Shown: positions 1 to 64,000 of the stretch, one piece after another
How the letters are laid out: each line of letters begins with the position of its first letter
Numbering within the stretch: the first letter of the stretch is position 1
Assembly: GCF_000424005.1 (NCBI RefSeq)
Contig: NZ_AUJB01000004.1
Coordinates: 1-64,000 of the forward strand
From: Pseudobutyrivibrio ruminis CF1b
GTDB taxonomy: Bacteria > Bacillota > Clostridia > Lachnospirales > Lachnospiraceae
DNA: 64,000 nt
Reading direction: 5' to 3'
Notes under the pieces: generated by a model
What the model was told of the DNA's origin: nothing
Database searches by the model: none
The model's input: only the letters and a program-made list of their open reading frames with translations
Position numbers and translations under genes: made by a program

Positions 1-129
1 TCTGCTTTCAACACCAGATAACTGATTTCTAAGTTCTCTGATTCTTGCCTGACGTCTTCTTTCTGCTTCCTCGGCTTCGCGACGAGCTCTTTCTGCCGCC
101 TCAGCACGAGCTGCTTCAATATCTGACAT
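1..129 (-). CDS. Ala/Glu/Arg-rich coiled-coil protein, N-terminal part
   Basis: Reading starts at ATG 129-127 behind AAGGAG, and 43 codons stay open to the window edge, so the C-terminus is missing. The visible part is almost all Ala, Glu and Arg and should form one charged helix. It is the last visible gene of the minus-strand operon that carries the WXG100 protein. In type VII secretion loci, small helical proteins at this position often accompany LXG-type effectors; that role is inferred from place only. Function not recognised. Confidence 0.7.
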   Translation of the reverse strand, partial: MSDIEAARAEAAERARREAEEAERRRQARIRELRNQLSGVESR

Positions 130-192
130 GTTTTTACTCCTTTAAAATTATTGTGGCAGCCTGAGCTGCCACATATAAACCTGAACTATAAA

Positions 193-489
193 TTAGCCTT
201 CGTAGCTTAAGTTTGCTGAAGCTTCTGAGTCGATAGTCTCTAAGTTGCTAGCTGATGTCTGTACGTTTGTACCAAGTGTATCAAGCTCTACAACATACTT
301 CTGTAAATCCTCATTTAAGCTGTAGTAAACTTCTAAAAGCTTGTCGCTTGCTGAACCAAAAGTCATCTCTGAGATCTCATCAACTGTGCTCTTAATAGAT
401 GCAAGCTCCTGTGATAAATCTTCGCTAAATGTAACGAGCTGCTGTCCGCTCTTTGCTATCTCTGCAACGGTTCCTTTAATTGCTCCCAT
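193..489 (-). CDS. Small helical ESX/type VII secretion-associated protein (YwqI/TIGR04197-like)
   Basis: This is a 98-aa, all-helical, Cys-free protein of WXG100 size. Residues 43-45 are TFG at the hairpin position where WXG100 proteins have WxG, and Y56-SLN-E60 fits the YxxxE/D export pattern. The family link (TIGR04197/DUF5344, proteins that travel with LXG effectors) is by size, helix content and neighbours, not by alignment. It follows the clear WXG100 gene by 19 bp and precedes the coiled-coil gene by 63 bp. It may be an export partner of an effector encoded left of the window. Confidence 0.6.
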   Translation of the reverse strand: MGAIKGTVAEIAKSGQQLVTFSEDLSQELASIKSTVDEISEMTFGSASDKLLEVYYSLNEDLQKYVVELDTLGTNVQTSASNLETIDSEASANLSYEG

Positions 490-508
490 TTCCTATTACC
501 TCAACTTT

Positions 509-799
509 CTATGCGTTGTATGCGCTTGCTCCCTGAGCAGCAACATCCTCATAATTTGTCTTTGTCTGATCTAACCACTGATGAATCTTCATCAACTCCT
601 GTGACATATCCTTCATCTTTGTAGAAAGTCTGTTGAGATAATCTACACATGCTGTAGCTTCAACACCTTCCCAGGCATCTGTAAGTGGTCCCTGTAAATT
701 GCTTACCTGTAATGTAAGTGCATCAAGATTGTCTGCACCCTTGCTAAGCTGTGCAAGTAACTGCTCAACTTCTTCAATGTTCATACCTGTTAATGACAT
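509..799 (-). CDS. WXG100 family ESX/type VII secretion protein
   Basis: A 96-aa helical hairpin protein with the defining W43-E44-G45 turn in its middle, the usual WXG100 length and no signal peptide. Such proteins (EsxA-like) are exported by the EssC/FtsK-type ATPase, usually as dimers, and act as substrates or co-effectors. A textbook C-terminal YxxxD/E tail is not obvious. The ATG at 799 follows AAAGGAGGA. It sits downstream of a Ser/Thr kinase, phosphatase and FHA protein. No EssC-like ATPase lies inside the window, so the secretion machine must be encoded elsewhere, probably to the left. Confidence 0.88.
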   Translation of the reverse strand: MSLTGMNIEEVEQLLAQLSKGADNLDALTLQVSNLQGPLTDAWEGVEATACVDYLNRLSTKMKDMSQELMKIHQWLDQTKTNYEDVAAQGASAYNA

Positions 800-874
800 T
801 TTTTCAATTCCTCCTTTGTCCCGCGGTATCTATATCACATAATGCTTATTATTTGCATTCTTGTGGCTAATTAT

Positions 875-1363
875 TTATAAGCTGATATGCTTATTACTTC
901 CTGTTATCTTGATATCATCTTCCATCTCAAAGAGAGAATTATTAGCTTCATAATCTGATAACAGAGTTGTTTCTTCTGTACCCAACAGAGTGGTTTCTTC
1001 ACAACCTAAAACTGTAGTCTCTTCTGTCTCTAAAACAGCAGTGGCGTCCACGCTACTTAGGATTACAGTCTCTTCATCCTCAAGGATGGTGGTTTCATTT
1101 TCCACATTTTTATTTAATGAGCCTGATGTGTTCCAGTTAAGTGTAGCCTTCTGTCTCTTTCTATCTCCAGCTGCTGCACGGCTCATCTCTTTATTCATAC
1201 CCATTCCAGTCAGCACTCTGAAAGAATGTGGAATATTGAAAACTATAAAGATAACAATCGATGCTATTAGAAACACTATTGCTAATGCAAGCAAAATAAC
1301 TGCTATGCTTTGGAATAGCTGTGTCTGTTCTGTAATTGTTTCTACGTTTGTTTGTAAATCCAT
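875..1363 (-). CDS. Membrane protein with cytoplasmic tail of repeated ETTVL-like motifs
   Basis: A 162-aa protein with one strong membrane segment at about residues 18-43, a basic stretch at 67-73, then an acidic Thr-rich tail. The tail holds six related motifs: ETTIL (90-94), EETVIL (97-102), DATAVL (106-111), ETTVLG (115-120), ETTLLG (123-128) and ETTLLS (131-136). They resemble the ETTxV phospho-acceptor of GarA/OdhI, which PknB-type kinases phosphorylate and FHA domains bind. The gene follows the kinase gene by 8 bp. My reading is a phosphorylation platform that recruits the FHA protein; no enzymatic domain is seen. Confidence 0.6.
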   Translation of the reverse strand: MDLQTNVETITEQTQLFQSIAVILLALAIVFLIASIVIFIVFNIPHSFRVLTGMGMNKEMSRAAAGDRKRQKATLNWNTSGSLNKNVENETTILEDEETVILSSVDATAVLETEETTVLGCEETTLLGTEETTLLSDYEANNSLFEMEDDIKITGSNKHISL

Positions 1364-1371
1364 AAATCTAC

Positions 1372-3051
1372 CTACTCTAACATTGAAATAGTCTGCTTTG
1401 CCTTTTCTACGTTTGTGGCAAGCTCCTGCTCCAATTCAACAACACGCTCTGACTTATCAGAAGCGCTATCAATATCTTCCTTAACGTGCTTTTCTATGTT
1501 CATAAGCTGAAGCTGCATATCTGATGTAGATACACCAGCCTTCTTGAACTGATTAGCACTAACACAAATCTGAGATGCCATCTCCTTGTAGATTGCAAGG
1601 GCTGTATTGGCATTATCAGACTCAGTGATATTTCCTTTACAAAGAGCTACTAAGTCGTCCCAGTAGTTCTTATATGTAACCTCGCTGTCGCCTGTTTTAT
1701 CAACGGCGCCAAGGTTAACATAATATTCAGCAATGGCTCCAAGGCGTTTTGCTCTTTCCATCTGGTTAGGGTTAAGATTTCCCTCTGCAGCCTTCTTAAA
1801 CCAGTAGGCTGACTGCTGCTTGTTACCCTCGCCCTCGTAGCTGTAGTAATAAGCAAGACCAAGTCTGTAAGCAAAAAGACTGTAGCTGTCGGCATCCTGT
1901 GCCAATATCTGCTCGTATGTGTTTCTTCCACTGGTGCGGATAAGAATCTCACGAAGCTCTGCCGCTTCATCTGCCGAGAAATTTTCATCTGACAGATATA
2001 CGTTATCTATAAGGTTGATATAGGAATCCACCTGTGATGGATATACAGCAATGGAATTAATAAGGGCTTCCTTCGAATCCGCTGCTGTAGCGCCACGGCT
2101 GGCATCCTCAAGAAGCTTGTCGTGATTTACCTGCTGTACATACTTGGAATAGCTGTAGCATGAGAATGAACCAATACCTGCTGCAAGAGTAAGGAATGCT
2201 GTAGTAAGGAAAATACCAAGCTTTACCTTTTCCTTGCAACGGTATGTCTCGTCCAGCTCATCATAATGCTCAAGTGCATAGAGCACTTCGTTACAGCTCT
2301 GATAACGCTTTTCTGGATCCAGCTGAGTACATTTAGCAACAATCTGCTCCAAGCCCTTAGAAAGAGATTCATCCCAATAGCGGATGTTTCTAATCTCATA
2401 AGGTGGCTCACTAGGATTCTTTCCTGTAACAAGATGATAGATAGTAGTACCAAGACAGTAGATATCTGTTCTGGCATCTGTCTGTCCACGTCCACCGAAC
2501 TGCTCTGGCGCCGCATAACCTCTTGTACCAAGACATGTGGTATCCTCGATGTTATCCACCTTATATTCACGGGCAGTGCCAAAGTCGATAAGAACGATGG
2601 TGCCGTCCGGCTTAAGCATGATATTACCAGGCTTCAAATCTCTGTAGATGATAGGTGGATTCTGTGAATGAAGATATCCAAGCACATCACAAAGCTGCTT
2701 TGCCCACTCGATAACATACTCCTGTGGCTGAGGTCCTAACTCATTAACCGCCTTGCTGAGAGTGTTACCTTCCACATAGTCCATAACGATAAGGATTGAA
2801 TCCTCATGATCGATGATATCTACAATACTTGGGAGGTTTGGGTGAGAAAGATTTTTAAGCATCTCTGTCTCTGTCTTGATGCTGGCCATATTGATTTCTG
2901 ATGCAGCTGCTGCATCTTTACGAATCTCTTTGATAGCCCACTGCTTATTGGCTCTTTCGTTCATTGCCAAATAAACAACGCTCATTCCACCCTGGCCAAT
3001 CTTATTTAATATTTTGTATTTCTTATCAATTACTGATCCAATTTCTAACAT
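1372..3051 (-). CDS. Receptor-type Ser/Thr protein kinase with extracytoplasmic helical repeats
   Basis: A 559-aa Hanks-type kinase. Residues 10-265 hold the glycine loop GQGGMSVVY (19-27), catalytic Lys K41 in AIKEI, the catalytic loop YRDLKPGN with D138 (Tyr replaces the usual His of HRD), DFG 156-158, and an activation loop with TT at 171-172 and APEQ. A membrane helix lies at about 277-300. The outer 300-559 region is Tyr/Ala-rich and TPR/Sel1-like, not PASTA, so it is not a standard PrkC. The gene follows the PP2C gene by 8 bp. Likely targets are the ETTVL proteins of the same operon. Confidence 0.93.
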   Translation of the reverse strand: MLEIGSVIDKKYKILNKIGQGGMSVVYLAMNERANKQWAIKEIRKDAAAASEINMASIKTETEMLKNLSHPNLPSIVDIIDHEDSILIVMDYVEGNTLSKAVNELGPQPQEYVIEWAKQLCDVLGYLHSQNPPIIYRDLKPGNIMLKPDGTIVLIDFGTAREYKVDNIEDTTCLGTRGYAAPEQFGGRGQTDARTDIYCLGTTIYHLVTGKNPSEPPYEIRNIRYWDESLSKGLEQIVAKCTQLDPEKRYQSCNEVLYALEHYDELDETYRCKEKVKLGIFLTTAFLTLAAGIGSFSCYSYSKYVQQVNHDKLLEDASRGATAADSKEALINSIAVYPSQVDSYINLIDNVYLSDENFSADEAAELREILIRTSGRNTYEQILAQDADSYSLFAYRLGLAYYYSYEGEGNKQQSAYWFKKAAEGNLNPNQMERAKRLGAIAEYYVNLGAVDKTGDSEVTYKNYWDDLVALCKGNITESDNANTALAIYKEMASQICVSANQFKKAGVSTSDMQLQLMNIEKHVKEDIDSASDKSERVVELEQELATNVEKAKQTISMLE

Positions 3052-3058
3052 ATAACTC

Positions 3059-3850
3059 TTAAATCGAGATAATCAGACCTGAAACATTGTCTGACTCTCC
3101 TCTGTTCATAACCATTTCGGCCAACTTCTTAATACCGTTACGCTGTGGGGCAATCCCCATAATTTCTTTATCTTCCAGCTTTCTCCAAAGACCATCCGAG
3201 CATAACAGGAAATTCATATTGCGCTCGATTTTGCCTGTAAAGAAATCCGGTGAAACACTTTCCGAAGCACCTATGCACTGTAAAAGCATACTTTTCTTAT
3301 CACTGTGCTGGGCCTCTTCCTCTGTCATTCTGCCTAGCTCTATCTGCTGCTGCACATAGCTGTGGTCATGGGATACCTGAGTAAGCTGCTTCTTATTGAA
3401 TCTGTATGCTCTGGAATCACCAACATTCATAGTCATGTATTCGTCACCAACTATGATGATTGCCACTACAGTTGTGCCTAAACGGATACCATTGTTGTTT
3501 CCATATGCCTTGAGCTTATCATTCATTTCTGTGACAACTCTTTTCCACTGGCATTCTACTCTTGAAAGTAGCTGGCCAACAGAACTGACATCAGCCGATT
3601 TGTCTAATGCCTCGGTTATATTTTTATCCAAAAGTATCTGTGGAAGCTCTGTCTTAAACCATGTATCCATCCTGTTAACAAAGGCTGAACTGGCTACTTC
3701 TCCACAGGACAATCCACCCATGCCATCACAGAGAACACCTAAGCAGATATTCCCATAGCCTGCGGCTTTTGCCTGCTTTATCAACAAAGCATCCTGATTT
3801 ACATTTTTTCTGGTGCCCATATCTGAATAGGCATCTACTTTAAAACCCAT
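3059..3850 (-). CDS. PP2C-type protein Ser/Thr phosphatase
   Basis: A 263-aa PPM-family phosphatase that should reverse the neighbouring kinase. Visible motifs: RKNVNQD with metal ligand D20, CDGMGG (41-46), GTTVVA, MNVGDSRAYRF, DHSYVQQQIELG, CSDGLW, and the terminal SDN at 253-255. The start at 3850 is preferred over an upstream ATG at 3907 because AGGAA lies just before it, the PP2C domain starts at once, and it avoids a long overlap with the FHA gene. The stop of the FHA gene is 10 bp upstream. Confidence 0.93.
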   Translation of the reverse strand: MGFKVDAYSDMGTRKNVNQDALLIKQAKAAGYGNICLGVLCDGMGGLSCGEVASSAFVNRMDTWFKTELPQILLDKNITEALDKSADVSSVGQLLSRVECQWKRVVTEMNDKLKAYGNNNGIRLGTTVVAIIIVGDEYMTMNVGDSRAYRFNKKQLTQVSHDHSYVQQQIELGRMTEEEAQHSDKKSMLLQCIGASESVSPDFFTGKIERNMNFLLCSDGLWRKLEDKEIMGIAPQRNGIKKLAEMVMNRGESDNVSGLIISI

Positions 3851-3860
3851 AAATATATTC

Positions 3861-5417
3861 CTATGCAAGATACTCAAACTCTTCATTTGAAAGCTTGATG
3901 ATATCACCGCTGTTCAAAAGTACTGCACGCTCGCTCTCGATCTTTGTACCATTGATAAATGTACCGTTTGTAGAGTTGCAGTCCTGGATATATGCTCCGT
4001 TTCTTCCGCTTGTAATCATAGCGTGCTTTCTACTGATTGAGCTGTTCTTCTCAATGCAATAATCAGAATGTAAAGCATCCTTACCAATTACAAAGTTTGA
4101 CTTGCTGAGAGAAATCTTCTCAGAAGTTCTTCTTCTAACGAGAGTTCCAAGATTCTGAGGTGCATTAAGATCCTCACTAAGTAATGATGTCTCTCCATCA
4201 TTTACAGGAACTGCACTTAAAACTGTAGTCTCATCACTAACTGTTGCCTTTGGCTGAGCCATAGCCATGATGCTCTTCTGTGGAGTCTTGGCAGTTGGTG
4301 CTGTCATCTTTACAGAGTTCTTAGGTGTAGTGTCCATATCGAATACAGGACCGTTGTAAACCTTCTTCTCCTTCTTAGCCTTAGCAGCCTTTGGAGTATC
4401 CTTCTTGTCTCTGTTGATAATGTAAAGGATAAGACCTGCAACACCACAAACTACAACGAAGATAGCTACGAGGCTGATTACAATAATCATAGTCTCAGAA
4501 ATACCCTTCTTAGCATTTGCCTTTGGAGCAACTACTGGCTTAGTGTTCTGAGTTGTAGTCTCTGTTTCTTCTACTTCCTCTTCTGCCTCTGCCTTTGGTG
4601 CGCTGTTTACCTGTGAATATGTAACTCCAAGTCCATCTAAAATCTTAGCAATCTTTGTAGAATCCAAAGCGCAGCTGTCCTCACCATTGTGCTTTGGTAA
4701 GTTCATTCCGATAACGTATCCGTTCTCGTCTACAAGTGGACCACCATAATTGTTGAAATCTGTCTCAGTGTTGTTCTCGATTACCTGAACACCTTCGTAC
4801 ATGCCAAGGTTTGTGATTTCACCAAATGACATCTGTATCTGCTGATCAGAGTAATACTTTGTATCTGACTCAAATGAAACCATCTCTGGGAGACCTAATG
4901 CATAAACAGCATCGTTTACTTCATATGGAAGATTATTTACATCGTATTTTTTGTTTGTAAGAAGCTTAAGTGGTGTTCTTGTGTAGATAGGCTGTGGAAG
5001 CTGAAGAACTACCATATCAAGCTCACTGCTGGATGTAAGAATTGCAGCATTTAATACTACGTCACCCTCGATTACTACTTCTGTAGCAAGTCTGAGGTTG
5101 ATAGAAGTTGCTTCTTCACCGTTAATTAATCCGTAGTACTGGCAAGCAGCAGCTAATGTTTCCTGGTCTGGATTAACAACATCTTTGCTTGTAATAACGT
5201 ACTCAGTACCCTCTGGATTACCGATGATAAATCCAGTACCACCAACAACAAGACGCTTCTCTGAAGTATCGTCTACTATTACTGTGTTTACCTGCACAAC
5301 ACCCTGCTTAGCTGTCTCAGCATCTACTACGTTGTCTGCAGCAGCTACTGGTGTAACTGGTGCAAGGGCGATACCCATTGCAACGATAAGTGTGCAAAGT
5401 CTCTTTAATGCTTTCAT
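3861..5417 (-). CDS. Secreted trypsin-like pseudoprotease, membrane helix and cytoplasmic FHA domain
   Basis: A 518-aa protein with signal peptide 1-27, an outer trypsin/HtrA-like domain (about 38-270), an acidic Thr-rich linker, a membrane helix (306-334), a cytoplasmic linker and an FHA domain (430-515; SRKHA 462-466, NSTNGTFING 481-490). The catalytic triad is broken: Asp79 stands where HtrA has His (TSKDVV against TNNHVV), Asp134 is kept, and Tyr224 stands where Ser should be (NYGGPLV against NSGGPLV). The outer part is therefore probably a binding module, not a protease. The linker carries ETTVL (396-400) and ETSLL (409-413), as in the 162-aa membrane protein. It is first in the operon; ATG follows AGGAG. 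Confidence 0.88.
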   Translation of the reverse strand: MKALKRLCTLIVAMGIALAPVTPVAAADNVVDAETAKQGVVQVNTVIVDDTSEKRLVVGGTGFIIGNPEGTEYVITSKDVVNPDQETLAAACQYYGLINGEEATSINLRLATEVVIEGDVVLNAAILTSSSELDMVVLQLPQPIYTRTPLKLLTNKKYDVNNLPYEVNDAVYALGLPEMVSFESDTKYYSDQQIQMSFGEITNLGMYEGVQVIENNTETDFNNYGGPLVDENGYVIGMNLPKHNGEDSCALDSTKIAKILDGLGVTYSQVNSAPKAEAEEEVEETETTTQNTKPVVAPKANAKKGISETMIIVISLVAIFVVVCGVAGLILYIINRDKKDTPKAAKAKKEKKVYNGPVFDMDTTPKNSVKMTAPTAKTPQKSIMAMAQPKATVSDETTVLSAVPVNDGETSLLSEDLNAPQNLGTLVRRRTSEKISLSKSNFVIGKDALHSDYCIEKNSSISRKHAMITSGRNGAYIQDCNSTNGTFINGTKIESERAVLLNSGDIIKLSNEEFEYLA

Positions 5418-5516
5418 TTTTTTCTCCTATTCTTCTTTCTTTATATGCTTAATTAATAATCTCAGCTAATAACTGAATGCTCAGCTATTGGTTCAAATCA
5501 TTAAATTATAGTCACC

Positions 5517-5541
5517 ATTCACAGTCACAGGGACTGTGAAT
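5517..5541 (-). terminator. Perfect 10-bp inverted repeat below the giant surface-protein gene
   Basis: ATTCACAGTC and GACTGTGAAT flank a 5-base loop, 18 bp past the stop of the upstream surface-protein gene on the minus strand. No clear T-run follows, so it is a weak or factor-dependent terminator, an RNA-stability hairpin, or an operator for the FHA operon. Confidence 0.45.
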
Positions 5542-5559
5542 AGTAACATATAAAACTAA

Positions 5560-8500
5560 TTAGTGCTTTCTCTTCTTGAAAGCAAATGCACCTGCAAGAA
5601 CAAGTGCTGCTACAGCAATAACTCCTACTACTGCAAGAGTCTTTGTTGAGCGAAGTGCTGCCGCTACTGCTGGCATACCTGCATCAAGCTTAGCTGTAGG
5701 TGTGAGGTTGTCCTCAAGTAATAACTCCTCAGCCTTAACTGATACAAGAAGGTTGTTATATTCAACCTTTGTAACGTTACCAGCAACGTCTGTACTCTGG
5801 ATTGTTACCTTCTGGTAATCATCCTTTGTAGGAATTGTAAGTACTTCTGTACCACCATTCTCGTTAAGCTCAGCTGCTGTGAAGCTAGCAAGCTTCTCGT
5901 CGTTTAAGTAAACCTTCATGTCAGTAACACCGATTGTATCTGTTACGTTAACTGAGAAGTCGTGGCTCTCCTCTTCGTAGATACCACCATCCTCAAGACC
6001 TGAAACGATAACACTTGGTGCGGTCTTATCAAGAAGGAACTCAACCTGAGCGTCCTTAGACTGATTACTCTGCTTATTAGTAGCTCTGTCCTCAGAGAAT
6101 ACTGTTACTGAATAAATACCATCCTTGTTGAAGTTTGCCTTGCCAACGTTGTAGCTGATTGAATGCCATCCGTTAGAGTTTGTCTTATCATCTGTTGTAA
6201 ATGAAGCACCCTCTCTGAGCTCCTTAACGCTACCATCGAAAGCTACTGAAACTTCCTTCTTTGTTACGGCATCAACGTTGATCTCTGTGATAACAACATC
6301 CTGTGGCTTTGTTACATAATAACCATCAACCATAGCCTTTGTTGCATCGCTGAGAACGAAGATAGAACCGTGTCTGTTAAGTGAGTACTTAACTGTCTTC
6401 TCTACTGTGTTACCAGCAAGGTCAGTAAGTTTTACTGACAATGTATAAAGATCATCGTTTTCCTTATCATGTGCCATATCAGCAAATGCGTAAGTAAACT
6501 GCTCTGTACCACTTGTCTTTGTAATGCTTGGTGAAACCTTTCCTCTGTTAGAACCAACAAGAGAAATCTCTGTACAAGCATCTGTAAGGTTTGTGTCCTT
6601 TGATACTACAACAGGAGCAACCTTACCGTTGTTAGCTGACATGTCCTCTACACCAGAAATCTCAAGCTCTGGAAGAGTCATATCAATAACGAAATCTTCT
6701 GAAACGTACTTCTCTGATAAGTTACCAGCCTTATCCTCAACTACGATGTTGAAACCGTAGCGTCCATCAGTATCGAAGAGAATGTGTGTAACATTCTTAA
6801 GATCTGATGAAGAATATCCCTTAACTGCAGGAACTGCATTCTGCTCTGCTGAGTTCTTTGTAATAGTAACCTGATCAGCTGTGAAGTTCTTCTCTGTAAA
6901 TGTAAGCTCAGCCTTACGTGCTGCCTTGAAGTAATTTCCGTTTAATGAGCTGTTGTTATCGAAATCTACATCGATAACTGGAACAGTCTTATCGATTACG
7001 AACTCAGCGTTGTAACCATCCTCATTGCCCTCAGCGAATACGTACTTGTTACCAGCCTTATCTTCAAATGTAAGCTCTCCGATAGAGTAGATACCGTCCT
7101 TATCAAATACGATAGAACCTGTATACTTACCATTTGAACCAGTCATCTCATGAACTGTAGCTGAACCTTCCTTAGCAATGATCTGTACCTTGCTCATAGT
7201 AGCTTCTCTGCTGTCGATATTTCTGTCTTCGAAAACAAATGTGGCTGTTCTGTCAGCCTTGTAGTACTTCTCATGCTTTACATCGTGATTGTCGAAAGAC
7301 ACCTTCACTGTAGGAGCTGTCTTATCAATTACGAACTCTTTGTTATAAGCGCTATCGCTGTCATCTGCAAATTCGAATGGGTTACCAGCCTTATCAACAA
7401 ACTTGATTTCGCCGATTGAATAGAATCCATCCTGCTTGAACTCGATAGTACCTGTGTACTTGCCGTTTGAACCTGTCATCTTGTTAACTGTGGCTGCGCC
7501 TTCCTTAGCGTTAACAGTTACAAGGTTCATGTTAGCTTCTTTGTCGTCAATATACTTATCAGTAAGAACAAATGTAGCTGTTCTTGCTGCGTTGTAATAT
7601 TTCTCGTTCTTAAAGTTGTGATTATCAAATGTAATCTTAAGCTTTGGAGCTGTCTTATCGATGATGAACTCATCCTGGTTCTTGATTTCTGTGCAGTTAC
7701 CTGCTAAATCGTAAATCATACCAGTTAATTTGTGCTCGCCTTCGCCAGCTACGTTAAGCTTGATTGTATCTGTGTCAGCCTTTAATGAAGCCTTATTTCC
7801 AGATACTTCGATGTATGACTTCTGATCAAGGTATAAATCTGCAACCTTAACTGAAACTACTACATCCTTGTTATAGTACTTGCCGTTTAATTTCTCGGCA
7901 CCTGATGTATAAACTGGCTCCTCGAATGTTGGTGCAGTCTTATCAATGATGAACTCGCTCTCACCAGTGATAGCTGTGCCGTTACCTGCCAAGTCATAGA
8001 TTGTACCAGTTAATTTGTGTACGCCTTCACCTGTTACATTGAGGCTAATCTTATCCTCGCCTGCCTGTAAGTAAGACTTCTGGCCTGAAACTTCGATGTA
8101 TGAGCATGTGCTAAGGTTTGCATCACTTACCTTAACTGATGTCTCAACATCCTTCTTATAGTACTTACCATTTAATCTGTCAGCATCTGACTTGTATGCT
8201 GGTGTCTTAAATGAAGGAGCTGTGTTATCAATATATGTACGAATATCTTCTGAATGATACTTGTAACCATGAACATCAAAAGTAACTCTGTAGATGTGCT
8301 CACCATCAACATTAGCTGGAACTACAGCCTGGATTGTATTCTTATATACAACGTCAACAATTGGGAATATGAACCAATATCCAACGATTTCCCTCTTAGC
8401 CTCAGTAGATACTGTAGCCTTAATAGCTGAAGAAATAGCTTTTCCACTAGCATCTACCTCTGTAATTGTTGCTGTGTTTGCATTAACAGGAGATGTAGTC

Positions 8501-9951
8501 TTACCTGTATATGTGATTGTTAAATCTTCACCCTTAACGCTCTTTGAATACCATTTGTTATTGATATTATTTTCGTTAAGTACAAAGCCTTTTCCACCTG
8601 TTACCTTGCTTGAGAAACCAGATACAGCACATTCCTCGCTTACATTTCTAAGAATGTAATTAAGTGCCTGGCTATTATTGCCAGATCTGTTTATTCCACT
8701 TCTGCTTCCGTCCTTAAGCTTCTCACCAAGAGAATATTCAACCCTTACACCAGAAATATATGCTGTATTGCTATATGTCTCTGCTGAAGTCCAATTGAAA
8801 ACAGCAACACCATTCTTAAATGAAGTTGGAGCTATCTTAATTGACTCAGAATGATTATTTGATGTAACACAAAGTTCTGCATAAAGTGCATCCTTTACAT
8901 CCGCAAGTGTCTCATCGTTAAGAGCTTCGATTTTGGCTGTAATTTCGATCTGCATCTGCTCATCAAAAATAATGCACTGGATGTCCTCGTCATATGTACC
9001 TTCACCACCAGCGACAAGTGATGGAGCAACTGTAATCTCAGGTGTTGTATTTCTGCAGTCTTCAAAGTTTAAACATCCTGCTTTATCACAACGCTTAAGG
9101 TTCTCATTTCCTGATACTGGAACGAAGTTACATTCTTCAGTGAAGTGGAATTCATTTCCACAAACTGAACATGTACCAGTTGCCTTGTGAGTGTGGCTTC
9201 CATTACTTTCATAAGTGAAAGTTGTGCCTGTACATTCAACGTACTGTGTTTCCTTCTGCTCGTTACATACTGTACATGCTCTTGACTCGATGTGATAAAA
9301 CTTTCCATCTCTCAATTCATTAGAGAAACATGGATCATACTCGAAGTCGCCTTCAAATGTGCATCTCTGACGGTTCTCATATTTCACCTCAGAACAATAC
9401 TTACATTTGTAAACATCCTCATGATAGTGAACTCCATCTCTCCATGTGAATGTATGTAACTCATCCTGTTTTTCCCAGGTGTGATTGCCCCAGTAGCAAT
9501 CCCATGCATGAGCCTGACGCTCTTCCTCTTCTTTTTTCTTCTTCTCTTCTTCTTCCTTTTTCTTCTCTTCCTCAGATTTCTCCTGCTTCTTCTCAACCTT
9601 GCTCTCTGAGAGCATAGCTGCCATATCAAGAGTCTCTGATGAATCGTTAGATAAGTCTAAAGAAACTGTTCTTTCAGATGAATCATCTGTATTTTCTATT
9701 GTAGTATTACTGTTGCTATCTTCTGTGATGTCTGTACCAGAAACGGTATCGTTAAGATTATTGCTAGAATTACTTGATGTTGTACTACTTAAACTATCTG
9801 TATTACCTGTTTCGCTTACTACTTCGTTTGAAGGCTGTTCACCTTCAACCACCGAATCGGCGTATACGGCGGTGTTACTAAATAACAATGCTGAAAGCAT
9901 AGTCAACGCCACTAGCCGTCTTAACGTGGCGATTTTGTGTTGCCTTTTCAA
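5560..9951 (-). CDS. Giant cell-surface protein with CxxC zinc-ribbon-like repeats and Ig-like repeats
   Basis: About 1463 aa. Order: signal peptide ending near VYADS; a Ser/Asn/Thr-rich linker; a Glu/Lys-rich coil; a Cys- and His-rich block with repeated CxxC pairs (KCKYC, ACTVC, TCSVC); then a long run of Ig-like modules joined by at least seven D-x-T-x-P linkers (DKTAP, DNTAP, DKTVP, DMTLP); last a membrane helix and KKRKH tail. There is no LPXTG motif, so anchoring is by membrane. TTG at 9951 is chosen because AAGGGAAAAGG lies just before it; an in-frame TTG at 9972 has no ribosome site. Probably an adhesin or wall-spanning stalk. It lies 142 bp upstream of the FHA/WXG100 operon. Confidence 0.82.
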   Translation of the reverse strand: MKRQHKIATLRRLVALTMLSALLFSNTAVYADSVVEGEQPSNEVVSETGNTDSLSSTTSSNSSNNLNDTVSGTDITEDSNSNTTIENTDDSSERTVSLDLSNDSSETLDMAAMLSESKVEKKQEKSEEEKKKEEEEKKKKEEEERQAHAWDCYWGNHTWEKQDELHTFTWRDGVHYHEDVYKCKYCSEVKYENRQRCTFEGDFEYDPCFSNELRDGKFYHIESRACTVCNEQKETQYVECTGTTFTYESNGSHTHKATGTCSVCGNEFHFTEECNFVPVSGNENLKRCDKAGCLNFEDCRNTTPEITVAPSLVAGGEGTYDEDIQCIIFDEQMQIEITAKIEALNDETLADVKDALYAELCVTSNNHSESIKIAPTSFKNGVAVFNWTSAETYSNTAYISGVRVEYSLGEKLKDGSRSGINRSGNNSQALNYILRNVSEECAVSGFSSKVTGGKGFVLNENNINNKWYSKSVKGEDLTITYTGKTTSPVNANTATITEVDASGKAISSAIKATVSTEAKREIVGYWFIFPIVDVVYKNTIQAVVPANVDGEHIYRVTFDVHGYKYHSEDIRTYIDNTAPSFKTPAYKSDADRLNGKYYKKDVETSVKVSDANLSTCSYIEVSGQKSYLQAGEDKISLNVTGEGVHKLTGTIYDLAGNGTAITGESEFIIDKTAPTFEEPVYTSGAEKLNGKYYNKDVVVSVKVADLYLDQKSYIEVSGNKASLKADTDTIKLNVAGEGEHKLTGMIYDLAGNCTEIKNQDEFIIDKTAPKLKITFDNHNFKNEKYYNAARTATFVLTDKYIDDKEANMNLVTVNAKEGAATVNKMTGSNGKYTGTIEFKQDGFYSIGEIKFVDKAGNPFEFADDSDSAYNKEFVIDKTAPTVKVSFDNHDVKHEKYYKADRTATFVFEDRNIDSREATMSKVQIIAKEGSATVHEMTGSNGKYTGSIVFDKDGIYSIGELTFEDKAGNKYVFAEGNEDGYNAEFVIDKTVPVIDVDFDNNSSLNGNYFKAARKAELTFTEKNFTADQVTITKNSAEQNAVPAVKGYSSSDLKNVTHILFDTDGRYGFNIVVEDKAGNLSEKYVSEDFVIDMTLPELEISGVEDMSANNGKVAPVVVSKDTNLTDACTEISLVGSNRGKVSPSITKTSGTEQFTYAFADMAHDKENDDLYTLSVKLTDLAGNTVEKTVKYSLNRHGSIFVLSDATKAMVDGYYVTKPQDVVITEINVDAVTKKEVSVAFDGSVKELREGASFTTDDKTNSNGWHSISYNVGKANFNKDGIYSVTVFSEDRATNKQSNQSKDAQVEFLLDKTAPSVIVSGLEDGGIYEEESHDFSVNVTDTIGVTDMKVYLNDEKLASFTAAELNENGGTEVLTIPTKDDYQKVTIQSTDVAGNVTKVEYNNLLVSVKAEELLLEDNLTPTAKLDAGMPAVAAALRSTKTLAVVGVIAVAALVLAGAFAFKKRKH

Positions 9952-10021
9952 ATTACCTTTTCCCTTTCTCAATACTTATGACAATTTGATTAAGTACGTT
10001 GACTGGCTAGTTCATATAGCT

Positions 10022-10065
10022 TTCATACTTTTTTCACAAATTTATCACAAATGATAATTTATCAT
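10022..10065 (-). promoter_or_regulatory. Promoter with adjoining 15-bp palindrome for the surface-protein gene
   Basis: On the minus strand TTGTGA (10045-10050) and TATGAA (10022-10027) are 17 bp apart, a plausible vegetative promoter about 70 bp before the start. Directly upstream of the -35 is the palindrome ATGATAA-T-TTATCAT (10051-10065), a candidate operator. Both are pattern calls only. Confidence 0.4.
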
Positions 10066-10146
10066 GATTATTAGGGATGGTCAATCAGCCTTTCTTGCCA
10101 AAAATCGGGTTTTAATGCCATGCATTTTATACAAATGGAAACATTG

Positions 10147-10180
10147 AAAAAAGGGGATATAGCACATTTGCTATATCCCC
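10147..10180 (-). terminator. Rho-independent terminator of nrdD
   Basis: A perfect 12-bp stem (GGGGATATAGCA / TGCTATATCCCC, loop CATT) followed on the minus strand by TTTTTT, 24 bp past the nrdD stop. Confidence 0.92.
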
Positions 10181-10204
10181 ATATCATTTTTTGTGTATTA
10201 TTTA

Positions 10205-12592
10205 TTAATTTTCATCAACATACTTCTGGATGTTGCTTGCATTTGCGTATCTCTTTACGTCATCTCCGTTAACAACTACAAGTGTAGGTGCCTGCATAAC
10301 GCCATATTTCTTTGTGAGATCCTGCTGCTCTTCTGCATCTACAAGGATGTACTCCTCGTCCTCGAGAATCTCTTTTGCACGTGCACAGTTAGGACATGTC
10401 TTTGTAGTGAAGAGGTACTTAACACCTGTAGCTGGCTCCTCTGAAACAATCTCGAGATTAACCTGTGGCATCTCCTTAGCTACGCGCTCCTTGTTCTGCT
10501 CGCCAGCGCGACGGCATACAGAACCTGCGATATCGTAAAGCTTACGATTCTTGAACTCCTGTGTCTTACCTTCGTTCCAGTTCTGTACTGGGCGATAGTA
10601 ACCAGTGATACGGCTGTAAACCTCTGCTGTCTTTCCGCAGTGTGGGCATGTATAGTGCTCACCAGCGATGTAGCCGTGCTCCTTACATACTGAGTATGTA
10701 GGTGACAATGTATAATAAGGTAATCTGTAGTTTTCAGCAATCTTTCTAACAAGGTTTGCTGCCGACTCCCATGTAGGAAGCTTCTCGCCAATGAAGGCAT
10801 GGAATACAGTACCTGATGTGTAAAGTGTCTGAAGCTCGTCCTGAACCTCAAGAGCATCAAAGATATCTGATGTATACTCTACTGGCATATGTGAGCTGTT
10901 TGTATAGAATGGTGTATCCCCTTCTTTACCAGCTGTTATGATATCTGGGAACTGCTCTCTATCGTGCTTAGCAAAACGGTATGTAGTAGACTCTGCTGGA
11001 GTAGCCTCAAGGTTATATAAATCACCGTACATCTCCTGGTAATCAGAGAGACGCTCGCGCATGTGATTCAAAACATCCTTAGCAAACTGCTGTGTCTTCT
11101 CGCTAGTCATATCTGCACGAAGCCAGTTAGCATTAAGACCTACTTCGTTCATACCGATAAGACCGATTGTAGAGAAGTGATTGTTGAATGTGCCAAGGTA
11201 TCTCTTTGTATAAGGATATAATCCCTCATCGAGAAGCTTTGTGATAACGCCACGCTTAATCTTAAGTGAGCGAGCAGAAATATCCATAAGCTTATCAAGG
11301 CGTGCATAGAAATCAGCCTCATCCTTTGCCTGGTATGCAATACGAGGAAGGTTGATAGTAACAACGCCTACAGAACCTGTGCTCTCGCCTGAACCGAAGA
11401 AACCACCTGACTTCTTACGAAGCTCACGAAGATCAAGACGGAGACGGCAGCACATTGAACGAACATCGCTTGGCTCCATGTCTGAGTTGATATAGTTGCT
11501 GAAGTATGGTGTACCGTACTTAGCAGTCATTTCAAATAAGAGACGATTGTTCTCTGTATCTGACCAATCAAAATCACGTGTAATAGAATATGTAGGAATA
11601 GGATACTGGAAGCCACGTCCATTAGCATCACCCTCAATCATAATCTCAAGGAATGCCTTGTTAACCATATCCATTTCCTTCTTGCAGTCCTTGTATTTGA
11701 AGTCCTGCTCCTTGCCGCCAACGATAGCTGGAAGCTCTGCAAGGTCGTTTGGTACTGTCCAATCTAATGTAATGTTAGAGAATGGAGCCTGTGTACCCCA
11801 ACGTGAAGGTGTATTCACACCATATATAAATGCCTCAAGGCACTTCTTAACTTCTTCGTATGAAAGATTGTCAGTCTTAACAAATGGTGCAAGGTATGTG
11901 TCGAATGAAGAGAAAGCCTGAGCGCCTGCCCATTCATTCTGCATGATACCAAGGAAGTTTACCATCTGGTTGCAAAGTACTGAAAGGTGCTTTGCTGGAG
12001 CTGATGTAATCTTTCCTGTGATACCGCCAAGACCTTCCTGGATAAGCTGCTTTAAAGACCAGCCTGCACAGTAGCCTGTAAGCATAGAAAGATCGTGAAT
12101 GTGAATATCAGCGCTACGGTGAGCGTTAGCAATCTCCTCGTCATAAATCTCAGAGAGCCAATAGTTAGCAGTGATAGCACCAGAGTTGGACAGGATAAGA
12201 CCACCTACAGAATATGTAACTGTAGAATTCTCCTTAACACGCCAATCCTCTACCTTAACATAGCTGTCTACAACGTTCTTGTAATCGAGAACTGTAGACT
12301 TCATGTTACGCATCTTTTCGCGCTGCTTTCTATATAATATGTATGCTTTTGCAACGTCAGTATATCCAGTCTGCTCTAATACGTTCTCAACAGAGTCCTG
12401 GATATCTTCAACAGAAATCTTGCCAGATTTGATTTTATTCTGGAAATCAGCCGAAACACGAAGTGATAATAAGCCAATGATATCGTCGTTGTATTCCTTT
12501 CCAGTAGCCTCGAATGCCTTTGCGATGGCATCGTTGATCTTGCCTAAATTAAATTCTGCAATTTCCCCATCTCTTTTTACAACTTCAAACAA
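10205..12592 (-). CDS. nrdD: Anaerobic (class III) ribonucleoside-triphosphate reductase with fused thioredoxin-like domain
   Basis: A 795-aa enzyme that makes deoxyribonucleotides without oxygen. It begins with an ATP-cone (about 1-90), then the glycyl-radical barrel. The zinc segment has C636, C649 and C652, and the radical site is Gly664 in RITGYYRPV. After the usual C-terminus comes an extra domain of about 75 aa (from 721) with CPNC at 733-736 and the APT cis-Pro of thioredoxin/glutaredoxin folds. This may recycle or supply reductant to the enzyme. No nrdG activase gene is in the window. Two NrdR boxes precede the gene, and it ends at a strong terminator, so it is monocistronic. Confidence 0.95.
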   Translation of the reverse strand: MFEVVKRDGEIAEFNLGKINDAIAKAFEATGKEYNDDIIGLLSLRVSADFQNKIKSGKISVEDIQDSVENVLEQTGYTDVAKAYILYRKQREKMRNMKSTVLDYKNVVDSYVKVEDWRVKENSTVTYSVGGLILSNSGAITANYWLSEIYDEEIANAHRSADIHIHDLSMLTGYCAGWSLKQLIQEGLGGITGKITSAPAKHLSVLCNQMVNFLGIMQNEWAGAQAFSSFDTYLAPFVKTDNLSYEEVKKCLEAFIYGVNTPSRWGTQAPFSNITLDWTVPNDLAELPAIVGGKEQDFKYKDCKKEMDMVNKAFLEIMIEGDANGRGFQYPIPTYSITRDFDWSDTENNRLLFEMTAKYGTPYFSNYINSDMEPSDVRSMCCRLRLDLRELRKKSGGFFGSGESTGSVGVVTINLPRIAYQAKDEADFYARLDKLMDISARSLKIKRGVITKLLDEGLYPYTKRYLGTFNNHFSTIGLIGMNEVGLNANWLRADMTSEKTQQFAKDVLNHMRERLSDYQEMYGDLYNLEATPAESTTYRFAKHDREQFPDIITAGKEGDTPFYTNSSHMPVEYTSDIFDALEVQDELQTLYTSGTVFHAFIGEKLPTWESAANLVRKIAENYRLPYYTLSPTYSVCKEHGYIAGEHYTCPHCGKTAEVYSRITGYYRPVQNWNEGKTQEFKNRKLYDIAGSVCRRAGEQNKERVAKEMPQVNLEIVSEEPATGVKYLFTTKTCPNCARAKEILEDEEYILVDAEEQQDLTKKYGVMQAPTLVVVNGDDVKRYANASNIQKYVDEN

Positions 12593-12710
12593 TTCTTCTC
12601 ACCAATATTCCTTTCTCAATAAAATCTCCCCCAAAAGGACTCCCCAATTAACCTGTCTGATGTCCTAACCAAAGTGTTCTTCCAAGGTATTTTGACTGAT
12701 TATATGTTAT

Positions 12711-12755
12711 CAAAATATATAGTATGGGGTCAATGTCTAATCACTATATATAGTG
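12711..12755 (-). promoter_or_regulatory. Tandem NrdR boxes upstream of nrdD
   Basis: CACTATATATAGTG at 12742-12755 is a perfect palindrome matching the NrdR-box consensus. A second copy at 12711-12724 matches at 11 of 14 positions. The copies start 31 bp apart, three helical turns, the spacing known for cooperative NrdR binding. They lie 119-163 bp before nrdD, so dATP/ATP-responsive repression of nrdD is expected. Confidence 0.85.
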
Positions 12756-12850
12756 CTTTTCGTCATTATTACCTAAAATCGATTTTGAGTTTTGATAATT
12801 TTCTAAGTAGAATCAAGATTCAACACACACAATATTTTGTATTTGAACAC

Positions 12851-12886
12851 AAAAAAGACACACCACATATTGTAGTGCGTCTTTTC
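12851..12886 (-). terminator. Terminator of the TPR lipoprotein gene
   Basis: An imperfect stem of about 14 bp built on AAAAGAC / GTCTTTT, followed on the minus strand by TTTTTT, starting 7 bp past the stop. The rest of the 300-bp gap up to nrdD holds only the NrdR boxes. Confidence 0.85.
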
Positions 12887-12892
12887 TGAAAA

Positions 12893-13846
12893 TTATCTTG
12901 TTTGTAAGAATACTAACTCCTTTGATGCCTCCTCATCATTAGGGTAAGCATCAAGATATTGTGTCAGCACCTCTCTTGCTTCTTCAAAACGATATAGCTT
13001 TTCAAGTGCTGCTGCCTTGCCTTTCATAAGCTGTGGCATATTGCCGATGGAATCAAGACTCAACCCTGCCTCATAGTAGTCCAGAGCGTTCTCAAAATTG
13101 CCACTGGAAAGCTCTATATCTCCCAGTGTACCAAGGGCATCACTGGTAACCTGATCAGATTCTGCATACTCTTTAAGCAAGTCCTGGGCGGAAACATAAT
13201 CTCCACCATCCTGGTAAATCTTGGCCAGATAAAGCTTTGCATCTATCACATCTTTTTCTATGGCTTCCTTCAAAAACTTCTCTGCGTCTGAGGTCTGACC
13301 AAGCATGTAATAGATTCGACCCTTGAAGTATTTTCCTTCAGGCGATTTGTCTGCCACATCTAAAGCATTGTTCAAATATACCAATCCCTGGTCTGTATAC
13401 CCAAGTGCATTAAGATTCTTGTAAATCTCTATATAAAGCAGATAGTTCTTTTCATCAATAGCTATGGCTGAATCATAATCCTTAATAGCCTGGCCAATCT
13501 CTCCCTCGCTGGCATAAATGCTGCCTCTCAGGAAATATGGCTTGTAGTTTTTCTCATCATATTTAATAAGATAAGTATATGTATTTGCCGCATCCTCAAA
13601 CTGACCATTCTTAAACTGGGCTGCAGCCTTGTAGTAATCCACATCAAGCTCCAGGTCTGTGACCTTTCCAATGGAGCACCCAAGTGCCTCATCAAAAAGT
13701 GCTATGGCATCTTCATATCTGCCTTCATCCATGGCTGCAATGCCCTGGTCACGGAGCTCAATCTCTTTTTGGTTATATTTGCTGCAGCCTGTGAAGCAAA
13801 GCGCAGCAATCAAAGTACACTCTATGATTAATAGTCTCTTTTTCAT
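12893..13846 (-). CDS. TPR-repeat lipoprotein
   Basis: A 317-aa exported protein. The signal peptide ends in a lipobox (CFTGC, Cys20), so it should be a membrane-anchored lipoprotein on the outer face. The rest is a chain of tetratricopeptide repeats (for example AMDEGRYEDAIALFDEAL, then several A-x-x-Y-x-x-A units). TPR lipoproteins serve as scaffolds; no partner is evident. It is monocistronic with its own terminator. GAGGA precedes the ATG. Confidence 0.85.
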   Translation of the reverse strand: MKKRLLIIECTLIAALCFTGCSKYNQKEIELRDQGIAAMDEGRYEDAIALFDEALGCSIGKVTDLELDVDYYKAAAQFKNGQFEDAANTYTYLIKYDEKNYKPYFLRGSIYASEGEIGQAIKDYDSAIAIDEKNYLLYIEIYKNLNALGYTDQGLVYLNNALDVADKSPEGKYFKGRIYYMLGQTSDAEKFLKEAIEKDVIDAKLYLAKIYQDGGDYVSAQDLLKEYAESDQVTSDALGTLGDIELSSGNFENALDYYEAGLSLDSIGNMPQLMKGKAAALEKLYRFEEAREVLTQYLDAYPNDEEASKELVFLQTR

Positions 13847-13909
13847 AACTAGTCTTCCTCAATAATATTTCTTTAAATAGATTAAAGTAATTGAAGAAAA
13901 ATATCTATA

Positions 13910-14245
13910 CTAAATATGCATTAAATTCAATTCATCTTCCAAACATTTTATTAAGAAAGAATTCAAGGATAATCCTAATAACTTTGCTCCCACAGCAGCC
14001 CTCTGATGTAACTGAGGATATATCCTTACATTAAATCTTCCAGAATATGGTTTTTCTGGCTCTACACCATCTTCCTTGCACCATTCAATATAGTCATCTA
14101 CAGAGTTTCTAAATTCCCTTTCAAGTTCCTCTACTGAAGAACCCTGAAAAGTAATCACAGCTCTAGTATTTATTACTTCTCCCGTAAAAATATGCTGTTC
14201 ATCATCAAATTCAACTTTTCCAATATAACCTTTATAGTTCATCAT
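13910..14245 (-). CDS. hicB: HicB-type antitoxin
   Basis: A 111-aa protein with the HicB pattern: an N-terminal partial RNase H-like fold (YKGYIGKVEFD, FTGEV, then VDDYIEWCKEDG) and a C-terminal ribbon-helix-helix-like DNA-binding segment (FNVRIYPQLHQRAAVGAKLLG, LSLNSFL). HicB neutralises the HicA mRNA interferase and represses the operon. Its ATG overlaps the stop of the upstream hicA remnant (AAATGATG), so translation is coupled. With a shortened toxin it may now act as an orphan regulator or immunity factor. Confidence 0.85.
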   Translation of the reverse strand: MMNYKGYIGKVEFDDEQHIFTGEVINTRAVITFQGSSVEELEREFRNSVDDYIEWCKEDGVEPEKPYSGRFNVRIYPQLHQRAAVGAKLLGLSLNSFLIKCLEDELNLMHI

Positions 14246-14394
14246 TTTAACTCTACTCTTACTCTTGAGCCATTTCCTTCTGAAACTTTTGCTCCTAAAG
14301 AAATAAATAAATGCTCTATTTCAGTCCACTTTATATCTGATTTCACTGGGTTAGTGAAAATATCTTTTAATATTTTTCTATCTTTACTATTCAT
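14242..14394 (-). pseudogene. hicA: Truncated HicA-type toxin gene
   Basis: ATG at 14394 opens a 50-aa reading frame that ends in TGA inside the hicB start. The N-terminal part is HicA-like (helix, then WTEIEHLFISLGA and EGNGSRVRVEL). Relatives I recall are about 80 aa and continue with a strand carrying FHRPHP, where the catalytic His sits. That third is absent and hicB begins at once, as if a deletion fused the genes. The toxin is therefore probably inactive. The 80-aa comparison rests on family knowledge, not on an alignment. Confidence 0.65.
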
Positions 14395-14518
14395 ATGGTA
14401 CCACCTTATAGTACTATTTTCAATTTCTATTTTTTAACCTCACAATATCTAATATGTGATATAATATTTGCAAAATATCCATATTTACAGGTTTTATGAA
14501 GAAGGAGGTTTTTTACTT

Positions 14519-15793
14519 TTGGATGTTCACTTGTTAATCAAGCTTATTATTCTTTTATTATTGTTGGGATTGTCTGGATTTTTCTCTTCAGCAGAAACAG
14601 CTTTGACTACAGTTAATAAGATTAAAATTAAGACCATGGCAGATGATGGGGACAAGAAGGCTGCAAAGGTTCTTAAGGTTATAGGCCGTCCAAAGAAGAT
14701 GCTTTCAGCCATTCTTATTGGAAATAACATTGTTAACCTGTCAGCATCATCACTGGCCACCACACTTGCTATTCAGCTTTTTGGGAGCTATGGTGCCGGC
14801 ATCGCCACTGGTATTCTTACTTTACTGATATTGATTTTTGGTGAGATTACTCCAAAGTCTCTGGCTACTCTTAATTCCACCAAGCTTAGCCTTAGATATG
14901 CACCTGCTGTAGGCGGGCTCATGTGGGTTCTCACTCCTGTGATTGCCATCGTCAATTTCCTTGCTGGAATCTTCATCAGAATGTTTGGCATCGACCCAGA
15001 TTTCAAGGATGAGACAATCACTGAGGAAGAAATCCGTACCATGGTAGATGTAAGCCATGAAAGTGGCGCCATCGAACAGGATGAGCGCACCATGATTCAC
15101 AAGGTGTTCGATTTCTCTGATGCATGTGCCAAGGAGGTCATGATTCCTCGAATCGACATGACCATGGTAGATGCAGATGTGACATATGATGAGTTGATGG
15201 CCGTATTCAAGGAGGATATGTATACCCGAATCCCAGTGTGCGAGCCAGATACAGATAAAGTCTTAGGTATCGTAAACATGAAAGATTTCCTGGGTGTGGG
15301 ACCTTCCGAGAATTTCTCCGTGAGAGATTATCTGAGAGATACCTACTTCACCTATGAAATGAAAAATGTCTCTGATCTTTTTGATGAGATGCGTGAGGAA
15401 TCAGCTTCCCTCTCTATTGTTTTAGATGAGTATGGCGAGCTTTCCGGTATGATTACTCTTGAGGATCTCTTGGAGGAAATCGTAGGCGAGATTCGTGATG
15501 AATATGATGAGGATGAGGAAGACCCACTTGTTCGCTTAAGCGACAGGGAATATCAGGTTCTTGGTTCCATGAATCTTGAAGATCTTTGCCAATTGATTCC
15601 ACTTGGTTTCACCAGTGATGACTACGATACCATCGGAGGCTACATAGTAGGTGCTTTTGACCACTTCCCAAATGTGGGCGAGACCTATGTTTCCGAGGAT
15701 GGCACCATCATCCGAGTGCTTGCAGTAGAAAAGAAACGAATCACCAAGCTTCGCATCAAGCTACCTGCCCAAGCCACCCAGCAACAACAGTAA
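14519..15793 (+). CDS. CNNM/CorC-type (HlyC/CorC) membrane protein with CBS pair
   Basis: A 424-aa protein with an N-terminal DUF21 membrane domain (SGFFSSAETAL, then three further helices to about residue 150), two CBS domains in the middle (VMIPRIDM, MYTRIPV, GIVNMKDFL, ITLEDLLEEIVGEI) and the C-terminal CorC/HlyC domain. Members move or sense Mg2+. TTG at 14519 is chosen because AGGAGG at 14503-14508 fits it, and a -10 (TATAAT, 14460-14465) puts transcription start past the upstream in-frame TTG at 14468. The 3' end overlaps the convergent gene by 38 bp. Confidence 0.9.
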   Translation: MDVHLLIKLIILLLLLGLSGFFSSAETALTTVNKIKIKTMADDGDKKAAKVLKVIGRPKKMLSAILIGNNIVNLSASSLATTLAIQLFGSYGAGIATGILTLLILIFGEITPKSLATLNSTKLSLRYAPAVGGLMWVLTPVIAIVNFLAGIFIRMFGIDPDFKDETITEEEIRTMVDVSHESGAIEQDERTMIHKVFDFSDACAKEVMIPRIDMTMVDADVTYDELMAVFKEDMYTRIPVCEPDTDKVLGIVNMKDFLGVGPSENFSVRDYLRDTYFTYEMKNVSDLFDEMREESASLSIVLDEYGELSGMITLEDLLEEIVGEIRDEYDEDEEDPLVRLSDREYQVLGSMNLEDLCQLIPLGFTSDDYDTIGGYIVGAFDHFPNVGETYVSEDGTIIRVLAVEKKRITKLRIKLPAQATQQQQ

Positions 15794-16466
15794 ATATATT
15801 GATTATCAGACCCATTCCACTGACCAGCTGATACAGTCCATGTATTCCGCCGGAAATTGAATGGGTCTTTTTGTTTGCCGGGAGAATAAAGATAATCACA
15901 CCTATGGTGTTTACAATTGCAAATATCCACAGACTTATCTCCGTTTTTAACCAGGTGTAAAGATAATAGTTCAAAGCCATGAAAATCAGGACTTCGCAGG
16001 TAGTCTTTACTTTTTTATTTCTTCTGTGACGCTGGAGTTCCAGATATTCATCCTCCCACTGCTCAATCAAATCATTGAAATAATGAATAATGTCGGAGGG
16101 AATCTCCGGCAATGGCTTTTTCCTGTTCTGTCCTTCTCTCTTTATGAGAAATCCATGTAAAATCTTCATTGGCTCACAGCCCATCTTGCTGTAAATATAA
16201 TCCAGAGCTTTTACATCAGGCAGCTTCATGGCTTTTAGCATAAGCTTTCTCATGTACCGGTCATTTATAAAGAAGTAGTACAGTTCCTTTACTATTCCTC
16301 CTGATGTTTTGCCCTTTTCTGCAAGTAATAAAAACTGCCTTAAATAAATTGCTTTTTGATCATGCTCTCTTTTTTCCTGCATGTGACGAACAAAAGCTAC
16401 TGGGATAGACAATAATCCAGCTATCGCCCAAACAATAAAACATAAAATAATAGTATTAAATTTCAT
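15756..16466 (-). CDS. Hypothetical membrane protein
   Basis: A 236-aa protein. An N-terminal membrane helix (about 3-22) is followed by a charged helical cytoplasmic region, then two or three helices near the C-terminus (LIFMALNYYLYTWL, LWIFAIVNTIGVIIFIL, and the last 25 residues). No family recognised. Start 16466 is chosen for AGGAG directly before it; an upstream in-frame start at 16568 would cross the terminator of the next gene. The last 38 bp are antisense to the end of the CorC-like gene, so both genes share sequence tail to tail. Confidence 0.65.
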   Translation of the reverse strand: MKFNTIILCFIVWAIAGLLSIPVAFVRHMQEKREHDQKAIYLRQFLLLAEKGKTSGGIVKELYYFFINDRYMRKLMLKAMKLPDVKALDYIYSKMGCEPMKILHGFLIKREGQNRKKPLPEIPSDIIHYFNDLIEQWEDEYLELQRHRRNKKVKTTCEVLIFMALNYYLYTWLKTEISLWIFAIVNTIGVIIFILPANKKTHSISGGIHGLYQLVSGMGLIINIFTVVAGWLGQVA

Positions 16467-16510
16467 AGTTCTCCTGTGAAACACAGTCGAATGACTTATA
16501 GAATAAAACG

Positions 16511-16539
16511 AAAAAACGACACGCGAAACGCGTGCCGTT
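16511..16539 (-). terminator. Terminator of the cyclophilin gene
   Basis: An 11-bp stem (AACGACACGCG / CGCGTGCCGTT, loop AAA) followed on the minus strand by TTTTTT, 36 bp past the cyclophilin stop. Confidence 0.93.
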
Positions 16540-16574
16540 AGAATATCATAATATTTTTTCTTTTGCAAGAGTGA

Positions 16575-17096
16575 TTAAACTGTCTCTGGCTCTGGATATG
16601 TCTCTCCGAAAGTCTCAACTGTAACCTTCTTCATCTTCTGCTCCTCTGTTGGACGATCTGACCAATCTGTAGGAACCTCAGCAATCTTATTTACAACATC
16701 CATACCCTCGATAACCTTACCGAATGCAGCGTACTCGCCGTCAAGGTGTGGGCTGTTCTTGTGCATGATGAAGAACTGGCTTCCTGCTGAATCAGGAATC
16801 ATTGTACGTGCCATTGAAAGAACACCTGGCTCGTGCTTAAGGTCGTTCTTGAAACCGTTGTTTGAGAATTCACCCTTGATAGAGTAGCCTGGGCCACCCA
16901 TTCCTGTACCGTCTGGATCTCCACCCTGAATCATGAAGCCCTTGATTACTCTGTGGAAGATAACTCCATCATAGTAGTTGTGATTGATAAGGCTGATGAA
17001 ATTGTTAACTGTGTTTGGGGCAATCTCTGGGTAAAGCTCAGCCTTCATGATATCGCCATTTTCCATTTCGATTGTAACGATAGGATTCTGTGCCAT
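16575..17096 (-). CDS. Cyclophilin-type peptidyl-prolyl cis-trans isomerase
   Basis: A 173-aa cytoplasmic cyclophilin with no signal peptide. Key segments are visible: FHRVIKGFMIQGGDPDGTG with the active-site Arg, GVLSMART, AGSQFFIMHKNSPHLDG and YAAFGKV. It speeds proline isomerisation during folding. It is separated from the upstream mrp gene by one base, so the pair is one transcript ending at the terminator at 16.5 kb. Confidence 0.96.
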   Translation of the reverse strand: MAQNPIVTIEMENGDIMKAELYPEIAPNTVNNFISLINHNYYDGVIFHRVIKGFMIQGGDPDGTGMGGPGYSIKGEFSNNGFKNDLKHEPGVLSMARTMIPDSAGSQFFIMHKNSPHLDGEYAAFGKVIEGMDVVNKIAEVPTDWSDRPTEEQKMKKVTVETFGETYPEPETV

Positions 17097-17097
17097 A

Positions 17098-17970
17098 TTA
17101 AATCTCCTTTAAATTCTCTAATATTTCCTTAGCACCTGTAAGGTACTCATTTTCTACGTCAAAGATACGACCTGCGTCAGCAGCTGTAGCGAAAGCTCTG
17201 TCCATTGGAAGCTTTCCAATAACTGGAATGTTAAGACCAGCAGCTACATCATCGATATGGCTCTCACCGAAGATTTCGATCTTCTTTCCGCAATCTGGAC
17301 ACTTGATGTAAGAATAATTCTCCACAAGACCAAGAACTGGGATGTGCATCATATCAGCCATGTTGTAAGCCTTCTTAACAATCATCTGTACAAGCTCCTG
17401 TGGGCTTGTAACGATAACAATGCCGTCTACTGGAAGTGACTGGAAGCATGTAAGAGGAACATCACCTGTTCCTGGAGGCATATCTACGAAAAGATAATCA
17501 AGCTCGCCCCATGCAACATCTGTCCAGAACTGCTTTACAACGCCTGCGATAACAGGACCTCTCCAAACTACTGGAGACTCCTCATCATCAAGGATAAGAT
17601 TAACTGACATAATCTTTGTGCCGTCCTCAGCAATCTCAGGAAGCATCTCGCCCTCTGCGCTTGCTGCTGCAGGACCATGGACACCAAACATCTTTGGAAT
17701 AGATGGGCCTGTGATATCAGCATCAAGGATACCTACCTTATATCCTGCACGTGCCATAACACCTGCAAGTGATGATGTGATAAGGGATTTACCAACGCCA
17801 CCCTTACCTGAAACTACACCGATTACATGCTTAATCTTTGAGTTAGCATTAGGTGCCTCAAGAAAAGCTGTATTTCTAACTCCAGCCTTAGCTGCCTCTG
17901 CTGAAGGACAACCTTCACATGAGCTACGTGAACAGCTGCTTGCTGAAGAACATGAACTATTCTCTGCCAT
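17098..17970 (-). CDS. Mrp/NBP35-family iron-sulfur cluster carrier ATPase
   Basis: A 290-aa P-loop ATPase of the Mrp/ApbC group that carries and hands over Fe-S clusters. Deviant Walker A GKGGVGKS near residues 54-61; MPPGTGD as Walker B region; CPDC as the C-terminal CxxC that binds the bridging cluster. The first 23 residues are Ser/Cys-rich with a further Cys cluster (CSRSSCEGC), as in NBP35-type proteins. It precedes the cyclophilin gene in one transcript. ATG at 17970 follows AGGAGG. Confidence 0.93.
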   Translation of the reverse strand: MAENSSCSSASSCSRSSCEGCPSAEAAKAGVRNTAFLEAPNANSKIKHVIGVVSGKGGVGKSLITSSLAGVMARAGYKVGILDADITGPSIPKMFGVHGPAAASAEGEMLPEIAEDGTKIMSVNLILDDEESPVVWRGPVIAGVVKQFWTDVAWGELDYLFVDMPPGTGDVPLTCFQSLPVDGIVIVTSPQELVQMIVKKAYNMADMMHIPVLGLVENYSYIKCPDCGKKIEIFGESHIDDVAAGLNIPVIGKLPMDRAFATAADAGRIFDVENEYLTGAKEILENLKEI

Positions 17971-18150
17971 TATTAGACCTCCTACTTTTTATTACTTTAA
18001 TATATTTACATATAAATATGCTAAATATCCGCCAAATAGTATAACATAATAAATTTCATTTTGACGCACATTTCTTAATACATCTCAACACTACTCATCA
18101 AAAAGTCGGATTTTTATAGTGTTGATATATGTATCAACTTGAATATTCAG

Positions 18151-18352
18151 TTATCCACATTTTCCACAATTATGTTTTCTGAATTGAGGATAAGTTCAAT
18201 CATGTGTTTATAACATGATTAATAGTCTGAAAGTTTAGTCTGGTAAAGTATGATTTTTCAAGGCTTAAAGCCTATTTGTAACCCAAGTGAGTCATATTTC
18301 AACGAACATATTTTTCCCACAAAGTTATCCACAATCGTTAATTTTATCCACC
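18151..18352. promoter_or_regulatory. DnaA-box cluster in a 447-bp intergenic region
   Basis: Perfect DnaA boxes TTATCCACA lie at 18151-18159 and 18325-18333. One-mismatch boxes lie at 18160-18168 (TTTTCCACA, abutting the first), 18344-18352 (TTATCCACC) and, on the minus strand, 18185-18193. The region is AT-rich and holds small palindromes (18121-18138, 18198-18220, 18261-18273). The flanking genes are mrp and a ThrE exporter, not dnaA/dnaN. It could titrate DnaA, regulate the flanking genes, or be an unusual origin. No gene is seen in the gap. Confidence 0.7.
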
Positions 18353-18417
18353 GGTGTTGAAAAAAAAGAAAAATTAATACATAATCATCTTGAGATATTA
18401 TTTTAATGGGAGACACT

Positions 18418-19194
18418 ATGACAGATACAAAAAAGGTCTTATCCTTTGCCGTTGAATTGGGAGATATTCTTCTGAGAAATGGAGCAGAGGTTTACAGGGT
18501 TGAGGACAGTGTCCTTGCCATCCTAAATTCATATGATATCACTGACTGTGACGTATACGTTCTCAGTAATGGTATCTTTGCCAGTGCAGATGAGGTGACT
18601 GAGCACGCCAGCTCAATGATTCGCCATGTCCCTATGTACCCAATGCACCTGGCCAGAATTGCAGCACTTAACAGTCTTTGCAGAGAGGTATGCGCAAAGA
18701 ACATTTCAATAGAAGATGCCTGGGTAAAGCTGGCAGAATATAAAAAGCTTCCAGGGTACAGACTTCCAGCAATGATAATTGCCACAGGAATCGGCTGCGG
18801 CGGATTTGCTTACCTGTTTGGAGGAACAGCATTAGACGGAGTTATGGCCACTATCGTAGGTTGCCTGCTTCGAGTTTTCCTTCATTTCGAATCCAAAATG
18901 AACAATTCAAAAACTGTTACAAATGTACTGGGTAGTATCTTTATTTCCATACTTGCAATTCTTTTTGCATTTACAGGACTTCCTATCCACTACGATAAGA
19001 TAATCATCGGTGGCATCATGCCACTTGTTCCTGGTATTCCACTTACAAACAGTATCAGGGATTTCATTAACAGCGATTACCTTTCAGGCTCAATCAGATT
19101 AATTGATGCCCTCCTCACAGCCTTCTGTATCGCAGTTGGCGTAGGTATTGTAATTACCATTGTTCAGCTTTGCGGAGGAGGTGCCTACTTATAA
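18418..19194 (+). CDS. ThrE-type threonine/serine exporter, large subunit
   Basis: A 258-aa protein of the ThrE_1 family: a soluble N-terminal part (ILLRNGAEVYRVEDSV, YVLSNGIFAS) followed by about five membrane helices from residue 120. In Corynebacterium ThrE the two halves are one chain; here they are two genes overlapping by one base. The start at 18418 is preferred because GGGAG precedes it; an ATG at 18406 lies before that site. The DnaA-box cluster is directly upstream. Confidence 0.88.
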   Translation: MTDTKKVLSFAVELGDILLRNGAEVYRVEDSVLAILNSYDITDCDVYVLSNGIFASADEVTEHASSMIRHVPMYPMHLARIAALNSLCREVCAKNISIEDAWVKLAEYKKLPGYRLPAMIIATGIGCGGFAYLFGGTALDGVMATIVGCLLRVFLHFESKMNNSKTVTNVLGSIFISILAILFAFTGLPIHYDKIIIGGIMPLVPGIPLTNSIRDFINSDYLSGSIRLIDALLTAFCIAVGVGIVITIVQLCGGGAYL

Positions 19195-19649
19195 TGTACG
19201 TTAATTTTATTATTGAATTTGTTGTCAGCATGGTGGCAACAATCGCATTTGCCATCGTATTCTCAGCACCAAAATCAGAGCTTTTATACTGTGGTATTTC
19301 AGGAGCTATCGGCTGGATTTTCTATTCGATTTTCTTCAATATGCTGGATGCTCCTACTCTTGGAAATGTTGTTGGTTCATTTGCCCTCACATTCTTCTCA
19401 AGAGCACTTGCTTCAAAAAGAAAGAATCCTGTCACCGTTTACCTTATTTCAGGAATTTTCCCATTGGTACCCGGCGCAGGAATCTACTATACCTCGTTCT
19501 ATTTAATTATGAATGACATGAACAACTTCAGCCAGTCAGGCTTGTCTACACTAAAGACAGCCGGTGCAATCGTTATGGGAATCATCCTTGGAATGGCATT
19601 CCCTCAGAGCTGGTTTAATACAGTTTTTGCACCTTCCGATCGTAAGTAA
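19194..19649 (+). CDS. ThrE-type threonine/serine exporter, small subunit
   Basis: A 151-aa protein with about five membrane helices, matching the C-terminal ThrE_2 half (FPLVPGAGIYYT is the family signature region). Its ATG overlaps the stop of the large-subunit gene (TAATG), with GGAGGAGG upstream. The two should form one transporter in the membrane. Its last 35 bp are antisense to the end of the convergent GH2 gene. Confidence 0.88.
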   Translation: MYVNFIIEFVVSMVATIAFAIVFSAPKSELLYCGISGAIGWIFYSIFFNMLDAPTLGNVVGSFALTFFSRALASKRKNPVTVYLISGIFPLVPGAGIYYTSFYLIMNDMNNFSQSGLSTLKTAGAIVMGIILGMAFPQSWFNTVFAPSDRK

Positions 19650-21369
19650 TGAGTCCGTTGACCTCATCTTCTATATCGGTGGCCTGAGTAAACACAGCAC
19701 CTGCAAGTCCCTCAATTTCGAGGGACTTTATTTTTTTAATTAATTCATTATAGGCATCCTGCAAATCCTTCTGCTGACTGTATTTCTTATAACCATAGAC
19801 AGCATCTCTTATCACATGATTGCCCACTTTCAGGGAGAATCCTCCATACTCAGAAATTACATAAGGGCGCTCTCCCAGCTTCACCTTCAGCTCCTCGAAA
19901 TATTTATGCTCAGAGAATATATCTCCGCAGTCTTCGTGGAACCAGCCGGAAGCTGCATCTATAGGTCTGGTATCATCGAATTTTAGTGCGTATTTCAGGC
20001 AGTCATTGGCGTCAAACTGTCCCCAGCCTTCATTAAAAAGACACCACTGGCCCAGCGATGGAACACTTCTGAGCTGCTCCATCATTTCCTTGCATTCTTT
20101 ATGCCATACTTCCTTGGATTTCTCTGTGTTTCGACCTGTAAATCTCAGGAAAAGACGGTTTTTATCCTTTGTATTTCCAAATGGTCGTACTACTGTAGGA
20201 ATATTGCAAATCATGTTCATATCGTACTTTGTACCACCATTTACAATATCCTGCCACACTATCATTCCCAGCCTGTCGCAGTGGAAATACCAGCGCATTG
20301 GCTCCACCTTACAGTGCTTACGAATCATGTTAAAGCCGAGATTTTTAATCATCTCTATATCATAAATCATGGCGTCATCGCTAGGTGGTGTCATAAGGCT
20401 CTCTGGGTAATAGCCCTGATCCAACACACCATGCATGAAAAGTGGCTTATGATTTAAGGTAAGTCTCGGAATGGCTTTTTCATCCTTTTCCACACCGAAA
20501 TGTCTCATGGCAAAGTAGGTAGAAAAGCTGTCCTTGCCATACTCAACAGTGATGAAATATAGCTGTGGTTCATCTGGAGTCCATAGCTTATATTCATTAA
20601 GATTTACCACTACATGCAGTTTGTCATCCCGCATATTTTCTACATTGAAGTCTTTAATTAAATCTGGATTAGAGGAAATGATTCTGACCTGTCCCTTCAT
20701 CTCAGAAACCTTCAAATCTATGTAGACTCTGTCATTATCAATATCCGGAGTGATAACCATATTGGTGACATAGGCATCACTTACCCACTCCATCCATACG
20801 GTCTGCCAGATACCGCTCTGGGCGCTGTACCACATTCCGCAAGGCTCCATACTCTGCTTTCCGCGGGCATAGCCCACCTTATCTGTATAATCTCGAACCT
20901 TTACCTTCAGCTCGTTATTGCCCTCCACAACATAATCTGTGATATCAAAAGAAAATGATGTATAACCGCCTTCATGAATGCCGAGATTAATACCGTTTAA
21001 AAATACCTGAGCCACCTGATCTACTGCACCAAAATGCAGCAACAGATGCTTATTATTTTTAATCTTATCGATTTCAAAAACCTTAGTATATTCCAGAGTC
21101 TCTTCTGGAAGGAGGATATGTCTTTCTGTGCCAGAAAGCTTAGTCTCTGGAGAAAATGGGACCTCTATAGGGCCTGAACATGCCACCTGGCCTTTGCCAT
21201 CTATTACCCTGTAATCCCACTGGCCATTCAGGTTTATGTATGATTTACGCTGCATTTGAGGGCGCGGATATTCCTGCAGACCTGTATATTTAAAGTCTGT
21301 GGAAAGCTCGTATCTTGTAGCGTTTTTATCAGGTTTAGCTATAGCTGATAGCATTTCCTTCCAGTACAT
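19615..21369 (-). CDS. Glycoside hydrolase family 2 enzyme
   Basis: A 584-aa cytoplasmic enzyme without signal peptide: sugar-binding jelly roll (40-195), Ig-like domain (about 200-300), then the TIM barrel. The catalytic acid/base is E447 (FNEGWGQ) and the nucleophile E507 (ISEYGG). It is shorter than LacZ and could be a beta-galactosidase, beta-glucuronidase or other GH2 activity; sequence alone does not settle the sugar. ATG at 21369 follows AGGAGG. The 11-bp gap behind the MATE gene suggests co-transcription. Confidence 0.9.
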   Translation of the reverse strand: MYWKEMLSAIAKPDKNATRYELSTDFKYTGLQEYPRPQMQRKSYINLNGQWDYRVIDGKGQVACSGPIEVPFSPETKLSGTERHILLPEETLEYTKVFEIDKIKNNKHLLLHFGAVDQVAQVFLNGINLGIHEGGYTSFSFDITDYVVEGNNELKVKVRDYTDKVGYARGKQSMEPCGMWYSAQSGIWQTVWMEWVSDAYVTNMVITPDIDNDRVYIDLKVSEMKGQVRIISSNPDLIKDFNVENMRDDKLHVVVNLNEYKLWTPDEPQLYFITVEYGKDSFSTYFAMRHFGVEKDEKAIPRLTLNHKPLFMHGVLDQGYYPESLMTPPSDDAMIYDIEMIKNLGFNMIRKHCKVEPMRWYFHCDRLGMIVWQDIVNGGTKYDMNMICNIPTVVRPFGNTKDKNRLFLRFTGRNTEKSKEVWHKECKEMMEQLRSVPSLGQWCLFNEGWGQFDANDCLKYALKFDDTRPIDAASGWFHEDCGDIFSEHKYFEELKVKLGERPYVISEYGGFSLKVGNHVIRDAVYGYKKYSQQKDLQDAYNELIKKIKSLEIEGLAGAVFTQATDIEDEVNGLITYDRKVQKLY

Positions 21370-21380
21370 GTAAAAACCTC

Positions 21381-22742
21381 CTATATTCTTATCTCACTAC
21401 TCTTCTTCTGTACCCACTTCTTATAAATAATAGTCAGGCAGATGCTGTGTACCGTGAGAGTCAGGAACCAGCTGCCTGGGTAAGAGAAGAATAATACATT
21501 CTGCGTATGGTGAATCTGGAAATATGTGGCTATCCAAATCAGTCTCGTTGCACAAGCCCCAAGCAATGAGACAATCATTGGTAGTGTAGAATTTCCAAGT
21601 CCTCTCAGACCACCTGTAAGCGAATCCATAATTCCGCATAGGAAATATGGGCAGCATACCCAGAAGAGACGCAATGTGCCTGCAGCGATGGCCTCTGGGC
21701 TGTCTGTGTAAATGCCAAGAAGTGTACCTGCAAATCCGTGAGCCAGATTTCCCATAACAAGACCCACAACAGTAACGATTCCAAGGCATTCAAAGATTAC
21801 TCTCTTTACTCGCTTCTCGTCACCTGCACCATAGTTTTGTCCTACGAAGGTGACACAGGTCTGAGATACAGAGTTCATTGAAATATATACGAATCCCTCG
21901 ATACTTCCAGCCGCAGAAGAACCTGCGATTACCGCGGTACCAAAGGAATTGATAGCTGATTGGATTACTACATTTGAAAGTGAAAATACTGTACCCTGGA
22001 TACCAGCTGGAAGTCCTATTCTGATAATCTTCTTAAGGATTCTTCCATCTATTGAAATCTTTGGAATTTCAAGCTTTAAGGCATCATCCTGCTTCATAAA
22101 GAACGCTACAAGCATTCCGCAGGAAATGTAGTTGGATGTGACAGTGGCAATTGCAACGCCTGCCACTCCCAATTTGAAAACAATGACAAGCACCAGGTTG
22201 AAAAGTACATTAATCACACCTGCCACTGTAAGAAAAATAAGTGGGTGCTTAGTGTCTCCGGCCGAGCGAAGTATGGCTGCCAGGAAGTTGTAAAGCATGA
22301 TAGCAGGCATGGCTATGAAATAGATACGCACATAGAGAGCTGCCAGTGAAATAACATCTGCTGGAGAGCCCATTAGCTCAAGCATAGGTTTGGCACCAAA
22401 AGCACCTATAAATATAAGAATAACACCGCATATCAATGAAAATGCCGTGCTTGTATGTACTGTCTTTCTTACATCTTTAAACTGTCCTGCGCCAAAAAAC
22501 TGGGCAGCACAAACATTAGCTCCAACAGACATACCTATAAACAGGTTTGTCATGAGATTTATCAAAGAATTAGTGGAACCTACAGCTGCAAGGCTGGCTT
22601 CGCCTGCAAAACGGCCCACTACAATTACATCAGCTGCATTAAAAAGGAGCTGTAACACACCTGACAATATAATAGGGATAGTAAAGATAATTAATTTGCC
22701 CAAGAGAGGGCCATGAGTCATATCGATTTTTGAACTGTTCAT
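21381..22742 (-). CDS. MATE family multidrug/cation antiporter
   Basis: A 453-aa protein with 12 predicted membrane helices in two related halves. The N-terminus (MTHGPLLGKLIIFTIPIILS) and GRFAGEASLAAVGSTN are typical of the NorM/MepA group, which exports drugs or metabolites in exchange for Na+ or H+. It lies just before the GH2 gene on the same strand. No regulator is adjacent, so the substrate is open. Confidence 0.93.
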   Translation of the reverse strand: MNSSKIDMTHGPLLGKLIIFTIPIILSGVLQLLFNAADVIVVGRFAGEASLAAVGSTNSLINLMTNLFIGMSVGANVCAAQFFGAGQFKDVRKTVHTSTAFSLICGVILIFIGAFGAKPMLELMGSPADVISLAALYVRIYFIAMPAIMLYNFLAAILRSAGDTKHPLIFLTVAGVINVLFNLVLVIVFKLGVAGVAIATVTSNYISCGMLVAFFMKQDDALKLEIPKISIDGRILKKIIRIGLPAGIQGTVFSLSNVVIQSAINSFGTAVIAGSSAAGSIEGFVYISMNSVSQTCVTFVGQNYGAGDEKRVKRVIFECLGIVTVVGLVMGNLAHGFAGTLLGIYTDSPEAIAAGTLRLFWVCCPYFLCGIMDSLTGGLRGLGNSTLPMIVSLLGACATRLIWIATYFQIHHTQNVLFFSYPGSWFLTLTVHSICLTIIYKKWVQKKSSEIRI

Positions 22743-22772
22743 ACGTTGATTCTACCACTTATAATTACTAAA

Positions 22773-22793
22773 GGCGAGCCCTACGGACTCGCC
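22773..22793 (-). terminator. Hairpin at the end of the butyrate operon
   Basis: GGCGAGCCC / GGACTCGCC form a 9-bp stem (one G-U pair in the minus-strand RNA, loop TAC) about 95 bp past the etfA stop. Only TTT follows, so it is a moderate terminator, or a barrier before the MATE gene. Confidence 0.7.
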
Positions 22794-22888
22794 TCTAAAA
22801 AAATTAAAGAAAGAAATTATAGGAAAAATCTAATCAATTGAATGAATAGATATTGCCCCGAAATTAAATTAGGTACTCTGCTCAAAAA

Positions 22889-23935
22889 TTAGTTCTGAGC
22901 TGCAAGCTCAGCCTTAAGAGCCTCTGTAAGAGCTGGAACGATCTTGTTAAGATCACCAACGATACCGTAATCAGCTACATCAAAGATAGGAGCTGTCTCA
23001 TCCTTGTTGATAGCGATGATGATATCAGACTCTTCCATACCTGCTGTATGCTGGATAGCACCAGAGATACCGATTGCAAAGTAAACGTTAGGACGTACAG
23101 TCTTACCTGTCTGACCTACCTGAAGATCCTTTGGCTTCCAGCCTGAATCTACAACGGCACGTGAGCAAGATACTGTTCCGCCAAGAACCTCTGCAAGATC
23201 CTCAAGGAGCTTGAAGTTCTCTGGAGAACCAACACCACGACCACCAGATACAAGAATCTTAGCGTCCATGATATCTACTGTATTTGTAACGTTCTTAACG
23301 ATGTTAAGGATCTCAACGAATCTGTTGTTTTCCTTAATCTCAGGCTTGAAGTTGATAACCTCAGCCTTTCTACCAGCCTCCTTAGGAAGCTTCTGCATAA
23401 CACCAGGACGAACTGTAGCCATCTGTGGACGGTTGTCTGGGCAAGCAATTGTAGCGATTGTGTTACCACCGAATGCTGGACGAGTCATAAGAAGCTGATT
23501 GTGCTTCTGCTCCTGACCTTCCTTAGCTACGAGTGGGAAATCACCAATCTCAAGTGATGTACAGTCAGCTGTAAGACCTGTCTGAACTCTAGCTGAAACT
23601 GTAGGACCAAGATCACGACCGATAGCTGTAGCGCCAACGAGCATAATCTCTGGCTTGTACTCATTAATATAAGCTGTAAGAGCCTGTGCATATGGCTCTG
23701 TACGATATGTTTCAAGTGCTGGATCGTCGATAAGAACAACCTTATCTGCACCGTACTCGCCAAGCTTATCTGCAAGACCTGCGATATCCTTACCAAGTAC
23801 AACTGCTGTAACGTCTGTTCCTAAATCTGCTGCAAGCTCATGTGCCTTGCCGATAAGTTCGAAGGCAATTGAGCTAAGTTTATTATCAACCTGCTGAGCG
23901 AATATAGCTACGCCCTTGTATTCTTCTAATGACAT
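22889..23935 (-). CDS. etfA: Electron transfer flavoprotein alpha subunit
   Basis: A 348-aa ETF alpha subunit. The N-terminal half is the Rossmann-like domain. The C-terminal FAD domain carries GGRGVGS, VGQTGKTVRP, ISGAIQHTAGM and AINKD. With EtfB and Bcd it should form the bifurcating complex that reduces crotonyl-CoA with NADH while sending electrons to ferredoxin. Last gene of the five-gene butyrate operon, 18 bp after etfB. Confidence 0.97.
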   Translation of the reverse strand: MSLEEYKGVAIFAQQVDNKLSSIAFELIGKAHELAADLGTDVTAVVLGKDIAGLADKLGEYGADKVVLIDDPALETYRTEPYAQALTAYINEYKPEIMLVGATAIGRDLGPTVSARVQTGLTADCTSLEIGDFPLVAKEGQEQKHNQLLMTRPAFGGNTIATIACPDNRPQMATVRPGVMQKLPKEAGRKAEVINFKPEIKENNRFVEILNIVKNVTNTVDIMDAKILVSGGRGVGSPENFKLLEDLAEVLGGTVSCSRAVVDSGWKPKDLQVGQTGKTVRPNVYFAIGISGAIQHTAGMEESDIIIAINKDETAPIFDVADYGIVGDLNKIVPALTEALKAELAAQN

Positions 23936-23953
23936 TCTGTTTGCCTCCTCTTA

Positions 23954-24736
23954 TTAAATTACATGCTTCTCTTTAAGCTTGTTCATGATATACTCTACTG
24001 ACTCCTTAGGGTCAAGAGCTACCTTCTCGCCAGCTCCCTTACGAACCTTGTCTGAAGCCTTAGCGATCTTTGTTGGAGAACCAGCAAGACCGATGTTAGC
24101 ATCATCAAGATCTGTGAGGTCATCACGGCCCCATACAGTAACTTCCTTGTCATAAGCATCGAAGATTCCGCCTGGAGTCATGTAACGTGGCTCGTTGAGC
24201 TCTGAAAGAGCTGTAATAAGACATGGCATCTGAGCCTTTACTTCGTGATATCTGTCTTCATACTGACGCTTAACGATTACGCTGTTGCCTTCAACCTTGA
24301 TATCCTCTGCATAAGAGATAACTGGAAGTGCAAGGTGCTCAGCGATCTGTGGACCAACCTGAGCTGTATCACCATCGATAGCCTGACGGCCTGTGATGAT
24401 AAGATCGTAATCAAGTTTCTTAACTGCAGCTGCAACTGTTGAAGATGTAGCCCATGTATCAGCACCACCAAGGCGTCTGTCTGTAACAAGTACTGCCTCG
24501 TCAGCACCCATAGCAAGTGCTTCACGGAGCATATCATCAGCCTTTGGAAGTCCCATTGTAAGAACTGTAACCTTTGCGCCTGTCTCATCCTTAATTCTAA
24601 GAGCAGCCTCAAGACCTGCCTTATCATCTGGATTCATAATTGCGAGCATTGAAGCTCTATCAAGAGTTCCATCTGGGTTGAACTTTACGCCGCCCTTTGT
24701 GTCAGGAACCTGTTTAATACATACTACGATATTCAT
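23954..24736 (-). CDS. etfB: Electron transfer flavoprotein beta subunit
   Basis: A 260-aa ETF beta subunit: MNIVVCIKQVPDT at the N-terminus, LGGADTWATS, ITGRQAIDGDTAQVGP and a C-terminal helix. In clostridial Bcd-Etf the beta subunit holds the bifurcating FAD and receives NADH electrons. It lies between bcd and etfA, the usual clostridial order, with short gaps and AGGAG sites. Confidence 0.97.
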   Translation of the reverse strand: MNIVVCIKQVPDTKGGVKFNPDGTLDRASMLAIMNPDDKAGLEAALRIKDETGAKVTVLTMGLPKADDMLREALAMGADEAVLVTDRRLGGADTWATSSTVAAAVKKLDYDLIITGRQAIDGDTAQVGPQIAEHLALPVISYAEDIKVEGNSVIVKRQYEDRYHEVKAQMPCLITALSELNEPRYMTPGGIFDAYDKEVTVWGRDDLTDLDDANIGLAGSPTKIAKASDKVRKGAGEKVALDPKESVEYIMNKLKEKHVI

Positions 24737-24775
24737 GTATTTAATCTCCTTTTATTTACACGATAATAAACAATC

Positions 24776-25945
24776 TTATTTAAGCATAGCGCCAGAGATA
24801 ACAAGTCTCTGAACCTCAGATGTACCCTCGTAGATTTCTGTGATCTTAGCATCACGCATCATACGCTCAACATCGTACTCTCTTGTATAACCGTAACCAC
24901 CGTGAAGCTGTACAGCCTTTGTAGTAACAGCCATAGCTGCCTCAGCTGCGAAAAGCTTAGCCTCAGCTGCCTCGATAGAGTAGCTTGTCTTGTGATCCTG
25001 TGTATAAACGTCCTTTGTGCAAGCAGCGTTGTAAACAAGATACTTAGCAGCATCCATACGAGCCTTCATATCAGCAAGCTGGAATGCTGTGTTCTGGAAT
25101 GCAGCGATTGGACGACCAAACTGCTTTCTTTCCTTTACGAACTCGATTGTTGCATCGATTGAACCTTCGCCAATACCAAGAGCCTGAGCAGCGATACCGA
25201 TACGACCACCATCAAGTGTGTGCATAGCGATACCAAATCCCTTACCTCTTGTGCCGAGGAGGTTCTCCTTTGGAATACGGCAATCCTGGAAGATAAGCTC
25301 GTATGTAGAAGAAGCACGGATACCCATCTTCTTCTCCTTTGTACCGAATGTAAATCCAGGTGTATCCTTCTCAACGATGAAAGCTGAGAACTTCTTAGAC
25401 TTACGTCCCTTAGCATCCTCAACGATATCTGTTACAGCGAATACGATGTAGATATCAGCTTCCTTACCGTTTGTGATGAAGCACTTAGAACCATTAAGTA
25501 CCCAAGAATCTCCATCTTCGTCAGCTCTACACTGAGCGCCCTGTGCATCTGTACCAGCACCTGGCTCTGTAAGTGCGAAAGCACCAAGCTTCTTACCACT
25601 TGCAAGTGGAACTAAGAACTTCTGCTTCTGCTCCTCTGTACCGTATGTAAGGATAGGATCGCAGCAAAGTGATGTATGTGCAGATACGATAACACCTGTT
25701 GTACCACAAACCTTTGAAAGCTCCTCTACACACATAACGTATGTAAGAACGTCACAGCCCTGTCCGCCGTACTCCTTTGGAATTGGAATACCCATGAAAC
25801 CGTACTTCATCATCTTCTCTACGTTTTCACGTGGGAACTGCTCTGTCTCATCAATTTCCTGAGCCATTGGCTTAACTTCGTTCTGAGCGAACTCTCTGAA
25901 CAACTGTCTAGCCATCTCATGCTTCTTATCTAATGTAAAATCCAT
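24776..25945 (-). CDS. bcd: Butyryl-CoA dehydrogenase
   Basis: A 389-aa acyl-CoA dehydrogenase fold. FALTEPGAGTDA and FITNG are flavin-contact segments; the catalytic base is E373 in IYEGTSEVQR near the C-terminus; the length fits clostridial Bcd. It reduces crotonyl-CoA to butyryl-CoA. The Etf genes directly downstream mark it as the fermentative, bifurcating type rather than a fatty-acid degrader. Confidence 0.96.
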   Translation of the reverse strand: MDFTLDKKHEMARQLFREFAQNEVKPMAQEIDETEQFPRENVEKMMKYGFMGIPIPKEYGGQGCDVLTYVMCVEELSKVCGTTGVIVSAHTSLCCDPILTYGTEEQKQKFLVPLASGKKLGAFALTEPGAGTDAQGAQCRADEDGDSWVLNGSKCFITNGKEADIYIVFAVTDIVEDAKGRKSKKFSAFIVEKDTPGFTFGTKEKKMGIRASSTYELIFQDCRIPKENLLGTRGKGFGIAMHTLDGGRIGIAAQALGIGEGSIDATIEFVKERKQFGRPIAAFQNTAFQLADMKARMDAAKYLVYNAACTKDVYTQDHKTSYSIEAAEAKLFAAEAAMAVTTKAVQLHGGYGYTREYDVERMMRDAKITEIYEGTSEVQRLVISGAMLK

Positions 25946-25969
25946 GATCTGAATCTCCTTTTATTTTAA

Positions 25970-26842
25970 TTACTGAGCATCTACTGCTGTCTTTGTACGG
26001 TCTGCGTTGTATACGTAGAATCCCTTACCAGACTTGCATCCAAGGTTACCACCACGAACCATCTTTCTAAGAAGTGGGCAAGCACGATACTTGCTATCAC
26101 CTGTCTCGTTGTAAAGAACGTCCATGATTGCAAGGCAGATATCAAGACCGATGAAATCGCCGAGCTCAAGTGGTCCCATTGGGTGGTTAGCACCGAGCTT
26201 CATAGCAGCATCGATACCAGCGATATCAGAAACACCTTCCATCTTGATGAAAGCAGCTTCGTTGATCATTGGGATAAGGATACGGTTTACTACGAAACCA
26301 GCAGCCTCGTTAACCTGTACAGGAGTCTTTCCGATTTCCTCAGAAATCTTCTTGATAGCATCTACTGTCTCAGCAGGTGTGTTAACACCAGCGATAACCT
26401 CAACAAGCTTCATTCTGTCAGCTGGGTTGAAGAAGTGCATACCAATCATTGGACGGTTAAGACCGTTACCAATCTCTGTGATTGAAAGTGAAGATGTGTT
26501 AGAAGCGAAGATGCACTCTGGCTTAGCAATCTCGTCAAGCTCCTTGAATGTTGTCTTCTTAACTTCCATGTTCTCGAAAGCAGCCTCAACGATAAGGTCA
26601 CAATCCTTGCAAAGGTCTTCCTTAAGACCTGGTGTGATCTTAGCGAGGATAGCATCTACTGCTGCCTGCTCCATCTTTCCTTTTTCAACAAGTCTTGCAT
26701 AACCCTTAGCAATCTTGTCCTTTCCGCCTTCAGCCCACTCCTGCTTAATATCGCAAAGAGCTACTTCATAACCATCAACCTGAGCAAATGCCTTAGCAAT
26801 ACCCTGGCCCATTGTACCTGCGCCAATTACGCCTACCTTCAT
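25970..26842 (-). CDS. hbd: 3-hydroxybutyryl-CoA dehydrogenase
   Basis: A 290-aa enzyme that reduces acetoacetyl-CoA to 3-hydroxybutyryl-CoA. GAGTMGQGIA at residues 7-16 is the dinucleotide-binding loop; SNTSSLSITEIG and MHFFNPADRMKLVEVI hold the catalytic Ser/His region; AGFVVNRIL opens the C-terminal helical domain. Second gene of the operon, 44 bp after thl. The crotonase gene that normally sits beside it in related organisms is absent. Confidence 0.97.
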   Translation of the reverse strand: MKVGVIGAGTMGQGIAKAFAQVDGYEVALCDIKQEWAEGGKDKIAKGYARLVEKGKMEQAAVDAILAKITPGLKEDLCKDCDLIVEAAFENMEVKKTTFKELDEIAKPECIFASNTSSLSITEIGNGLNRPMIGMHFFNPADRMKLVEVIAGVNTPAETVDAIKKISEEIGKTPVQVNEAAGFVVNRILIPMINEAAFIKMEGVSDIAGIDAAMKLGANHPMGPLELGDFIGLDICLAIMDVLYNETGDSKYRACPLLRKMVRGGNLGCKSGKGFYVYNADRTKTAVDAQ

Positions 26843-26886
26843 TTTTGTTTCCTCCGTAGTATTTATAAATTAACTATTTCTTAAAA

Positions 26887-28089
26887 TTAGCCTTCGTACT
26901 TTTCAACGATAGTAGCACATCCCATACCACCACCGATGCAAAGAGTAGCAAGACCCTTCTTGTACTCTGGGTTGTGAATCATATCGTAAATAAGAGTTAC
27001 AAGGATACGAGCACCTGAAGCTCCTACTGGATGTCCAAGAGCGATAGCACCACCGTTTGGATTGAGCTTGTTAAGATCAAAGCCAAGCTCCTTACCAACT
27101 GCTACAGACTGTGCTGCAAATGCCTCGTTAGCCTCATATACATCAAGATCATCAATTGTAAGACCAGCCTTAGCAAGAGCCTTCTTTGTTGCTGGTACAG
27201 GACCAACACCCATGATTTCTGGAGCACATCCGCCAAGAGCACCAGCTACGAATGTAACGAGTGGCTTAACACCAAGCTCCTTAGCCTTCTCCTCAGACAT
27301 AACTACGAGCGCAGCTGCACCATCGTTGATACCTGAAGCATTACCAGCTGTAACAACTCCGTCTGGATAAAGAGCCTTAAGCTTAGCAAGACCTTCGATT
27401 GTTGTACCAGGTCTTGGGCCTTCATCTGTATCGAATACGATTGTTTCTTTCTTCTTCTTGATTTCTACAGGAACGATCTCGTCCTTGAATGCACCAGATT
27501 CGATAGCTGCACAAGCCTTGTTCTGAGAGTTAACTGCGAACTCATCAAGCTCTTCTCTTGTAAGCTTCCACTGCTCAGCTACATTATCAGCTGTCTTGAT
27601 CATATGGTAATCATTGTATGCATCCCAAAGAGCATCCTTAACCATTGTATCTACTAAAGCACCCTGGCTGTTTGATGGCCATGTCATTCTATAACCATAA
27701 CGACCATTTGGAAGTGCGAATGGAGCTAATGACATGTTCTCCATACCACCTGCTACTACTACGTCTGCATCACCTGCAATGATCATCTGTGCAGCCTGGT
27801 TAACACAGTTAAGACCAGAACCACAAACAACGTTTGTTGTAACTGCTGTTGTCTCGTTTGGAAGACCAGCCTTGATAGCTGCCTGACGAGCAACGTTCTG
27901 TCCTAAACCAGCCTGGATAACGCATCCCATGTATACGTGCTCTACGTCCTCTGGCTTGATACCAGCTCTCTTAACTGCTTCCTTAATAACGATAGCACCT
28001 AAGTCTGCTGCTGGAGTGTTGCTAAGTGATCCGCCCATTGTACCAATGGCTGTTCTACATGCGCTAGCAATAACTACTTTTTTTCCCAT
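26887..28089 (-). CDS. thl: Acetyl-CoA acetyltransferase (thiolase)
   Basis: A 400-aa thiolase that condenses two acetyl-CoA to acetoacetyl-CoA. The nucleophile is Cys89 (NVVCGSG), with GHPVGASG and the second active Cys in [12 protein letters not shown] at 28089 behind AAAGGAGA is the start; an upstream in-frame ATG at 28170 adds 27 residues not typical of thiolases. It is the first gene of the butyrate operon, with a 5' leader of about 180 nt. Confidence 0.97.
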
Positions 28090-28272
28090 GTTTTCTTTCT
28101 CCTTTTTAAGAAATACTTTTTTGTTTGTTTTTCGGTGGATTGATGTAATTACTTTTAAATATCTGAACACCGTTTATTCACAATTTGTGCATGTTGTACA
28201 ATTTAGCATGTTTCAAACTGTTAATTTTTTAACGAGCTCGGACAAAAAAAATAAACCTCAATCTGCCGCCGT

Positions 28273-28308
28273 TGGTAAAATGTTACCATAAACGAGACAC
28301 AATTTCAA
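28273..28308 (-). promoter_or_regulatory. Candidate promoter and operator of the butyrate operon
   Basis: On the minus strand TTGAAA (28303-28308) and TAACAT (28280-28285) are 17 bp apart. The palindrome TGGTAA-AATG-TTACCA (28273-28288) covers the -10 and the start point, as a repressor operator would. The remaining gap to 28.5 kb holds the terminator of the next gene and no reading frame. Confidence 0.5.
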
Positions 28309-28425
28309 ACAAAATATTTCACAGAATAATCACATCAGAAGTCGTTTTCAGATAATAACAATTCTTTTCGTTCAATTCTCACACTCCGCTTGTTAAATAA
28401 TTGTCAAAAAACCTTGATTTTACGC

Positions 28426-28460
28426 AAAAATGGAAACCGCAGTATATATCTACGGTTTCC
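28426..28460 (-). terminator. Terminator of the beta-propeller protein gene
   Basis: GGAAACCG (28432-28439) and CGGTTTCC (28453-28460) form the stem; the minus strand continues ATTTTTG. It begins about 50 bp past the stop at 28511. Confidence 0.82.
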
Positions 28461-28510
28461 AAATTGTGTCTATACGTATAAAAATTTTAGTTAAATTCTT
28501 AACAAGCTTT

Positions 28511-29512
28511 TTAGAACCCTACTGCTGTAAATCTATAAGTATAGAGATTTTCGCTCCATGAACCGATTTCATCAGCTGTGGATACATATAAAATTCTGGA
28601 TGCAAGTCTTCCTGCCCCATCTCTTGAGAAGCAGCCATTGTGGTTTCTCGCATGACCTGTAGTTTCTGCACCAATAAGTGCTATCCTTTCCCAGCCTATG
28701 CCTTCAAGGGAATCCAGTGTACCGTTCCAAGGAGCCATATATACTGATTGTTGCGCTGAAATGAAATTCAACGCTCCACCAGGGAATGGATGTGTATCAC
28801 AGGTCATATAAATAGCATCATCTGTAAAAGCGAAATCCGCGTTACTAATGAAGTCATAGCTGCAGGTGATGTGTTTCTTGCCCAGATGCTGTACATTGCC
28901 TAAATCGCTGCAATCCAACTGCTCTACGTATGTGGTGGTCTGAGATGAGGTACCACTGGTATAGAACAGATAAATCACGCCATTATAATTAATCAAAGAT
29001 GGCTGGCCCACGCCCCAGTGTCCATCTCGAATAGCTTCCACTACACGTCCTGTCTTACGCCAGGTCTGCAGGTTGTTTGATACTGCAAATCCCACTTCAT
29101 TTGCAGTACAGTCATATGTGGCACAACCAAGATATGCCATCAGATATCTATAGTTCTTTCCCTGGAAAACAAAGTCACCTTCCACAACAGATGGATCGCA
29201 TACCTGTACTGAATCCCAGGCTCCTGCCGTAGTAGACATTACTTTAGTTTCATTAAAGCATATGCCATCCTTTACCTCTCCTGGAGTTGCCTGGTTAGAG
29301 CAATACAGTACCAGGCCGTTTATGCAGGTAGGGCAATACTTATAGATTCCCTGCATTGCCAAAGGTACGGCGTCTTCCTTGATTTGGAGAAGATAGGCTG
29401 AATCAAAATAGCTTTTGATACCTCCTACCAAACTGAAAACAATGATACTTGCAATTAGAGTACCGCTTAAGAAAGGTCTTAGATTTTTCTTTGTAAAATA
29501 TTTATTCCACAT
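28511..29512 (-). CDS. Membrane-anchored five-bladed beta-propeller (GH43/GH32-like fold) protein
   Basis: A 333-aa protein. An N-terminal signal-anchor (about 13-32) is followed by an outer domain with repeated aromatic blade motifs (YRYLMAYLGC, DGHWGVGQPSLI, IYLFYTSG, SNADFAFTDDAIYMTCDTHPFPGG). The DPSVV and GQPSL segments recall GH43/GH32 and sialidase-like propellers, but I cannot place three catalytic acids with confidence, so it may be a binding protein or a divergent glycosidase. It has many Cys, some possibly in disulfides. It is a lone gene with its own terminator. Confidence 0.6.
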   Translation of the reverse strand: MWNKYFTKKNLRPFLSGTLIASIIVFSLVGGIKSYFDSAYLLQIKEDAVPLAMQGIYKYCPTCINGLVLYCSNQATPGEVKDGICFNETKVMSTTAGAWDSVQVCDPSVVEGDFVFQGKNYRYLMAYLGCATYDCTANEVGFAVSNNLQTWRKTGRVVEAIRDGHWGVGQPSLINYNGVIYLFYTSGTSSQTTTYVEQLDCSDLGNVQHLGKKHITCSYDFISNADFAFTDDAIYMTCDTHPFPGGALNFISAQQSVYMAPWNGTLDSLEGIGWERIALIGAETTGHARNHNGCFSRDGAGRLASRILYVSTADEIGSWSENLYTYRFTAVGF

Positions 29513-29702
29513 AGCCTGTTCCTCCTAAACTGCAGGGGGATAAATAATAGTTCTTTTACAAAGAATATCACGTGAAATGGCTTAAATACGGAAGTTCACA
29601 GTAGTTATACCAAAGATTAACCTTCTATTAATAGAAATTTAACAGAACTTTCAGAATTGCTATTTTTTTGTTGCATTCTTGCCGAAATGTCCTGTTTTAT
29701 AT

Positions 29703-29737
29703 AAAAAACACCATGTGTCTGATTTGACACATGGTGT
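29703..29737 (-). terminator. Terminator of the surface glycan operon
   Basis: A perfect 12-bp stem (ACACCATGTGTC / GACACATGGTGT) with TTTTTT on the minus strand, 9 bp past the last glycan gene. Confidence 0.93.
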
Positions 29738-29746
29738 AGCTAAATC

Positions 29747-31867
29747 TTAAACAACATTTGGTTCCAATTTAAACCTGTCACGAATTGCCTTAAGATATAT
29801 TTCTTTATTTCCTGATGCTGCAAGCAGAGGTGCATATGCATCTCTACCGCTGATTGCATAAAGCTGCTTGTATGAGCCATCCTCTGGTGAACCAAAAGAG
29901 GCAATGTAATCTTTACAGAAATCAAAAATACCCTGCTGAGTTTCTTTTATTCCATCAAGATTATCATCATAGTTTCCAAAGTCATATCCTATTGAGCCGT
30001 TCTCAAGTAATTTAAATCCCTTGAACTGCTTTGTTGGCGAACCAAGAATTAACTCCCAAAAAACATTGTAGTCTTTAGCTGGGTCATGCTTTTTAAGCAG
30101 GTCACGGTTAAAGCTCTGTGAATAGAGATAAGCGTTCATTACACCTGTCTGTAAGAATGTCTCTGTCTGGTATGGCTCAGCATTATGAACAGTGTTAGTA
30201 CCTGCAATCATACCAATGATATCGCATGGAATATTCCACTTTTCACGGCACAGGCGACGAATAGCTATAGCACCACTGCCTGCCCATCCAATATCAACGA
30301 GAAGAGCCTTCTGTGAGCCTTCAAGCATCTTCTCATAGTACTTTCTTGCAGCCTTGTCTCTTTGCTGATAAAGAGCAATGATTCTGTTGGCATTCTCTTC
30401 AAGGAATACTCTTACAACTTCCACATTTTTAACTGTAAGCTCATCATCAAGGTGAAGTTTAATCTTTCTTCCTTCTTTGCCAATCAGGTCTACTTTTCTA
30501 TTACCTATGGTATAGCCTTCAATTTTATCAGCCAAAGAATCCAATTCCATGGAAGATAATATTTCAGAAAGCTTATAATCCTGATTTACCTTGTGGTAAA
30601 GGAATCGACGGAAATAATCGTTTTTATCCAAATCGAAAGTAAGGATAGTGGCTGCTTTTCTTGACCAATAAGCATACTCCAACTTCCCTGCTTTCTTTTC
30701 TTCTGGATACATCATTTCGTATACCTGCATTAAGGTATCTCCATCACGTGATAAGAAAAGAAGCTTGTCGATGTTGTAAAGCTTTGCATATTCATGAATA
30801 TGAGAGCAATAGCCCATGGCGAAAAGTCCACCGTAAATATATCCATACTCATATTCCATGGATGCAGGCTTTGCATCTGCTGCTGAATAGATACGATTAT
30901 TTACAACACCTCTGTATGCACCACCGATGATTGGTGACATATCGTAAGTACGATATAACAAAGCGTTTCTATTTACATTTGGATAATAGAGAGTCTTAAA
31001 TCCGTTCTTCTCAGCCATCTTAATATCACTGTGAGTGTTATCTCCCACGTGGATATAAGAAAGGTCCTCTCCCATCTTTTTCTTTACTACTTCGTAAAGA
31101 CGACCATCACTTTTGCTCTTGTGATATTCGTTAGAAACAAAAATGTTTTCATAACCTGTATAGCCGTTTTTCTCAAGCATTTTAAAAAGGAAATCCTTTG
31201 TCAAATACATATCTGATGTGATAACGATACGCTTACCCATTTTTTTTAGTCTTTTGAAAACCTCTAACATAAATGGATTAGCATAGCAAAGATCGTACTC
31301 TAATTCTTCCTCGATAGACTTTCCTTTAGCTGCGTCAAGACCTGTGATATTGTACATACGGTTCCAGATATCATCTAAATCGATTTCATAATCAACATAT
31401 TTCTTTTGCTTTTTTAACTTATCAGCTCTGATTAATCTTGCCTCAAATTCAGCACGGGCTCTAAGATCCTTAAAGTTAAGGAAATCCAATTTACAACCAA
31501 TCAGATAAAACAAATCTGCTGGCTCTGAAAATGGTCTAAATATGAGTGTGTCGAATATATCAAATGAGATGATGTCATACCCCGAAAGCTTTTCCACAAA
31601 CTTATCAACTGATATATATGGGAATTCCTTTCTGAAATGTGCCATCTCAGAAGATTTATATTCGATATTCTTGTACTCAAAAATCTTAGTTTTATCATCT
31701 TTACCAAGGAAATGCATAAATAAAAAGTAATATGCAAAATTTAGCCACATTAGATATAAGTATGACAAAATCTTCTTGAGACCTGTAGCACCATCATGCA
31801 TGGCATGATATTTATTTTTAATTCCAGGATGTTTATTAACCAGGAATACGTATATTTGTAGCCTCAT
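29747..31867 (-). CDS. HAD-superfamily hydrolase fused to a glycan-locus domain
   Basis: A 706-aa protein with an N-terminal hydrophobic helix (about 32-53), then a HAD domain: SFDIFDTLIF with nucleophile D103 and D106, VITSDMYL, the Lys motif near HKSKSDG, and HVGDNTHSD. The C-terminal half has LFLSRDGD and LLVDIGWAGSG, also found in the 448-aa protein at 41.8-43.1 kb (LFFLARDAYF, AIVDSGWVGS), so the two share a domain. HAD enzymes in glycan loci often act on phospho-sugars; the substrate is unknown. AGGGG precedes the ATG. Last gene of the locus. Confidence 0.75.
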   Translation of the reverse strand: MRLQIYVFLVNKHPGIKNKYHAMHDGATGLKKILSYLYLMWLNFAYYFLFMHFLGKDDKTKIFEYKNIEYKSSEMAHFRKEFPYISVDKFVEKLSGYDIISFDIFDTLIFRPFSEPADLFYLIGCKLDFLNFKDLRARAEFEARLIRADKLKKQKKYVDYEIDLDDIWNRMYNITGLDAAKGKSIEEELEYDLCYANPFMLEVFKRLKKMGKRIVITSDMYLTKDFLFKMLEKNGYTGYENIFVSNEYHKSKSDGRLYEVVKKKMGEDLSYIHVGDNTHSDIKMAEKNGFKTLYYPNVNRNALLYRTYDMSPIIGGAYRGVVNNRIYSAADAKPASMEYEYGYIYGGLFAMGYCSHIHEYAKLYNIDKLLFLSRDGDTLMQVYEMMYPEEKKAGKLEYAYWSRKAATILTFDLDKNDYFRRFLYHKVNQDYKLSEILSSMELDSLADKIEGYTIGNRKVDLIGKEGRKIKLHLDDELTVKNVEVVRVFLEENANRIIALYQQRDKAARKYYEKMLEGSQKALLVDIGWAGSGAIAIRRLCREKWNIPCDIIGMIAGTNTVHNAEPYQTETFLQTGVMNAYLYSQSFNRDLLKKHDPAKDYNVFWELILGSPTKQFKGFKLLENGSIGYDFGNYDDNLDGIKETQQGIFDFCKDYIASFGSPEDGSYKQLYAISGRDAYAPLLAASGNKEIYLKAIRDRFKLEPNVV

Positions 31868-32909
31868 TTTTACCCCTTAATTTTTCGTAACTATTTATCA
31901 CGGATGTATATCTAAATTTCATCTTTAGTGCAACATATCTCCATAAGAATTTATTCTTTATCTCAACATTCTTATGCTCCTTAGATATATGCTTATGCCA
32001 GAAAGCAGAATTTACATGACAGAACCACCTTGCCCCTTTCATGAAATCTCTCATTGCACAAATAAGCATGTATTCATTGTAGTAATCATGGTTGATGTGA
32101 AATTCTGTAATGTCATCCTTCCATCTTTTATACTCAGCTTCATATCCTGCTTCATATCCATACATTGCATTTATAATTCGACTATTTCTCCAGTCATAAT
32201 AAGAGATTACAGGTGTCTGTCTGGTAGCAAAAATCTCATGCCAAACCTGAACACCATCTGCTATAACTGGTTGTTTGCCACATCTAAGTCCATATTCTAC
32301 GTCATCGCAATGGATGAAGAATGGAAGTATATTATTCTTCGCACAAAAAGAATACGGATAGCAACAAAACCACCAGCCACCGTATTCAGCGCCATCGCTA
32401 TTATTCATATCTATTCTGTTTTCTGGAATAGACATATCTAGATGAAATCCTATGTGACCTACTTCGCCACCATTCCAATATTCAGCCGCAGTCCATTGAA
32501 TATTTGGTATATCCATTCTGAACATTCTACCTGCAATGGGATGATTCTTTTTATCCTCTGGCAGGTTTTCTATAGTCTCATACAGCCTCTCAAAAAGATC
32601 GTCTTTAAAAGTAACATCATCATCCATAAAGACAACATGGGAGAAGTCAGATTTTGATTTTCTGACTTCCACCAGGCCTCTTTGGAATCCACCGGAACCA
32701 CCGGAGTTTTTGTTATAAAAGACATGTATAAAATCGCTCTCTTCTATACGGATTTCAGAAGCGTTATCTACTATAAACACCTCCAAACATCCGTAGTACT
32801 TAGATGACTTCTCAAAAAAGCTAGTTCCGAGAATCATTTCAATATTTCTTTTTAAATATTCTTCTCTCTTATAAGTAGTAATAATGAGAGCAATTTTAAT
32901 AGAACTCAT
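31836..32909 (-). CDS. GT2-family glycosyltransferase, galactofuranosyltransferase-like
   Basis: A 357-aa GT2 enzyme. IALIITTYKRE is the nucleotide-binding start, and VFMDDDV with D96-D98 is the metal-binding triad. The NKNSGGSGGFQRG loop, the WWFCCYP segment and HCDDVEYGLR resemble mycobacterial GlfT2. The gene starts 1 bp from the UDP-galactopyranose mutase stop, so it most likely uses the UDP-galactofuranose that Glf makes. An alternative ATG lies at 32930 inside glf. The 3' end overlaps the HAD gene start by 32 bp. Confidence 0.85.
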   Translation of the reverse strand: MSSIKIALIITTYKREEYLKRNIEMILGTSFFEKSSKYYGCLEVFIVDNASEIRIEESDFIHVFYNKNSGGSGGFQRGLVEVRKSKSDFSHVVFMDDDVTFKDDLFERLYETIENLPEDKKNHPIAGRMFRMDIPNIQWTAAEYWNGGEVGHIGFHLDMSIPENRIDMNNSDGAEYGGWWFCCYPYSFCAKNNILPFFIHCDDVEYGLRCGKQPVIADGVQVWHEIFATRQTPVISYYDWRNSRIINAMYGYEAGYEAEYKRWKDDITEFHINHDYYNEYMLICAMRDFMKGARWFCHVNSAFWHKHISKEHKNVEIKNKFLWRYVALKMKFRYTSVINSYEKLRGKNEATNIRIPG

Positions 32910-32910
32910 C

Positions 32911-34023
32911 TTATAATTCTTTCTCTGCAAACTTTAATGCTGAATCAATTACAGCATCCATATCGTAATACTTATACTCACCTAAACGTCCACCGAAGAG
33001 AACCTTCTCTTCCTTATCAGCAAGCTCCTTATACTGCTCGTATAGCTTGCCATTCTTCTCGTCATTAACTGGATAATATGGCTCATCACCAGGCTTCCAC
33101 TCTGAGCTGTACTCACGGCTGATGATAGTCTTAGGAATGTCATTTCCTTCATCATCCTTACCAAATTCAAACCACTTGTGCTCGATAATTCTAGTCCATG
33201 GAGTCTCGGCATCTGTGTAATTTACAGCAGCATTTCCCTGGAAGTTTGGCTTATCAAGTGTCTCGTTCTCAAATCTAACTGAACGATACTCTAAAGTTCC
33301 AAGCTTGAAATCGAAGTATGCATCGATAGGACCAGTGTAAACTACCTTCTCTGCAAGAGCATCAAGCTCAGCCTTGTTCTCAAAGTAATCTGTGTTGAGA
33401 CGAACCTCGATACCATCAAGCATGTTCTCAACCATCTTTGTGTAGCCACCTACTGGAATACCCTGATAAAGAGCATTGAAGTAGTTGTTATCAAAAGTAA
33501 GTCTTACAGGAAGTCTCTTGATAATGAATGCTGGAAGCTCTGTACAAGGACGGCCCCACTGCTTCTGAGTGTAACCCTTGATAAGCTTCTCATAGATATC
33601 TGTACCAACAAGTGAGATAGCCTGCTCCTCAAGGTTCTTAGGCTCTGTGATACCAGCCTCTTTTCTCTGCTCTTCAATTTTAGCAGCAGCCTCTTCAGGA
33701 GTAACTACTCCCCACATCTTATTGAAGGTATACATGTTGAATGGAAGAGAATAAAGCTCTCCATGATAATTTGCTACAGGTGAGTTTGTGAAACGATTGA
33801 ATGTAGCAAACTTAGTAACATAATCCCAAACATGCTTCATGTTTGTATGGAAGATATGTGCACCATATTTATGCACATGAATTCCCTCAATCTTTTCTGT
33901 ATAAACGTTACCTGCAATGTTAGGTCTCTTATCGATAACAAGAACCTTCTTACCTGCGTCTGTTGCCTGTCTTGCGAATACGGCTCCAAAAAGACCTGAG
34001 CCTACAATTAAATAATCGTACAT
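32911..34023 (-). CDS. glf: UDP-galactopyranose mutase
   Basis: A 370-aa flavoenzyme that turns UDP-galactopyranose into UDP-galactofuranose. VGSGLFGAVFARQ is the FAD-binding loop; HKYGAHIFHTN, the GYTQKQWG region, YSLPFN and the conserved ISREYS and GRLGEYKYYDMD segments are all present, at full family length. It supplies the donor for the adjacent GT2. Its presence argues that the exported polymer contains galactofuranose. TAGGAG precedes the ATG. Confidence 0.97.
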   Translation of the reverse strand: MYDYLIVGSGLFGAVFARQATDAGKKVLVIDKRPNIAGNVYTEKIEGIHVHKYGAHIFHTNMKHVWDYVTKFATFNRFTNSPVANYHGELYSLPFNMYTFNKMWGVVTPEEAAAKIEEQRKEAGITEPKNLEEQAISLVGTDIYEKLIKGYTQKQWGRPCTELPAFIIKRLPVRLTFDNNYFNALYQGIPVGGYTKMVENMLDGIEVRLNTDYFENKAELDALAEKVVYTGPIDAYFDFKLGTLEYRSVRFENETLDKPNFQGNAAVNYTDAETPWTRIIEHKWFEFGKDDEGNDIPKTIISREYSSEWKPGDEPYYPVNDEKNGKLYEQYKELADKEEKVLFGGRLGEYKYYDMDAVIDSALKFAEKEL

Positions 34024-34035
34024 TGTCTTACACTC

Positions 34036-36279
34036 CTATCTGTTTTTTAATTCTGCTACTTCTTTCTCTAAAGCCTCAATACGTCGAAGCATTGTGTACA
34101 TTGGTGTCTCTGGCTTAGCTGGTCGCTTCATGGCATCTTCCATCCATGTGATTCCGCGATTAATCTCGTATGAAAGCTTTTCGTTAACAGGTGCATAATC
34201 AATGTCAGCAAGTGCAACTACATCTTCTACTCCCTGCTTTGGAAGAGAAATGATTCTTTCATTTAATCCTAACAATCCACCTACAGTAGTAAATCTATCT
34301 AAACCTCTAGCTACATTTCCGATTGCAACGTAGTTTCTGTTGTATTTGATTGCAAGGCAAACACCGTGGTGCGAATCTGTAAACATATATTCGCAATTAC
34401 GAATTGCATTTACAAAATCTTCTACTGAAGCCTCATCTATTATTCTTCCAAGAGGCCACTTTGCTCTTGTATCCTTTGCTTCACGCATCCCTAAGATTGT
34501 AACAATCTCTAAGTTACGTTCCTTGGCAATTCTTTCTGCAATCTTAATCTTCTCGTCTGTTGGATCAAGAACATAACAGAAGAGATATTTCTCTGGTAAA
34601 TCTTTTACTTCAGACTGGTCAGCTAAATCGTCATATACCTGCTGATCAACCCAGAAAATAGGATCGATAATCTGCTGTGCGTCAATACCAAATACTTCAT
34701 TACAAATATCTACACCACTTGTTTCTCGAACGCTGACTGCATCAAAGCGATCAAGTAAAACTGATGCCTGTAATCTCATATCAGGATTGCTAGAATATCT
34801 TCCTGCACCAAATGAAGGGGCACAAGCTATTTTCTTCTTTCCTGACGCAACAAAGTCTAAGAAGAATGTGTAACCAACAAGGTTTGTTGTAATTTCTGTC
34901 CACATCTGATCAGAACCAAGCATGAATGCATCACAGAAATGATTCATCTCGTGCATGTGTTCTTTATCTCTCTTATTAGCAATGCGGAAATGCTTACCAA
35001 TAAATTCTTCTACCTTCTTTGTATCATCATCCCAAGGTGTTCCATCTAACTTAGGAATAGGAATGAAGATTGATGCCTTGCCCATGCTTTCTAACTGCTT
35101 AGCTAATGCATAGTAAGTTAATGCACTACCATAGTTAGATGCAAACCACCATCCAACAATACCGAAGTCCCATCTTCTTCCACGGCCATACCATAAAGCC
35201 TTGTGGTATCCCATCTCGTCTAAGTGTGAGAAGAAGAACTTTCTTGCTGGGCTCTGCTTCTGTGGGAAATTGATATTTCCGTTATATTTTCTTATCTCCT
35301 CAAGTGGTATTTCTTCACAAAGAGTGACAATATTCTTTAATTCAGTCTGAATTTGGTTAAATACATCTTTTCCCTTTTCAGAATTAACAAGAACTAAAGA
35401 TGTTCCAATACCGTCGTTATAGTCCTTATTAATGCGAGCAACCTGCCAAGCATCACCCATTGTAATGTCTGATACTCTCTCTGCACATGCGTATGCACAA
35501 TGAGCACAATTATCGCGATTGATAACACCCTCAAGGAATCCGTTATACCAGAAACATTCATTGTATGGCTGCTTCTTCACTGAGCCGTCCTTAAAATATG
35601 CAACAGCTGGTGTAGACCACTTGTAGAAATTCTTATCTCTGAAATCAAGCTTTTTAAGCTCTTTTCCTTCAGTAAATTCATCGAGCCAAGACTCGTATGC
35701 CTTAACTGAATTTGCTGCATGGCAAATAAAATCAACTAATAATAAGTTGTCGTATTCCTTACCAAGATAAGTTCTTAATCCAGCGATTTCGCATGGAGTG
35801 CCAGTGTAAAGAACCTGACGACCAGCATCTAATAATTCCTTAGCTTCTTTGTATGTTTCTTTTGTCTCACAAAATACATACTTAGAACCTCTCATAGGAG
35901 CAATTTCATCAATAGTCTCAGCCTTTGTCATGTATACGCTTTTATAGCCTTCAGAGTATACTGCTCCAAAAACAGCACCGCCCTGACCAATTACATAAGT
36001 AGCTAATAAAGAGAATAATCCGCCTGATGAGCTAACCTCTCTGATTTGCTGAGTAGCCATAAATGCATACGCCTTAGGTGTAGGATACTTTTCTAGTGGA
36101 TGTACAACCTGACATGCATTTGAACACTTTCCGCAATTAATACAAGCTTCTGTTACAACTGGATATAAGAAACCATCAGCATCATACTCCAACTTGATGG
36201 CATCTACAGGACATGCAACTTTACATGCCCCACAACCAGTACAATCCGTTCTATTTACATTAATAATTGATTTATCCAT
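34036..36279 (-). CDS. Ferredoxin/FrhB-like domain fused to polysaccharide pyruvyl transferase
   Basis: A 747-aa protein in three parts. Residues 1-60 form a 2x[4Fe-4S] ferredoxin (C13, C16, C19, C23 and C46, C49, C52, C56). About 80-370 is a coenzyme F420 hydrogenase beta-subunit-like domain (GTPCEIAGLRTYLG, NCAHCAYACA, DITMGD). About 370-690 is a polysaccharide pyruvyl transferase domain (GWWFASNYGSALT, GSDQMW, DSHHGVCLAIK). A short coiled coil ends it. The last part should add pyruvate ketals or a related group to the glycan. Why a redox domain is fused is not clear; it may reduce a sugar or cofactor. Confidence 0.88.
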   Translation of the reverse strand: MDKSIINVNRTDCTGCGACKVACPVDAIKLEYDADGFLYPVVTEACINCGKCSNACQVVHPLEKYPTPKAYAFMATQQIREVSSSGGLFSLLATYVIGQGGAVFGAVYSEGYKSVYMTKAETIDEIAPMRGSKYVFCETKETYKEAKELLDAGRQVLYTGTPCEIAGLRTYLGKEYDNLLLVDFICHAANSVKAYESWLDEFTEGKELKKLDFRDKNFYKWSTPAVAYFKDGSVKKQPYNECFWYNGFLEGVINRDNCAHCAYACAERVSDITMGDAWQVARINKDYNDGIGTSLVLVNSEKGKDVFNQIQTELKNIVTLCEEIPLEEIRKYNGNINFPQKQSPARKFFFSHLDEMGYHKALWYGRGRRWDFGIVGWWFASNYGSALTYYALAKQLESMGKASIFIPIPKLDGTPWDDDTKKVEEFIGKHFRIANKRDKEHMHEMNHFCDAFMLGSDQMWTEITTNLVGYTFFLDFVASGKKKIACAPSFGAGRYSSNPDMRLQASVLLDRFDAVSVRETSGVDICNEVFGIDAQQIIDPIFWVDQQVYDDLADQSEVKDLPEKYLFCYVLDPTDEKIKIAERIAKERNLEIVTILGMREAKDTRAKWPLGRIIDEASVEDFVNAIRNCEYMFTDSHHGVCLAIKYNRNYVAIGNVARGLDRFTTVGGLLGLNERIISLPKQGVEDVVALADIDYAPVNEKLSYEINRGITWMEDAMKRPAKPETPMYTMLRRIEALEKEVAELKNR

Positions 36280-36306
36280 TCTTATAATTCCAATTCCAAT
36301 CTATAT

Positions 36307-38682
36307 TTACTCATTCACACAATTAACGTTATTTCCAGCGTTAATTTCTGCGATAACATTATTTAATCTGTCAATCTCATTTCTCATGTTGTTCATATCA
36401 TTCTGAAGATTGTGAAGAGCCTGAATCTGTCTCTCTAAACACTCAATCTTCTTAGCCTCATAGTCATAGTAAGACTGTCTTGATACAGGTAAGATACGAC
36501 GTAATCCAAGCTTAATAAATGATGGCTTAGCCGTAGCTGCCTTATGTGCGTTTATTTCACTTAAGCAGTAATTATAGAATCCCTTTGCACTATCCTTTGA
36601 CTGCTCAACACATGTATAAAGCTTATACTTTCTAATGATAGAGATAAACTGCTTAATAGCCTTAATACGTGTCTCACCAAATGAACCATCGATTCCTCCA
36701 AATACTAAGTTGCAGCTGTATTCGAATAACTCTGCTGATGGCTTAGTACCGTACTGATACATAAGCTTTAATGTCTTATCAAGAATCTGATTCTGTGTTA
36801 ACGCATACTCATTTGGCTTACTCCAAATTGTCTGCATTAATGAATTAGTATTTTCTACACGGTAGTTGTATAACTCGTCTGAGAGAGAAATAGTCTTGTT
36901 AGATTCAAGAAGAACCTTCATGAGGAATAAAGCATCCTCACCATACTTCATAGACTTATCAAAGTAGAGCTTCTTGCTTCTGAGCATCTCTCTTCTATAG
37001 GCACACTTCCAGATGTATACTCCCAAGTAAGGATTTGCCAAAATATCTTCAACAGTAAGCTTGCCGAAAGTATTGTTCTGTCCGTGTAATGTATTCTCAT
37101 ACCAATCATTGAAATGATGAATTGGGTATACGTTTGCACTATATGTAACAACATCTGGATTTGACTCTGTTATCTTCTGATTTAGTACAGCTAATGAGTC
37201 AGCATTGTAGAAGTCGTCACTGTCCATGAAAAGGATATACTCACCATTTGCCTGCTTAATTCCAAGATTTCTTGCATAAGAAGGGCCATGGTTTGTAACA
37301 TCGATGTATGAAATTCTTGCATCGATAGCTGCATAATACTTGAGAATATCTAAAGTCTGATCTGTAGATCCATCATTTACACAAATTACTTCAAAGTTTT
37401 TGTATGACTGTCCTCTAACACTCTCTAAACATGCCTGTAAATAGTGCTCACAGTTATAAGCAGGAATGATAATAGAGAAACGTGGGTTAGCATTTTTCTC
37501 TACTAATGACTTCTTGTTTGCAAGGAATGTAGAAGACTTCTTCATCTCCTCTACATATTCAATTACACCAGCATTCTGCTCGTAACGCTCAACTTCTCTC
37601 CATACGTGATACTCAAATGGATTGTTAGCAATACGCTCGATACCACTTGTTTTCCACCAGCACTCGCCAAATGGAATCTCATTTGCAGGAATCTTCTTAA
37701 GAAGCTTCTTGTAGATTTCTGAAAGCTGACAAATGTATTCAAATCTAAGCTCCTGGCTTAATCTCTCATAAGCCCATGTACATGCATCATAGAATGATGC
37801 TGTTGCAACTTTAAGCATTTCTTTTGCTTCATCATCATTCTTATCAATGTAATCAAAAATCTCAGAATACTCTTCTAATACGCAGTGCTTCTTTTTATCA
37901 AGATTATTAACAGACGAACCAGCATTATCCTGTCTGTAATGAAGGAATGCATCGTGAATTAATACCATCTTGTCTGTTGACGAAAATGCTTTAAAGGTAA
38001 ACGATGTATCCTGGAATGAAGCACCAGGTGTTGGTAAGAAGCAAATCTTATTTTTATTTAAATACTCTCTATTATAGATAGCAGACCAAATAGATGCCTT
38101 AGCACTAAAGATTTTTCCACCCTCATATGTTAAAGGTGTTATAACTGCTCTATCCTCTTCGATGGTAGAAATCTCATGAAGCTCATCTATTTCGCCACCA
38201 AGACCATCTTTTCCATTTTCCCAATATAAGAAGAAGTTAGACTTAACAATATCTGCCTTCTTTTCCTCTGCCACATTAAACAGAGTCTCAAACATTTCTG
38301 GATCGATAAAGTCATCAGACTCAACGATACCAATATACTTACCAGAAGCTACGCTCAAGCCAATATTAAGAGAATCTCCATATCCAGAGTTTTCCTTATC
38401 AACAATCTTAAATCTGCTATCACGGTCAGAATAGCTCTTGATAATATCAAGTGATGAGTCCTTAGAACCATCGTTGATACAGATGATTTCAATGTCTTTT
38501 AATGTCTGAACCTCAATGCTGTCGAGACATTTCTTTAAAAACTTCTCAACATTGCAAATAGGAACAATGATAGATACCTTAACATCAGCATTGCTATCAA
38601 AGTTAACCAACTCTTTTATATTTGCCTTGCTGTTGATCTTAAATGTTTTCTTTATGTTGTTACCTTTTCCACTCTTTTTCAT
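36307..38682 (-). CDS. Two-domain GT2 glycosyltransferase with C-terminal coiled coil
   Basis: About 791 aa. Two GT2 domains in tandem: the first from VSIIVPICNVEKFL to VESDDF, the second from FSIIIPAYNCEHYL to FMDSDDF, each with its metal-binding acidic motif and an NDGS loop. Such enzymes can add two sugars in turn or polymerise. The last 45 residues form a heptad coiled coil, as at the end of the upstream pyruvyl-transferase fusion. Start 38682 is chosen over 38727, which lies inside the permease gene; AAAGGGAA precedes it. Confidence 0.9.
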   Translation of the reverse strand: MKKSGKGNNIKKTFKINSKANIKELVNFDSNADVKVSIIVPICNVEKFLKKCLDSIEVQTLKDIEIICINDGSKDSSLDIIKSYSDRDSRFKIVDKENSGYGDSLNIGLSVASGKYIGIVESDDFIDPEMFETLFNVAEEKKADIVKSNFFLYWENGKDGLGGEIDELHEISTIEEDRAVITPLTYEGGKIFSAKASIWSAIYNREYLNKNKICFLPTPGASFQDTSFTFKAFSSTDKMVLIHDAFLHYRQDNAGSSVNNLDKKKHCVLEEYSEIFDYIDKNDDEAKEMLKVATASFYDACTWAYERLSQELRFEYICQLSEIYKKLLKKIPANEIPFGECWWKTSGIERIANNPFEYHVWREVERYEQNAGVIEYVEEMKKSSTFLANKKSLVEKNANPRFSIIIPAYNCEHYLQACLESVRGQSYKNFEVICVNDGSTDQTLDILKYYAAIDARISYIDVTNHGPSYARNLGIKQANGEYILFMDSDDFYNADSLAVLNQKITESNPDVVTYSANVYPIHHFNDWYENTLHGQNNTFGKLTVEDILANPYLGVYIWKCAYRREMLRSKKLYFDKSMKYGEDALFLMKVLLESNKTISLSDELYNYRVENTNSLMQTIWSKPNEYALTQNQILDKTLKLMYQYGTKPSAELFEYSCNLVFGGIDGSFGETRIKAIKQFISIIRKYKLYTCVEQSKDSAKGFYNYCLSEINAHKAATAKPSFIKLGLRRILPVSRQSYYDYEAKKIECLERQIQALHNLQNDMNNMRNEIDRLNNVIAEINAGNNVNCVNE

Positions 38683-38710
38683 TACACTACAATTCCCTTT
38701 CTTTTGACTA

Positions 38711-39487
38711 CTAAAGCTTCGCCACAATATCTTCTGTCATTTTATTAAATATTAATGAACCTAATAAATAAAATACAAAGGCATAGAATCCCAATTTCAT
38801 CCACAAATGAATTGATGGGAAAATACCATCTATTAACAACTGCCTTGCTATAGCAATACCAATGTAAATTGGATTCCATGACATAACCACCTGAAGTACA
38901 GGAGTTAGTCGTTCTGGTTTATAAAAAATGGCAGTTCCATAAAAAATAAATAAAGTAATTATCTTGTAAAGATAATCTATATCCGCAAAATTAACGTAGA
39001 TCACAGCGAGAATTTTGCCTACCCCTAGGACAAATACTGAAAATAACGCCACATCTACAATAACCAGCAGATTTATAAATCGAAATGGTATTTTAAACCA
39101 TATCATCATTCCCGCATAAATAATAAGCGAGAAGAATAAGTTTATAAGTGCTACATATATTTTTACGAGCACATAAATATTCTTATCAATAGTAGTCTTA
39201 ATTAAAAACTGTCTATTCGACACCAGTGAATGCATACATCCATTAGTTCCCAACAGAAAGAACTCATATATCAGTGTTCCTGTACAAATATATAATGGAT
39301 AATTCACAAAACTATCTGTCTTAAAAATAGTTGAGAACAACACTACGAGTACCATCATGTTTATGAACGGATTTAATATCTGCCAAACTTGACCTAAACT
39401 AGTTGATGCATTCTCTCTTCGTTTATCTCTTCTTGCCAACTGCTGAATGATAAACATATTCTGTCTAATTCTGTTTATATCTAACAT
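38711..39487 (-). CDS. ABC-2 polysaccharide exporter permease, second copy
   Basis: A 258-aa, six-helix permease of the TagG/Wzm/KpsM group (SLGQVWQILNPFINMMVLVVLFSTIF, WNPIYIGIAIARQLLIDG). It is paralogous to the next permease, so the exporter may be a heterodimer. The ATG at 39487 fits GAGG better than the GTG one codon earlier. It follows the first permease gene with 3 bp between. Confidence 0.9.
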   Translation of the reverse strand: MLDINRIRQNMFIIQQLARRDKRRENASTSLGQVWQILNPFINMMVLVVLFSTIFKTDSFVNYPLYICTGTLIYEFFLLGTNGCMHSLVSNRQFLIKTTIDKNIYVLVKIYVALINLFFSLIIYAGMMIWFKIPFRFINLLVIVDVALFSVFVLGVGKILAVIYVNFADIDYLYKIITLFIFYGTAIFYKPERLTPVLQVVMSWNPIYIGIAIARQLLIDGIFPSIHLWMKLGFYAFVFYLLGSLIFNKMTEDIVAKL

Positions 39488-39490
39488 CAC

Positions 39491-40246
39491 TTACAACCTC
39501 AACAATACAGAGTTTTTCTTTGCTTCAAAAATTATACTTCCAAGCAAATAAACACCAACACTATATAGGATTGCCTGAACAAAAAATCTACCCTCAGATA
39601 CTCTTCCGTAGATTAAACAATCTCTACTAATTTTTATAAATGAATATATAGGATTCAGCTCTATAAACTTTCTCACTCCAGGTGAGACCCAATCTACGTG
39701 ATAGAATAGAGCAATAAAGAATCTCCAGAGATTCAACAACTGAACATGAATATTCCTGATATCTTTAAAATATACGTATAAGATTGACAATATATAAGAC
39801 ATTCCCGTTACGAAAAGATATAGGAAAAACAAATCAGGAATTATTAATAAACATGCAGGAGTCAATATCGCCTTGTAATAAATCAATACTCCTATGTACG
39901 GGATACTTCCAAGAAGTAAATTTATAAATGCGGTATTTACTCTGGACATTACGAATGTCTTTTTTGAAAGCTTCGACTTGATTAACAAATCTTTGTTATC
40001 TCTTAATGTGGTAACCGAAGTAACTGAACCAACATTAAAAAACTCAAACATAAGATATCCAGTGAAATAATAAGCAGGATATCTATCTATTCCCTTATCA
40101 AAAATAGTTGAGAACAGGAAAACTACAAGAAGCATTCTAAGGAAGGGATACAAACTACTCCACAATATTCCCAAATAGCTTCTTGCATATTTTCTACGCA
40201 ACTCTCTTTTTGTGAGCTCCCACAGGGCATTTAAGTATTCTCGCAT
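39491..40246 (-). CDS. ABC-2 polysaccharide exporter permease, first copy
   Basis: A 251-aa, six-helix permease of the TagG/Wzm/KpsM group. RRKYARSYLGILWSSLYPF is the usual amphipathic N-terminal segment and LNPIYSFIKISRDCL the usual end. It moves lipid-linked glycan outward with the ATPase whose gene overlaps it by one base (TAATG). Confidence 0.92.
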   Translation of the reverse strand: MREYLNALWELTKRELRRKYARSYLGILWSSLYPFLRMLLVVFLFSTIFDKGIDRYPAYYFTGYLMFEFFNVGSVTSVTTLRDNKDLLIKSKLSKKTFVMSRVNTAFINLLLGSIPYIGVLIYYKAILTPACLLIIPDLFFLYLFVTGMSYILSILYVYFKDIRNIHVQLLNLWRFFIALFYHVDWVSPGVRKFIELNPIYSFIKISRDCLIYGRVSEGRFFVQAILYSVGVYLLGSIIFEAKKNSVLLRL

Positions 40247-41811
40247 TATGCCCCTGCCCCCATTTCACGATATGCTGCACATACACTTTTGGGCTCACCT
40301 ATCATCCTCATCTGGCCTTTTTCAATCCAAACTACTCTATCGCAGTTTTCAAGGATTGTTCCCATACCATGAGATACTAAAAGAACGGTCGAACCACCAT
40401 GTATCATTTCCTTAACACGTTTTAAGCTCTTCTTTCTAAAGAATTCATCACCAACTGAAAGAACCTCATCAAGGATAAGAATTTCAGCTGCGTCTCCAGC
40501 TGTTGCAATTGCAAATCCAAGTCTTGATACCATACCAGAAGAAAAATTTTTAACCTTTTCTTCCATGAAGCCTTCAAGCTCTGCAAACTCAACAATTTCA
40601 TCATAATGCTCATCAAGAAAATCTCTTGAGTATCCGATGATTGCACCGTTAAGATAAACGTTTTCTCTTGCTGTAAGCTCCATATCAAATCCAGTACCAA
40701 GAGTTAATAACTGAACTTTTCTTCTATCTAATTCAACCCTACCCTCTGTTGGTCTAAGGGCTCCTGAAACAATTTTTAAAAGAGTACTCTTACCAGAACC
40801 ATTGGTTCCAATAATCCCCATTACCTCACCTTTATATACATCAAAATTAATATTATCCAGTGCAACTAGCTCTCTATAAGAAAGCTTTCCTTTTACTAAC
40901 TGAATGAAATAGTCTTTGATGCTTGAAACGCTCTGGGTAGCAACCTTAAATTTCATGGTTACATTCTGGACTGAAATTACTGTTTCAGAATCCTCTAAAT
41001 CTTCCACATCTACGTTGTTACTAAAGTATTTACTATGTCTAAGAGCTCTTTTTTCTTTATCTAGCTCTCTATTTCTTCTTCTCTTCTTCGAATGCTTCAC
41101 TACCACAGCAGCAACAATTCCCATGATAGCTAAAAAAATGCACACTGTGCCTACTATCATTGGCACAATACCAATTGTGGATTCAACAGTCTCTAAAAAA
41201 TTTGTTTCTAATACCATTTCGTTTGAACTTTCACTTTCTTTCTGTTCAACACTAGTCTGTGTTGAAACAACATCATTTACCGGTGAAACTCTGTCTGCTG
41301 CTACCACCTGGGTCTCCTCCAACTCAGGCTCTTCTGTCTCTTCTTCGGTCTCGCCGACTGTATCTTCCCCCTCAATAAATACATTTACACTTTTTAATTC
41401 ATCAAGTGATTGTCTGTTAGTACCATCTGCATTACAGGTATAACCATCTACAACTGAAATATAGCTGTTTCCACCTGAAAGTGTTTCAAATGAAAGCATA
41501 TATTTTCTTGTTGAAGATAATCCGCTTCCCTCTAACGTAATAATGCCATCTTCCTCAGATTCGCCGCCCTTGATGTAGCTCATGCGCTTGTTATCATATT
41601 TAAGCTCAATATGATAATCCTGATTTCTGTCAGTGGTGCTTACATAAACACCTATGAAGAATTTTGAATCTTCTTCCTCGGTATACTCCTCCGAACCGAA
41701 AGTAACCTCTCCACCAATGGCGTAGACATTTATTGAATTAATTACTAAGAAGCACATAAATATTAGCGTAGCTGCTAGTCTTCTAAATTTAAGTCTTGTC
41801 ATTTCTCTCAC
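40246..41811 (-). CDS. Polysaccharide-export ABC ATPase with N-terminal extracytoplasmic domain
   Basis: A 521-aa protein of unusual layout. A signal-anchor (about 8-31), an outer beta-rich domain (32-148) that resembles cohesin or carbohydrate-binding folds, an acidic Thr/Glu linker (150-210), a membrane helix (213-238), a basic strip, then a TagH/Wzt-type ABC ATPase: GTNGSGKST (335-343), signature FSSGM (423-427), Walker B ILILDE (444-449), His481. Wzt proteins normally have a cytoplasmic C-terminal sugar-binding domain; here the extra domain is N-terminal and outside. It might hold the nascent polymer. Start GTG 41811; ATG 41802 is possible. Confidence 0.88.
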   Translation of the reverse strand: MREMTRLKFRRLAATLIFMCFLVINSINVYAIGGEVTFGSEEYTEEEDSKFFIGVYVSTTDRNQDYHIELKYDNKRMSYIKGGESEEDGIITLEGSGLSSTRKYMLSFETLSGGNSYISVVDGYTCNADGTNRQSLDELKSVNVFIEGEDTVGETEEETEEPELEETQVVAADRVSPVNDVVSTQTSVEQKESESSNEMVLETNFLETVESTIGIVPMIVGTVCIFLAIMGIVAAVVVKHSKKRRRNRELDKEKRALRHSKYFSNNVDVEDLEDSETVISVQNVTMKFKVATQSVSSIKDYFIQLVKGKLSYRELVALDNINFDVYKGEVMGIIGTNGSGKSTLLKIVSGALRPTEGRVELDRRKVQLLTLGTGFDMELTARENVYLNGAIIGYSRDFLDEHYDEIVEFAELEGFMEEKVKNFSSGMVSRLGFAIATAGDAAEILILDEVLSVGDEFFRKKSLKRVKEMIHGGSTVLLVSHGMGTILENCDRVVWIEKGQMRMIGEPKSVCAAYREMGAGA

Positions 41812-43135
41812 GCTCTCTTATCCAACGCTTTCTTTTGCTATACTGCAAATAATATTTGTAATGTCTGTATTCTGTTAAGTGTCTTCTAATCTTGGATGGC
41901 TTCGAATAAAGCATAACTGAGCCTTCATACCATCCTGAAATATTGACAACATATCTATGTCCAAAAATCTTCTCTCTCAGTTCGTAATAGACCCTCATCA
42001 AGAAGTGATTGTCATGCAAATCGTGCTCTGTCAACTTTGCTGCCAAAACTGCATTGTCGTAATCAATCACATCATCTGAAAAATGAAGCTTTCCAAAAAC
42101 CTCTGCCTCCTCATTTGATGGATACGACATAAATCTGAATAACGTCTTCTCAATATTTTCCTGAGTTGCAGGATTATTGAACGATTTACATATTTCTTCA
42201 AAGCTACCTAATTTGGCAAATAGCTCTGACTGGTAAGTACTAAAAATGCTCTCCAATTGATTTAAATAATCAATCTGTTTTGTAGATACATCCGATAAAA
42301 CTGGAACAGTCCTATCTGACTCTCTTTTATATCTTAATGTCATGCCATGTGGTGCTGAAAAAATACACTCATACAGGCAATTATTAAAATCTACCTTCTT
42401 TCTAAGTCCGGATCTTGGTCCGAACAAAAACGAATGATAATACTGTTCTTTGGCCTTTGCTGGTATTTCATACAGGCCGTAGTAATATCCCTCCAGTGGT
42501 TCCTCCACGCCTAAGCATTTACGGAACTGATTAAGACTGAGCTGGATTGAACCAACCCATCCACTATCCACAATAGCTACCTTTTCTTTATCCCCGAATC
42601 CACACTCCTTAAGGTAATCCAGTGCATAACCAAACTCATTTTTTGAGTTCTCTGTGAGTATCTTTATGAATTCTTCATCAGATTCTAAGATACTTCTAAC
42701 TTCCCCCAATCTGTGTCTTGGGATTTGATCCTCTTCTTTAATTTGAAGACAATCAGCTATTTTTTTAGCAAACTTCTCTCCCTGTTCCGGTTTAAGCCCA
42801 GAACGATTTAACACTTTGGCAGGAGTAACATCTACTCCACCCAAAGTGATATATGATAATGCCTGATTTAAATCTAAATGATAAAGCGGAATTCTAAGTG
42901 ACAATCTTGAAACATACAGATATTTGCATTTGATATCCAGATTAAATTCTCTAACATATTTCTCCGCAACCAGGTAATCAAAATAGGCATCTCTTGCCAA
43001 AAAGAATAAGGTTTTGATTCCCTTGTTCTTTGCCTCGGTGAGAACATGTAAAACAAAACTATTCAGCACCGGTGCCAAAACATCATTTCCCGTCTGGAAA
43101 ACAACGTCTTTATCTTCTATTTTTTCTCTATCCAC
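41789..43135 (-). CDS. Glycan-locus protein sharing a domain with the HAD fusion protein
   Basis: About 448 aa with no signal peptide. It carries LFFLARDAYF, RLSLRIPLY and AIVDSGWVGS, the same landmarks as the C-terminal half of the HAD protein at 29.7 kb (LFLSRDGD, WSRKAAT, LVDIGWAGS). The RDxx and DxGW motifs suggest a diverged HAD-like or unnamed catalytic fold; I cannot name the reaction. GTG 43135 is chosen because AAGGAG lies nine bases before it; an in-frame ATG at 43165 has no ribosome site and lies inside the preceding gene. Confidence 0.7.
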   Translation of the reverse strand: MDREKIEDKDVVFQTGNDVLAPVLNSFVLHVLTEAKNKGIKTLFFLARDAYFDYLVAEKYVREFNLDIKCKYLYVSRLSLRIPLYHLDLNQALSYITLGGVDVTPAKVLNRSGLKPEQGEKFAKKIADCLQIKEEDQIPRHRLGEVRSILESDEEFIKILTENSKNEFGYALDYLKECGFGDKEKVAIVDSGWVGSIQLSLNQFRKCLGVEEPLEGYYYGLYEIPAKAKEQYYHSFLFGPRSGLRKKVDFNNCLYECIFSAPHGMTLRYKRESDRTVPVLSDVSTKQIDYLNQLESIFSTYQSELFAKLGSFEEICKSFNNPATQENIEKTLFRFMSYPSNEEAEVFGKLHFSDDVIDYDNAVLAAKLTEHDLHDNHFLMRVYYELREKIFGHRYVVNISGWYEGSVMLYSKPSKIRRHLTEYRHYKYYLQYSKRKRWIRERERNDKT

Positions 43136-43148
43136 AAACAATAACTCC

Positions 43149-43952
43149 TTAAGCGCGAGATCCATTTCTTATGTTGAATGCGATCTTGTCAGGAACCATC
43201 CAAACAGCAATCGGCTTTACAACATATCCAATTTCACGCCATGGATTCAATCCCATTTTCTTAAATCCATTCCATCTGATGGTAACTTCTGCCACCTGAT
43301 CTGTTAATGTTCTTCGCTTGTAGCTGTTTATAGTCTCTCTGTAATAGAGCAAATTCTCCTGGAGATTGTATCCTCTGACTCCCGCTGCTGTCAGATTCAT
43401 AAACAACTCGTAATCCTCACCTCTGCGTGGTCTGTCAGGAGAGCCGTATGGATTTTCCATATTTAAAACGCTCTTTCTGAACATGATTGTAGGATGAGCA
43501 TATGGCTGGAACTTTAAGAAGTCCTTTTCGTCTGGCTTCTCTGGGTACTTTCTGGCTCCATAAACATTGTCGTCATCATCTATAAGAACCAGATTGCCAC
43601 CGACAAATCCATACTCAGGGTGCTCCTCTAAGAATGTAAATTCCTTTTCAAGTCTGTATGGAGCACTGATATCATCAGCATCCATTCTCGCAAGATATTT
43701 CCCCTTGGAAAGGGCTACCATGGCATTCAATCCGTAAGCCAGGCCGTGATGTAGCTCCTCCCTGATATAAACAATTCTTGGATCCACCTCTAAATAGTCC
43801 TCGATGATACTCTTCACATCTGTAGTAGAACCATCATCAAAAATGATGAGTTCAAAGTCATCGAAAGACTGATTCAGCATAGACTCAATAGCCTTTCTCA
43901 AATATGTGTTTTCACAATTATAAACCGGAAACAATACACTTACTGCAGGCAT
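43149..43952 (-). CDS. GT2-family glycosyltransferase
   Basis: A 267-aa single-domain GT2 enzyme: VSVLFPVYNCENTYLRKAI, FDDGSTTD, LARMDADDIS with the DAD metal motif, and RRGEDYELFMNL as the catalytic-base region. It adds one sugar during repeat-unit assembly on the cytoplasmic face. The gene overlaps the end of the upstream GT4 gene by 35 bp. Confidence 0.93.
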   Translation of the reverse strand: MPAVSVLFPVYNCENTYLRKAIESMLNQSFDDFELIIFDDGSTTDVKSIIEDYLEVDPRIVYIREELHHGLAYGLNAMVALSKGKYLARMDADDISAPYRLEKEFTFLEEHPEYGFVGGNLVLIDDDDNVYGARKYPEKPDEKDFLKFQPYAHPTIMFRKSVLNMENPYGSPDRPRRGEDYELFMNLTAAGVRGYNLQENLLYYRETINSYKRRTLTDQVAEVTIRWNGFKKMGLNPWREIGYVVKPIAVWMVPDKIAFNIRNGSRA

Positions 43953-45084
43953 CTTCGTAAACCTTTCTCATAACTTTTTCAGATTCTGATTTTTCAAAGG
44001 ATGTAACAGAGTTTCTAATATTTTCTCTGTTATATCTCTCATGCTCTTGCTTGTATAAATACATACGCTGGATTGCTCTTGCATAAGCATCTACAGTGTC
44101 TTCACTAACAAGGAGACCGTTTGTCTTTTCCTTTACGTATTCCTTTGAACCTCTGTTGCTTGATGCAACAACAGGAAGACCTGTAAACATTGCCTCGAGA
44201 GCTGCCATGCCAAGACCTTCTCTAATAGAAGGGAAAACCATAATGTCAGCTGCTTTTAAGAACTTTCTGATGTCTACTTCATAGCCAAAAAATCTGACAT
44301 TGGATTCTAAACCGTATTTCTTAACGTATTTCTTTAATGCATGTTCCTGATTACCGCTACCAATAATACCGTAAAGAATATTTAAATCCTTTGGATTATT
44401 GTTTTTAAAGTAGCGAATAGTCTCGACAATCTTCTTCTGATTTTTGTTCTTTCTTACTTCGCCAACACTGATAATGAAGAAGTCTTCTTTTTTGATGCCT
44501 AATTTTTCACGTTCCCTGATTTTCTCTTCTTCGTCAGTGAGACAGTAATAACTTGAATCTACTCCCTCGCCAGGTATGCGATAGACTGTGTCCGCACACA
44601 TGGTCTTTGCCGCACTTTCATCTTCATGATTAATTGTGACAATAGCGTCTGTATTTCTACTGAGTAAATACTCCGCCAAATAATAAATACTATTGCGAAA
44701 TTTAGAGCCTCCATTATAGAAATGGAACCCGTGGGCAGTATAAATCACGTACACGTCCTTAAGTCCAAGGCAGGCAAGTCTTGTAGCCATGCCTCCTATA
44801 GGCGTGTGACAATGAATAATATTTATATTTTCCCTTTTAATAAGCCTCCTTAAGGCTACAGTGGCTTTCAAATTAGCCAAGATATCTGCTATTGACTGAG
44901 TAATTGGAATGTCATGATAAATCACACCTAACTGCTTTAAAACATCCTCATCATCTTCATACACAATGTTTTTCGAATTAGATGCGTAATGAACCTCGAT
45001 ATTCATCCCTTCCAAAAGCTCAACATTTTGTCGTTCAAATTTCGACAAAAAGCCATACACAGACGAAACGATTAATGCTTTCAC
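43918..45084 (-). CDS. GT4-family glycosyltransferase
   Basis: A 388-aa GT-B enzyme. KALIVSSVYGF, HCHTPIGG and TAHGFHFYNG lie in the acceptor domain; SVGEVRKNKNQ, FGYE and the donor motif PSIREGLGMAALEAMFTGLPVV in the second half. Related enzymes in capsule loci often add an early sugar to the lipid carrier. GTG start with GGGAG upstream. It follows the LCP gene by 14 bp. Confidence 0.94.
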   Translation of the reverse strand: MKALIVSSVYGFLSKFERQNVELLEGMNIEVHYASNSKNIVYEDDEDVLKQLGVIYHDIPITQSIADILANLKATVALRRLIKRENINIIHCHTPIGGMATRLACLGLKDVYVIYTAHGFHFYNGGSKFRNSIYYLAEYLLSRNTDAIVTINHEDESAAKTMCADTVYRIPGEGVDSSYYCLTDEEEKIREREKLGIKKEDFFIISVGEVRKNKNQKKIVETIRYFKNNNPKDLNILYGIIGSGNQEHALKKYVKKYGLESNVRFFGYEVDIRKFLKAADIMVFPSIREGLGMAALEAMFTGLPVVASSNRGSKEYVKEKTNGLLVSEDTVDAYARAIQRMYLYKQEHERYNRENIRNSVTSFEKSESEKVMRKVYEDACSKCIVSGL

Positions 45085-45098
45085 AAATATTTCTCCCG

Positions 45099-46403
45099 TT
45101 ATTCCTCGTCCAAAACTTCCTGTATTCGCTCTCTTGCGTTGTTAATATCCTCTTCGTTTGGATACATAACATACGCCCTCTTTCCAAGAGAGTAAACACT
45201 TGAATGTGCTCCTGTTCCCCCAACGCTCAACTTTTCAATGTTCCATTCACCAGGATTAGATAATTGAAATGCGACAAAATCAGCTATCTCTCCTGACGAA
45301 AAATCTGTGGCAAAAGTGCCATCACATTCTTTAAGAATATTTCCGTAATTCTTTAAAATGCTTTTTGAAGTCATCTTTTGGACAACAGACTGAATTACAT
45401 TCATCTGGTTCTCACCACGAACTAAATCTCCTCGTGGGAATGAATAGCGTTCTCTGGCAAACGCTAATGCTGGCAATCCCATTAAGTGATTTTCGCCCTT
45501 GCTGAAATGTCCAATATTCTCAACATCGAACTCATAGTCTGACCAAACCGTGATTCCACCCATGGCGTTAATCAGACCTTCGAACCCACTAAAGTTAACC
45601 TTGAAATAGTGATCTATATCTATTCCGTATAGATTCTCCATGGTCTCTTCTGATACATCAATTCCGTATATACCAGTATGGGTAAGCTTATCCATAGCCC
45701 CACCTGCTATAGATAATGGAACGTAATAATCTCTTGGTGTAGAAACAAGTAAAATGTGTTTTGTTTCTGGATTAACTGCAGCCAAAATGTTTACATCAGA
45801 ACGACTAGGTACTGAGATGTGGCCCCAGGTATCCTTTCCACTGATATAAACTACAAATGGTTCCTTAGGAGTAACAACAACCGGGTTCTCAACAACCTTT
45901 TCGATGCTAATCTCCTCCAATAATCGAAGCTCCACTCCCAAGCCTACATCAACCTCGTTATCCTCGAGCATATTAATATAGGAAGTACTGAGAACAGCTC
46001 CGACGCATTCCTCGTTTTTTAAACCTTCAATTAATTCCAGCTGACTACTGTAAGAGTTCAGTTTAAATGTATATTCCTTTAATGCTTCAGACAGGTCGTC
46101 AGTGGTTACATCTTTTGAAAAACCAACAGTCTTTTTTTCAAGACCTTCTACATTTTCTATCTTTGCATCTTCTAATACATATATTCCGTAGGTGGTAATC
46201 TCTGTTGTCTGATTGGCAATGGCTTTTAAAGCCTTCATGCTATGAACATATAGATATATTCCCTCTATAGCCCCTGCTAGGGAAACTATGATAAGAAGTA
46301 CACCTAAAGCCTTAAACCAACGCTTTTTGCGCGTCAGAAAAAATATACCCGTAACAAAAAGTATCACCAATAATATAACTGGAAGTATAGTAATGCGTAT
46401 CAT
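45099..46403 (-). CDS. LytR-CpsA-Psr (LCP) family wall-polymer ligase
   Basis: A 434-aa protein. Two membrane helices (about 4-24 and 31-52) are followed by an outer accessory region and the LCP domain (about 240-400), with STPRDYYVPL, KLTHTGIYG, NFSGFEGLINAMGGI and FARERYSFPRGDLVRGENQ, the Arg residues that grip the pyrophosphate. LCP enzymes move lipid-linked glycans onto peptidoglycan. As first gene of the locus it predicts a wall-attached product. The 236-bp gap upstream is AT-rich and holds the deoD terminator. Confidence 0.94.
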   Translation of the reverse strand: MIRITILPVILLVILFVTGIFFLTRKKRWFKALGVLLIIVSLAGAIEGIYLYVHSMKALKAIANQTTEITTYGIYVLEDAKIENVEGLEKKTVGFSKDVTTDDLSEALKEYTFKLNSYSSQLELIEGLKNEECVGAVLSTSYINMLEDNEVDVGLGVELRLLEEISIEKVVENPVVVTPKEPFVVYISGKDTWGHISVPSRSDVNILAAVNPETKHILLVSTPRDYYVPLSIAGGAMDKLTHTGIYGIDVSEETMENLYGIDIDHYFKVNFSGFEGLINAMGGITVWSDYEFDVENIGHFSKGENHLMGLPALAFARERYSFPRGDLVRGENQMNVIQSVVQKMTSKSILKNYGNILKECDGTFATDFSSGEIADFVAFQLSNPGEWNIEKLSVGGTGAHSSVYSLGKRAYVMYPNEEDINNARERIQEVLDEE

Positions 46404-46585
46404 CTATTGAACCTAAATTCTATTAAATTTCTTGTATGTTTTGGAATGAACTCCCCTTCAAGTGAATTGAATCGTCTAGTAGAATTGAAAGAATTTCTTA
46501 ACTATTCCTAAACGTTAGACATTTTAACATACTTCACAAATTTTTCATATATGAATTTTTCACAATTTATTCATGAAATTGAGTC

Positions 46586-46621
46586 AAAAAAAAGCACCCA
46601 GTAATGAACTTTACTGGGTGC
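46586..46621 (-). terminator. Terminator of deoD
   Basis: An 11-bp stem (GCACCCAGTAA / TTACTGGGTGC) with eight T on the minus strand, 19 bp past the deoD stop. It insulates the glycan operon downstream. Confidence 0.95.
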
Positions 46622-46639
46622 CCGTGATTTTAATGTCTT

Positions 46640-47356
46640 TTAAAGAGCAATAGCAGTCTCAAGAGCGAGCTTCATCATCTCAGTGAATGACTTCTGGCGC
46701 TCCTCAGCTGGAATCTCCTCTGAAGTAACAAATGAATCAGAAATAGTGAGCATACATGTAGCGTTCTTACCAAGCATGTTTGCGTTGTTAAAGAGTGCGA
46801 AGCTCTCCATCTCAACGCAGTCGCAACCGCAACGTTCCTTAACAGCCTTCCAGCCGCCCATCTCAGGTGCTGTGTAGAACTGATCAGAAGAATGAACCTT
46901 AGCAAGCTTAGCATCGATACCAAGCTCCTTAGCCTTTGCGATAGCGATATCATTAATCTTCTTGCTTGGGTAAAGTGTCTTCTCCTCTACTCCATTTGTA
47001 AACTTAGCAAATGTGCTCTCAGAAAATGCGCTCTCAGAAATAACTACATCAAGAACGTTAAGCTTGTCTGTGTAGCTACCTGCAGAACCGATTCTGATAA
47101 TATTTTCTACATCATAGAACGCGAAAAGCTCATAAGAATAGATGCCGATTGAAGGCATTCCCATTCCGCTGGCCATAACAGAAACTGGAACCCCCTTGTA
47201 CTTACCTGTGAAACCAAGGCAGTTACGAACTGTGTTCACGCACTTAACATCCTCTAAAAAGTTATCTGCTACGAACTTAGCACGAAGTGGATCACCCGGC
47301 ATGAGAACTGTTTTTGCAAAATCCCCTTTTTGCGCTTCATTATGTGGTGTTGCCAT
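46640..47356 (-). CDS. deoD: Purine nucleoside phosphorylase
   Basis: A 238-aa hexameric-type phosphorylase that cleaves purine nucleosides with phosphate. MATPHNEAQKGDFAKTVLMPGDPLRA holds the phosphate loop; GMGMPSIGIYSYELF, IRIGSAGSY, the MESFALF specificity region and TISDSF are present. ATG 47356 behind AAGGAGG is the start; an in-frame ATG at 47404 adds an unrelated tail. Monocistronic. Confidence 0.96.
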   Translation of the reverse strand: MATPHNEAQKGDFAKTVLMPGDPLRAKFVADNFLEDVKCVNTVRNCLGFTGKYKGVPVSVMASGMGMPSIGIYSYELFAFYDVENIIRIGSAGSYTDKLNVLDVVISESAFSESTFAKFTNGVEEKTLYPSKKINDIAIAKAKELGIDAKLAKVHSSDQFYTAPEMGGWKAVKERCGCDCVEMESFALFNNANMLGKNATCMLTISDSFVTSEEIPAEERQKSFTEMMKLALETAIAL

Positions 47357-47465
47357 ATACACGACCTCCTTATAAATTATTATTAAAACTTTCTTTAATT
47401 TCAAAGCTAGGTATTCATTCTAGCTTATTTGTACAGTGTTAGCAATGCAATTACTTATTTACAGA

Positions 47466-48701
47466 CTATTTGTAATTGTAGAAATAGTGCGCATTTATAG
47501 TCACGCCTTCTGTTCTGTCCAAAAAGCCCTCTTTTCCTTCTGCCACCTGTCTGTCGTGAAGGTTCTGAGCATAGCTTGTTGTAAAGAAGAACAGCGCATC
47601 TGTATTGGTGTTACCTGCAATCGCCTGGGATGCAGCGTACTGACATCCGCTGTTAGGACCGTTGGCTAAAATCATAGCCACACGACCTGAAGTGACAGGT
47701 GCAAACTGGCCTGGTGAATAGATTACACCGGCAATTGTATTTGGAAATTTGGAGCTGGCTACTCGGTTCATAACTACAGATCCAACTGCAAGTCTTCCAG
47801 CCTCGCCCTGATTATCAGCCTCAGCCTGAATCAACGCAGCCAAAAGCAATGTCTCTTCATCATCTGTGCTGTATCCACCAGAATATCCGCCGTGCTCGCC
47901 GGCAAGTTTTTGAGCCAATGCCAACTGAGCATCCATGTACTGCTTCTGGATTCGTTTCTCATAATCCTTTGCTTCCTGAAGCTGCTTTTCAAGCTCCTCG
48001 ATAGCAGCTTGGGCATCTGCAATCTGCCCGTTTGTAGTATTAAGTGCCGATGTGGTGCTTCCAACCAGCGAGCCAAGCTGGCTTCTCTTTGACTGGAGAG
48101 TATCCTGATAAGCACTAAGCTCTTTATTCTTTTCCTCTACCTCAGCCTTCTTTTCTTCAAGGGCACTCTGGGTAGCTTCGAATTTCTCTATAGCCTTTTG
48201 ATCGTAGGCTGTAATCTGCGCCATGTACTCCACACGCTGCAAAAACTCAGCCATAGAGCCACACTCCATGTAGTTTACAAGGGTGTTGGTAGATTTATTC
48301 TCGTACATATATTTTATACGAAGTTTCATGGCATTTTTTTGAACATCCAGTGAATTTTGTATTTCGTCCAATTCACCGCTTAATGTTTCCAAATCTGCCT
48401 CCACCGCAGCTATATTCTGTTCCGTCTCAGAAATCTCACCTGTGACAGTGGAAATCTGATTGTTTAGATTTGTAATCTGTCCTGCAAGACTGTCTGCCTG
48501 ACCCTGAAGCTGATCCTTGGAATCCTGAGCTTCCTTCTTTTTATTCTTGATATCATCAACTTTTTGGGTGGCATTTTTCGATTCTTCCTTCAGCCTGTCC
48601 ACCTCAGACTGTGAAGCCTGCGCCGAACTGCCAAAGCAAAGGCATACCGCAACTACCAATGCCAGCACAGATATAAATCTCTTTTTAAAACATTCCCCCA
48701 T
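47466..48701 (-). CDS. Secreted coiled-coil protein with SleB-like cell-wall hydrolase domain
   Basis: A 411-aa protein: signal peptide (to about residue 30, SAQA), a long coiled coil (33-265) like the N-terminal part of CwlO/EnvC-type proteins, a Gly/Tyr hinge, then a SleB/Hydrolase_2 domain (EADNQGEAGRLAVGSVVMNRV, FAPVTSGR, GATFFY-like FFFTTS). It probably cuts peptidoglycan, with the coil as regulator. It starts 6 bp after ilvN, so it is co-transcribed with biosynthetic genes. Confidence 0.85.
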   Translation of the reverse strand: MGECFKKRFISVLALVVAVCLCFGSSAQASQSEVDRLKEESKNATQKVDDIKNKKKEAQDSKDQLQGQADSLAGQITNLNNQISTVTGEISETEQNIAAVEADLETLSGELDEIQNSLDVQKNAMKLRIKYMYENKSTNTLVNYMECGSMAEFLQRVEYMAQITAYDQKAIEKFEATQSALEEKKAEVEEKNKELSAYQDTLQSKRSQLGSLVGSTTSALNTTNGQIADAQAAIEELEKQLQEAKDYEKRIQKQYMDAQLALAQKLAGEHGGYSGGYSTDDEETLLLAALIQAEADNQGEAGRLAVGSVVMNRVASSKFPNTIAGVIYSPGQFAPVTSGRVAMILANGPNSGCQYAASQAIAGNTNTDALFFFTTSYAQNLHDRQVAEGKEGFLDRTEGVTINAHYFYNYK

Positions 48702-48707
48702 ATTGTC

Positions 48708-49226
48708 CTACCTGTTAGAACGGCTGATAGCCTCCACGGCAACTGCTCCACCTCGAACAATTTGCACTTTTTTAAATCTCGATTTAAGAAGAGAAATCAG
48801 CTCATTATTTTTGTTTTCTGTGAGGGTACATTCAAAAAGAACCATGTCCCCGCCTATATCACATATTTTAACACTACCGCCTCTGTCGAAAACCTCAGCA
48901 ATCTGAAAAGCCTCTGTCTTTCCAGTTACATCAAGGTCTGAAACTGTAGCGTAAAGAATCTCCTTCATGTGAATTGGAATAGTGGTAAGGTCGATGACCT
49001 TGATAACCTCCACCATTGCATTCAACTGCTTTTTAATCTGCTCAAAAGTCACATCATCGGCCTTTACAGAGATGGTCATTCTGGAAACGTCCTCATGCTC
49101 TGTTGTGCCAACTGTAAGGGTCTGAAGATTGTATGACTTTGCTGAAAAAAGTCCTGAAACCTTAGCAAGTACACCAACCTGATTTTCTACGTATAAAGCT
49201 ATCCATCTGTTTTTCATCTTTTCCAT
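48708..49226 (-). CDS. ilvN: Acetolactate synthase small (regulatory) subunit
   Basis: A 172-aa protein: N-terminal ACT domain (ALYVENQVGVLAKVSGLFSAKSYNL, split over the loop, and TVGTTEHEDVSRMTI), then the C-terminal IlvH/IlvN domain. It gives valine feedback to IlvB. It lies 20 bp after ilvB; GAGGT precedes the ATG. Confidence 0.95.
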   Translation of the reverse strand: MEKMKNRWIALYVENQVGVLAKVSGLFSAKSYNLQTLTVGTTEHEDVSRMTISVKADDVTFEQIKKQLNAMVEVIKVIDLTTIPIHMKEILYATVSDLDVTGKTEAFQIAEVFDRGGSVKICDIGGDMVLFECTLTENKNNELISLLKSRFKKVQIVRGGAVAVEAISRSNR

Positions 49227-49246
49227 GTCTTCTACCTCTGTATGTG

Positions 49247-50938
49247 CTATTTAAGTATCATGTCGCTAAGTGGTGTACCACTCTTTACCATTGGAAGAAC
49301 TAAGTCATCTGGTGAAACAATAAAATCGATAACTGTTGGACCCTCTTTATTGGCCTTGGCTTTCTTGAGAGCAGGTACCACATCCGCTGGATTGGTAACT
49401 CTGATGCCCTGGCAATCATAGCCTTCAGCCCATTTTAAGAAATCTGGATAGTAGCTGCCATCCTCAGCTGCAAGATTGGTAATCTCATAGCGCTTACCAT
49501 AGAAAAGCTGCTGCATCTGACGAACCATACCAAGATTCGAATTATTAAATATACATATAACAACAGGAATTTTCTCAGTCATAGCAGTAGCCATCTCCTG
49601 CATATTCATCTGAAAACCGCCATCTCCAGTAATCAGGACAACCGGCTTTTTAGGATTGCCCACTGCTGCTCCGATAGCTGCTGGAAAACCAAATCCCATG
49701 GTTCCAAGACCACCTGAAGTAATAAATTCCTGACCTTTATTTACTTTTATAAACTGGCTGGCCCACATCTGATGCTGGCCAACGTCTGTAACTATATTTG
49801 CATTTGGAAAGACCATATTAATGGCTTCACAAATAGTCTGTGGACATACTCCCACCTTTGGAACTGGCATTGTAAGAGGATGTTCACTCTCCCATCTTTT
49901 GATGATGTCCATCCATTTTCCAGTGTCCATCTCCTCGGCATATTCCACAAGTCGCTCCAATGCTATTTTTGCATCAGCTGTAACTGGAACATCTACAACT
50001 ACATTTCTGGAAATAGATGCAGATGCAATATCCACGTGAACAATCTGAGCCTTTGGTGCAAACTTCTCAAGGTCGCCTGTGATTCGGTCGTTAAAACGGG
50101 TACCGATTGAGAAAAGCACATCACACTCTGTGACAGCTTTGTTTGCTGCATATCTACCGTGCATGCCGCAATTGCCGATGTACAGAGGACTGTCCTCAGG
50201 CATAACACCCTTACCCATTACAGTAGTAGTAACAGGAACATTCATCTTTGTGGCAAAGTCCAAAAGCTCCTTCTGAGCTCCTGAAATGCGCACACCACCA
50301 CCTGCTAAAATAAGTGGGCGCTTGGCTGTCTTTAAAAGTCTGAAGGCCTTCTTAAGCTGACCGATGTGAACATTTTCATTTGGATGATATCCTCTGATAT
50401 CAACATGGTCAGGGTAATCAGGAGAACCTGAAGTGACCTGGATATCTTTTGGAATATCAATAAGAACAGGGCCTGGCTTACCTGTAGAAGCAACCTGGAA
50501 TCCCATTTTTATAAGGCGTCCCATATCCTCACGATTGCGAACTGTCACGCCGAACTTTGTGATAGAACGGGTCATACCCACAATATCAACCTCCTGGAAT
50601 GCATCGTTTCCAATGAGGTGAAGTGGAACCTGACCTGTAAAAATCACCATAGGGATGCTGTCATAATAGGCATCTGCGATACCGGTGATAGTGTTTGTGG
50701 CACCTGGACCTGAGGTAACAAGTACGACGGCAGTCTTGCCCGTAGCTCTTGCGTAGCCTTCGGCCTCGTGTACAAGAGCCTGCTCGTGACGACCCAAAAT
50801 GACCCTGATTCCCTCGGTCTTATATAGCTCGTCCACGATATCCGTAATCATACCTCCGGGATAGGCAAAAATAGTGTCTACTCCCTCTTCCTTCAACGCC
50901 TTAACAAACAACTTTCTTCCTGTAATATTCAATGCCAT
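49247..50938 (-). CDS. ilvB: Acetolactate synthase large (catalytic) subunit
   Basis: A 563-aa ThDP enzyme, first committed step to valine and leucine. The FAYPGG start, the cofactor-activating Glu in GRHEQALVHEAEGYAR, FAD-region segments, and the ThDP motif GDGGFQMNMQE ending in FNNSNLGMV are present. No T-box or attenuator is seen upstream; the gene follows folA by 36 bp. Confidence 0.96.
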   Translation of the reverse strand: MALNITGRKLFVKALKEEGVDTIFAYPGGMITDIVDELYKTEGIRVILGRHEQALVHEAEGYARATGKTAVVLVTSGPGATNTITGIADAYYDSIPMVIFTGQVPLHLIGNDAFQEVDIVGMTRSITKFGVTVRNREDMGRLIKMGFQVASTGKPGPVLIDIPKDIQVTSGSPDYPDHVDIRGYHPNENVHIGQLKKAFRLLKTAKRPLILAGGGVRISGAQKELLDFATKMNVPVTTTVMGKGVMPEDSPLYIGNCGMHGRYAANKAVTECDVLFSIGTRFNDRITGDLEKFAPKAQIVHVDIASASISRNVVVDVPVTADAKIALERLVEYAEEMDTGKWMDIIKRWESEHPLTMPVPKVGVCPQTICEAINMVFPNANIVTDVGQHQMWASQFIKVNKGQEFITSGGLGTMGFGFPAAIGAAVGNPKKPVVLITGDGGFQMNMQEMATAMTEKIPVVICIFNNSNLGMVRQMQQLFYGKRYEITNLAAEDGSYYPDFLKWAEGYDCQGIRVTNPADVVPALKKAKANKEGPTVIDFIVSPDDLVLPMVKSGTPLSDMILK

Positions 50939-50974
50939 TATTATGTCCTCACTGTAAGTGCTGGTTTGCGGTTG

Positions 50975-51460
50975 CTATTTAATGTATGTTCTGAAATAAA
51001 ACTCTATATCATAATATGTCTGCTCTTCTGATTCCTCTGCAAGCTTCCACTCTGTCTTTTCCTCCAGATTTGGGAAGAATGTATCAGCATCATATGTATA
51101 GTCTACATATGTGACAAATGCACGGTTGCAATCATCAAGAAGCATTCTGTAAATGCTCTCGCCGCCGATAACATAAACATCATCGGAATCATATTTTGCA
51201 AGCTCCTTATCGAGCTCGTCCTTAGAATGAACAATGACTGCGTCCTTCACCTGATAATCTGGATCGCGAGTGAGCACAATGTTCACTCGATTCTTAAGAG
51301 GCTTGCCATTTGGAAAGCTCTCCAGTGTCTTTCTACCCATGACTACTACCTTACCTGTGGTAGTCTCACGGAAAAACTTCATATCATCTGGGATGCTCAC
51401 AAGAAGCTTATTGTCCTTGCCGATGGCCCAGTTTCTATCTACTGCAACTATAAGATTCAT
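50975..51460 (-). CDS. folA: Dihydrofolate reductase
   Basis: A 161-aa DHFR: WAIGKDNKLL, PDDMKFFRETT with the substrate-binding Asp, VVMGRKTLESFP, NIVLTR and VIGGESIYRM. It restores tetrahydrofolate used by thymidylate synthase, whose gene ends 12 bp upstream. Confidence 0.96.
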   Translation of the reverse strand: MNLIVAVDRNWAIGKDNKLLVSIPDDMKFFRETTTGKVVVMGRKTLESFPNGKPLKNRVNIVLTRDPDYQVKDAVIVHSKDELDKELAKYDSDDVYVIGGESIYRMLLDDCNRAFVTYVDYTYDADTFFPNLEEKTEWKLAEESEEQTYYDIEFYFRTYIK

Positions 51461-51472
51461 ATATTCTCCTTT

Positions 51473-52324
51473 TTAAACAGCGATTGGAATGTTCTTAATC
51501 TGCTCTCCTGCCTCGTAACCCTCGACGATAAGATCATCTGTTGTGAAATCGTAGAAATTTTTAACCTCTGGGTTGAGGCGTACGGTAGGTGCTGGAAGCT
51601 CTGGACGTTCGATGAGCTCCTTGATAATGTCCACATGTCTGTCGTAAATGTGAGCATCTGCAATAACGTGGATAAGCTGACCTGGAATCATGTCATTGAC
51701 CTGGGCAACCATCATAAGAAGGATTGCATACTGGCATACATTCCAGTTATTTGCAGCTAAGATATCCTGTGAACGCTGATTTAACACCATATTTAAAACA
51801 AGCTTATCTGAGTTCTTGTCCTTTGTAACATTGTATGTAGCTGAGTAGCAGCATGGATCGAGATGACCAGTAGCCAAATCATGGAACTGGTAAAGATTAG
51901 TCATAATGCGGCGTGAATAAGGTGTCTCCTTAAGCTGCTTTAAAACATAATCCATCTGGTCAATCATTTCGCCCTTAAACTCGAACTTTTCTCCTACAAC
52001 ATAACCATATGCTGTACCGATTGAACCATTTTCATCTGCCCATTCGTCCCAGATGTGGGCCTTCAAATCCTTGATATTGTTAGACTTGCGCTGGTAAATC
52101 CAGAGAATTTCATCCATCGCTGTCTTAAGTGCTGTCTTTCTAAGAGTGAGAGCTGGAAATTCCTCTCTCAAATCGTATTTATTAACCACACCAAACTGCT
52201 TGATAGTATAGGCTTTCTCGCCTGTATCCTCCCAGATTGGTCGTACAATCTCATCCTTTGTATCAGTACCATTTTCCAAGATATCACGGCACATAGCCTT
52301 AAAAATCACATCAGCTTTGCTCAT
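51473..52324 (-). CDS. thyA: Thymidylate synthase
   Basis: A 283-aa ThyA-type synthase that methylates dUMP with methylene-THF. It has RPIWEDTGE, the catalytic Cys in LDPCCYSATY, LNQRSQDI (phosphate Arg) and the NWNVCQYAILLMMVAQ helix. The catalytic loop reads PCC-Y where most ThyA have PCH-Y, marking a divergent subgroup. First gene of the thyA-folA-ilvB-ilvN-hydrolase run. Confidence 0.94.
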   Translation of the reverse strand: MSKADVIFKAMCRDILENGTDTKDEIVRPIWEDTGEKAYTIKQFGVVNKYDLREEFPALTLRKTALKTAMDEILWIYQRKSNNIKDLKAHIWDEWADENGSIGTAYGYVVGEKFEFKGEMIDQMDYVLKQLKETPYSRRIMTNLYQFHDLATGHLDPCCYSATYNVTKDKNSDKLVLNMVLNQRSQDILAANNWNVCQYAILLMMVAQVNDMIPGQLIHVIADAHIYDRHVDIIKELIERPELPAPTVRLNPEVKNFYDFTTDDLIVEGYEAGEQIKNIPIAV

Positions 52325-52456
52325 TAATTCTCTCCTTTAACTATAGTTATCCTAGTCTAATTACACTAATAAAAGTGTATCACAACGTTTTATGTTTTAA
52401 TAGAGATTATTACGGGATTTTTCCGTCAAAATACAGCATGCAGTAATGATTTTTCC

Positions 52457-52485
52457 TTGAAAATGCGCATCTGTTGCGTTAGTAT
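52457..52485 (+). promoter_or_regulatory. Promoter of the 81-aa membrane protein gene
   Basis: TTGAAA (52457-52462) and TAGTAT (52480-52485) with 17 bp between, about 60 bp before the start codon. Confidence 0.6.
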
Positions 52486-52546
52486 ATTTTATAGTTGTGT
52501 TGGGTCTTCCACGGGAAAATTTAGGGCCTGACAAATAGGAGAAGAA

Positions 52547-52792
52547 ATGAGTCAACAGAAGGTAGATCAGAAGAAATTAGATAAGAAAAATCGTAAATCA
52601 ACACTTAGAAAGAAAAAGATTGAAGAGGTATTAAGCCTTACATTAGTTTCAATCATAGCTATCGCAGTTGTTGCATGGGTTGGTTACTCAATATATTCAA
52701 AGGTTCAGACATCTGCAGCTGAAAATGCTACATATGAATATTATGATATTGACACTGCAGCTATTCAGGACTATCTTTCAACATTAAACTAA
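52547..52792 (+). CDS. Small single-pass membrane protein
   Basis: An 81-aa protein: a very basic N-terminal 25 residues (KKLDKKNRK, RKKK), one membrane helix (about 29-50), then a short acidic outer tail rich in Tyr and Asp. The positive-inside rule puts the N-terminus in the cytoplasm. AGGAG precedes the ATG; it has its own promoter and terminator. No family or function recognised. Confidence 0.8.
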   Translation: MSQQKVDQKKLDKKNRKSTLRKKKIEEVLSLTLVSIIAIAVVAWVGYSIYSKVQTSAAENATYEYYDIDTAAIQDYLSTLN

Positions 52793-52818
52793 TTTCATAG
52801 TATCTAGTATGATTTTTG

Positions 52819-52855
52819 CAACTGTTCGCCTATCGCGGACAGTTGTTTATTTTTG
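52819..52855 (+). terminator. Terminator of the 81-aa protein gene
   Basis: An 11-bp stem starting CAACTGT and ending ACAGTTG (loop CTATC), followed by TTTATTTTTG. Confidence 0.92.
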
Positions 52856-52910
52856 TCTTAAAATTCACAGTTAAATCACATTTTCTTCACACTTTAGTTA
52901 TTCCTGGTGT

Positions 52911-52952
52911 TATAATAGCTATAGATAAAGCAAAAAGAATGTTTTATCTATA
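52911..52952 (+). promoter_or_regulatory. Promoter -10 and leader hairpin of a 52-aa gene
   Basis: TATAAT at 52911-52916 is a consensus -10 with a weak TTCACA-like -35. Directly after it, TATAGATAAA (52920-52929) and TTTATCTATA (52943-52952) form a perfect 10-bp inverted repeat at the transcript start, which could stabilise the RNA or bind a regulator. Confidence 0.6.
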
Positions 52953-52975
52953 ACTTTTGCAAGGGGGTATCTGTG

Positions 52976-53134
52976 ATGTTTGATTTTGGTATATTTCAGG
53001 ACCTTAAGGCCGAAGGAATTAGTAAAGATTTAATTGAAAGCATAACTGAACGTATCCAGCAGAAGGAAGATCAGATGCATGAGCAGTCTGCTACCTGGGG
53101 CATTTTCATGACGCCTAATACGTTCAACAGATAA
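52976..53134 (+). CDS. Small soluble protein, 52 aa
   Basis: ATG 52976 (a GTG lies one codon before) behind AAGGGGG opens a 52-codon frame to TAA. The product has no membrane segment: a short FDFGIFQDL start, an amphipathic charged helix (about 11-36), and a tail with TWGIFMTPNTFNR. The consensus -10, strong ribosome site, leader hairpin and terminator 17 bp after the stop all argue that it is real. No family recognised. Confidence 0.75.
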   Translation: MFDFGIFQDLKAEGISKDLIESITERIQQKEDQMHEQSATWGIFMTPNTFNR

Positions 53135-53150
53135 TAGAATAAAGAATTTA

Positions 53151-53179
53151 AGCGGATACCATTTGGTACCCGCTTTTTT
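53151..53179 (+). terminator. Terminator of the 52-aa gene
   Basis: AGCGG-A-TACC / GGTA-C-CCGCT stem (loop ATTT, one mismatch) followed by six T. Confidence 0.92.
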
Positions 53180-53184
53180 GATGC

Positions 53185-53769
53185 TTATTTTTCTGATAGT
53201 AAAAGTGCAAGTATATGGGACATCTGTGGAAATTCCCCTGACTTGATTAAATCATCCACTTCCTGTCTGGTGTATAGATGCACATTTAAGAATTCCGTAT
53301 CATCAAGCTTCTGGCCTGCCACCTTGCGACAGTTCTTTGCCACGTATATATTAGCGTAGTTATCTGCCATAGTTGCATTTGATGGGACTCTGAAAATGTA
53401 TTTCCAATCGTCAGATTCATAGCCTGTTTCTTCAAGAAGCTCTCTTTTAGCTGCATCAAGGGCCGCCTCTACCTGTGCTGGATCGTTGCAGCTGCCGTAT
53501 TCTTTACCATCAAGTCGCTCGAGACCACCTGCACAAAACTCCACAGTCACCTTATTAATACCATGACGGAATTGCTTCACACAGATGTATTTTCCTTCCT
53601 CGTCTGTGGCAACAATAACAACGTAATCTCTTCTGCTGTAATTATAAAATGGCTCGAAAATTGTTCCATCTGGAAGCTTGTATGCACACTTTCTAAAATC
53701 AATGTACTCATCTTCCACTATGTGCTCACAGGAGGTTAACTCCCACTCTAAATCCTTGTCTGTTTGCAT
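53185..53769 (-). CDS. Nudix hydrolase, ADP-ribose pyrophosphatase-like
   Basis: A 194-aa protein with the Nudix helix E-x7-RELLEETGY. The Gly-rich front of the Nudix box is stretched by an insertion after GGLERLDG, so substrate use may differ from standard ADP-ribose pyrophosphatase. ATG 53769 is chosen for GGAGGG before it; the frame stays open to a TTG at 53808. It follows the DUF1848 gene by 35 bp, probably one transcript. Confidence 0.88.
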   Translation of the reverse strand: MQTDKDLEWELTSCEHIVEDEYIDFRKCAYKLPDGTIFEPFYNYSRRDYVVIVATDEEGKYICVKQFRHGINKVTVEFCAGGLERLDGKEYGSCNDPAQVEAALDAAKRELLEETGYESDDWKYIFRVPSNATMADNYANIYVAKNCRKVAGQKLDDTEFLNVHLYTRQEVDDLIKSGEFPQMSHILALLLSEK

Positions 53770-53804
53770 TTTATGTCCCTCCATTTTATCTTTTAAATAC
53801 CTTA

Positions 53805-54746
53805 TCAAATAAACTGAAAAATATCCATCTGGCCATCAACCCATGATTTCTGTTCGACGTCATGAATTATATCGTCAGGTCTGTAGCTCCCCATTAGGAA
53901 TGGCGAATCTGGATTGTGCTGGCCCAGATTTATCTTCACCTGCTCAACGTCATTATTTGCATAGCAATACCTGCACAAATGGCCGCAGGTATCATAGGCA
54001 CCGATATCCGCCCCAAGGAAACACGCACAGTCCTCACGGGCTGTTTTCATCTTTGACTTAGGGGGATCAAGACGCTTGCCGATGGCATTTTCATAATCAG
54101 AAAGTGTCATGCATCCCCTGCAGTCCGCACCATATTTCTCCAGGAAATCCCCTTCTGCACAAGGTTTGACTGTCATGTCGTGAGCCCTGGCGATTTCTAC
54201 CATTTTCTTTCCAAGGAACACTTTATCCTCTGCCGATACTGCCTTCGCCTCAGGAAAATTCCTCTTTACCTTTTCATATATATCAATGAAACTGATTACC
54301 ACTATTTTGGTGTAGCCTTCCATTTCGGAAGCCATCTTTTCAAAACTCTTCAGGTGATAATCTACCGTATATTTATCATCTATAAAGATTGGGTCATAGC
54401 GCCATCCTATGGAGTTAATTCCCACCTTTTCAGACAGATATTTGAAATCCTCTATCACCTTCCATTTGTCTGGAACATTGGGCTCCACATCCCTGTCATA
54501 GCCAGTGATTGTCACATACCAAAACTGCCCATAGCCTTCAAGCAAATCCAGATATTTAAAGAAAGGCGCAGGATTCTTGCTGCAAAATCCAATCACATCC
54601 ACCACCTCAGGATCAAGCTTATACCTGCTGACCTGAGTAGGATTATATGGATTTCGAACGCAGACATATCCCTCCTTCAGCCTGTTGGCAAACCACTGTG
54701 GATAAAAGGCTGGAATGTCCGTCCTTTGCCCTGTGTTTATAATCAT
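53805..54746 (-). CDS. DUF1848 family protein
   Basis: A 313-aa protein starting MIINTGQRTDIPAFY, the DUF1848 hallmark, with WRYDPIF in the middle. The C-terminal third is Cys-rich (CRGC, CACF, CGHLCRYCYA) and may bind an Fe-S cluster; the family has a radical-SAM/TIM-barrel-like look but no proven reaction. It is upstream of and probably co-transcribed with the Nudix gene. Confidence 0.85.
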   Translation of the reverse strand: MIINTGQRTDIPAFYPQWFANRLKEGYVCVRNPYNPTQVSRYKLDPEVVDVIGFCSKNPAPFFKYLDLLEGYGQFWYVTITGYDRDVEPNVPDKWKVIEDFKYLSEKVGINSIGWRYDPIFIDDKYTVDYHLKSFEKMASEMEGYTKIVVISFIDIYEKVKRNFPEAKAVSAEDKVFLGKKMVEIARAHDMTVKPCAEGDFLEKYGADCRGCMTLSDYENAIGKRLDPPKSKMKTAREDCACFLGADIGAYDTCGHLCRYCYANNDVEQVKINLGQHNPDSPFLMGSYRPDDIIHDVEQKSWVDGQMDIFQFI

Positions 54747-54764
54747 TCTGTAAACCGTCCTCTA

Positions 54765-54890
54765 TTAATACGAATATTTCCACACGCTCTTCATCTGCGA
54801 AACAAGGATATCAACATCCCAATGCTTCTTGCTGTTCTTAGGAGTGTTTGGATCGTTCACGATAATAAGACCCTCATCATCTATTCGGAA
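54765..54890 (-). pseudogene. C-terminal remnant of an unknown gene
   Basis: A 41-codon open fragment without a start codon or ribosome site, rich in Asp, Lys and Trp (KKHWDVDILV), ending TAA 18 bp before the DUF1848 gene. An in-frame TAG precedes it at once. I do not recognise the parent protein. It looks like a leftover of a deleted gene. Confidence 0.45.
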
Positions 54891-55018
54891 CTACGTAAAA
54901 GTTTCTCAAGCAATTCCACATACTCTTTAAACTGAGCCCTGCCAAATTCTGTAATAGTATAAGTTGTTTGAGGTTTATTATTTACGAATGCCTTATCAAT
55001 TTGCAAGAATTTTTTACA
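54881..55018 (-). pseudogene. C-terminal remnant of a winged-helix regulator
   Basis: The frame reads DKAFVNNKPQTTYTITEFGR, then a helix ending LLEKLL and TAG. This is the wing and last helix of the small MarR/ArsR-type winged-helix family (usual form KxFVxxKPxTxYxxTExGR). The DNA-reading half is missing; the upstream side runs into the terminator and repeat at 55.0 kb. Probably broken by the insertion of the neighbouring element. Confidence 0.65.
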
Positions 55019-55047
55019 TAAAAAAGGACATCCAACCGGATGCCTTT
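55018..55047 (-). terminator. Hairpin and T-run next to the tRNA-like segment
   Basis: AAAGGACATCC / GGATGCCTTT (one bulged A, loop AACC) followed on the minus strand by TTTTTT. It sits 18 bp past the tRNA 3'-like segment, where a tRNA-gene terminator would be. Confidence 0.75.
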
Positions 55048-55064
55048 AAAAATTTGTATTAAAA

Positions 55065-55285
55065 GAGCGCGAGACGGGACTCGAATCGCATTCCTTATCT
55101 TAAAATACTGATAGAAAGGGGATTCTAGCACCGCTATTTGCTTAGGGAACACCTGAGGGGTCACCTAAATCATTTTCATGTCATACAGAAGTTGGGACTT
55201 GAATTGTAACGTCACCATAAAAATACTGAAAGAAAGGGGACTCTAGCACCACACTATTACTGGGGACCCCTTAGGGAACCCCTGA
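55065..55285. repeat. Imperfect direct repeat with tRNA 3'-end-like segments (candidate attachment-site scar)
   Basis: Two units about 118-129 bp apart. The best parts are 30 bp at 55103-55132 and 55221-55250 (28 of 30 identical) and 16 bp at 55141-55156 and 55270-55285 (15 of 16). In the minus strand, unit one ends with TTCGAGTCCCGTCTCGCGCT (55067-55086), which looks like a tRNA T-loop and acceptor end; unit two has the decayed TTCAAGTCCCAAC. No complete tRNA can be folded. The repeat lies exactly where backbone genes give way to AT-rich cargo. The rest of this 575-bp gap holds the two remnants. Confidence 0.6.
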
Positions 55286-55321
55286 CAATAATTATTGAGA
55301 TTTGTAAAATCATCCACATAT

Positions 55322-56098
55322 TTAATTTGCAGACGCATATTTCGCCAAACCTCTTTTCCAAACCATCCCAACTATAATAGATAATACAACCAAAAAAATA
55401 ATAAACCAAACTAATTCCACTACGCTAATATTTCCTTTAAGTATTTCGACGGGTCCATTAATCGCTGTAAAAAAAGGAAGAACCCATGTTAAAAAAAATA
55501 TTATGCTATTGGGATATATAACCTTTGGTCGCGTAGACGCATCAATTAAAGATTCTGGAACTCCCATCAATTTATTAGTTTTTTCTTTCCAAAACGAAAA
55601 CATAACCATTAACTGATTTACCAAGAATACAAACATCATAGCAAATGGAATAAAAATTACATATTCAATTATATTTATGCGATAGTAATTTGACTTCGAA
55701 ATAATCACCATCTGAATAATAATTGCTATGACTAAATTAACCGCACTTGGAATATCTAACCTATATAATGCATAATACCAAAAGGACTTTACCGGACGAA
55801 CAAAAACATAATCCAAATTTCCTTCTATAATATCATCCGATAAATTTTCATGTGCAGAAACAAACAACACTTGATACATACTTAAAATTATATTTGATGT
55901 ACATATCAAAGAAAAATAATCATTTCGTGTCCAGCCAAGTATTGTATCCGAATACTCATAGTAGATAATTCCAGTTATCATTTCTATGGAAAAAAACATA
56001 ATTCCAAACAATGCTACAAAAATTGAGGTACTTCTATAGACCAAGCATTCTTGAATACTTTGCGAAATAAAAACTTTATATAATCTCTTATTCATCAA
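55322..56098 (-). CDS. ABC-2 family transporter permease (COG3694-like), peptide cluster
   Basis: A 258-aa protein with six membrane helices and the ENLSDDIIEGNLDYVFVRPVKSF loop typical of this ABC-2 permease group. Its gene overlaps the next permease gene by 4 bp, and with the ATPase it forms a three-gene exporter. It is last in the YcaO operon, so it should export the modified peptide or protect the producer. Confidence 0.88.
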   Translation of the reverse strand: MMNKRLYKVFISQSIQECLVYRSTSIFVALFGIMFFSIEMITGIIYYEYSDTILGWTRNDYFSLICTSNIILSMYQVLFVSAHENLSDDIIEGNLDYVFVRPVKSFWYYALYRLDIPSAVNLVIAIIIQMVIISKSNYYRINIIEYVIFIPFAMMFVFLVNQLMVMFSFWKEKTNKLMGVPESLIDASTRPKVIYPNSIIFFLTWVLPFFTAINGPVEILKGNISVVELVWFIIFLVVLSIIVGMVWKRGLAKYASAN

Positions 56099-56877
56099 TT
56101 GCCCATTCCTTCATATTTTTTTAGTCCTTTAGATAGCAAAATATTATAGATATAATATAAAAATACTATCCATATTAATGTGATTAAACAGTAATATAAA
56201 ATAAAAGTATTTTCCACCTGGCAAGTTAATACTTTTGTCAAAACATGTCCAACAATAGCAAATGGTGTAACTGATAAAACCATATAATATGGTTTTGGTA
56301 ACAAATCAAGTGGAAAATACAAACCTCCCATAAGTAGATAAATAGCAGTTAATATTGATCTTAACGGCCACATTTGTATAATCCAAAAACCTATTGTTGA
56401 GATTACTGAAACACACATGAAAAACATTAAAAAGGCTAATAGCAAAAAAATTAATGCAAAAAACACATACAAGATATCTGCTCCTTGAGCATTAATCATA
56501 AAAAATGCCAAAATCAAATATACTGTAACCTCTAAAATTTTACTTCCCATATATCTGGCAAAACTTTCATAAAGCAAATGTATTGGTCTTAACAATAAAG
56601 TTGTAAGTTTTCCAGAATGTATTAGAGTCCCCAACCTAAAACAAGGTTCAAAAGAAAAAATAACACTAGCTACATTTGCCAATATAATATACATAATCAT
56701 ATTGTTATACGAATACTCACCGATATAATTATATTCATTTGATATATATATCGCTTTCCAAATAAACACAGTTGTCAAAATTTGCATAACTTTTAACGCC
56801 AACTTGACACAAGTATCAAATTTATATATCAACTGTGAACTGATTTGACTATATAAAATTCTTAGATACTTATTCAT
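56095..56877 (-). CDS. ABC-2 family transporter permease (COG4587-like), peptide cluster
   Basis: A 260-aa, six-helix permease. LIHSGKLTTLLLRPIHLLYE is the cytoplasmic loop matching the RPV-type loop of its partner. It overlaps the ATPase gene and the second permease gene by 4 bp each (ATGA), so the three are translated together and probably act as a heterodimeric pump. Confidence 0.88.
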   Translation of the reverse strand: MNKYLRILYSQISSQLIYKFDTCVKLALKVMQILTTVFIWKAIYISNEYNYIGEYSYNNMIMYIILANVASVIFSFEPCFRLGTLIHSGKLTTLLLRPIHLLYESFARYMGSKILEVTVYLILAFFMINAQGADILYVFFALIFLLLAFLMFFMCVSVISTIGFWIIQMWPLRSILTAIYLLMGGLYFPLDLLPKPYYMVLSVTPFAIVGHVLTKVLTCQVENTFILYYCLITLIWIVFLYYIYNILLSKGLKKYEGMGN

Positions 56878-57839
56878 TGGTTCTCCTGTGTAAACATCTT
56901 AAATATAATTTCTTCAAGCTTTGGTACTTCCTCCCTGATTGAGACAATATTGGATATATTTACATTATTTAGAATGTTTTCGGAATCTTCATTCAAATAT
57001 AATTTATATTTACAACTTTCAATTCTCTCAATTCTATATGCTTTTGCATCAAATGGTATCTTATTTTCCTTAGTCTCTATAATATAGCAATTTTGGGTAC
57101 TATATTCTTTTCTAATTTCATCAATCGTCGATTCTTTAACTATTTTACCTTTGATGATGACTGCTATGCGATTAGCCATTTTTTCTATATCATTCATATA
57201 GTGACTTGTTAGGATAATAGTTGTTTTTTCCTTACTATTCAATTCATGCAAGAAATCATATATAGCATATTGACTCACAATGTCTACCCCAATAGTCGGT
57301 TCATCTAAAAACAATACTTTAGGAGAATGAATCACTGAGCAAACTAACTCAAATTTTATTCTTTCACCCAATGATAGTTTTCTGACTGGTATGAAAAGTT
57401 TATCTGCTATCTGAAGTTTTTCTGTCAAGTACTTTAACCGAACCGAAAAAGAAGCATTCGAAACATTATAAATAGCTTGAAGCATTTTAAGAGTTTCAAA
57501 CGCTGGTAAATCCCAAATCAGCTGTGTCTTTTGTCCTAAAACAACTCCAATTTGTGATAAATAATTTGGAGTTTTAGAAAATGGATTGCACCCTAAACTG
57601 TCAATTGTTCCCTGCTGAGGTTTGATTATTCCAGTAAGCAACTTAATTAAAGTTGTTTTTCCGGCCCCATTGGGGCCTAGTATTCCAATAATATCACCTT
57701 CGACAATACTTAAATTTATATCGTCTAGTGCAGTTACTTCTTTTTTTTCCCTTTTACCAAAATCCAAAATTGAACCTTTTAGACCCGCTTTTTTTTCAAA
57801 CGTCTCATATTTATAACTTACATTTTTACATTCAATCAT
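56874..57839 (-). CDS. ABC transporter ATP-binding protein, peptide cluster
   Basis: A 321-aa ATPase (COG4586-like): Walker A GPNGAGKTT, signature LSLGERI, Walker B VLFLDEPT, switch His in LTSHYMND. A C-terminal extension of about 90 aa follows the nucleotide domain. It overlaps the UPF0489 gene upstream by 4 bp, which ties transport to peptide modification. Confidence 0.94.
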   Translation of the reverse strand: MIECKNVSYKYETFEKKAGLKGSILDFGKREKKEVTALDDINLSIVEGDIIGILGPNGAGKTTLIKLLTGIIKPQQGTIDSLGCNPFSKTPNYLSQIGVVLGQKTQLIWDLPAFETLKMLQAIYNVSNASFSVRLKYLTEKLQIADKLFIPVRKLSLGERIKFELVCSVIHSPKVLFLDEPTIGVDIVSQYAIYDFLHELNSKEKTTIILTSHYMNDIEKMANRIAVIIKGKIVKESTIDEIRKEYSTQNCYIIETKENKIPFDAKAYRIERIESCKYKLYLNEDSENILNNVNISNIVSIREEVPKLEEIIFKMFTQENQ

Positions 57840-58639
57840 ATATTTATCCTATTTTCTACAAAATATTTAATTACTTCTTGTCTCGTATAACCACTACTTT
57901 CTGATTTGCAAATGATATTTAAATCAGGATTCAAGTTGTGCCTAACAAAAAAATCACGCAAAGTTGCTAAGTTAGCTTTTATTTCATTTTCTGATATTTT
58001 ACATGCTGGAATTGGTTCAAGCCCAAATAATTTAACATAATACCTAGAATCCTTTGAGTAGACATTTAAGTTGCTTCCAAACGAACATCTAACTTTATTA
58101 TAAATATTATTTTGTAACTCAAAGAATTGATTTCGTGTTATTTCTAATTCAATAAGTTCTCCTAAATGGTCATTACTTCCAAAATAATCTAAATCCACAC
58201 TCACAATTACAGATTTATTCGAAAAATCATATATATGTGTTAAATTTGTATCCGCTCTACATGTAATTAATTTATGGATATTTCCCGCTACCTTCGTTTT
58301 AATTGGTAATAATGAAATAAAATCATTTGCCTTTTGTTCAGTATTTATACATATTTCAGAAAATCTCTCACTGTTATGATTAGATATCCAAATTACATCC
58401 TCAATAATATCCGTGTACAATAGGGGAGGAATATAATTTCCATAGTTCAATTGAGAATACGAGATTAAATCAATAGATTCATCAGTTAGATTATTTATTG
58501 CAGATTCACTTACAATAGCTTCATTCATATCACTATGATCATCTATATGAATCAAGGTAAATTTTTGTTTCTTCACTCTATGCAACTTAACAATTTCTTT
58601 AAAAGCTTCTTGATGCTCCTCTATATATACTGTCTGCAT
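57836..58639 (-). CDS. UPF0489 family protein, peptide-arginase-like
   Basis: A 267-aa protein. VYIEEHQEAF at the start, HIDDHSDM with the DxHxD metal motif (D33, H35, D37), SVDLDYFG with D149 and D151, and SSGYTR near the end match the arginase/deacetylase-type metal site of UPF0489. Members studied in other RiPP pathways (OspR) turn peptide Arg into ornithine. Its place between the YcaO and exporter genes suggests it modifies the same small peptide. Whether it cuts Arg or has another amidine or amide substrate is open. Confidence 0.75.
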   Translation of the reverse strand: MQTVYIEEHQEAFKEIVKLHRVKKQKFTLIHIDDHSDMNEAIVSESAINNLTDESIDLISYSQLNYGNYIPPLLYTDIIEDVIWISNHNSERFSEICINTEQKANDFISLLPIKTKVAGNIHKLITCRADTNLTHIYDFSNKSVIVSVDLDYFGSNDHLGELIELEITRNQFFELQNNIYNKVRCSFGSNLNVYSKDSRYYVKLFGLEPIPACKISENEIKANLATLRDFFVRHNLNPDLNIICKSESSGYTRQEVIKYFVENRINI

Positions 58640-58668
58640 TTAAAGTCCTCATCTTTATAATTATATTT

Positions 58669-59805
58669 TTAATCATTAGGGACAACTGGAATACCACTTC
58701 CAACTAAATAAAATTTATCATTGCCATGTAGTATTACTTGTACACAAATTATTTGATTATAACTAAATAAAATCTTATAGCTAATATTCATTTTATTCTG
58801 CTCAATTATCTTAATCTCTTCTTGATATATTTGCTCCGCAGCGATTTCTTTTGAAGTAACATAGTCAGCAAATTGAATATCAGCACCATACTTTAGACAA
58901 AGAATCGCATTATATTTCTTCAACTCCTTAAACAACGATAGTGCGGTTACATCCTCAATTTTATTCTGTGCACACTGTAGGTGATAACTTTGAAGGCATT
59001 CCAGCAATGCTCGTTCAAGAGCATATCTTGAAGACGTTGATAGTCCGCTCCCTTTAAAAGGTACTCCTGTTCCAGGATTGTCTGCAAAAACTTGATAACA
59101 AAAAAAACCATCAAATGTTTTAATATCAACAATAATAATCTCTGTGCCAATCTCAGCGGATATTGTATTATATAATTCTAATAAACTGGCAGATAATGAT
59201 TTGGGATTAATAAATACAGCTTTTTCACTATGGTCGATAAATACATTATAGTAATGTTTAGAAAGTGAATATCTTTCCAATAACTCGTTTAACGCATGAA
59301 TAAGAGCATCATTTAATGATGTTCCGATTGCACACCCAGAATTCGTGCTATATTTTTTTATAGATACACATTTATCAGGAATACTATTGTTATAAACATT
59401 CCATAATGCAGTTGGGAAAAAAATCTTATTGTTTCCATCAAAAAATTTTGTAGCACCAATTATATCATCAGGCGATAGATTTTCTTTCAAGACCTTTACA
59501 GCATATTCGTTTTGTATTATTCCATCACAAATTGATGAAATAGGTACACTCATCTCAGAGTTTGAACTATTTTGATAAATATAATGTTCTATTGCCTCAT
59601 AAATAGCACTTGCTAATGACTGATTTGAATACCCTTTTCCATTTCCCTGTACAGTGCCATTTAAAATCACACTATAAGTCGACACATTACTATCAACAAT
59701 AGTTTTTTTTTCACTTATTTCATAGTTTAAATTTAAGAAATCAAGGCATTGTTTTGCTAGTTCTATTGCCTCTTCAGTTTCCATTTCACGTTCATATACT
59801 GACAC
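58669..59805 (-). CDS. YcaO-family ATP-dependent peptide-modifying enzyme
   Basis: A 378-aa YcaO protein. SASAIYEAIEHY-type motif with S66, E70 and E73 (SxxxExxE), NELLER with E174 and E177, and the third helix ALERALLECLQ (E264, E269) make up the ATP/Mg site. The C-terminus ends GSGIPVVPND. YcaO enzymes activate peptide amides to form azolines, thioamides or amidines. No E1-like/ocin-ThiF partner, TfuA or dehydrogenase is nearby, so it is a stand-alone type. GTG start behind GAGG, 15 bp past the intra-operon terminator. Confidence 0.88.
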   Translation of the reverse strand: MSVYEREMETEEAIELAKQCLDFLNLNYEISEKKTIVDSNVSTYSVILNGTVQGNGKGYSNQSLASAIYEAIEHYIYQNSSNSEMSVPISSICDGIIQNEYAVKVLKENLSPDDIIGATKFFDGNNKIFFPTALWNVYNNSIPDKCVSIKKYSTNSGCAIGTSLNDALIHALNELLERYSLSKHYYNVFIDHSEKAVFINPKSLSASLLELYNTISAEIGTEIIIVDIKTFDGFFCYQVFADNPGTGVPFKGSGLSTSSRYALERALLECLQSYHLQCAQNKIEDVTALSLFKELKKYNAILCLKYGADIQFADYVTSKEIAAEQIYQEEIKIIEQNKMNISYKILFSYNQIICVQVILHGNDKFYLVGSGIPVVPND

Positions 59806-59819
59806 AATATAATCCTCAT

Positions 59820-59849
59820 AAAAAAGAGGTCAAATTAATGACCTCTTTT
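59820..59849 (-). terminator. Intra-operon terminator between peptide gene and YcaO gene
   Basis: A perfect 11-bp stem (AAAAGAGGTCA / TGACCTCTTTT) followed by TTTTTT on the minus strand, 11 bp past the small-peptide stop and just before the YcaO ribosome site. Leaky terminators here are common in RiPP operons and give excess precursor. Confidence 0.9.
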
Positions 59850-59860
59850 CTTTCTACAAA

Positions 59861-60025
59861 CTACTCAGCAGCATTTAAAGCTTCGATTAACATTTTTTCC
59901 TGCTGCGATACATTGATTTCACTAAAAGACTTATTGACAATGTCAGCAAGGCTGATGTCCATTAACTGATTGTCTTCTAAGATTTCAGACATCACAACAT
60001 TGATTTCACTTCTTCTGTTTCCCAT
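59861..60025 (-). CDS. Candidate RiPP precursor peptide, 54 aa
   Basis: A 54-aa peptide, no Cys. N-terminus MGNRRSEINVV, then an acidic helical stretch (12-50) and the tail ALNAAE. The pentapeptide SEINV occurs twice (6-10 and 35-39). The only Arg residues are R4 and R5. ATG 60025 is chosen because AGGAGGGGG precedes it; an ATG at 60055 would translate that ribosome site. The first gene of the YcaO operon, with a good promoter before and a terminator after it. No known precursor family recognised; the precursor role is inferred. Confidence 0.7.
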   Translation of the reverse strand: MGNRRSEINVVMSEILEDNQLMDISLADIVNKSFSEINVSQQEKMLIEALNAAE

Positions 60026-60082
60026 CGAAAAGCCCCCTCCTTTTTGTCTGAACATTCAGTCTAATCATATATGTTGTAAAAT

Positions 60083-60111
60083 AATATATAGATATTTTTT
60101 GTTAATTTCAA
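60083..60111 (-). promoter_or_regulatory. Promoter of the YcaO/peptide operon
   Basis: On the minus strand TTGAAA (60106-60111), 17 bp, TATATT (60083-60088); start point near 60076, leader about 50 nt. The rest of the 204-bp gap is AT-rich and shows no other gene. Confidence 0.7.
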
Positions 60112-60229
60112 TGGAAATAATCAATAGAATTTCTGTGAAAAATGTCCGAATTTTTGCGTTTAATGCACATTATTCTATTTTTGTGTATTTATTATATTTA
60201 GATTATATAAAATTGAGCATAAAATACTT

Positions 60230-60931
60230 TCATGTGACCGAATAATCATTCATGGCTACTCTCAAATGCTGTAAACTGCTCTGCTCGATACCTTTAACAG
60301 TTTCTTTAGATTTATTAAAATGCCTAGCTGTAGCTTCAAGCGTCCTTCCTTCTCTCAGGCTAAAGCCATAGTGATAGGTGAGGACTTTTCTCGCATCTGA
60401 AGGTAAATCCTGCAATCTGATTAGCATTTTAAGGAGCATAGTTCTGTGAACAGCCAACTCACCTGTAGGATCACGGTGACTGTCAACACTTGCTTCAGCA
60501 GTTAGCTGTCCGATGTACTCATCTCTGTACCCATTAGCAGGATCATCGTCCAGAAAGATATTTGTAAGACCATCATCAACTGAATGCTTCTCAAATGTTC
60601 CAAACGTTCTTCGCCCTACATCACGCATCTTATTTCTTATAACTTCAGTAGCGTATGTTGAAAATTTAGCGCCTGCTTCTGGCGAGAATGAAAGTGCTGC
60701 ATCTATCAGAGCTAGATATCCTTCCTGTATTAAATCTTCAATATCCCAGCCTCCATAGGGATTAGAATTTAGGGAGTATTCCTTTTCTACTAGGATAGCA
60801 TTTGCTATAACAAGACCTTTGTTAGCAAGAATGAGGAGCTGTTTGGCATTGTCATCACCAGATTGAATTTTGGTACAAAGCTCTTGATTAAATCGACTTA
60901 GACGTTCATTGTGTGTAAGGCTTCTTTTCAT
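60230..60931 (-). CDS. Sigma-70 family RNA polymerase sigma factor
   Basis: A 233-aa sigma factor: region 2 (DIEDLIQEGYLALIDAALSF, FSTYATEVIRNKMRDVGR) and region 4 (LPSDARKVLTYHYG, LEATARHFNKSKETVKGIEQ). It lacks region 1.1 and is of the size seen on Gram-positive mobile elements. Its ATG overlaps the stop of the XRE gene (TAATG). It may drive element or cargo promoters, though the peptide operon promoter looks vegetative. Confidence 0.9.
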   Translation of the reverse strand: MKRSLTHNERLSRFNQELCTKIQSGDDNAKQLLILANKGLVIANAILVEKEYSLNSNPYGGWDIEDLIQEGYLALIDAALSFSPEAGAKFSTYATEVIRNKMRDVGRRTFGTFEKHSVDDGLTNIFLDDDPANGYRDEYIGQLTAEASVDSHRDPTGELAVHRTMLLKMLIRLQDLPSDARKVLTYHYGFSLREGRTLEATARHFNKSKETVKGIEQSSLQHLRVAMNDYSVT

Positions 60932-61791
60932 TATTTCTTATCAAAAAGAGCCACCACCTTATAGAACCATCTTATTGGTGTTCTTAATGCCTTTACCATT
61001 TTTTCATTTGCTCCCTGCTCCAATAATGACTTTTCAGTAGCAGTCATCATTATGTCAATCTTTTCATCAGTAGATAGATTTTTCTTAGATTTCCCCTTAT
61101 ATTCTTCTACGAATGTATTGAATACTTTTCTATTTAAGTCAGAAGTACGATTTAGGCCATTGGCTTTTATTTCTTCCTCAGATTTCTTTTTGATTTCTCG
61201 AACAGCAGCTTCTATTCTATGGATAATCTGGTCAAATTCATATCTTGAAGCAGTAAACTTTTGAGATTTTATTTCTTTAATGTCATTTTGAAATTCTTCA
61301 ACATCAGTTATTTCATTGATGTCAACTTCATCTTCCAAAAACTCAGCGGTGCAGCTTAACAAATCATTTCTAATCTTGTACGTTTCATCCATCTGTCCTG
61401 AAAAGTAAATTGCCATAGACTTTGTTGCTTGACGAAAGTTTTTATTAAGTAATAGCTCATTTACAACATCAGGATTTACATTATCAGTCAGCAAATGCTT
61501 GACTGCTTCAGCAGATAAACCAAGCTCACCTATATCATGATAGAAAGGCTCTGGATTATCAGTTAATCCTAAAATAAAGTCAGTAGAGACATTATAAAGG
61601 TCAGCTAAAGCTTTTAAGCTTTTTCCAGTGATTGAATCTACACCACCTGATTCCATTCTTCCATAGGTGGCATTGCTTACTCCGATAGCCTTAGCAACAT
61701 CACCTTTATCTAAACCTTTTTTTCTTCTTAATTGCTCAAGTCTTTTTGGTCTATCTTCAGGCAAAAAGACATCTAATTCCATAACATCCAT
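60931..61791 (-). CDS. XRE-family transcriptional regulator with long helical C-terminus
   Basis: A 286-aa protein: Cro/CI-type HTH in the first 80 residues (LEQLRRKKGLDKGDVAKAIG, SNATYGRMESG, LADLYNVSTDFILG), then a long Lys/Glu-rich helical region. GGGAG precedes the ATG. Coupled to the sigma factor gene; the pair lies back to back with the mob genes across the oriT, so it may control the element's transfer or maintenance. Confidence 0.88.
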   Translation of the reverse strand: MDVMELDVFLPEDRPKRLEQLRRKKGLDKGDVAKAIGVSNATYGRMESGGVDSITGKSLKALADLYNVSTDFILGLTDNPEPFYHDIGELGLSAEAVKHLLTDNVNPDVVNELLLNKNFRQATKSMAIYFSGQMDETYKIRNDLLSCTAEFLEDEVDINEITDVEEFQNDIKEIKSQKFTASRYEFDQIIHRIEAAVREIKKKSEEEIKANGLNRTSDLNRKVFNTFVEEYKGKSKKNLSTDEKIDIMMTATEKSLLEQGANEKMVKALRTPIRWFYKVVALFDKK

Positions 61792-61980
61792 TAATAATCT
61801 CCCTTATAAAAACGCTCCAAACGAATGTTTCATCCTATTGTAACATTTTCATATTTGAAAGAAAATCCCAATTCAGTTTCCATAATTCTCCAATATTTTC
61901 ATCTTTGTTTGATTTGAGACCTGCCTCAGTTTTTATCCGTATTATCTATTAGAAGCCCCAAAGTGGAGACTTGCTAAAGC

Positions 61981-62047
61981 CCCTTATTTTAATAAGGGCG
62001 CACTTCTATACCTCTTCAAGAGGTATGTGCGTTTTGCCTTCGCAAAA
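61981..62047 (-). other. oriT: MOBQ/IncQ-type origin of transfer (oriT)
   Basis: Minus strand AAGTGCGCCCTTATT (62005-61991) contains the IncQ/pSK41-type nick core AAGTGCG/CCCT; the nick would fall between 61999 and 61998. The relaxase-binding inverted repeat ATACCTCTT-C-AAGAGGTAT (62008-62026) lies next to it as in known oriTs. Further hairpins: CCCTTATT/AATAAGGG (61981-61998) and TTTTGC/GCAAAA (62032-62047). It sits in the 354-bp gap before the mob genes. Confidence 0.88.
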
Positions 62048-62145
62048 GTCTTCCCGACTTCGTCGATTTTGCGTTCGCTATCGCTCCGGGATTGCAGGCA
62101 ATCGTGCAAGACACTATTAACAAAAATCTGAAAGGAACCAATATT

Positions 62146-62499
62146 ATGGAAAACAAAGAAACAATTGTAGAGGGCTATACTATTAGCTCCAAACTAACAA
62201 AAGCACTATCAGATTATGAAAAAGCTGAGGCTATTCATCAAAAAACGCTAAAGCGTTGTGAACAGCTTGAGCACAAAGTCACTTTACTAGAAAACAGAAT
62301 TGAATATCAGAAGAAGCAGGAAAGAAAACGAAGAACACACAGACTATGCACAAGAGCAGGTCACATTGAATCACTTCTTCCTGAAACAAAAGAGCTAACA
62401 GATAACCAGTTCATGGCATTCTGTGATGCTCTTTTTTCTTATCCGAAGATGAAGGAACTTGTCAGCAAACTACTAGCCAAAGTAAAGGAGGAAAACTAA
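62146..62499 (+). CDS. DUF3847-like mobilisation accessory protein
   Basis: A 117-aa protein: an N-terminal coiled coil (LTKALSDYEKAEAIHQ and following), a basic patch (KKQERKRRTHRLCTRAGHIE), and a short C-terminal helix. DUF3847 proteins sit directly before MobA/MobL relaxases and are thought to help at oriT. AAAGGAA precedes ATG 62146; the frame is open further upstream but without a ribosome site. Its stop abuts the relaxase ATG. Confidence 0.8.
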   Translation: MENKETIVEGYTISSKLTKALSDYEKAEAIHQKTLKRCEQLEHKVTLLENRIEYQKKQERKRRTHRLCTRAGHIESLLPETKELTDNQFMAFCDALFSYPKMKELVSKLLAKVKEEN

Positions 62500-63987
62500 A
62501 TGGCACTTTATCATTTTCATGTATCTCAAGTTAGTCGAGGAAAAGGACAAAGTTGTTTGGCAAGCGATGCATATATTACAGGAACAAGACTCATTGATGA
62601 CTACTATGGCGATGTCCATGATTACACCAAAAAGCAAGGCGTGCTCTTTACAGAACTTCTACTTCCTGATTATGCGCCAGAAAGATTGCATGACCGTGAA
62701 GTATTATTTAATGAACTTGAAGTAATTGAAAAACATCCTAAAGCGCAACTGTGTTACTCCTTTGATTTTTCTCTCCAAAATGAATTGAGTTATGAAGAAA
62801 ACTTAGAAATTGCCCAAAAATTCATTAAGGAAAATTTCTTATCAAAAGGAATGATTGTAGATTATGCAATTCATAATCCAGATAAACATGGCGGCATCCC
62901 AAATCCACATGTTCACATGCTCATTCCCATACGCCCTCTTAATGAAGATGGAACCTGGGGAGAAAAACAAAAGCGAGAATATCTTATTGATGAGAATGGC
63001 GAAAGAATTAAAAAGCCAAATGGCAAATATGATTTTAAATCTGTACCGACAACTGACTGGGGAAATCCTGAAACGCTTGATGCCTGGAGGAAAGCTTATG
63101 CAGATATCTTTAATAAGGCATTTGAAGAAAAGGGACTTGATTGCAAAATAGACCATCGTTCTTATTCAGCGCAAGGACTTGAGCTACTTCCAACTATTCA
63201 TGAAGGACCTCAGGTAAGAGCAATGGAAGCAAAGGGGATTAAAACTGAAATCGGTGATGAGAACCGTAGGATAAAGGCTTTTAATGAAATGATTAAAAAG
63301 CTATCTACAAACCTTATTGATATCTTTGAATGGCTCTCAAATTTCATAAAAGAATGTCATAAGCAAAAAATATACGTTCCATCACTAGGTGAGCTTGTTT
63401 CTGATTATTATGACAAGCGCTATATCAATGCATGGAGTAACAAAGCAAAGGTAAAAAATTTAAAAGAAAGAGCTGCTGTGATATTTTTCTTATCCCAAAA
63501 CAACATTAGCACTTTTGAAGAACTTAAGGATTTTGTTCATGCATCATATGGAAAAGTTAATGAACTTCAGGAGGATATTTCAGAGATTGATAAAAAGATT
63601 TCTAAAATCAATGATGCATTTCGCTATCGTCAAATGTTGGCTGAAACAAAACCTATCTATGACAAGCAGTTTTCTTTTCGTTTAAAGAGGAACCAAGAGA
63701 AGTATGTGGCTGAACATAGAGATGCACTTGATAAATATCATTTAGCCAAACGAATGCTTGATAATTATTGGTACGGCAGAAAGCCAAACTGGGAAGTTGC
63801 AAAAATTAATTTAAGCAATCTTGAGAAATCTAAATCCCAAAAGCAACAACTTTATAAAGACTATAAGGTAACAGCTAGTGAAGCCTATAAGATAAGAAAG
63901 ATTGCAGAGGAAATGATTAAAAAGCCTGCGACTAACATTCCGGTTCATCAAGTAACTAAAAAACGCAAATACGAATTAGGTCGATAG
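62500..63987 (+). CDS. MobA/MobL-family relaxase
   Basis: A 495-aa relaxase: ALYHFHVSQVSRG at the start, ASDAYITGTRL with candidate nicking Y25, and the HUH metal motif PHVHMLIPIRPL (H137, H139) with upstream H130. It should nick the adjacent oriT and lead the strand through a conjugation channel. The C-terminal 200 residues are Lys-rich and helical. No long primase or helicase extension is present. GGAGG precedes the ATG. Confidence 0.94.
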   Translation: MALYHFHVSQVSRGKGQSCLASDAYITGTRLIDDYYGDVHDYTKKQGVLFTELLLPDYAPERLHDREVLFNELEVIEKHPKAQLCYSFDFSLQNELSYEENLEIAQKFIKENFLSKGMIVDYAIHNPDKHGGIPNPHVHMLIPIRPLNEDGTWGEKQKREYLIDENGERIKKPNGKYDFKSVPTTDWGNPETLDAWRKAYADIFNKAFEEKGLDCKIDHRSYSAQGLELLPTIHEGPQVRAMEAKGIKTEIGDENRRIKAFNEMIKKLSTNLIDIFEWLSNFIKECHKQKIYVPSLGELVSDYYDKRYINAWSNKAKVKNLKERAAVIFFLSQNNISTFEELKDFVHASYGKVNELQEDISEIDKKISKINDAFRYRQMLAETKPIYDKQFSFRLKRNQEKYVAEHRDALDKYHLAKRMLDNYWYGRKPNWEVAKINLSNLEKSKSQKQQLYKDYKVTASEAYKIRKIAEEMIKKPATNIPVHQVTKKRKYELGR

Positions 63988-64000
63988 GAGGAATAACAAT
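63987..64000 (+). promoter_or_regulatory. Ribosome site of a gene beyond the right edge
   Basis: GGAGGAATAACA follows the relaxase stop, and the last two bases could begin an ATG at 63999. The mobilisation operon thus continues out of the window. Confidence 0.5.

What the first reader, a model, noticed from the sequence alone, without database searches (positions are those of the whole stretch)
55322..60111. YcaO + UPF0489 + three-gene ABC exporter operon: uncharacterised peptide pathway
Seen: promoter, small peptide gene, terminator, YcaO, UPF0489, ATPase and two permeases on one strand, with 4-bp overlaps from UPF0489 onward. Known: YcaO activates peptide amides; UPF0489 proteins can be peptide arginases; both act in RiPP pathways. 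I do not recall a described class pairing the two without other tailoring enzymes, protease or leader-binding domain. An amidine or azoline formed by YcaO together with ornithine would be a new combination.
Basis: partly seen in the sequence, partly recalled or inferred. Interest (0 to 1): 0.9.

Follow-up and report, generated by a model that had tools for sequence, protein, structure and literature searches.

The report
YcaO–arginase peptide operon, N-terminal core
A small gene cassette on a mobile element in a gut bacterium of the Butyrivibrio group appears to make a modified peptide whose first nine residues are almost identical to those of peptides on Vibrio plasmids, except that where Vibrio has lysine this one has arginine plus an enzyme predicted to turn arginine into the lysine-like amino acid ornithine.

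Summary
The operon is real: precursor peptide (54 aa), hairpin, YcaO, UPF0489, ABC ATPase and two permeases on one strand. The UPF0489 protein is a genuine peptide-arginase homologue: full-length match to OspR (E 1.6e-28) with all six metal ligands. The YcaO is stand-alone, with no E1/ThiF-like, TfuA or dehydrogenase partner in the operon. In the loci examined the pair occurs only in this cassette, which is cargo of a mobilizable element and nearly identical in two other genomes. New here: distant YcaOs (21-23% identical) on three Vibrio plasmids sit beside peptides beginning MGNKRSEIN or MGKKRSEIN; ours begins MGNRRSEIN, while the tails are unrelated to ours. The Vibrio loci lack an arginase and have Lys where ours has Arg. 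I conclude an N-terminal-core RiPP in which arginase supplies ornithine (a Lys-like amine) and YcaO most likely forms an amidine; the chemistry is inferred.

The parts
59861..60025 (-). precursor peptide, 54 aa, begins MGNRRSEINV; its only two Arg are residues 4 and 5; no Cys, no Thr; proposed core = N-terminal part, rest = follower
   Evidence: strong ribosome-binding site; first 9 residues 8/9 and 7/9 identical to Vibrio peptides next to related YcaOs
59820..59851 (-). terminator-like hairpin (13-bp stem, U-run) between precursor and YcaO, likely partial terminator that keeps precursor in excess
   Evidence: -17.5 kcal/mol, z -4.56; role inferred
58669..59805 (-). stand-alone YcaO protein, 378 aa (GTG start; an in-frame ATG lies 7 codons on)
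   Evidence: PF02624 2.7e-22; TIGR00702 64.3 bits, below its cut-off of 75.65; motif residues kept
57836..58639 (-). UPF0489 peptide-arginase homologue, 267 aa
   Evidence: PF12640 4.1e-10; NF052474 7.7e-33, 114 bits against cut-off 350; OspR 8BRP 1.6e-28 over residues 6-263; ligands H9 D33 H35 D37 D149 D151
56874..57839 (-). ABC exporter ATPase, 321 aa (DrrA-like)
   Evidence: PF00005 2.2e-24; TIGR01188 2.8e-62, below cut-off
56095..56877 (-). ABC-2 type permease 1, 260 aa
   Evidence: PF06182 4.5e-13
55322..56098 (-). ABC-2 type permease 2, 258 aa
   Evidence: PF06182 3.8e-30
60083..60111 (-). promoter-like site upstream of the precursor
   Evidence: 10/12 match, but such sites are not in excess of chance in this region
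60230..61791 (-). Cro/C1 HTH gene and sigma-70-like gene: backbone of the mobile element, probably not part of the peptide operon
   Evidence: relatives in the genus have other genes in the same slot

Best explanation
The operon makes a ribosomal peptide whose core is the N-terminus of the precursor (after Met removal: Gly-Asn-Arg-Arg-Ser-Glu-Ile-Asn) and whose tail serves as follower. The UPF0489 enzyme hydrolyses Arg4 and/or Arg5 of the precursor to ornithine, restoring a primary side-chain amine like the Lys found at residue 4 in the related Vibrio peptides. The stand-alone YcaO then uses ATP to activate a backbone amide of the same segment, most likely giving an amidine with the N-terminal or a side-chain amine (azoline at Ser6 less likely). 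The ABC-2 exporter removes the product, and host proteases trim the follower. Shown by sequence: gene content, intact arginase and YcaO motifs, the conserved N-terminus, the Arg/Lys difference. Inferred: substrate, order, chemistry, export, trimming.
For: Arginase motifs and full-length OspR match. Only two Arg in the precursor, adjacent, at positions 4 and 5. Vibrio YcaO loci: peptides MGNKRSEIN (two plasmids) and MGKKRSEIN (one) directly upstream of YcaO; 0 of 500 base shuffles of each of the three upstream regions held a start as similar to ours. First nine residues 8/9 and 7/9 identical to ours, tails no better than shuffles (249/300 and 265/300 shuffles at least as good). No arginase in the Vibrio stretches by profile search, nor anywhere in the plasmid collection by tblastn with our UPF0489, E up to 10. 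No TfuA, ThiF-like or dehydrogenase match in the operon; no Cys or Thr in the precursor. Precedent for a YcaO-dependent amidine from a precursor with leader, core and follower: streptamidine (PMC8442711, parts 1-2 of 5 and passages seen).
Against: Only one independent cluster has the arginase (three host genomes, near-identical DNA), so the Lys/Arg swap is a single event. The Vibrio peptides keep Arg5 without an arginase. A conserved N-terminus could equally be a recognition sequence. SEINV recurs at residues 35-39 of our precursor without Arg nearby (38 of 20000 shuffles repeat any 5-mer), which also suits a recognition motif. Small MG-start ORFs near the YcaOs of G936 (two), Streptomyces and Pantoea, found with a filter that demanded MG, share 4, 4, 2 and 4 of 9 residues with ours; for the two of G936 115 and 125 of 500 shuffles do as well. 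Yet the G936 YcaO is closer to ours (28%) than those of Vibrio are. No protease is encoded. Single-sequence structure models failed (pLDDT 39.8 and 38.0).
Confidence: 0.55

Rival explanations
1. The conserved MGNxRSEIN segment is a short leader that docks the YcaO, and the variable C-terminal part is the core. The arginase edits the leader or acts elsewhere.
For: Conserved front and variable rear is the usual leader/core pattern; SEINV occurs twice in our precursor; the two Vibrio tails are related to each other (13 of 31 identical, 0/300 shuffles).
Against: The precursor's only Arg residues are in that segment, so an arginase acting on this peptide must act there; the tail has no Cys or Thr.
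Confidence: 0.2
2. YcaO makes an oxazoline at Ser6 (or another Ser), or a thioamide, beside ornithine: an azoline/thioamide peptide rather than an amidine.
For: Ser6 directly follows Arg-Arg; archaeal YcaO MJ1094 is the best-scoring solved relative, recalled as linked to thioamidation.
Against: No E1/ThiF-like or TfuA partner in the operon; no Cys/Thr in the precursor.
Confidence: 0.15
3. The UPF0489 enzyme and YcaO do not act on this small peptide; the YcaO modifies a cellular protein and the UPF0489 a small molecule.
For: UPF0489 relatives in other Clostridia match mostly the first third of the peptide-arginase profile and have no YcaO nearby.
Against: Our UPF0489 matches OspR over its whole length; the operon is a compact mobile cassette with a precursor that shares its N-terminus with YcaO-linked Vibrio peptides.
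Confidence: 0.1

Closest known systems
Peptide arginases OspR, FlmR, OhkR (PF12640)
   Same: Metal motifs EEH(N/H)EAF, DXHXD, LDIDLDYF (ours EEHQEAF, DDHSD, VDLDYF), next to an Arg-bearing precursor (PMC12703449, PMC10028609)
   Different: Paired with a YcaO; the three strong relatives found here have, by eye, radical SAM and GNAT-like neighbours instead and no YcaO by profile. 114 bits, far below the FlmR/OhkR model cut-off of 350
'MGXRRSSE' precursor type (named in PMC12703449, citing Mordhorst et al. 2020)
   Same: Linked to peptide arginases; starts M-G-X-R-R-S like ours
   Different: Ours continues E-I, not S-E. The original paper is not held; its gene neighbourhoods were not seen
Streptamidine family (PMC8442711)
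   Same: Stand-alone YcaO with a small precursor and ABC transporters; amidine product
   Different: Our precursor lacks the ALV motif; by Pfam content our operon lacks a hydrolase, flavin dehydrogenase and Fec-like transporter; no arginase is named in the parts of the paper read
Bottromycin (recalled; start of the abstract of PMC5103208 seen in a listing)
   Same: N-terminal core made from a precursor's N-terminus; macrocyclic amidine
   Different: Recalled: no arginase; dedicated hydrolases and methyltransferases; unrelated precursor
Vibrio YcaO-ABC plasmid clusters (NZ_CP064859.1, NZ_AP025501.1, NZ_OY808999.1; precursors recognised here)
   Same: Nearly the same N-terminal nonapeptide in the precursor, stand-alone YcaO, exporter
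   Different: Lys in place of Arg4, no arginase, follower unrelated to ours, a different (fused) ABC exporter type

Membership tests
Peptide arginase (PF12640) | Three metal-binding motifs with six ligands | tested here: met
   H9, D33, H35, D37, D149, D151 align with OspR His12, Asp39, His41, Asp43, Asp165, Asp167
Peptide arginase (PF12640) | Full-length similarity to a characterised member | tested here: met
   8BRP, E 1.6e-28, residues 6-263
Peptide arginase (PF12640) | Converts peptide Arg to Orn | not testable with these tools
   needs enzyme assay
FlmR/OhkR subfamily (NF052474) | Score over curated cut-off of 350 bits | tested here: not met
   114.2 bits
YcaO superfamily (PF02624) | Pfam score over cut-off and conserved ATP/Mg residues | tested here: met
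   80 bits vs 25.7; invariant E70, E73, N173, E174, E177, E269, Q272 among 5 YcaOs; which residues bind ATP/Mg is recalled
Partnered azoline/LAP or TfuA-thioamide YcaO systems | E1/ThiF-like, dehydrogenase or TfuA partner in the operon | tested here: not met
   no such Pfam or NCBIfam match in the operon genes at E up to 0.1 (for the ATPase 25 of 190 NCBIfam families were shown)
Streptamidine-type cluster | ALV motif in the precursor | tested here: not met
   no ALV in the precursor
Streptamidine-type cluster | amiB/C/E/F gene set | tested here: not met
   judged from Pfam content of the operon only; no search with the ami genes was made
Amidine-forming YcaO RiPP | Amidine in the product | not testable with these tools
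   needs MS/NMR of product
'MGXRRSSE' precursor type | N-terminal motif MGXRRSSE beside a peptide arginase | tested here: inconclusive
   MGNRRSEI: first six positions fit, last two do not

The most novel reading that the evidence does not exclude
A RiPP family in which the YcaO closes an amidine onto the side-chain amine of residue 4, supplied either directly by Lys (Vibrio) or by an in-operon peptide arginase making Orn from Arg (this cassette): the arginase would manufacture the nucleophile for the YcaO, and two bacterial phyla would make nearly the same product by swapping one codon for one gene.
Probability: 0.2. Interest if true: 0.85.

Novelty: new variant of a known kind. Interest (0 to 1): 0.6.

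Why it matters
It puts two separately known peptide-tailoring enzymes on what looks like one substrate and gives a natural experiment (Lys without arginase in Vibrio, Arg with arginase here) that makes the role of ornithine testable by changing one residue. It may also give the uncharacterised 'MGXRRSSE'-like precursors a second enzyme and a likely core, and it offers a minimal two-enzyme route to a possibly new backbone modification.

Tried and rejected
Relatives in other genomes. YcaO profile: 3 of 226 class genomes, own and two weak partial hits in 574- and 577-aa frames that I did not follow. Arginase model: 10 of 391 class genomes, only own full-length; 6 of 398 phylum genomes, own, three strong and two weak, the two weak not followed. 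The groups overlap and are samples of their taxa. Collection scans with UPF0489, YcaO, their profile or the precursor (viral contigs; phages 47, 65; plasmids 9, 10, 46, 52, 61; Vibrio cluster DNA against E. coli 79) gave only the plasmid YcaOs and chance-level hits. The genome-contig scan gave only the two near-identical copies. Five viral-contig matches to the N-terminal DNA pattern read as a 24-aa frame overlapping a 608-aa ORF on the same strand, with no YcaO relative in the contig pieces held: taken as chance. MG-start ORFs near the YcaOs of G936, Streptomyces and Pantoea are not counted. The sigma and HTH genes were considered as operon regulators and set aside. Structure models were too poor to use, so no fold search was made.

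Papers: PMC12703449 (parts 1-2 of 5, and passages), PMC8442711 (parts 1-2 of 5, and passages), PMC10028609, PMC10676384 and PMC13289728 (passages); all others listings only. Literature searches. One search found 28 papers with three of the four words ornithine, amidine, RiPP and YcaO, of which 15 were listed; some hold both ornithine and YcaO and were not opened.
Full report
Observation. The operon described is present on the minus strand. A 54-aa peptide gene with a strong ribosome-binding site is followed by a stable hairpin, a stand-alone YcaO gene, a UPF0489 gene 29 nt on, and an ATPase and two permeases joined by 4-bp overlaps. The promoter match is not above chance. In a scan of 54901-62100 for ORFs of 20-110 aa with a ribosome-binding-site-like sequence, four passed and only this one lies at the head of the operon.

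Enzymes. The UPF0489 protein matches the solved peptide arginase OspR over residues 6-263 (E 1.6e-28). The residues that align with the six metal ligands of OspR named in PMC10028609 are all kept (H9, D33, H35, D37, D149, D151), as is the neighbouring Glu (E8). It is below the cut-off of the FlmR/OhkR model (114 against 350 bits), so it is a separate subgroup. The YcaO is over the Pfam cut-off, keeps the residues that are invariant among five relatives, and as a profile matches MJ1094, TruD, MusD and LynD among solved structures. No partner gene for azoline or TfuA-type thioamide formation is present in the operon. Each enzyme is the only match to its Pfam family in the window's own genome.

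Mobility and distribution. The same cassette is 99.3% identical over 9.0 kb (up to the window's edge) in Pseudobutyrivibrio sp. OR37 and 99.8% over 6.9 kb in Butyrivibrio fibrisolvens 16/4; in the latter the similarity stops before the relaxase gene. The 16/4 copy has broken frames in YcaO and exporter genes. The HTH, sigma, DUF3847 and MobA/MobL genes upstream look like the backbone of a family of mobilizable elements in the genus. Six loci with relatives of both HTH and sigma (L088-L093) have other genes after sigma; of these I named by Pfam only an AgrB gene in L090 and a radical SAM gene with an MFS transporter in L092. A contig of G787 with 100% identical HTH and sigma proteins ends 97 nt after the sigma gene, so its cargo is unseen.

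The pairing. Of 12 loci around UPF0489-type hits in other genomes (9, 3, one of them only 3.3 kb long), 0 had a YcaO by profile. Of 10 loci with other YcaOs (L004, L005, L006, L049, L050, L051, L052; L028, L044, L047), 0 had an arginase by profile. Some of these stretches are short or end at a contig end close to the YcaO (L049, L047), so genes further off were not seen. For the plasmids, tblastn of the whole collection with our UPF0489 found nothing at E up to 10.

The comparison that matters. YcaO relatives on plasmids include Vibrio europaeus, V. lentus and Vibrio sp. 16. Directly upstream of the YcaO lies a 39-41-aa ORF beginning MGNKRSEIN (first two) or MGKKRSEIN (third); the Vibrio sp. 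16 one is annotated as a hypothetical protein. Ours begins MGNRRSEIN. These YcaOs are 21-23% identical to ours in a global alignment. Shuffling each of the three upstream regions 500 times never gave as good a match. Beyond residue 9 the Vibrio and window peptides are no more alike than shuffles. Two lineages thus keep nearly the same N-terminus with different tails and different exporters (ABC-2 here; in V. europaeus a fused ABC membrane-ATPase protein). The Vibrio clusters have no arginase and have Lys at residue 4, where ours has Arg. The window precursor's only Arg residues are 4 and 5. The simplest reading is that arginase converts Arg4 (perhaps also Arg5) to Orn, the shorter homologue of Lys.

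Limits. The arginase-bearing cluster is a single event in three hosts, so the swap has n = 1 on that side and two distinct Vibrio N-termini on the other, and Vibrio keeps Arg5 unaided. G936 has a YcaO closer to ours (28%), but the small MG-start ORFs near its YcaOs resemble our N-terminus no better than shuffles (115 and 125 of 500); those near the Streptomyces and Pantoea YcaOs share 2 and 4 of 9 residues and were picked by a filter for MG. None of these is counted. The pentapeptide SEINV recurs at residues 35-39 of our precursor, unlikely by chance (38 of 20000 shuffles repeat any 5-mer), which fits either a recognition box or a second site; I cannot explain it. The product, order of steps and bioactivity are unknown. 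Model building from single sequences failed.

Known or new. PMC12703449 lists 'MGXRRSSE' among uncharacterised precursor types associated with peptide arginases. Our precursor fits its first six positions. The source paper was not available, so I cannot say whether YcaO is part of those clusters. In the open library three searches for the pair of enzymes showed no paper on it, with the two unopened listings as a caveat. I therefore file the cassette as a new variant of a known kind: a YcaO RiPP pathway with a peptide arginase and, probably, an N-terminal core.

Noticed in passing
window 60230-63987 and L088-L093: HTH-sigma-DUF3847-MobA/MobL element family with exchangeable cargo right after the sigma gene, including an AgrB gene (L090) and a radical SAM plus MFS pair (L092).
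   Followed up: partly
window 55102-55285: Two imperfect 31-nt direct repeats, 118 nt apart, close to the cassette end at about 55053-55065 where similarity to OR37 and 16/4 stops; possible attachment end.
   Followed up: no
window 59861-60025: SEINV occurs twice in the precursor (residues 6-10 and 35-39) and SEI three times.
   Followed up: partly
   Followed up: no
L051:31646-32680: The Vibrio sp. 16 plasmid carries a second, shorter YcaO (344 aa) that lacks the C-terminal part of the family and an Arg present in the other seven YcaOs aligned.
   Followed up: no
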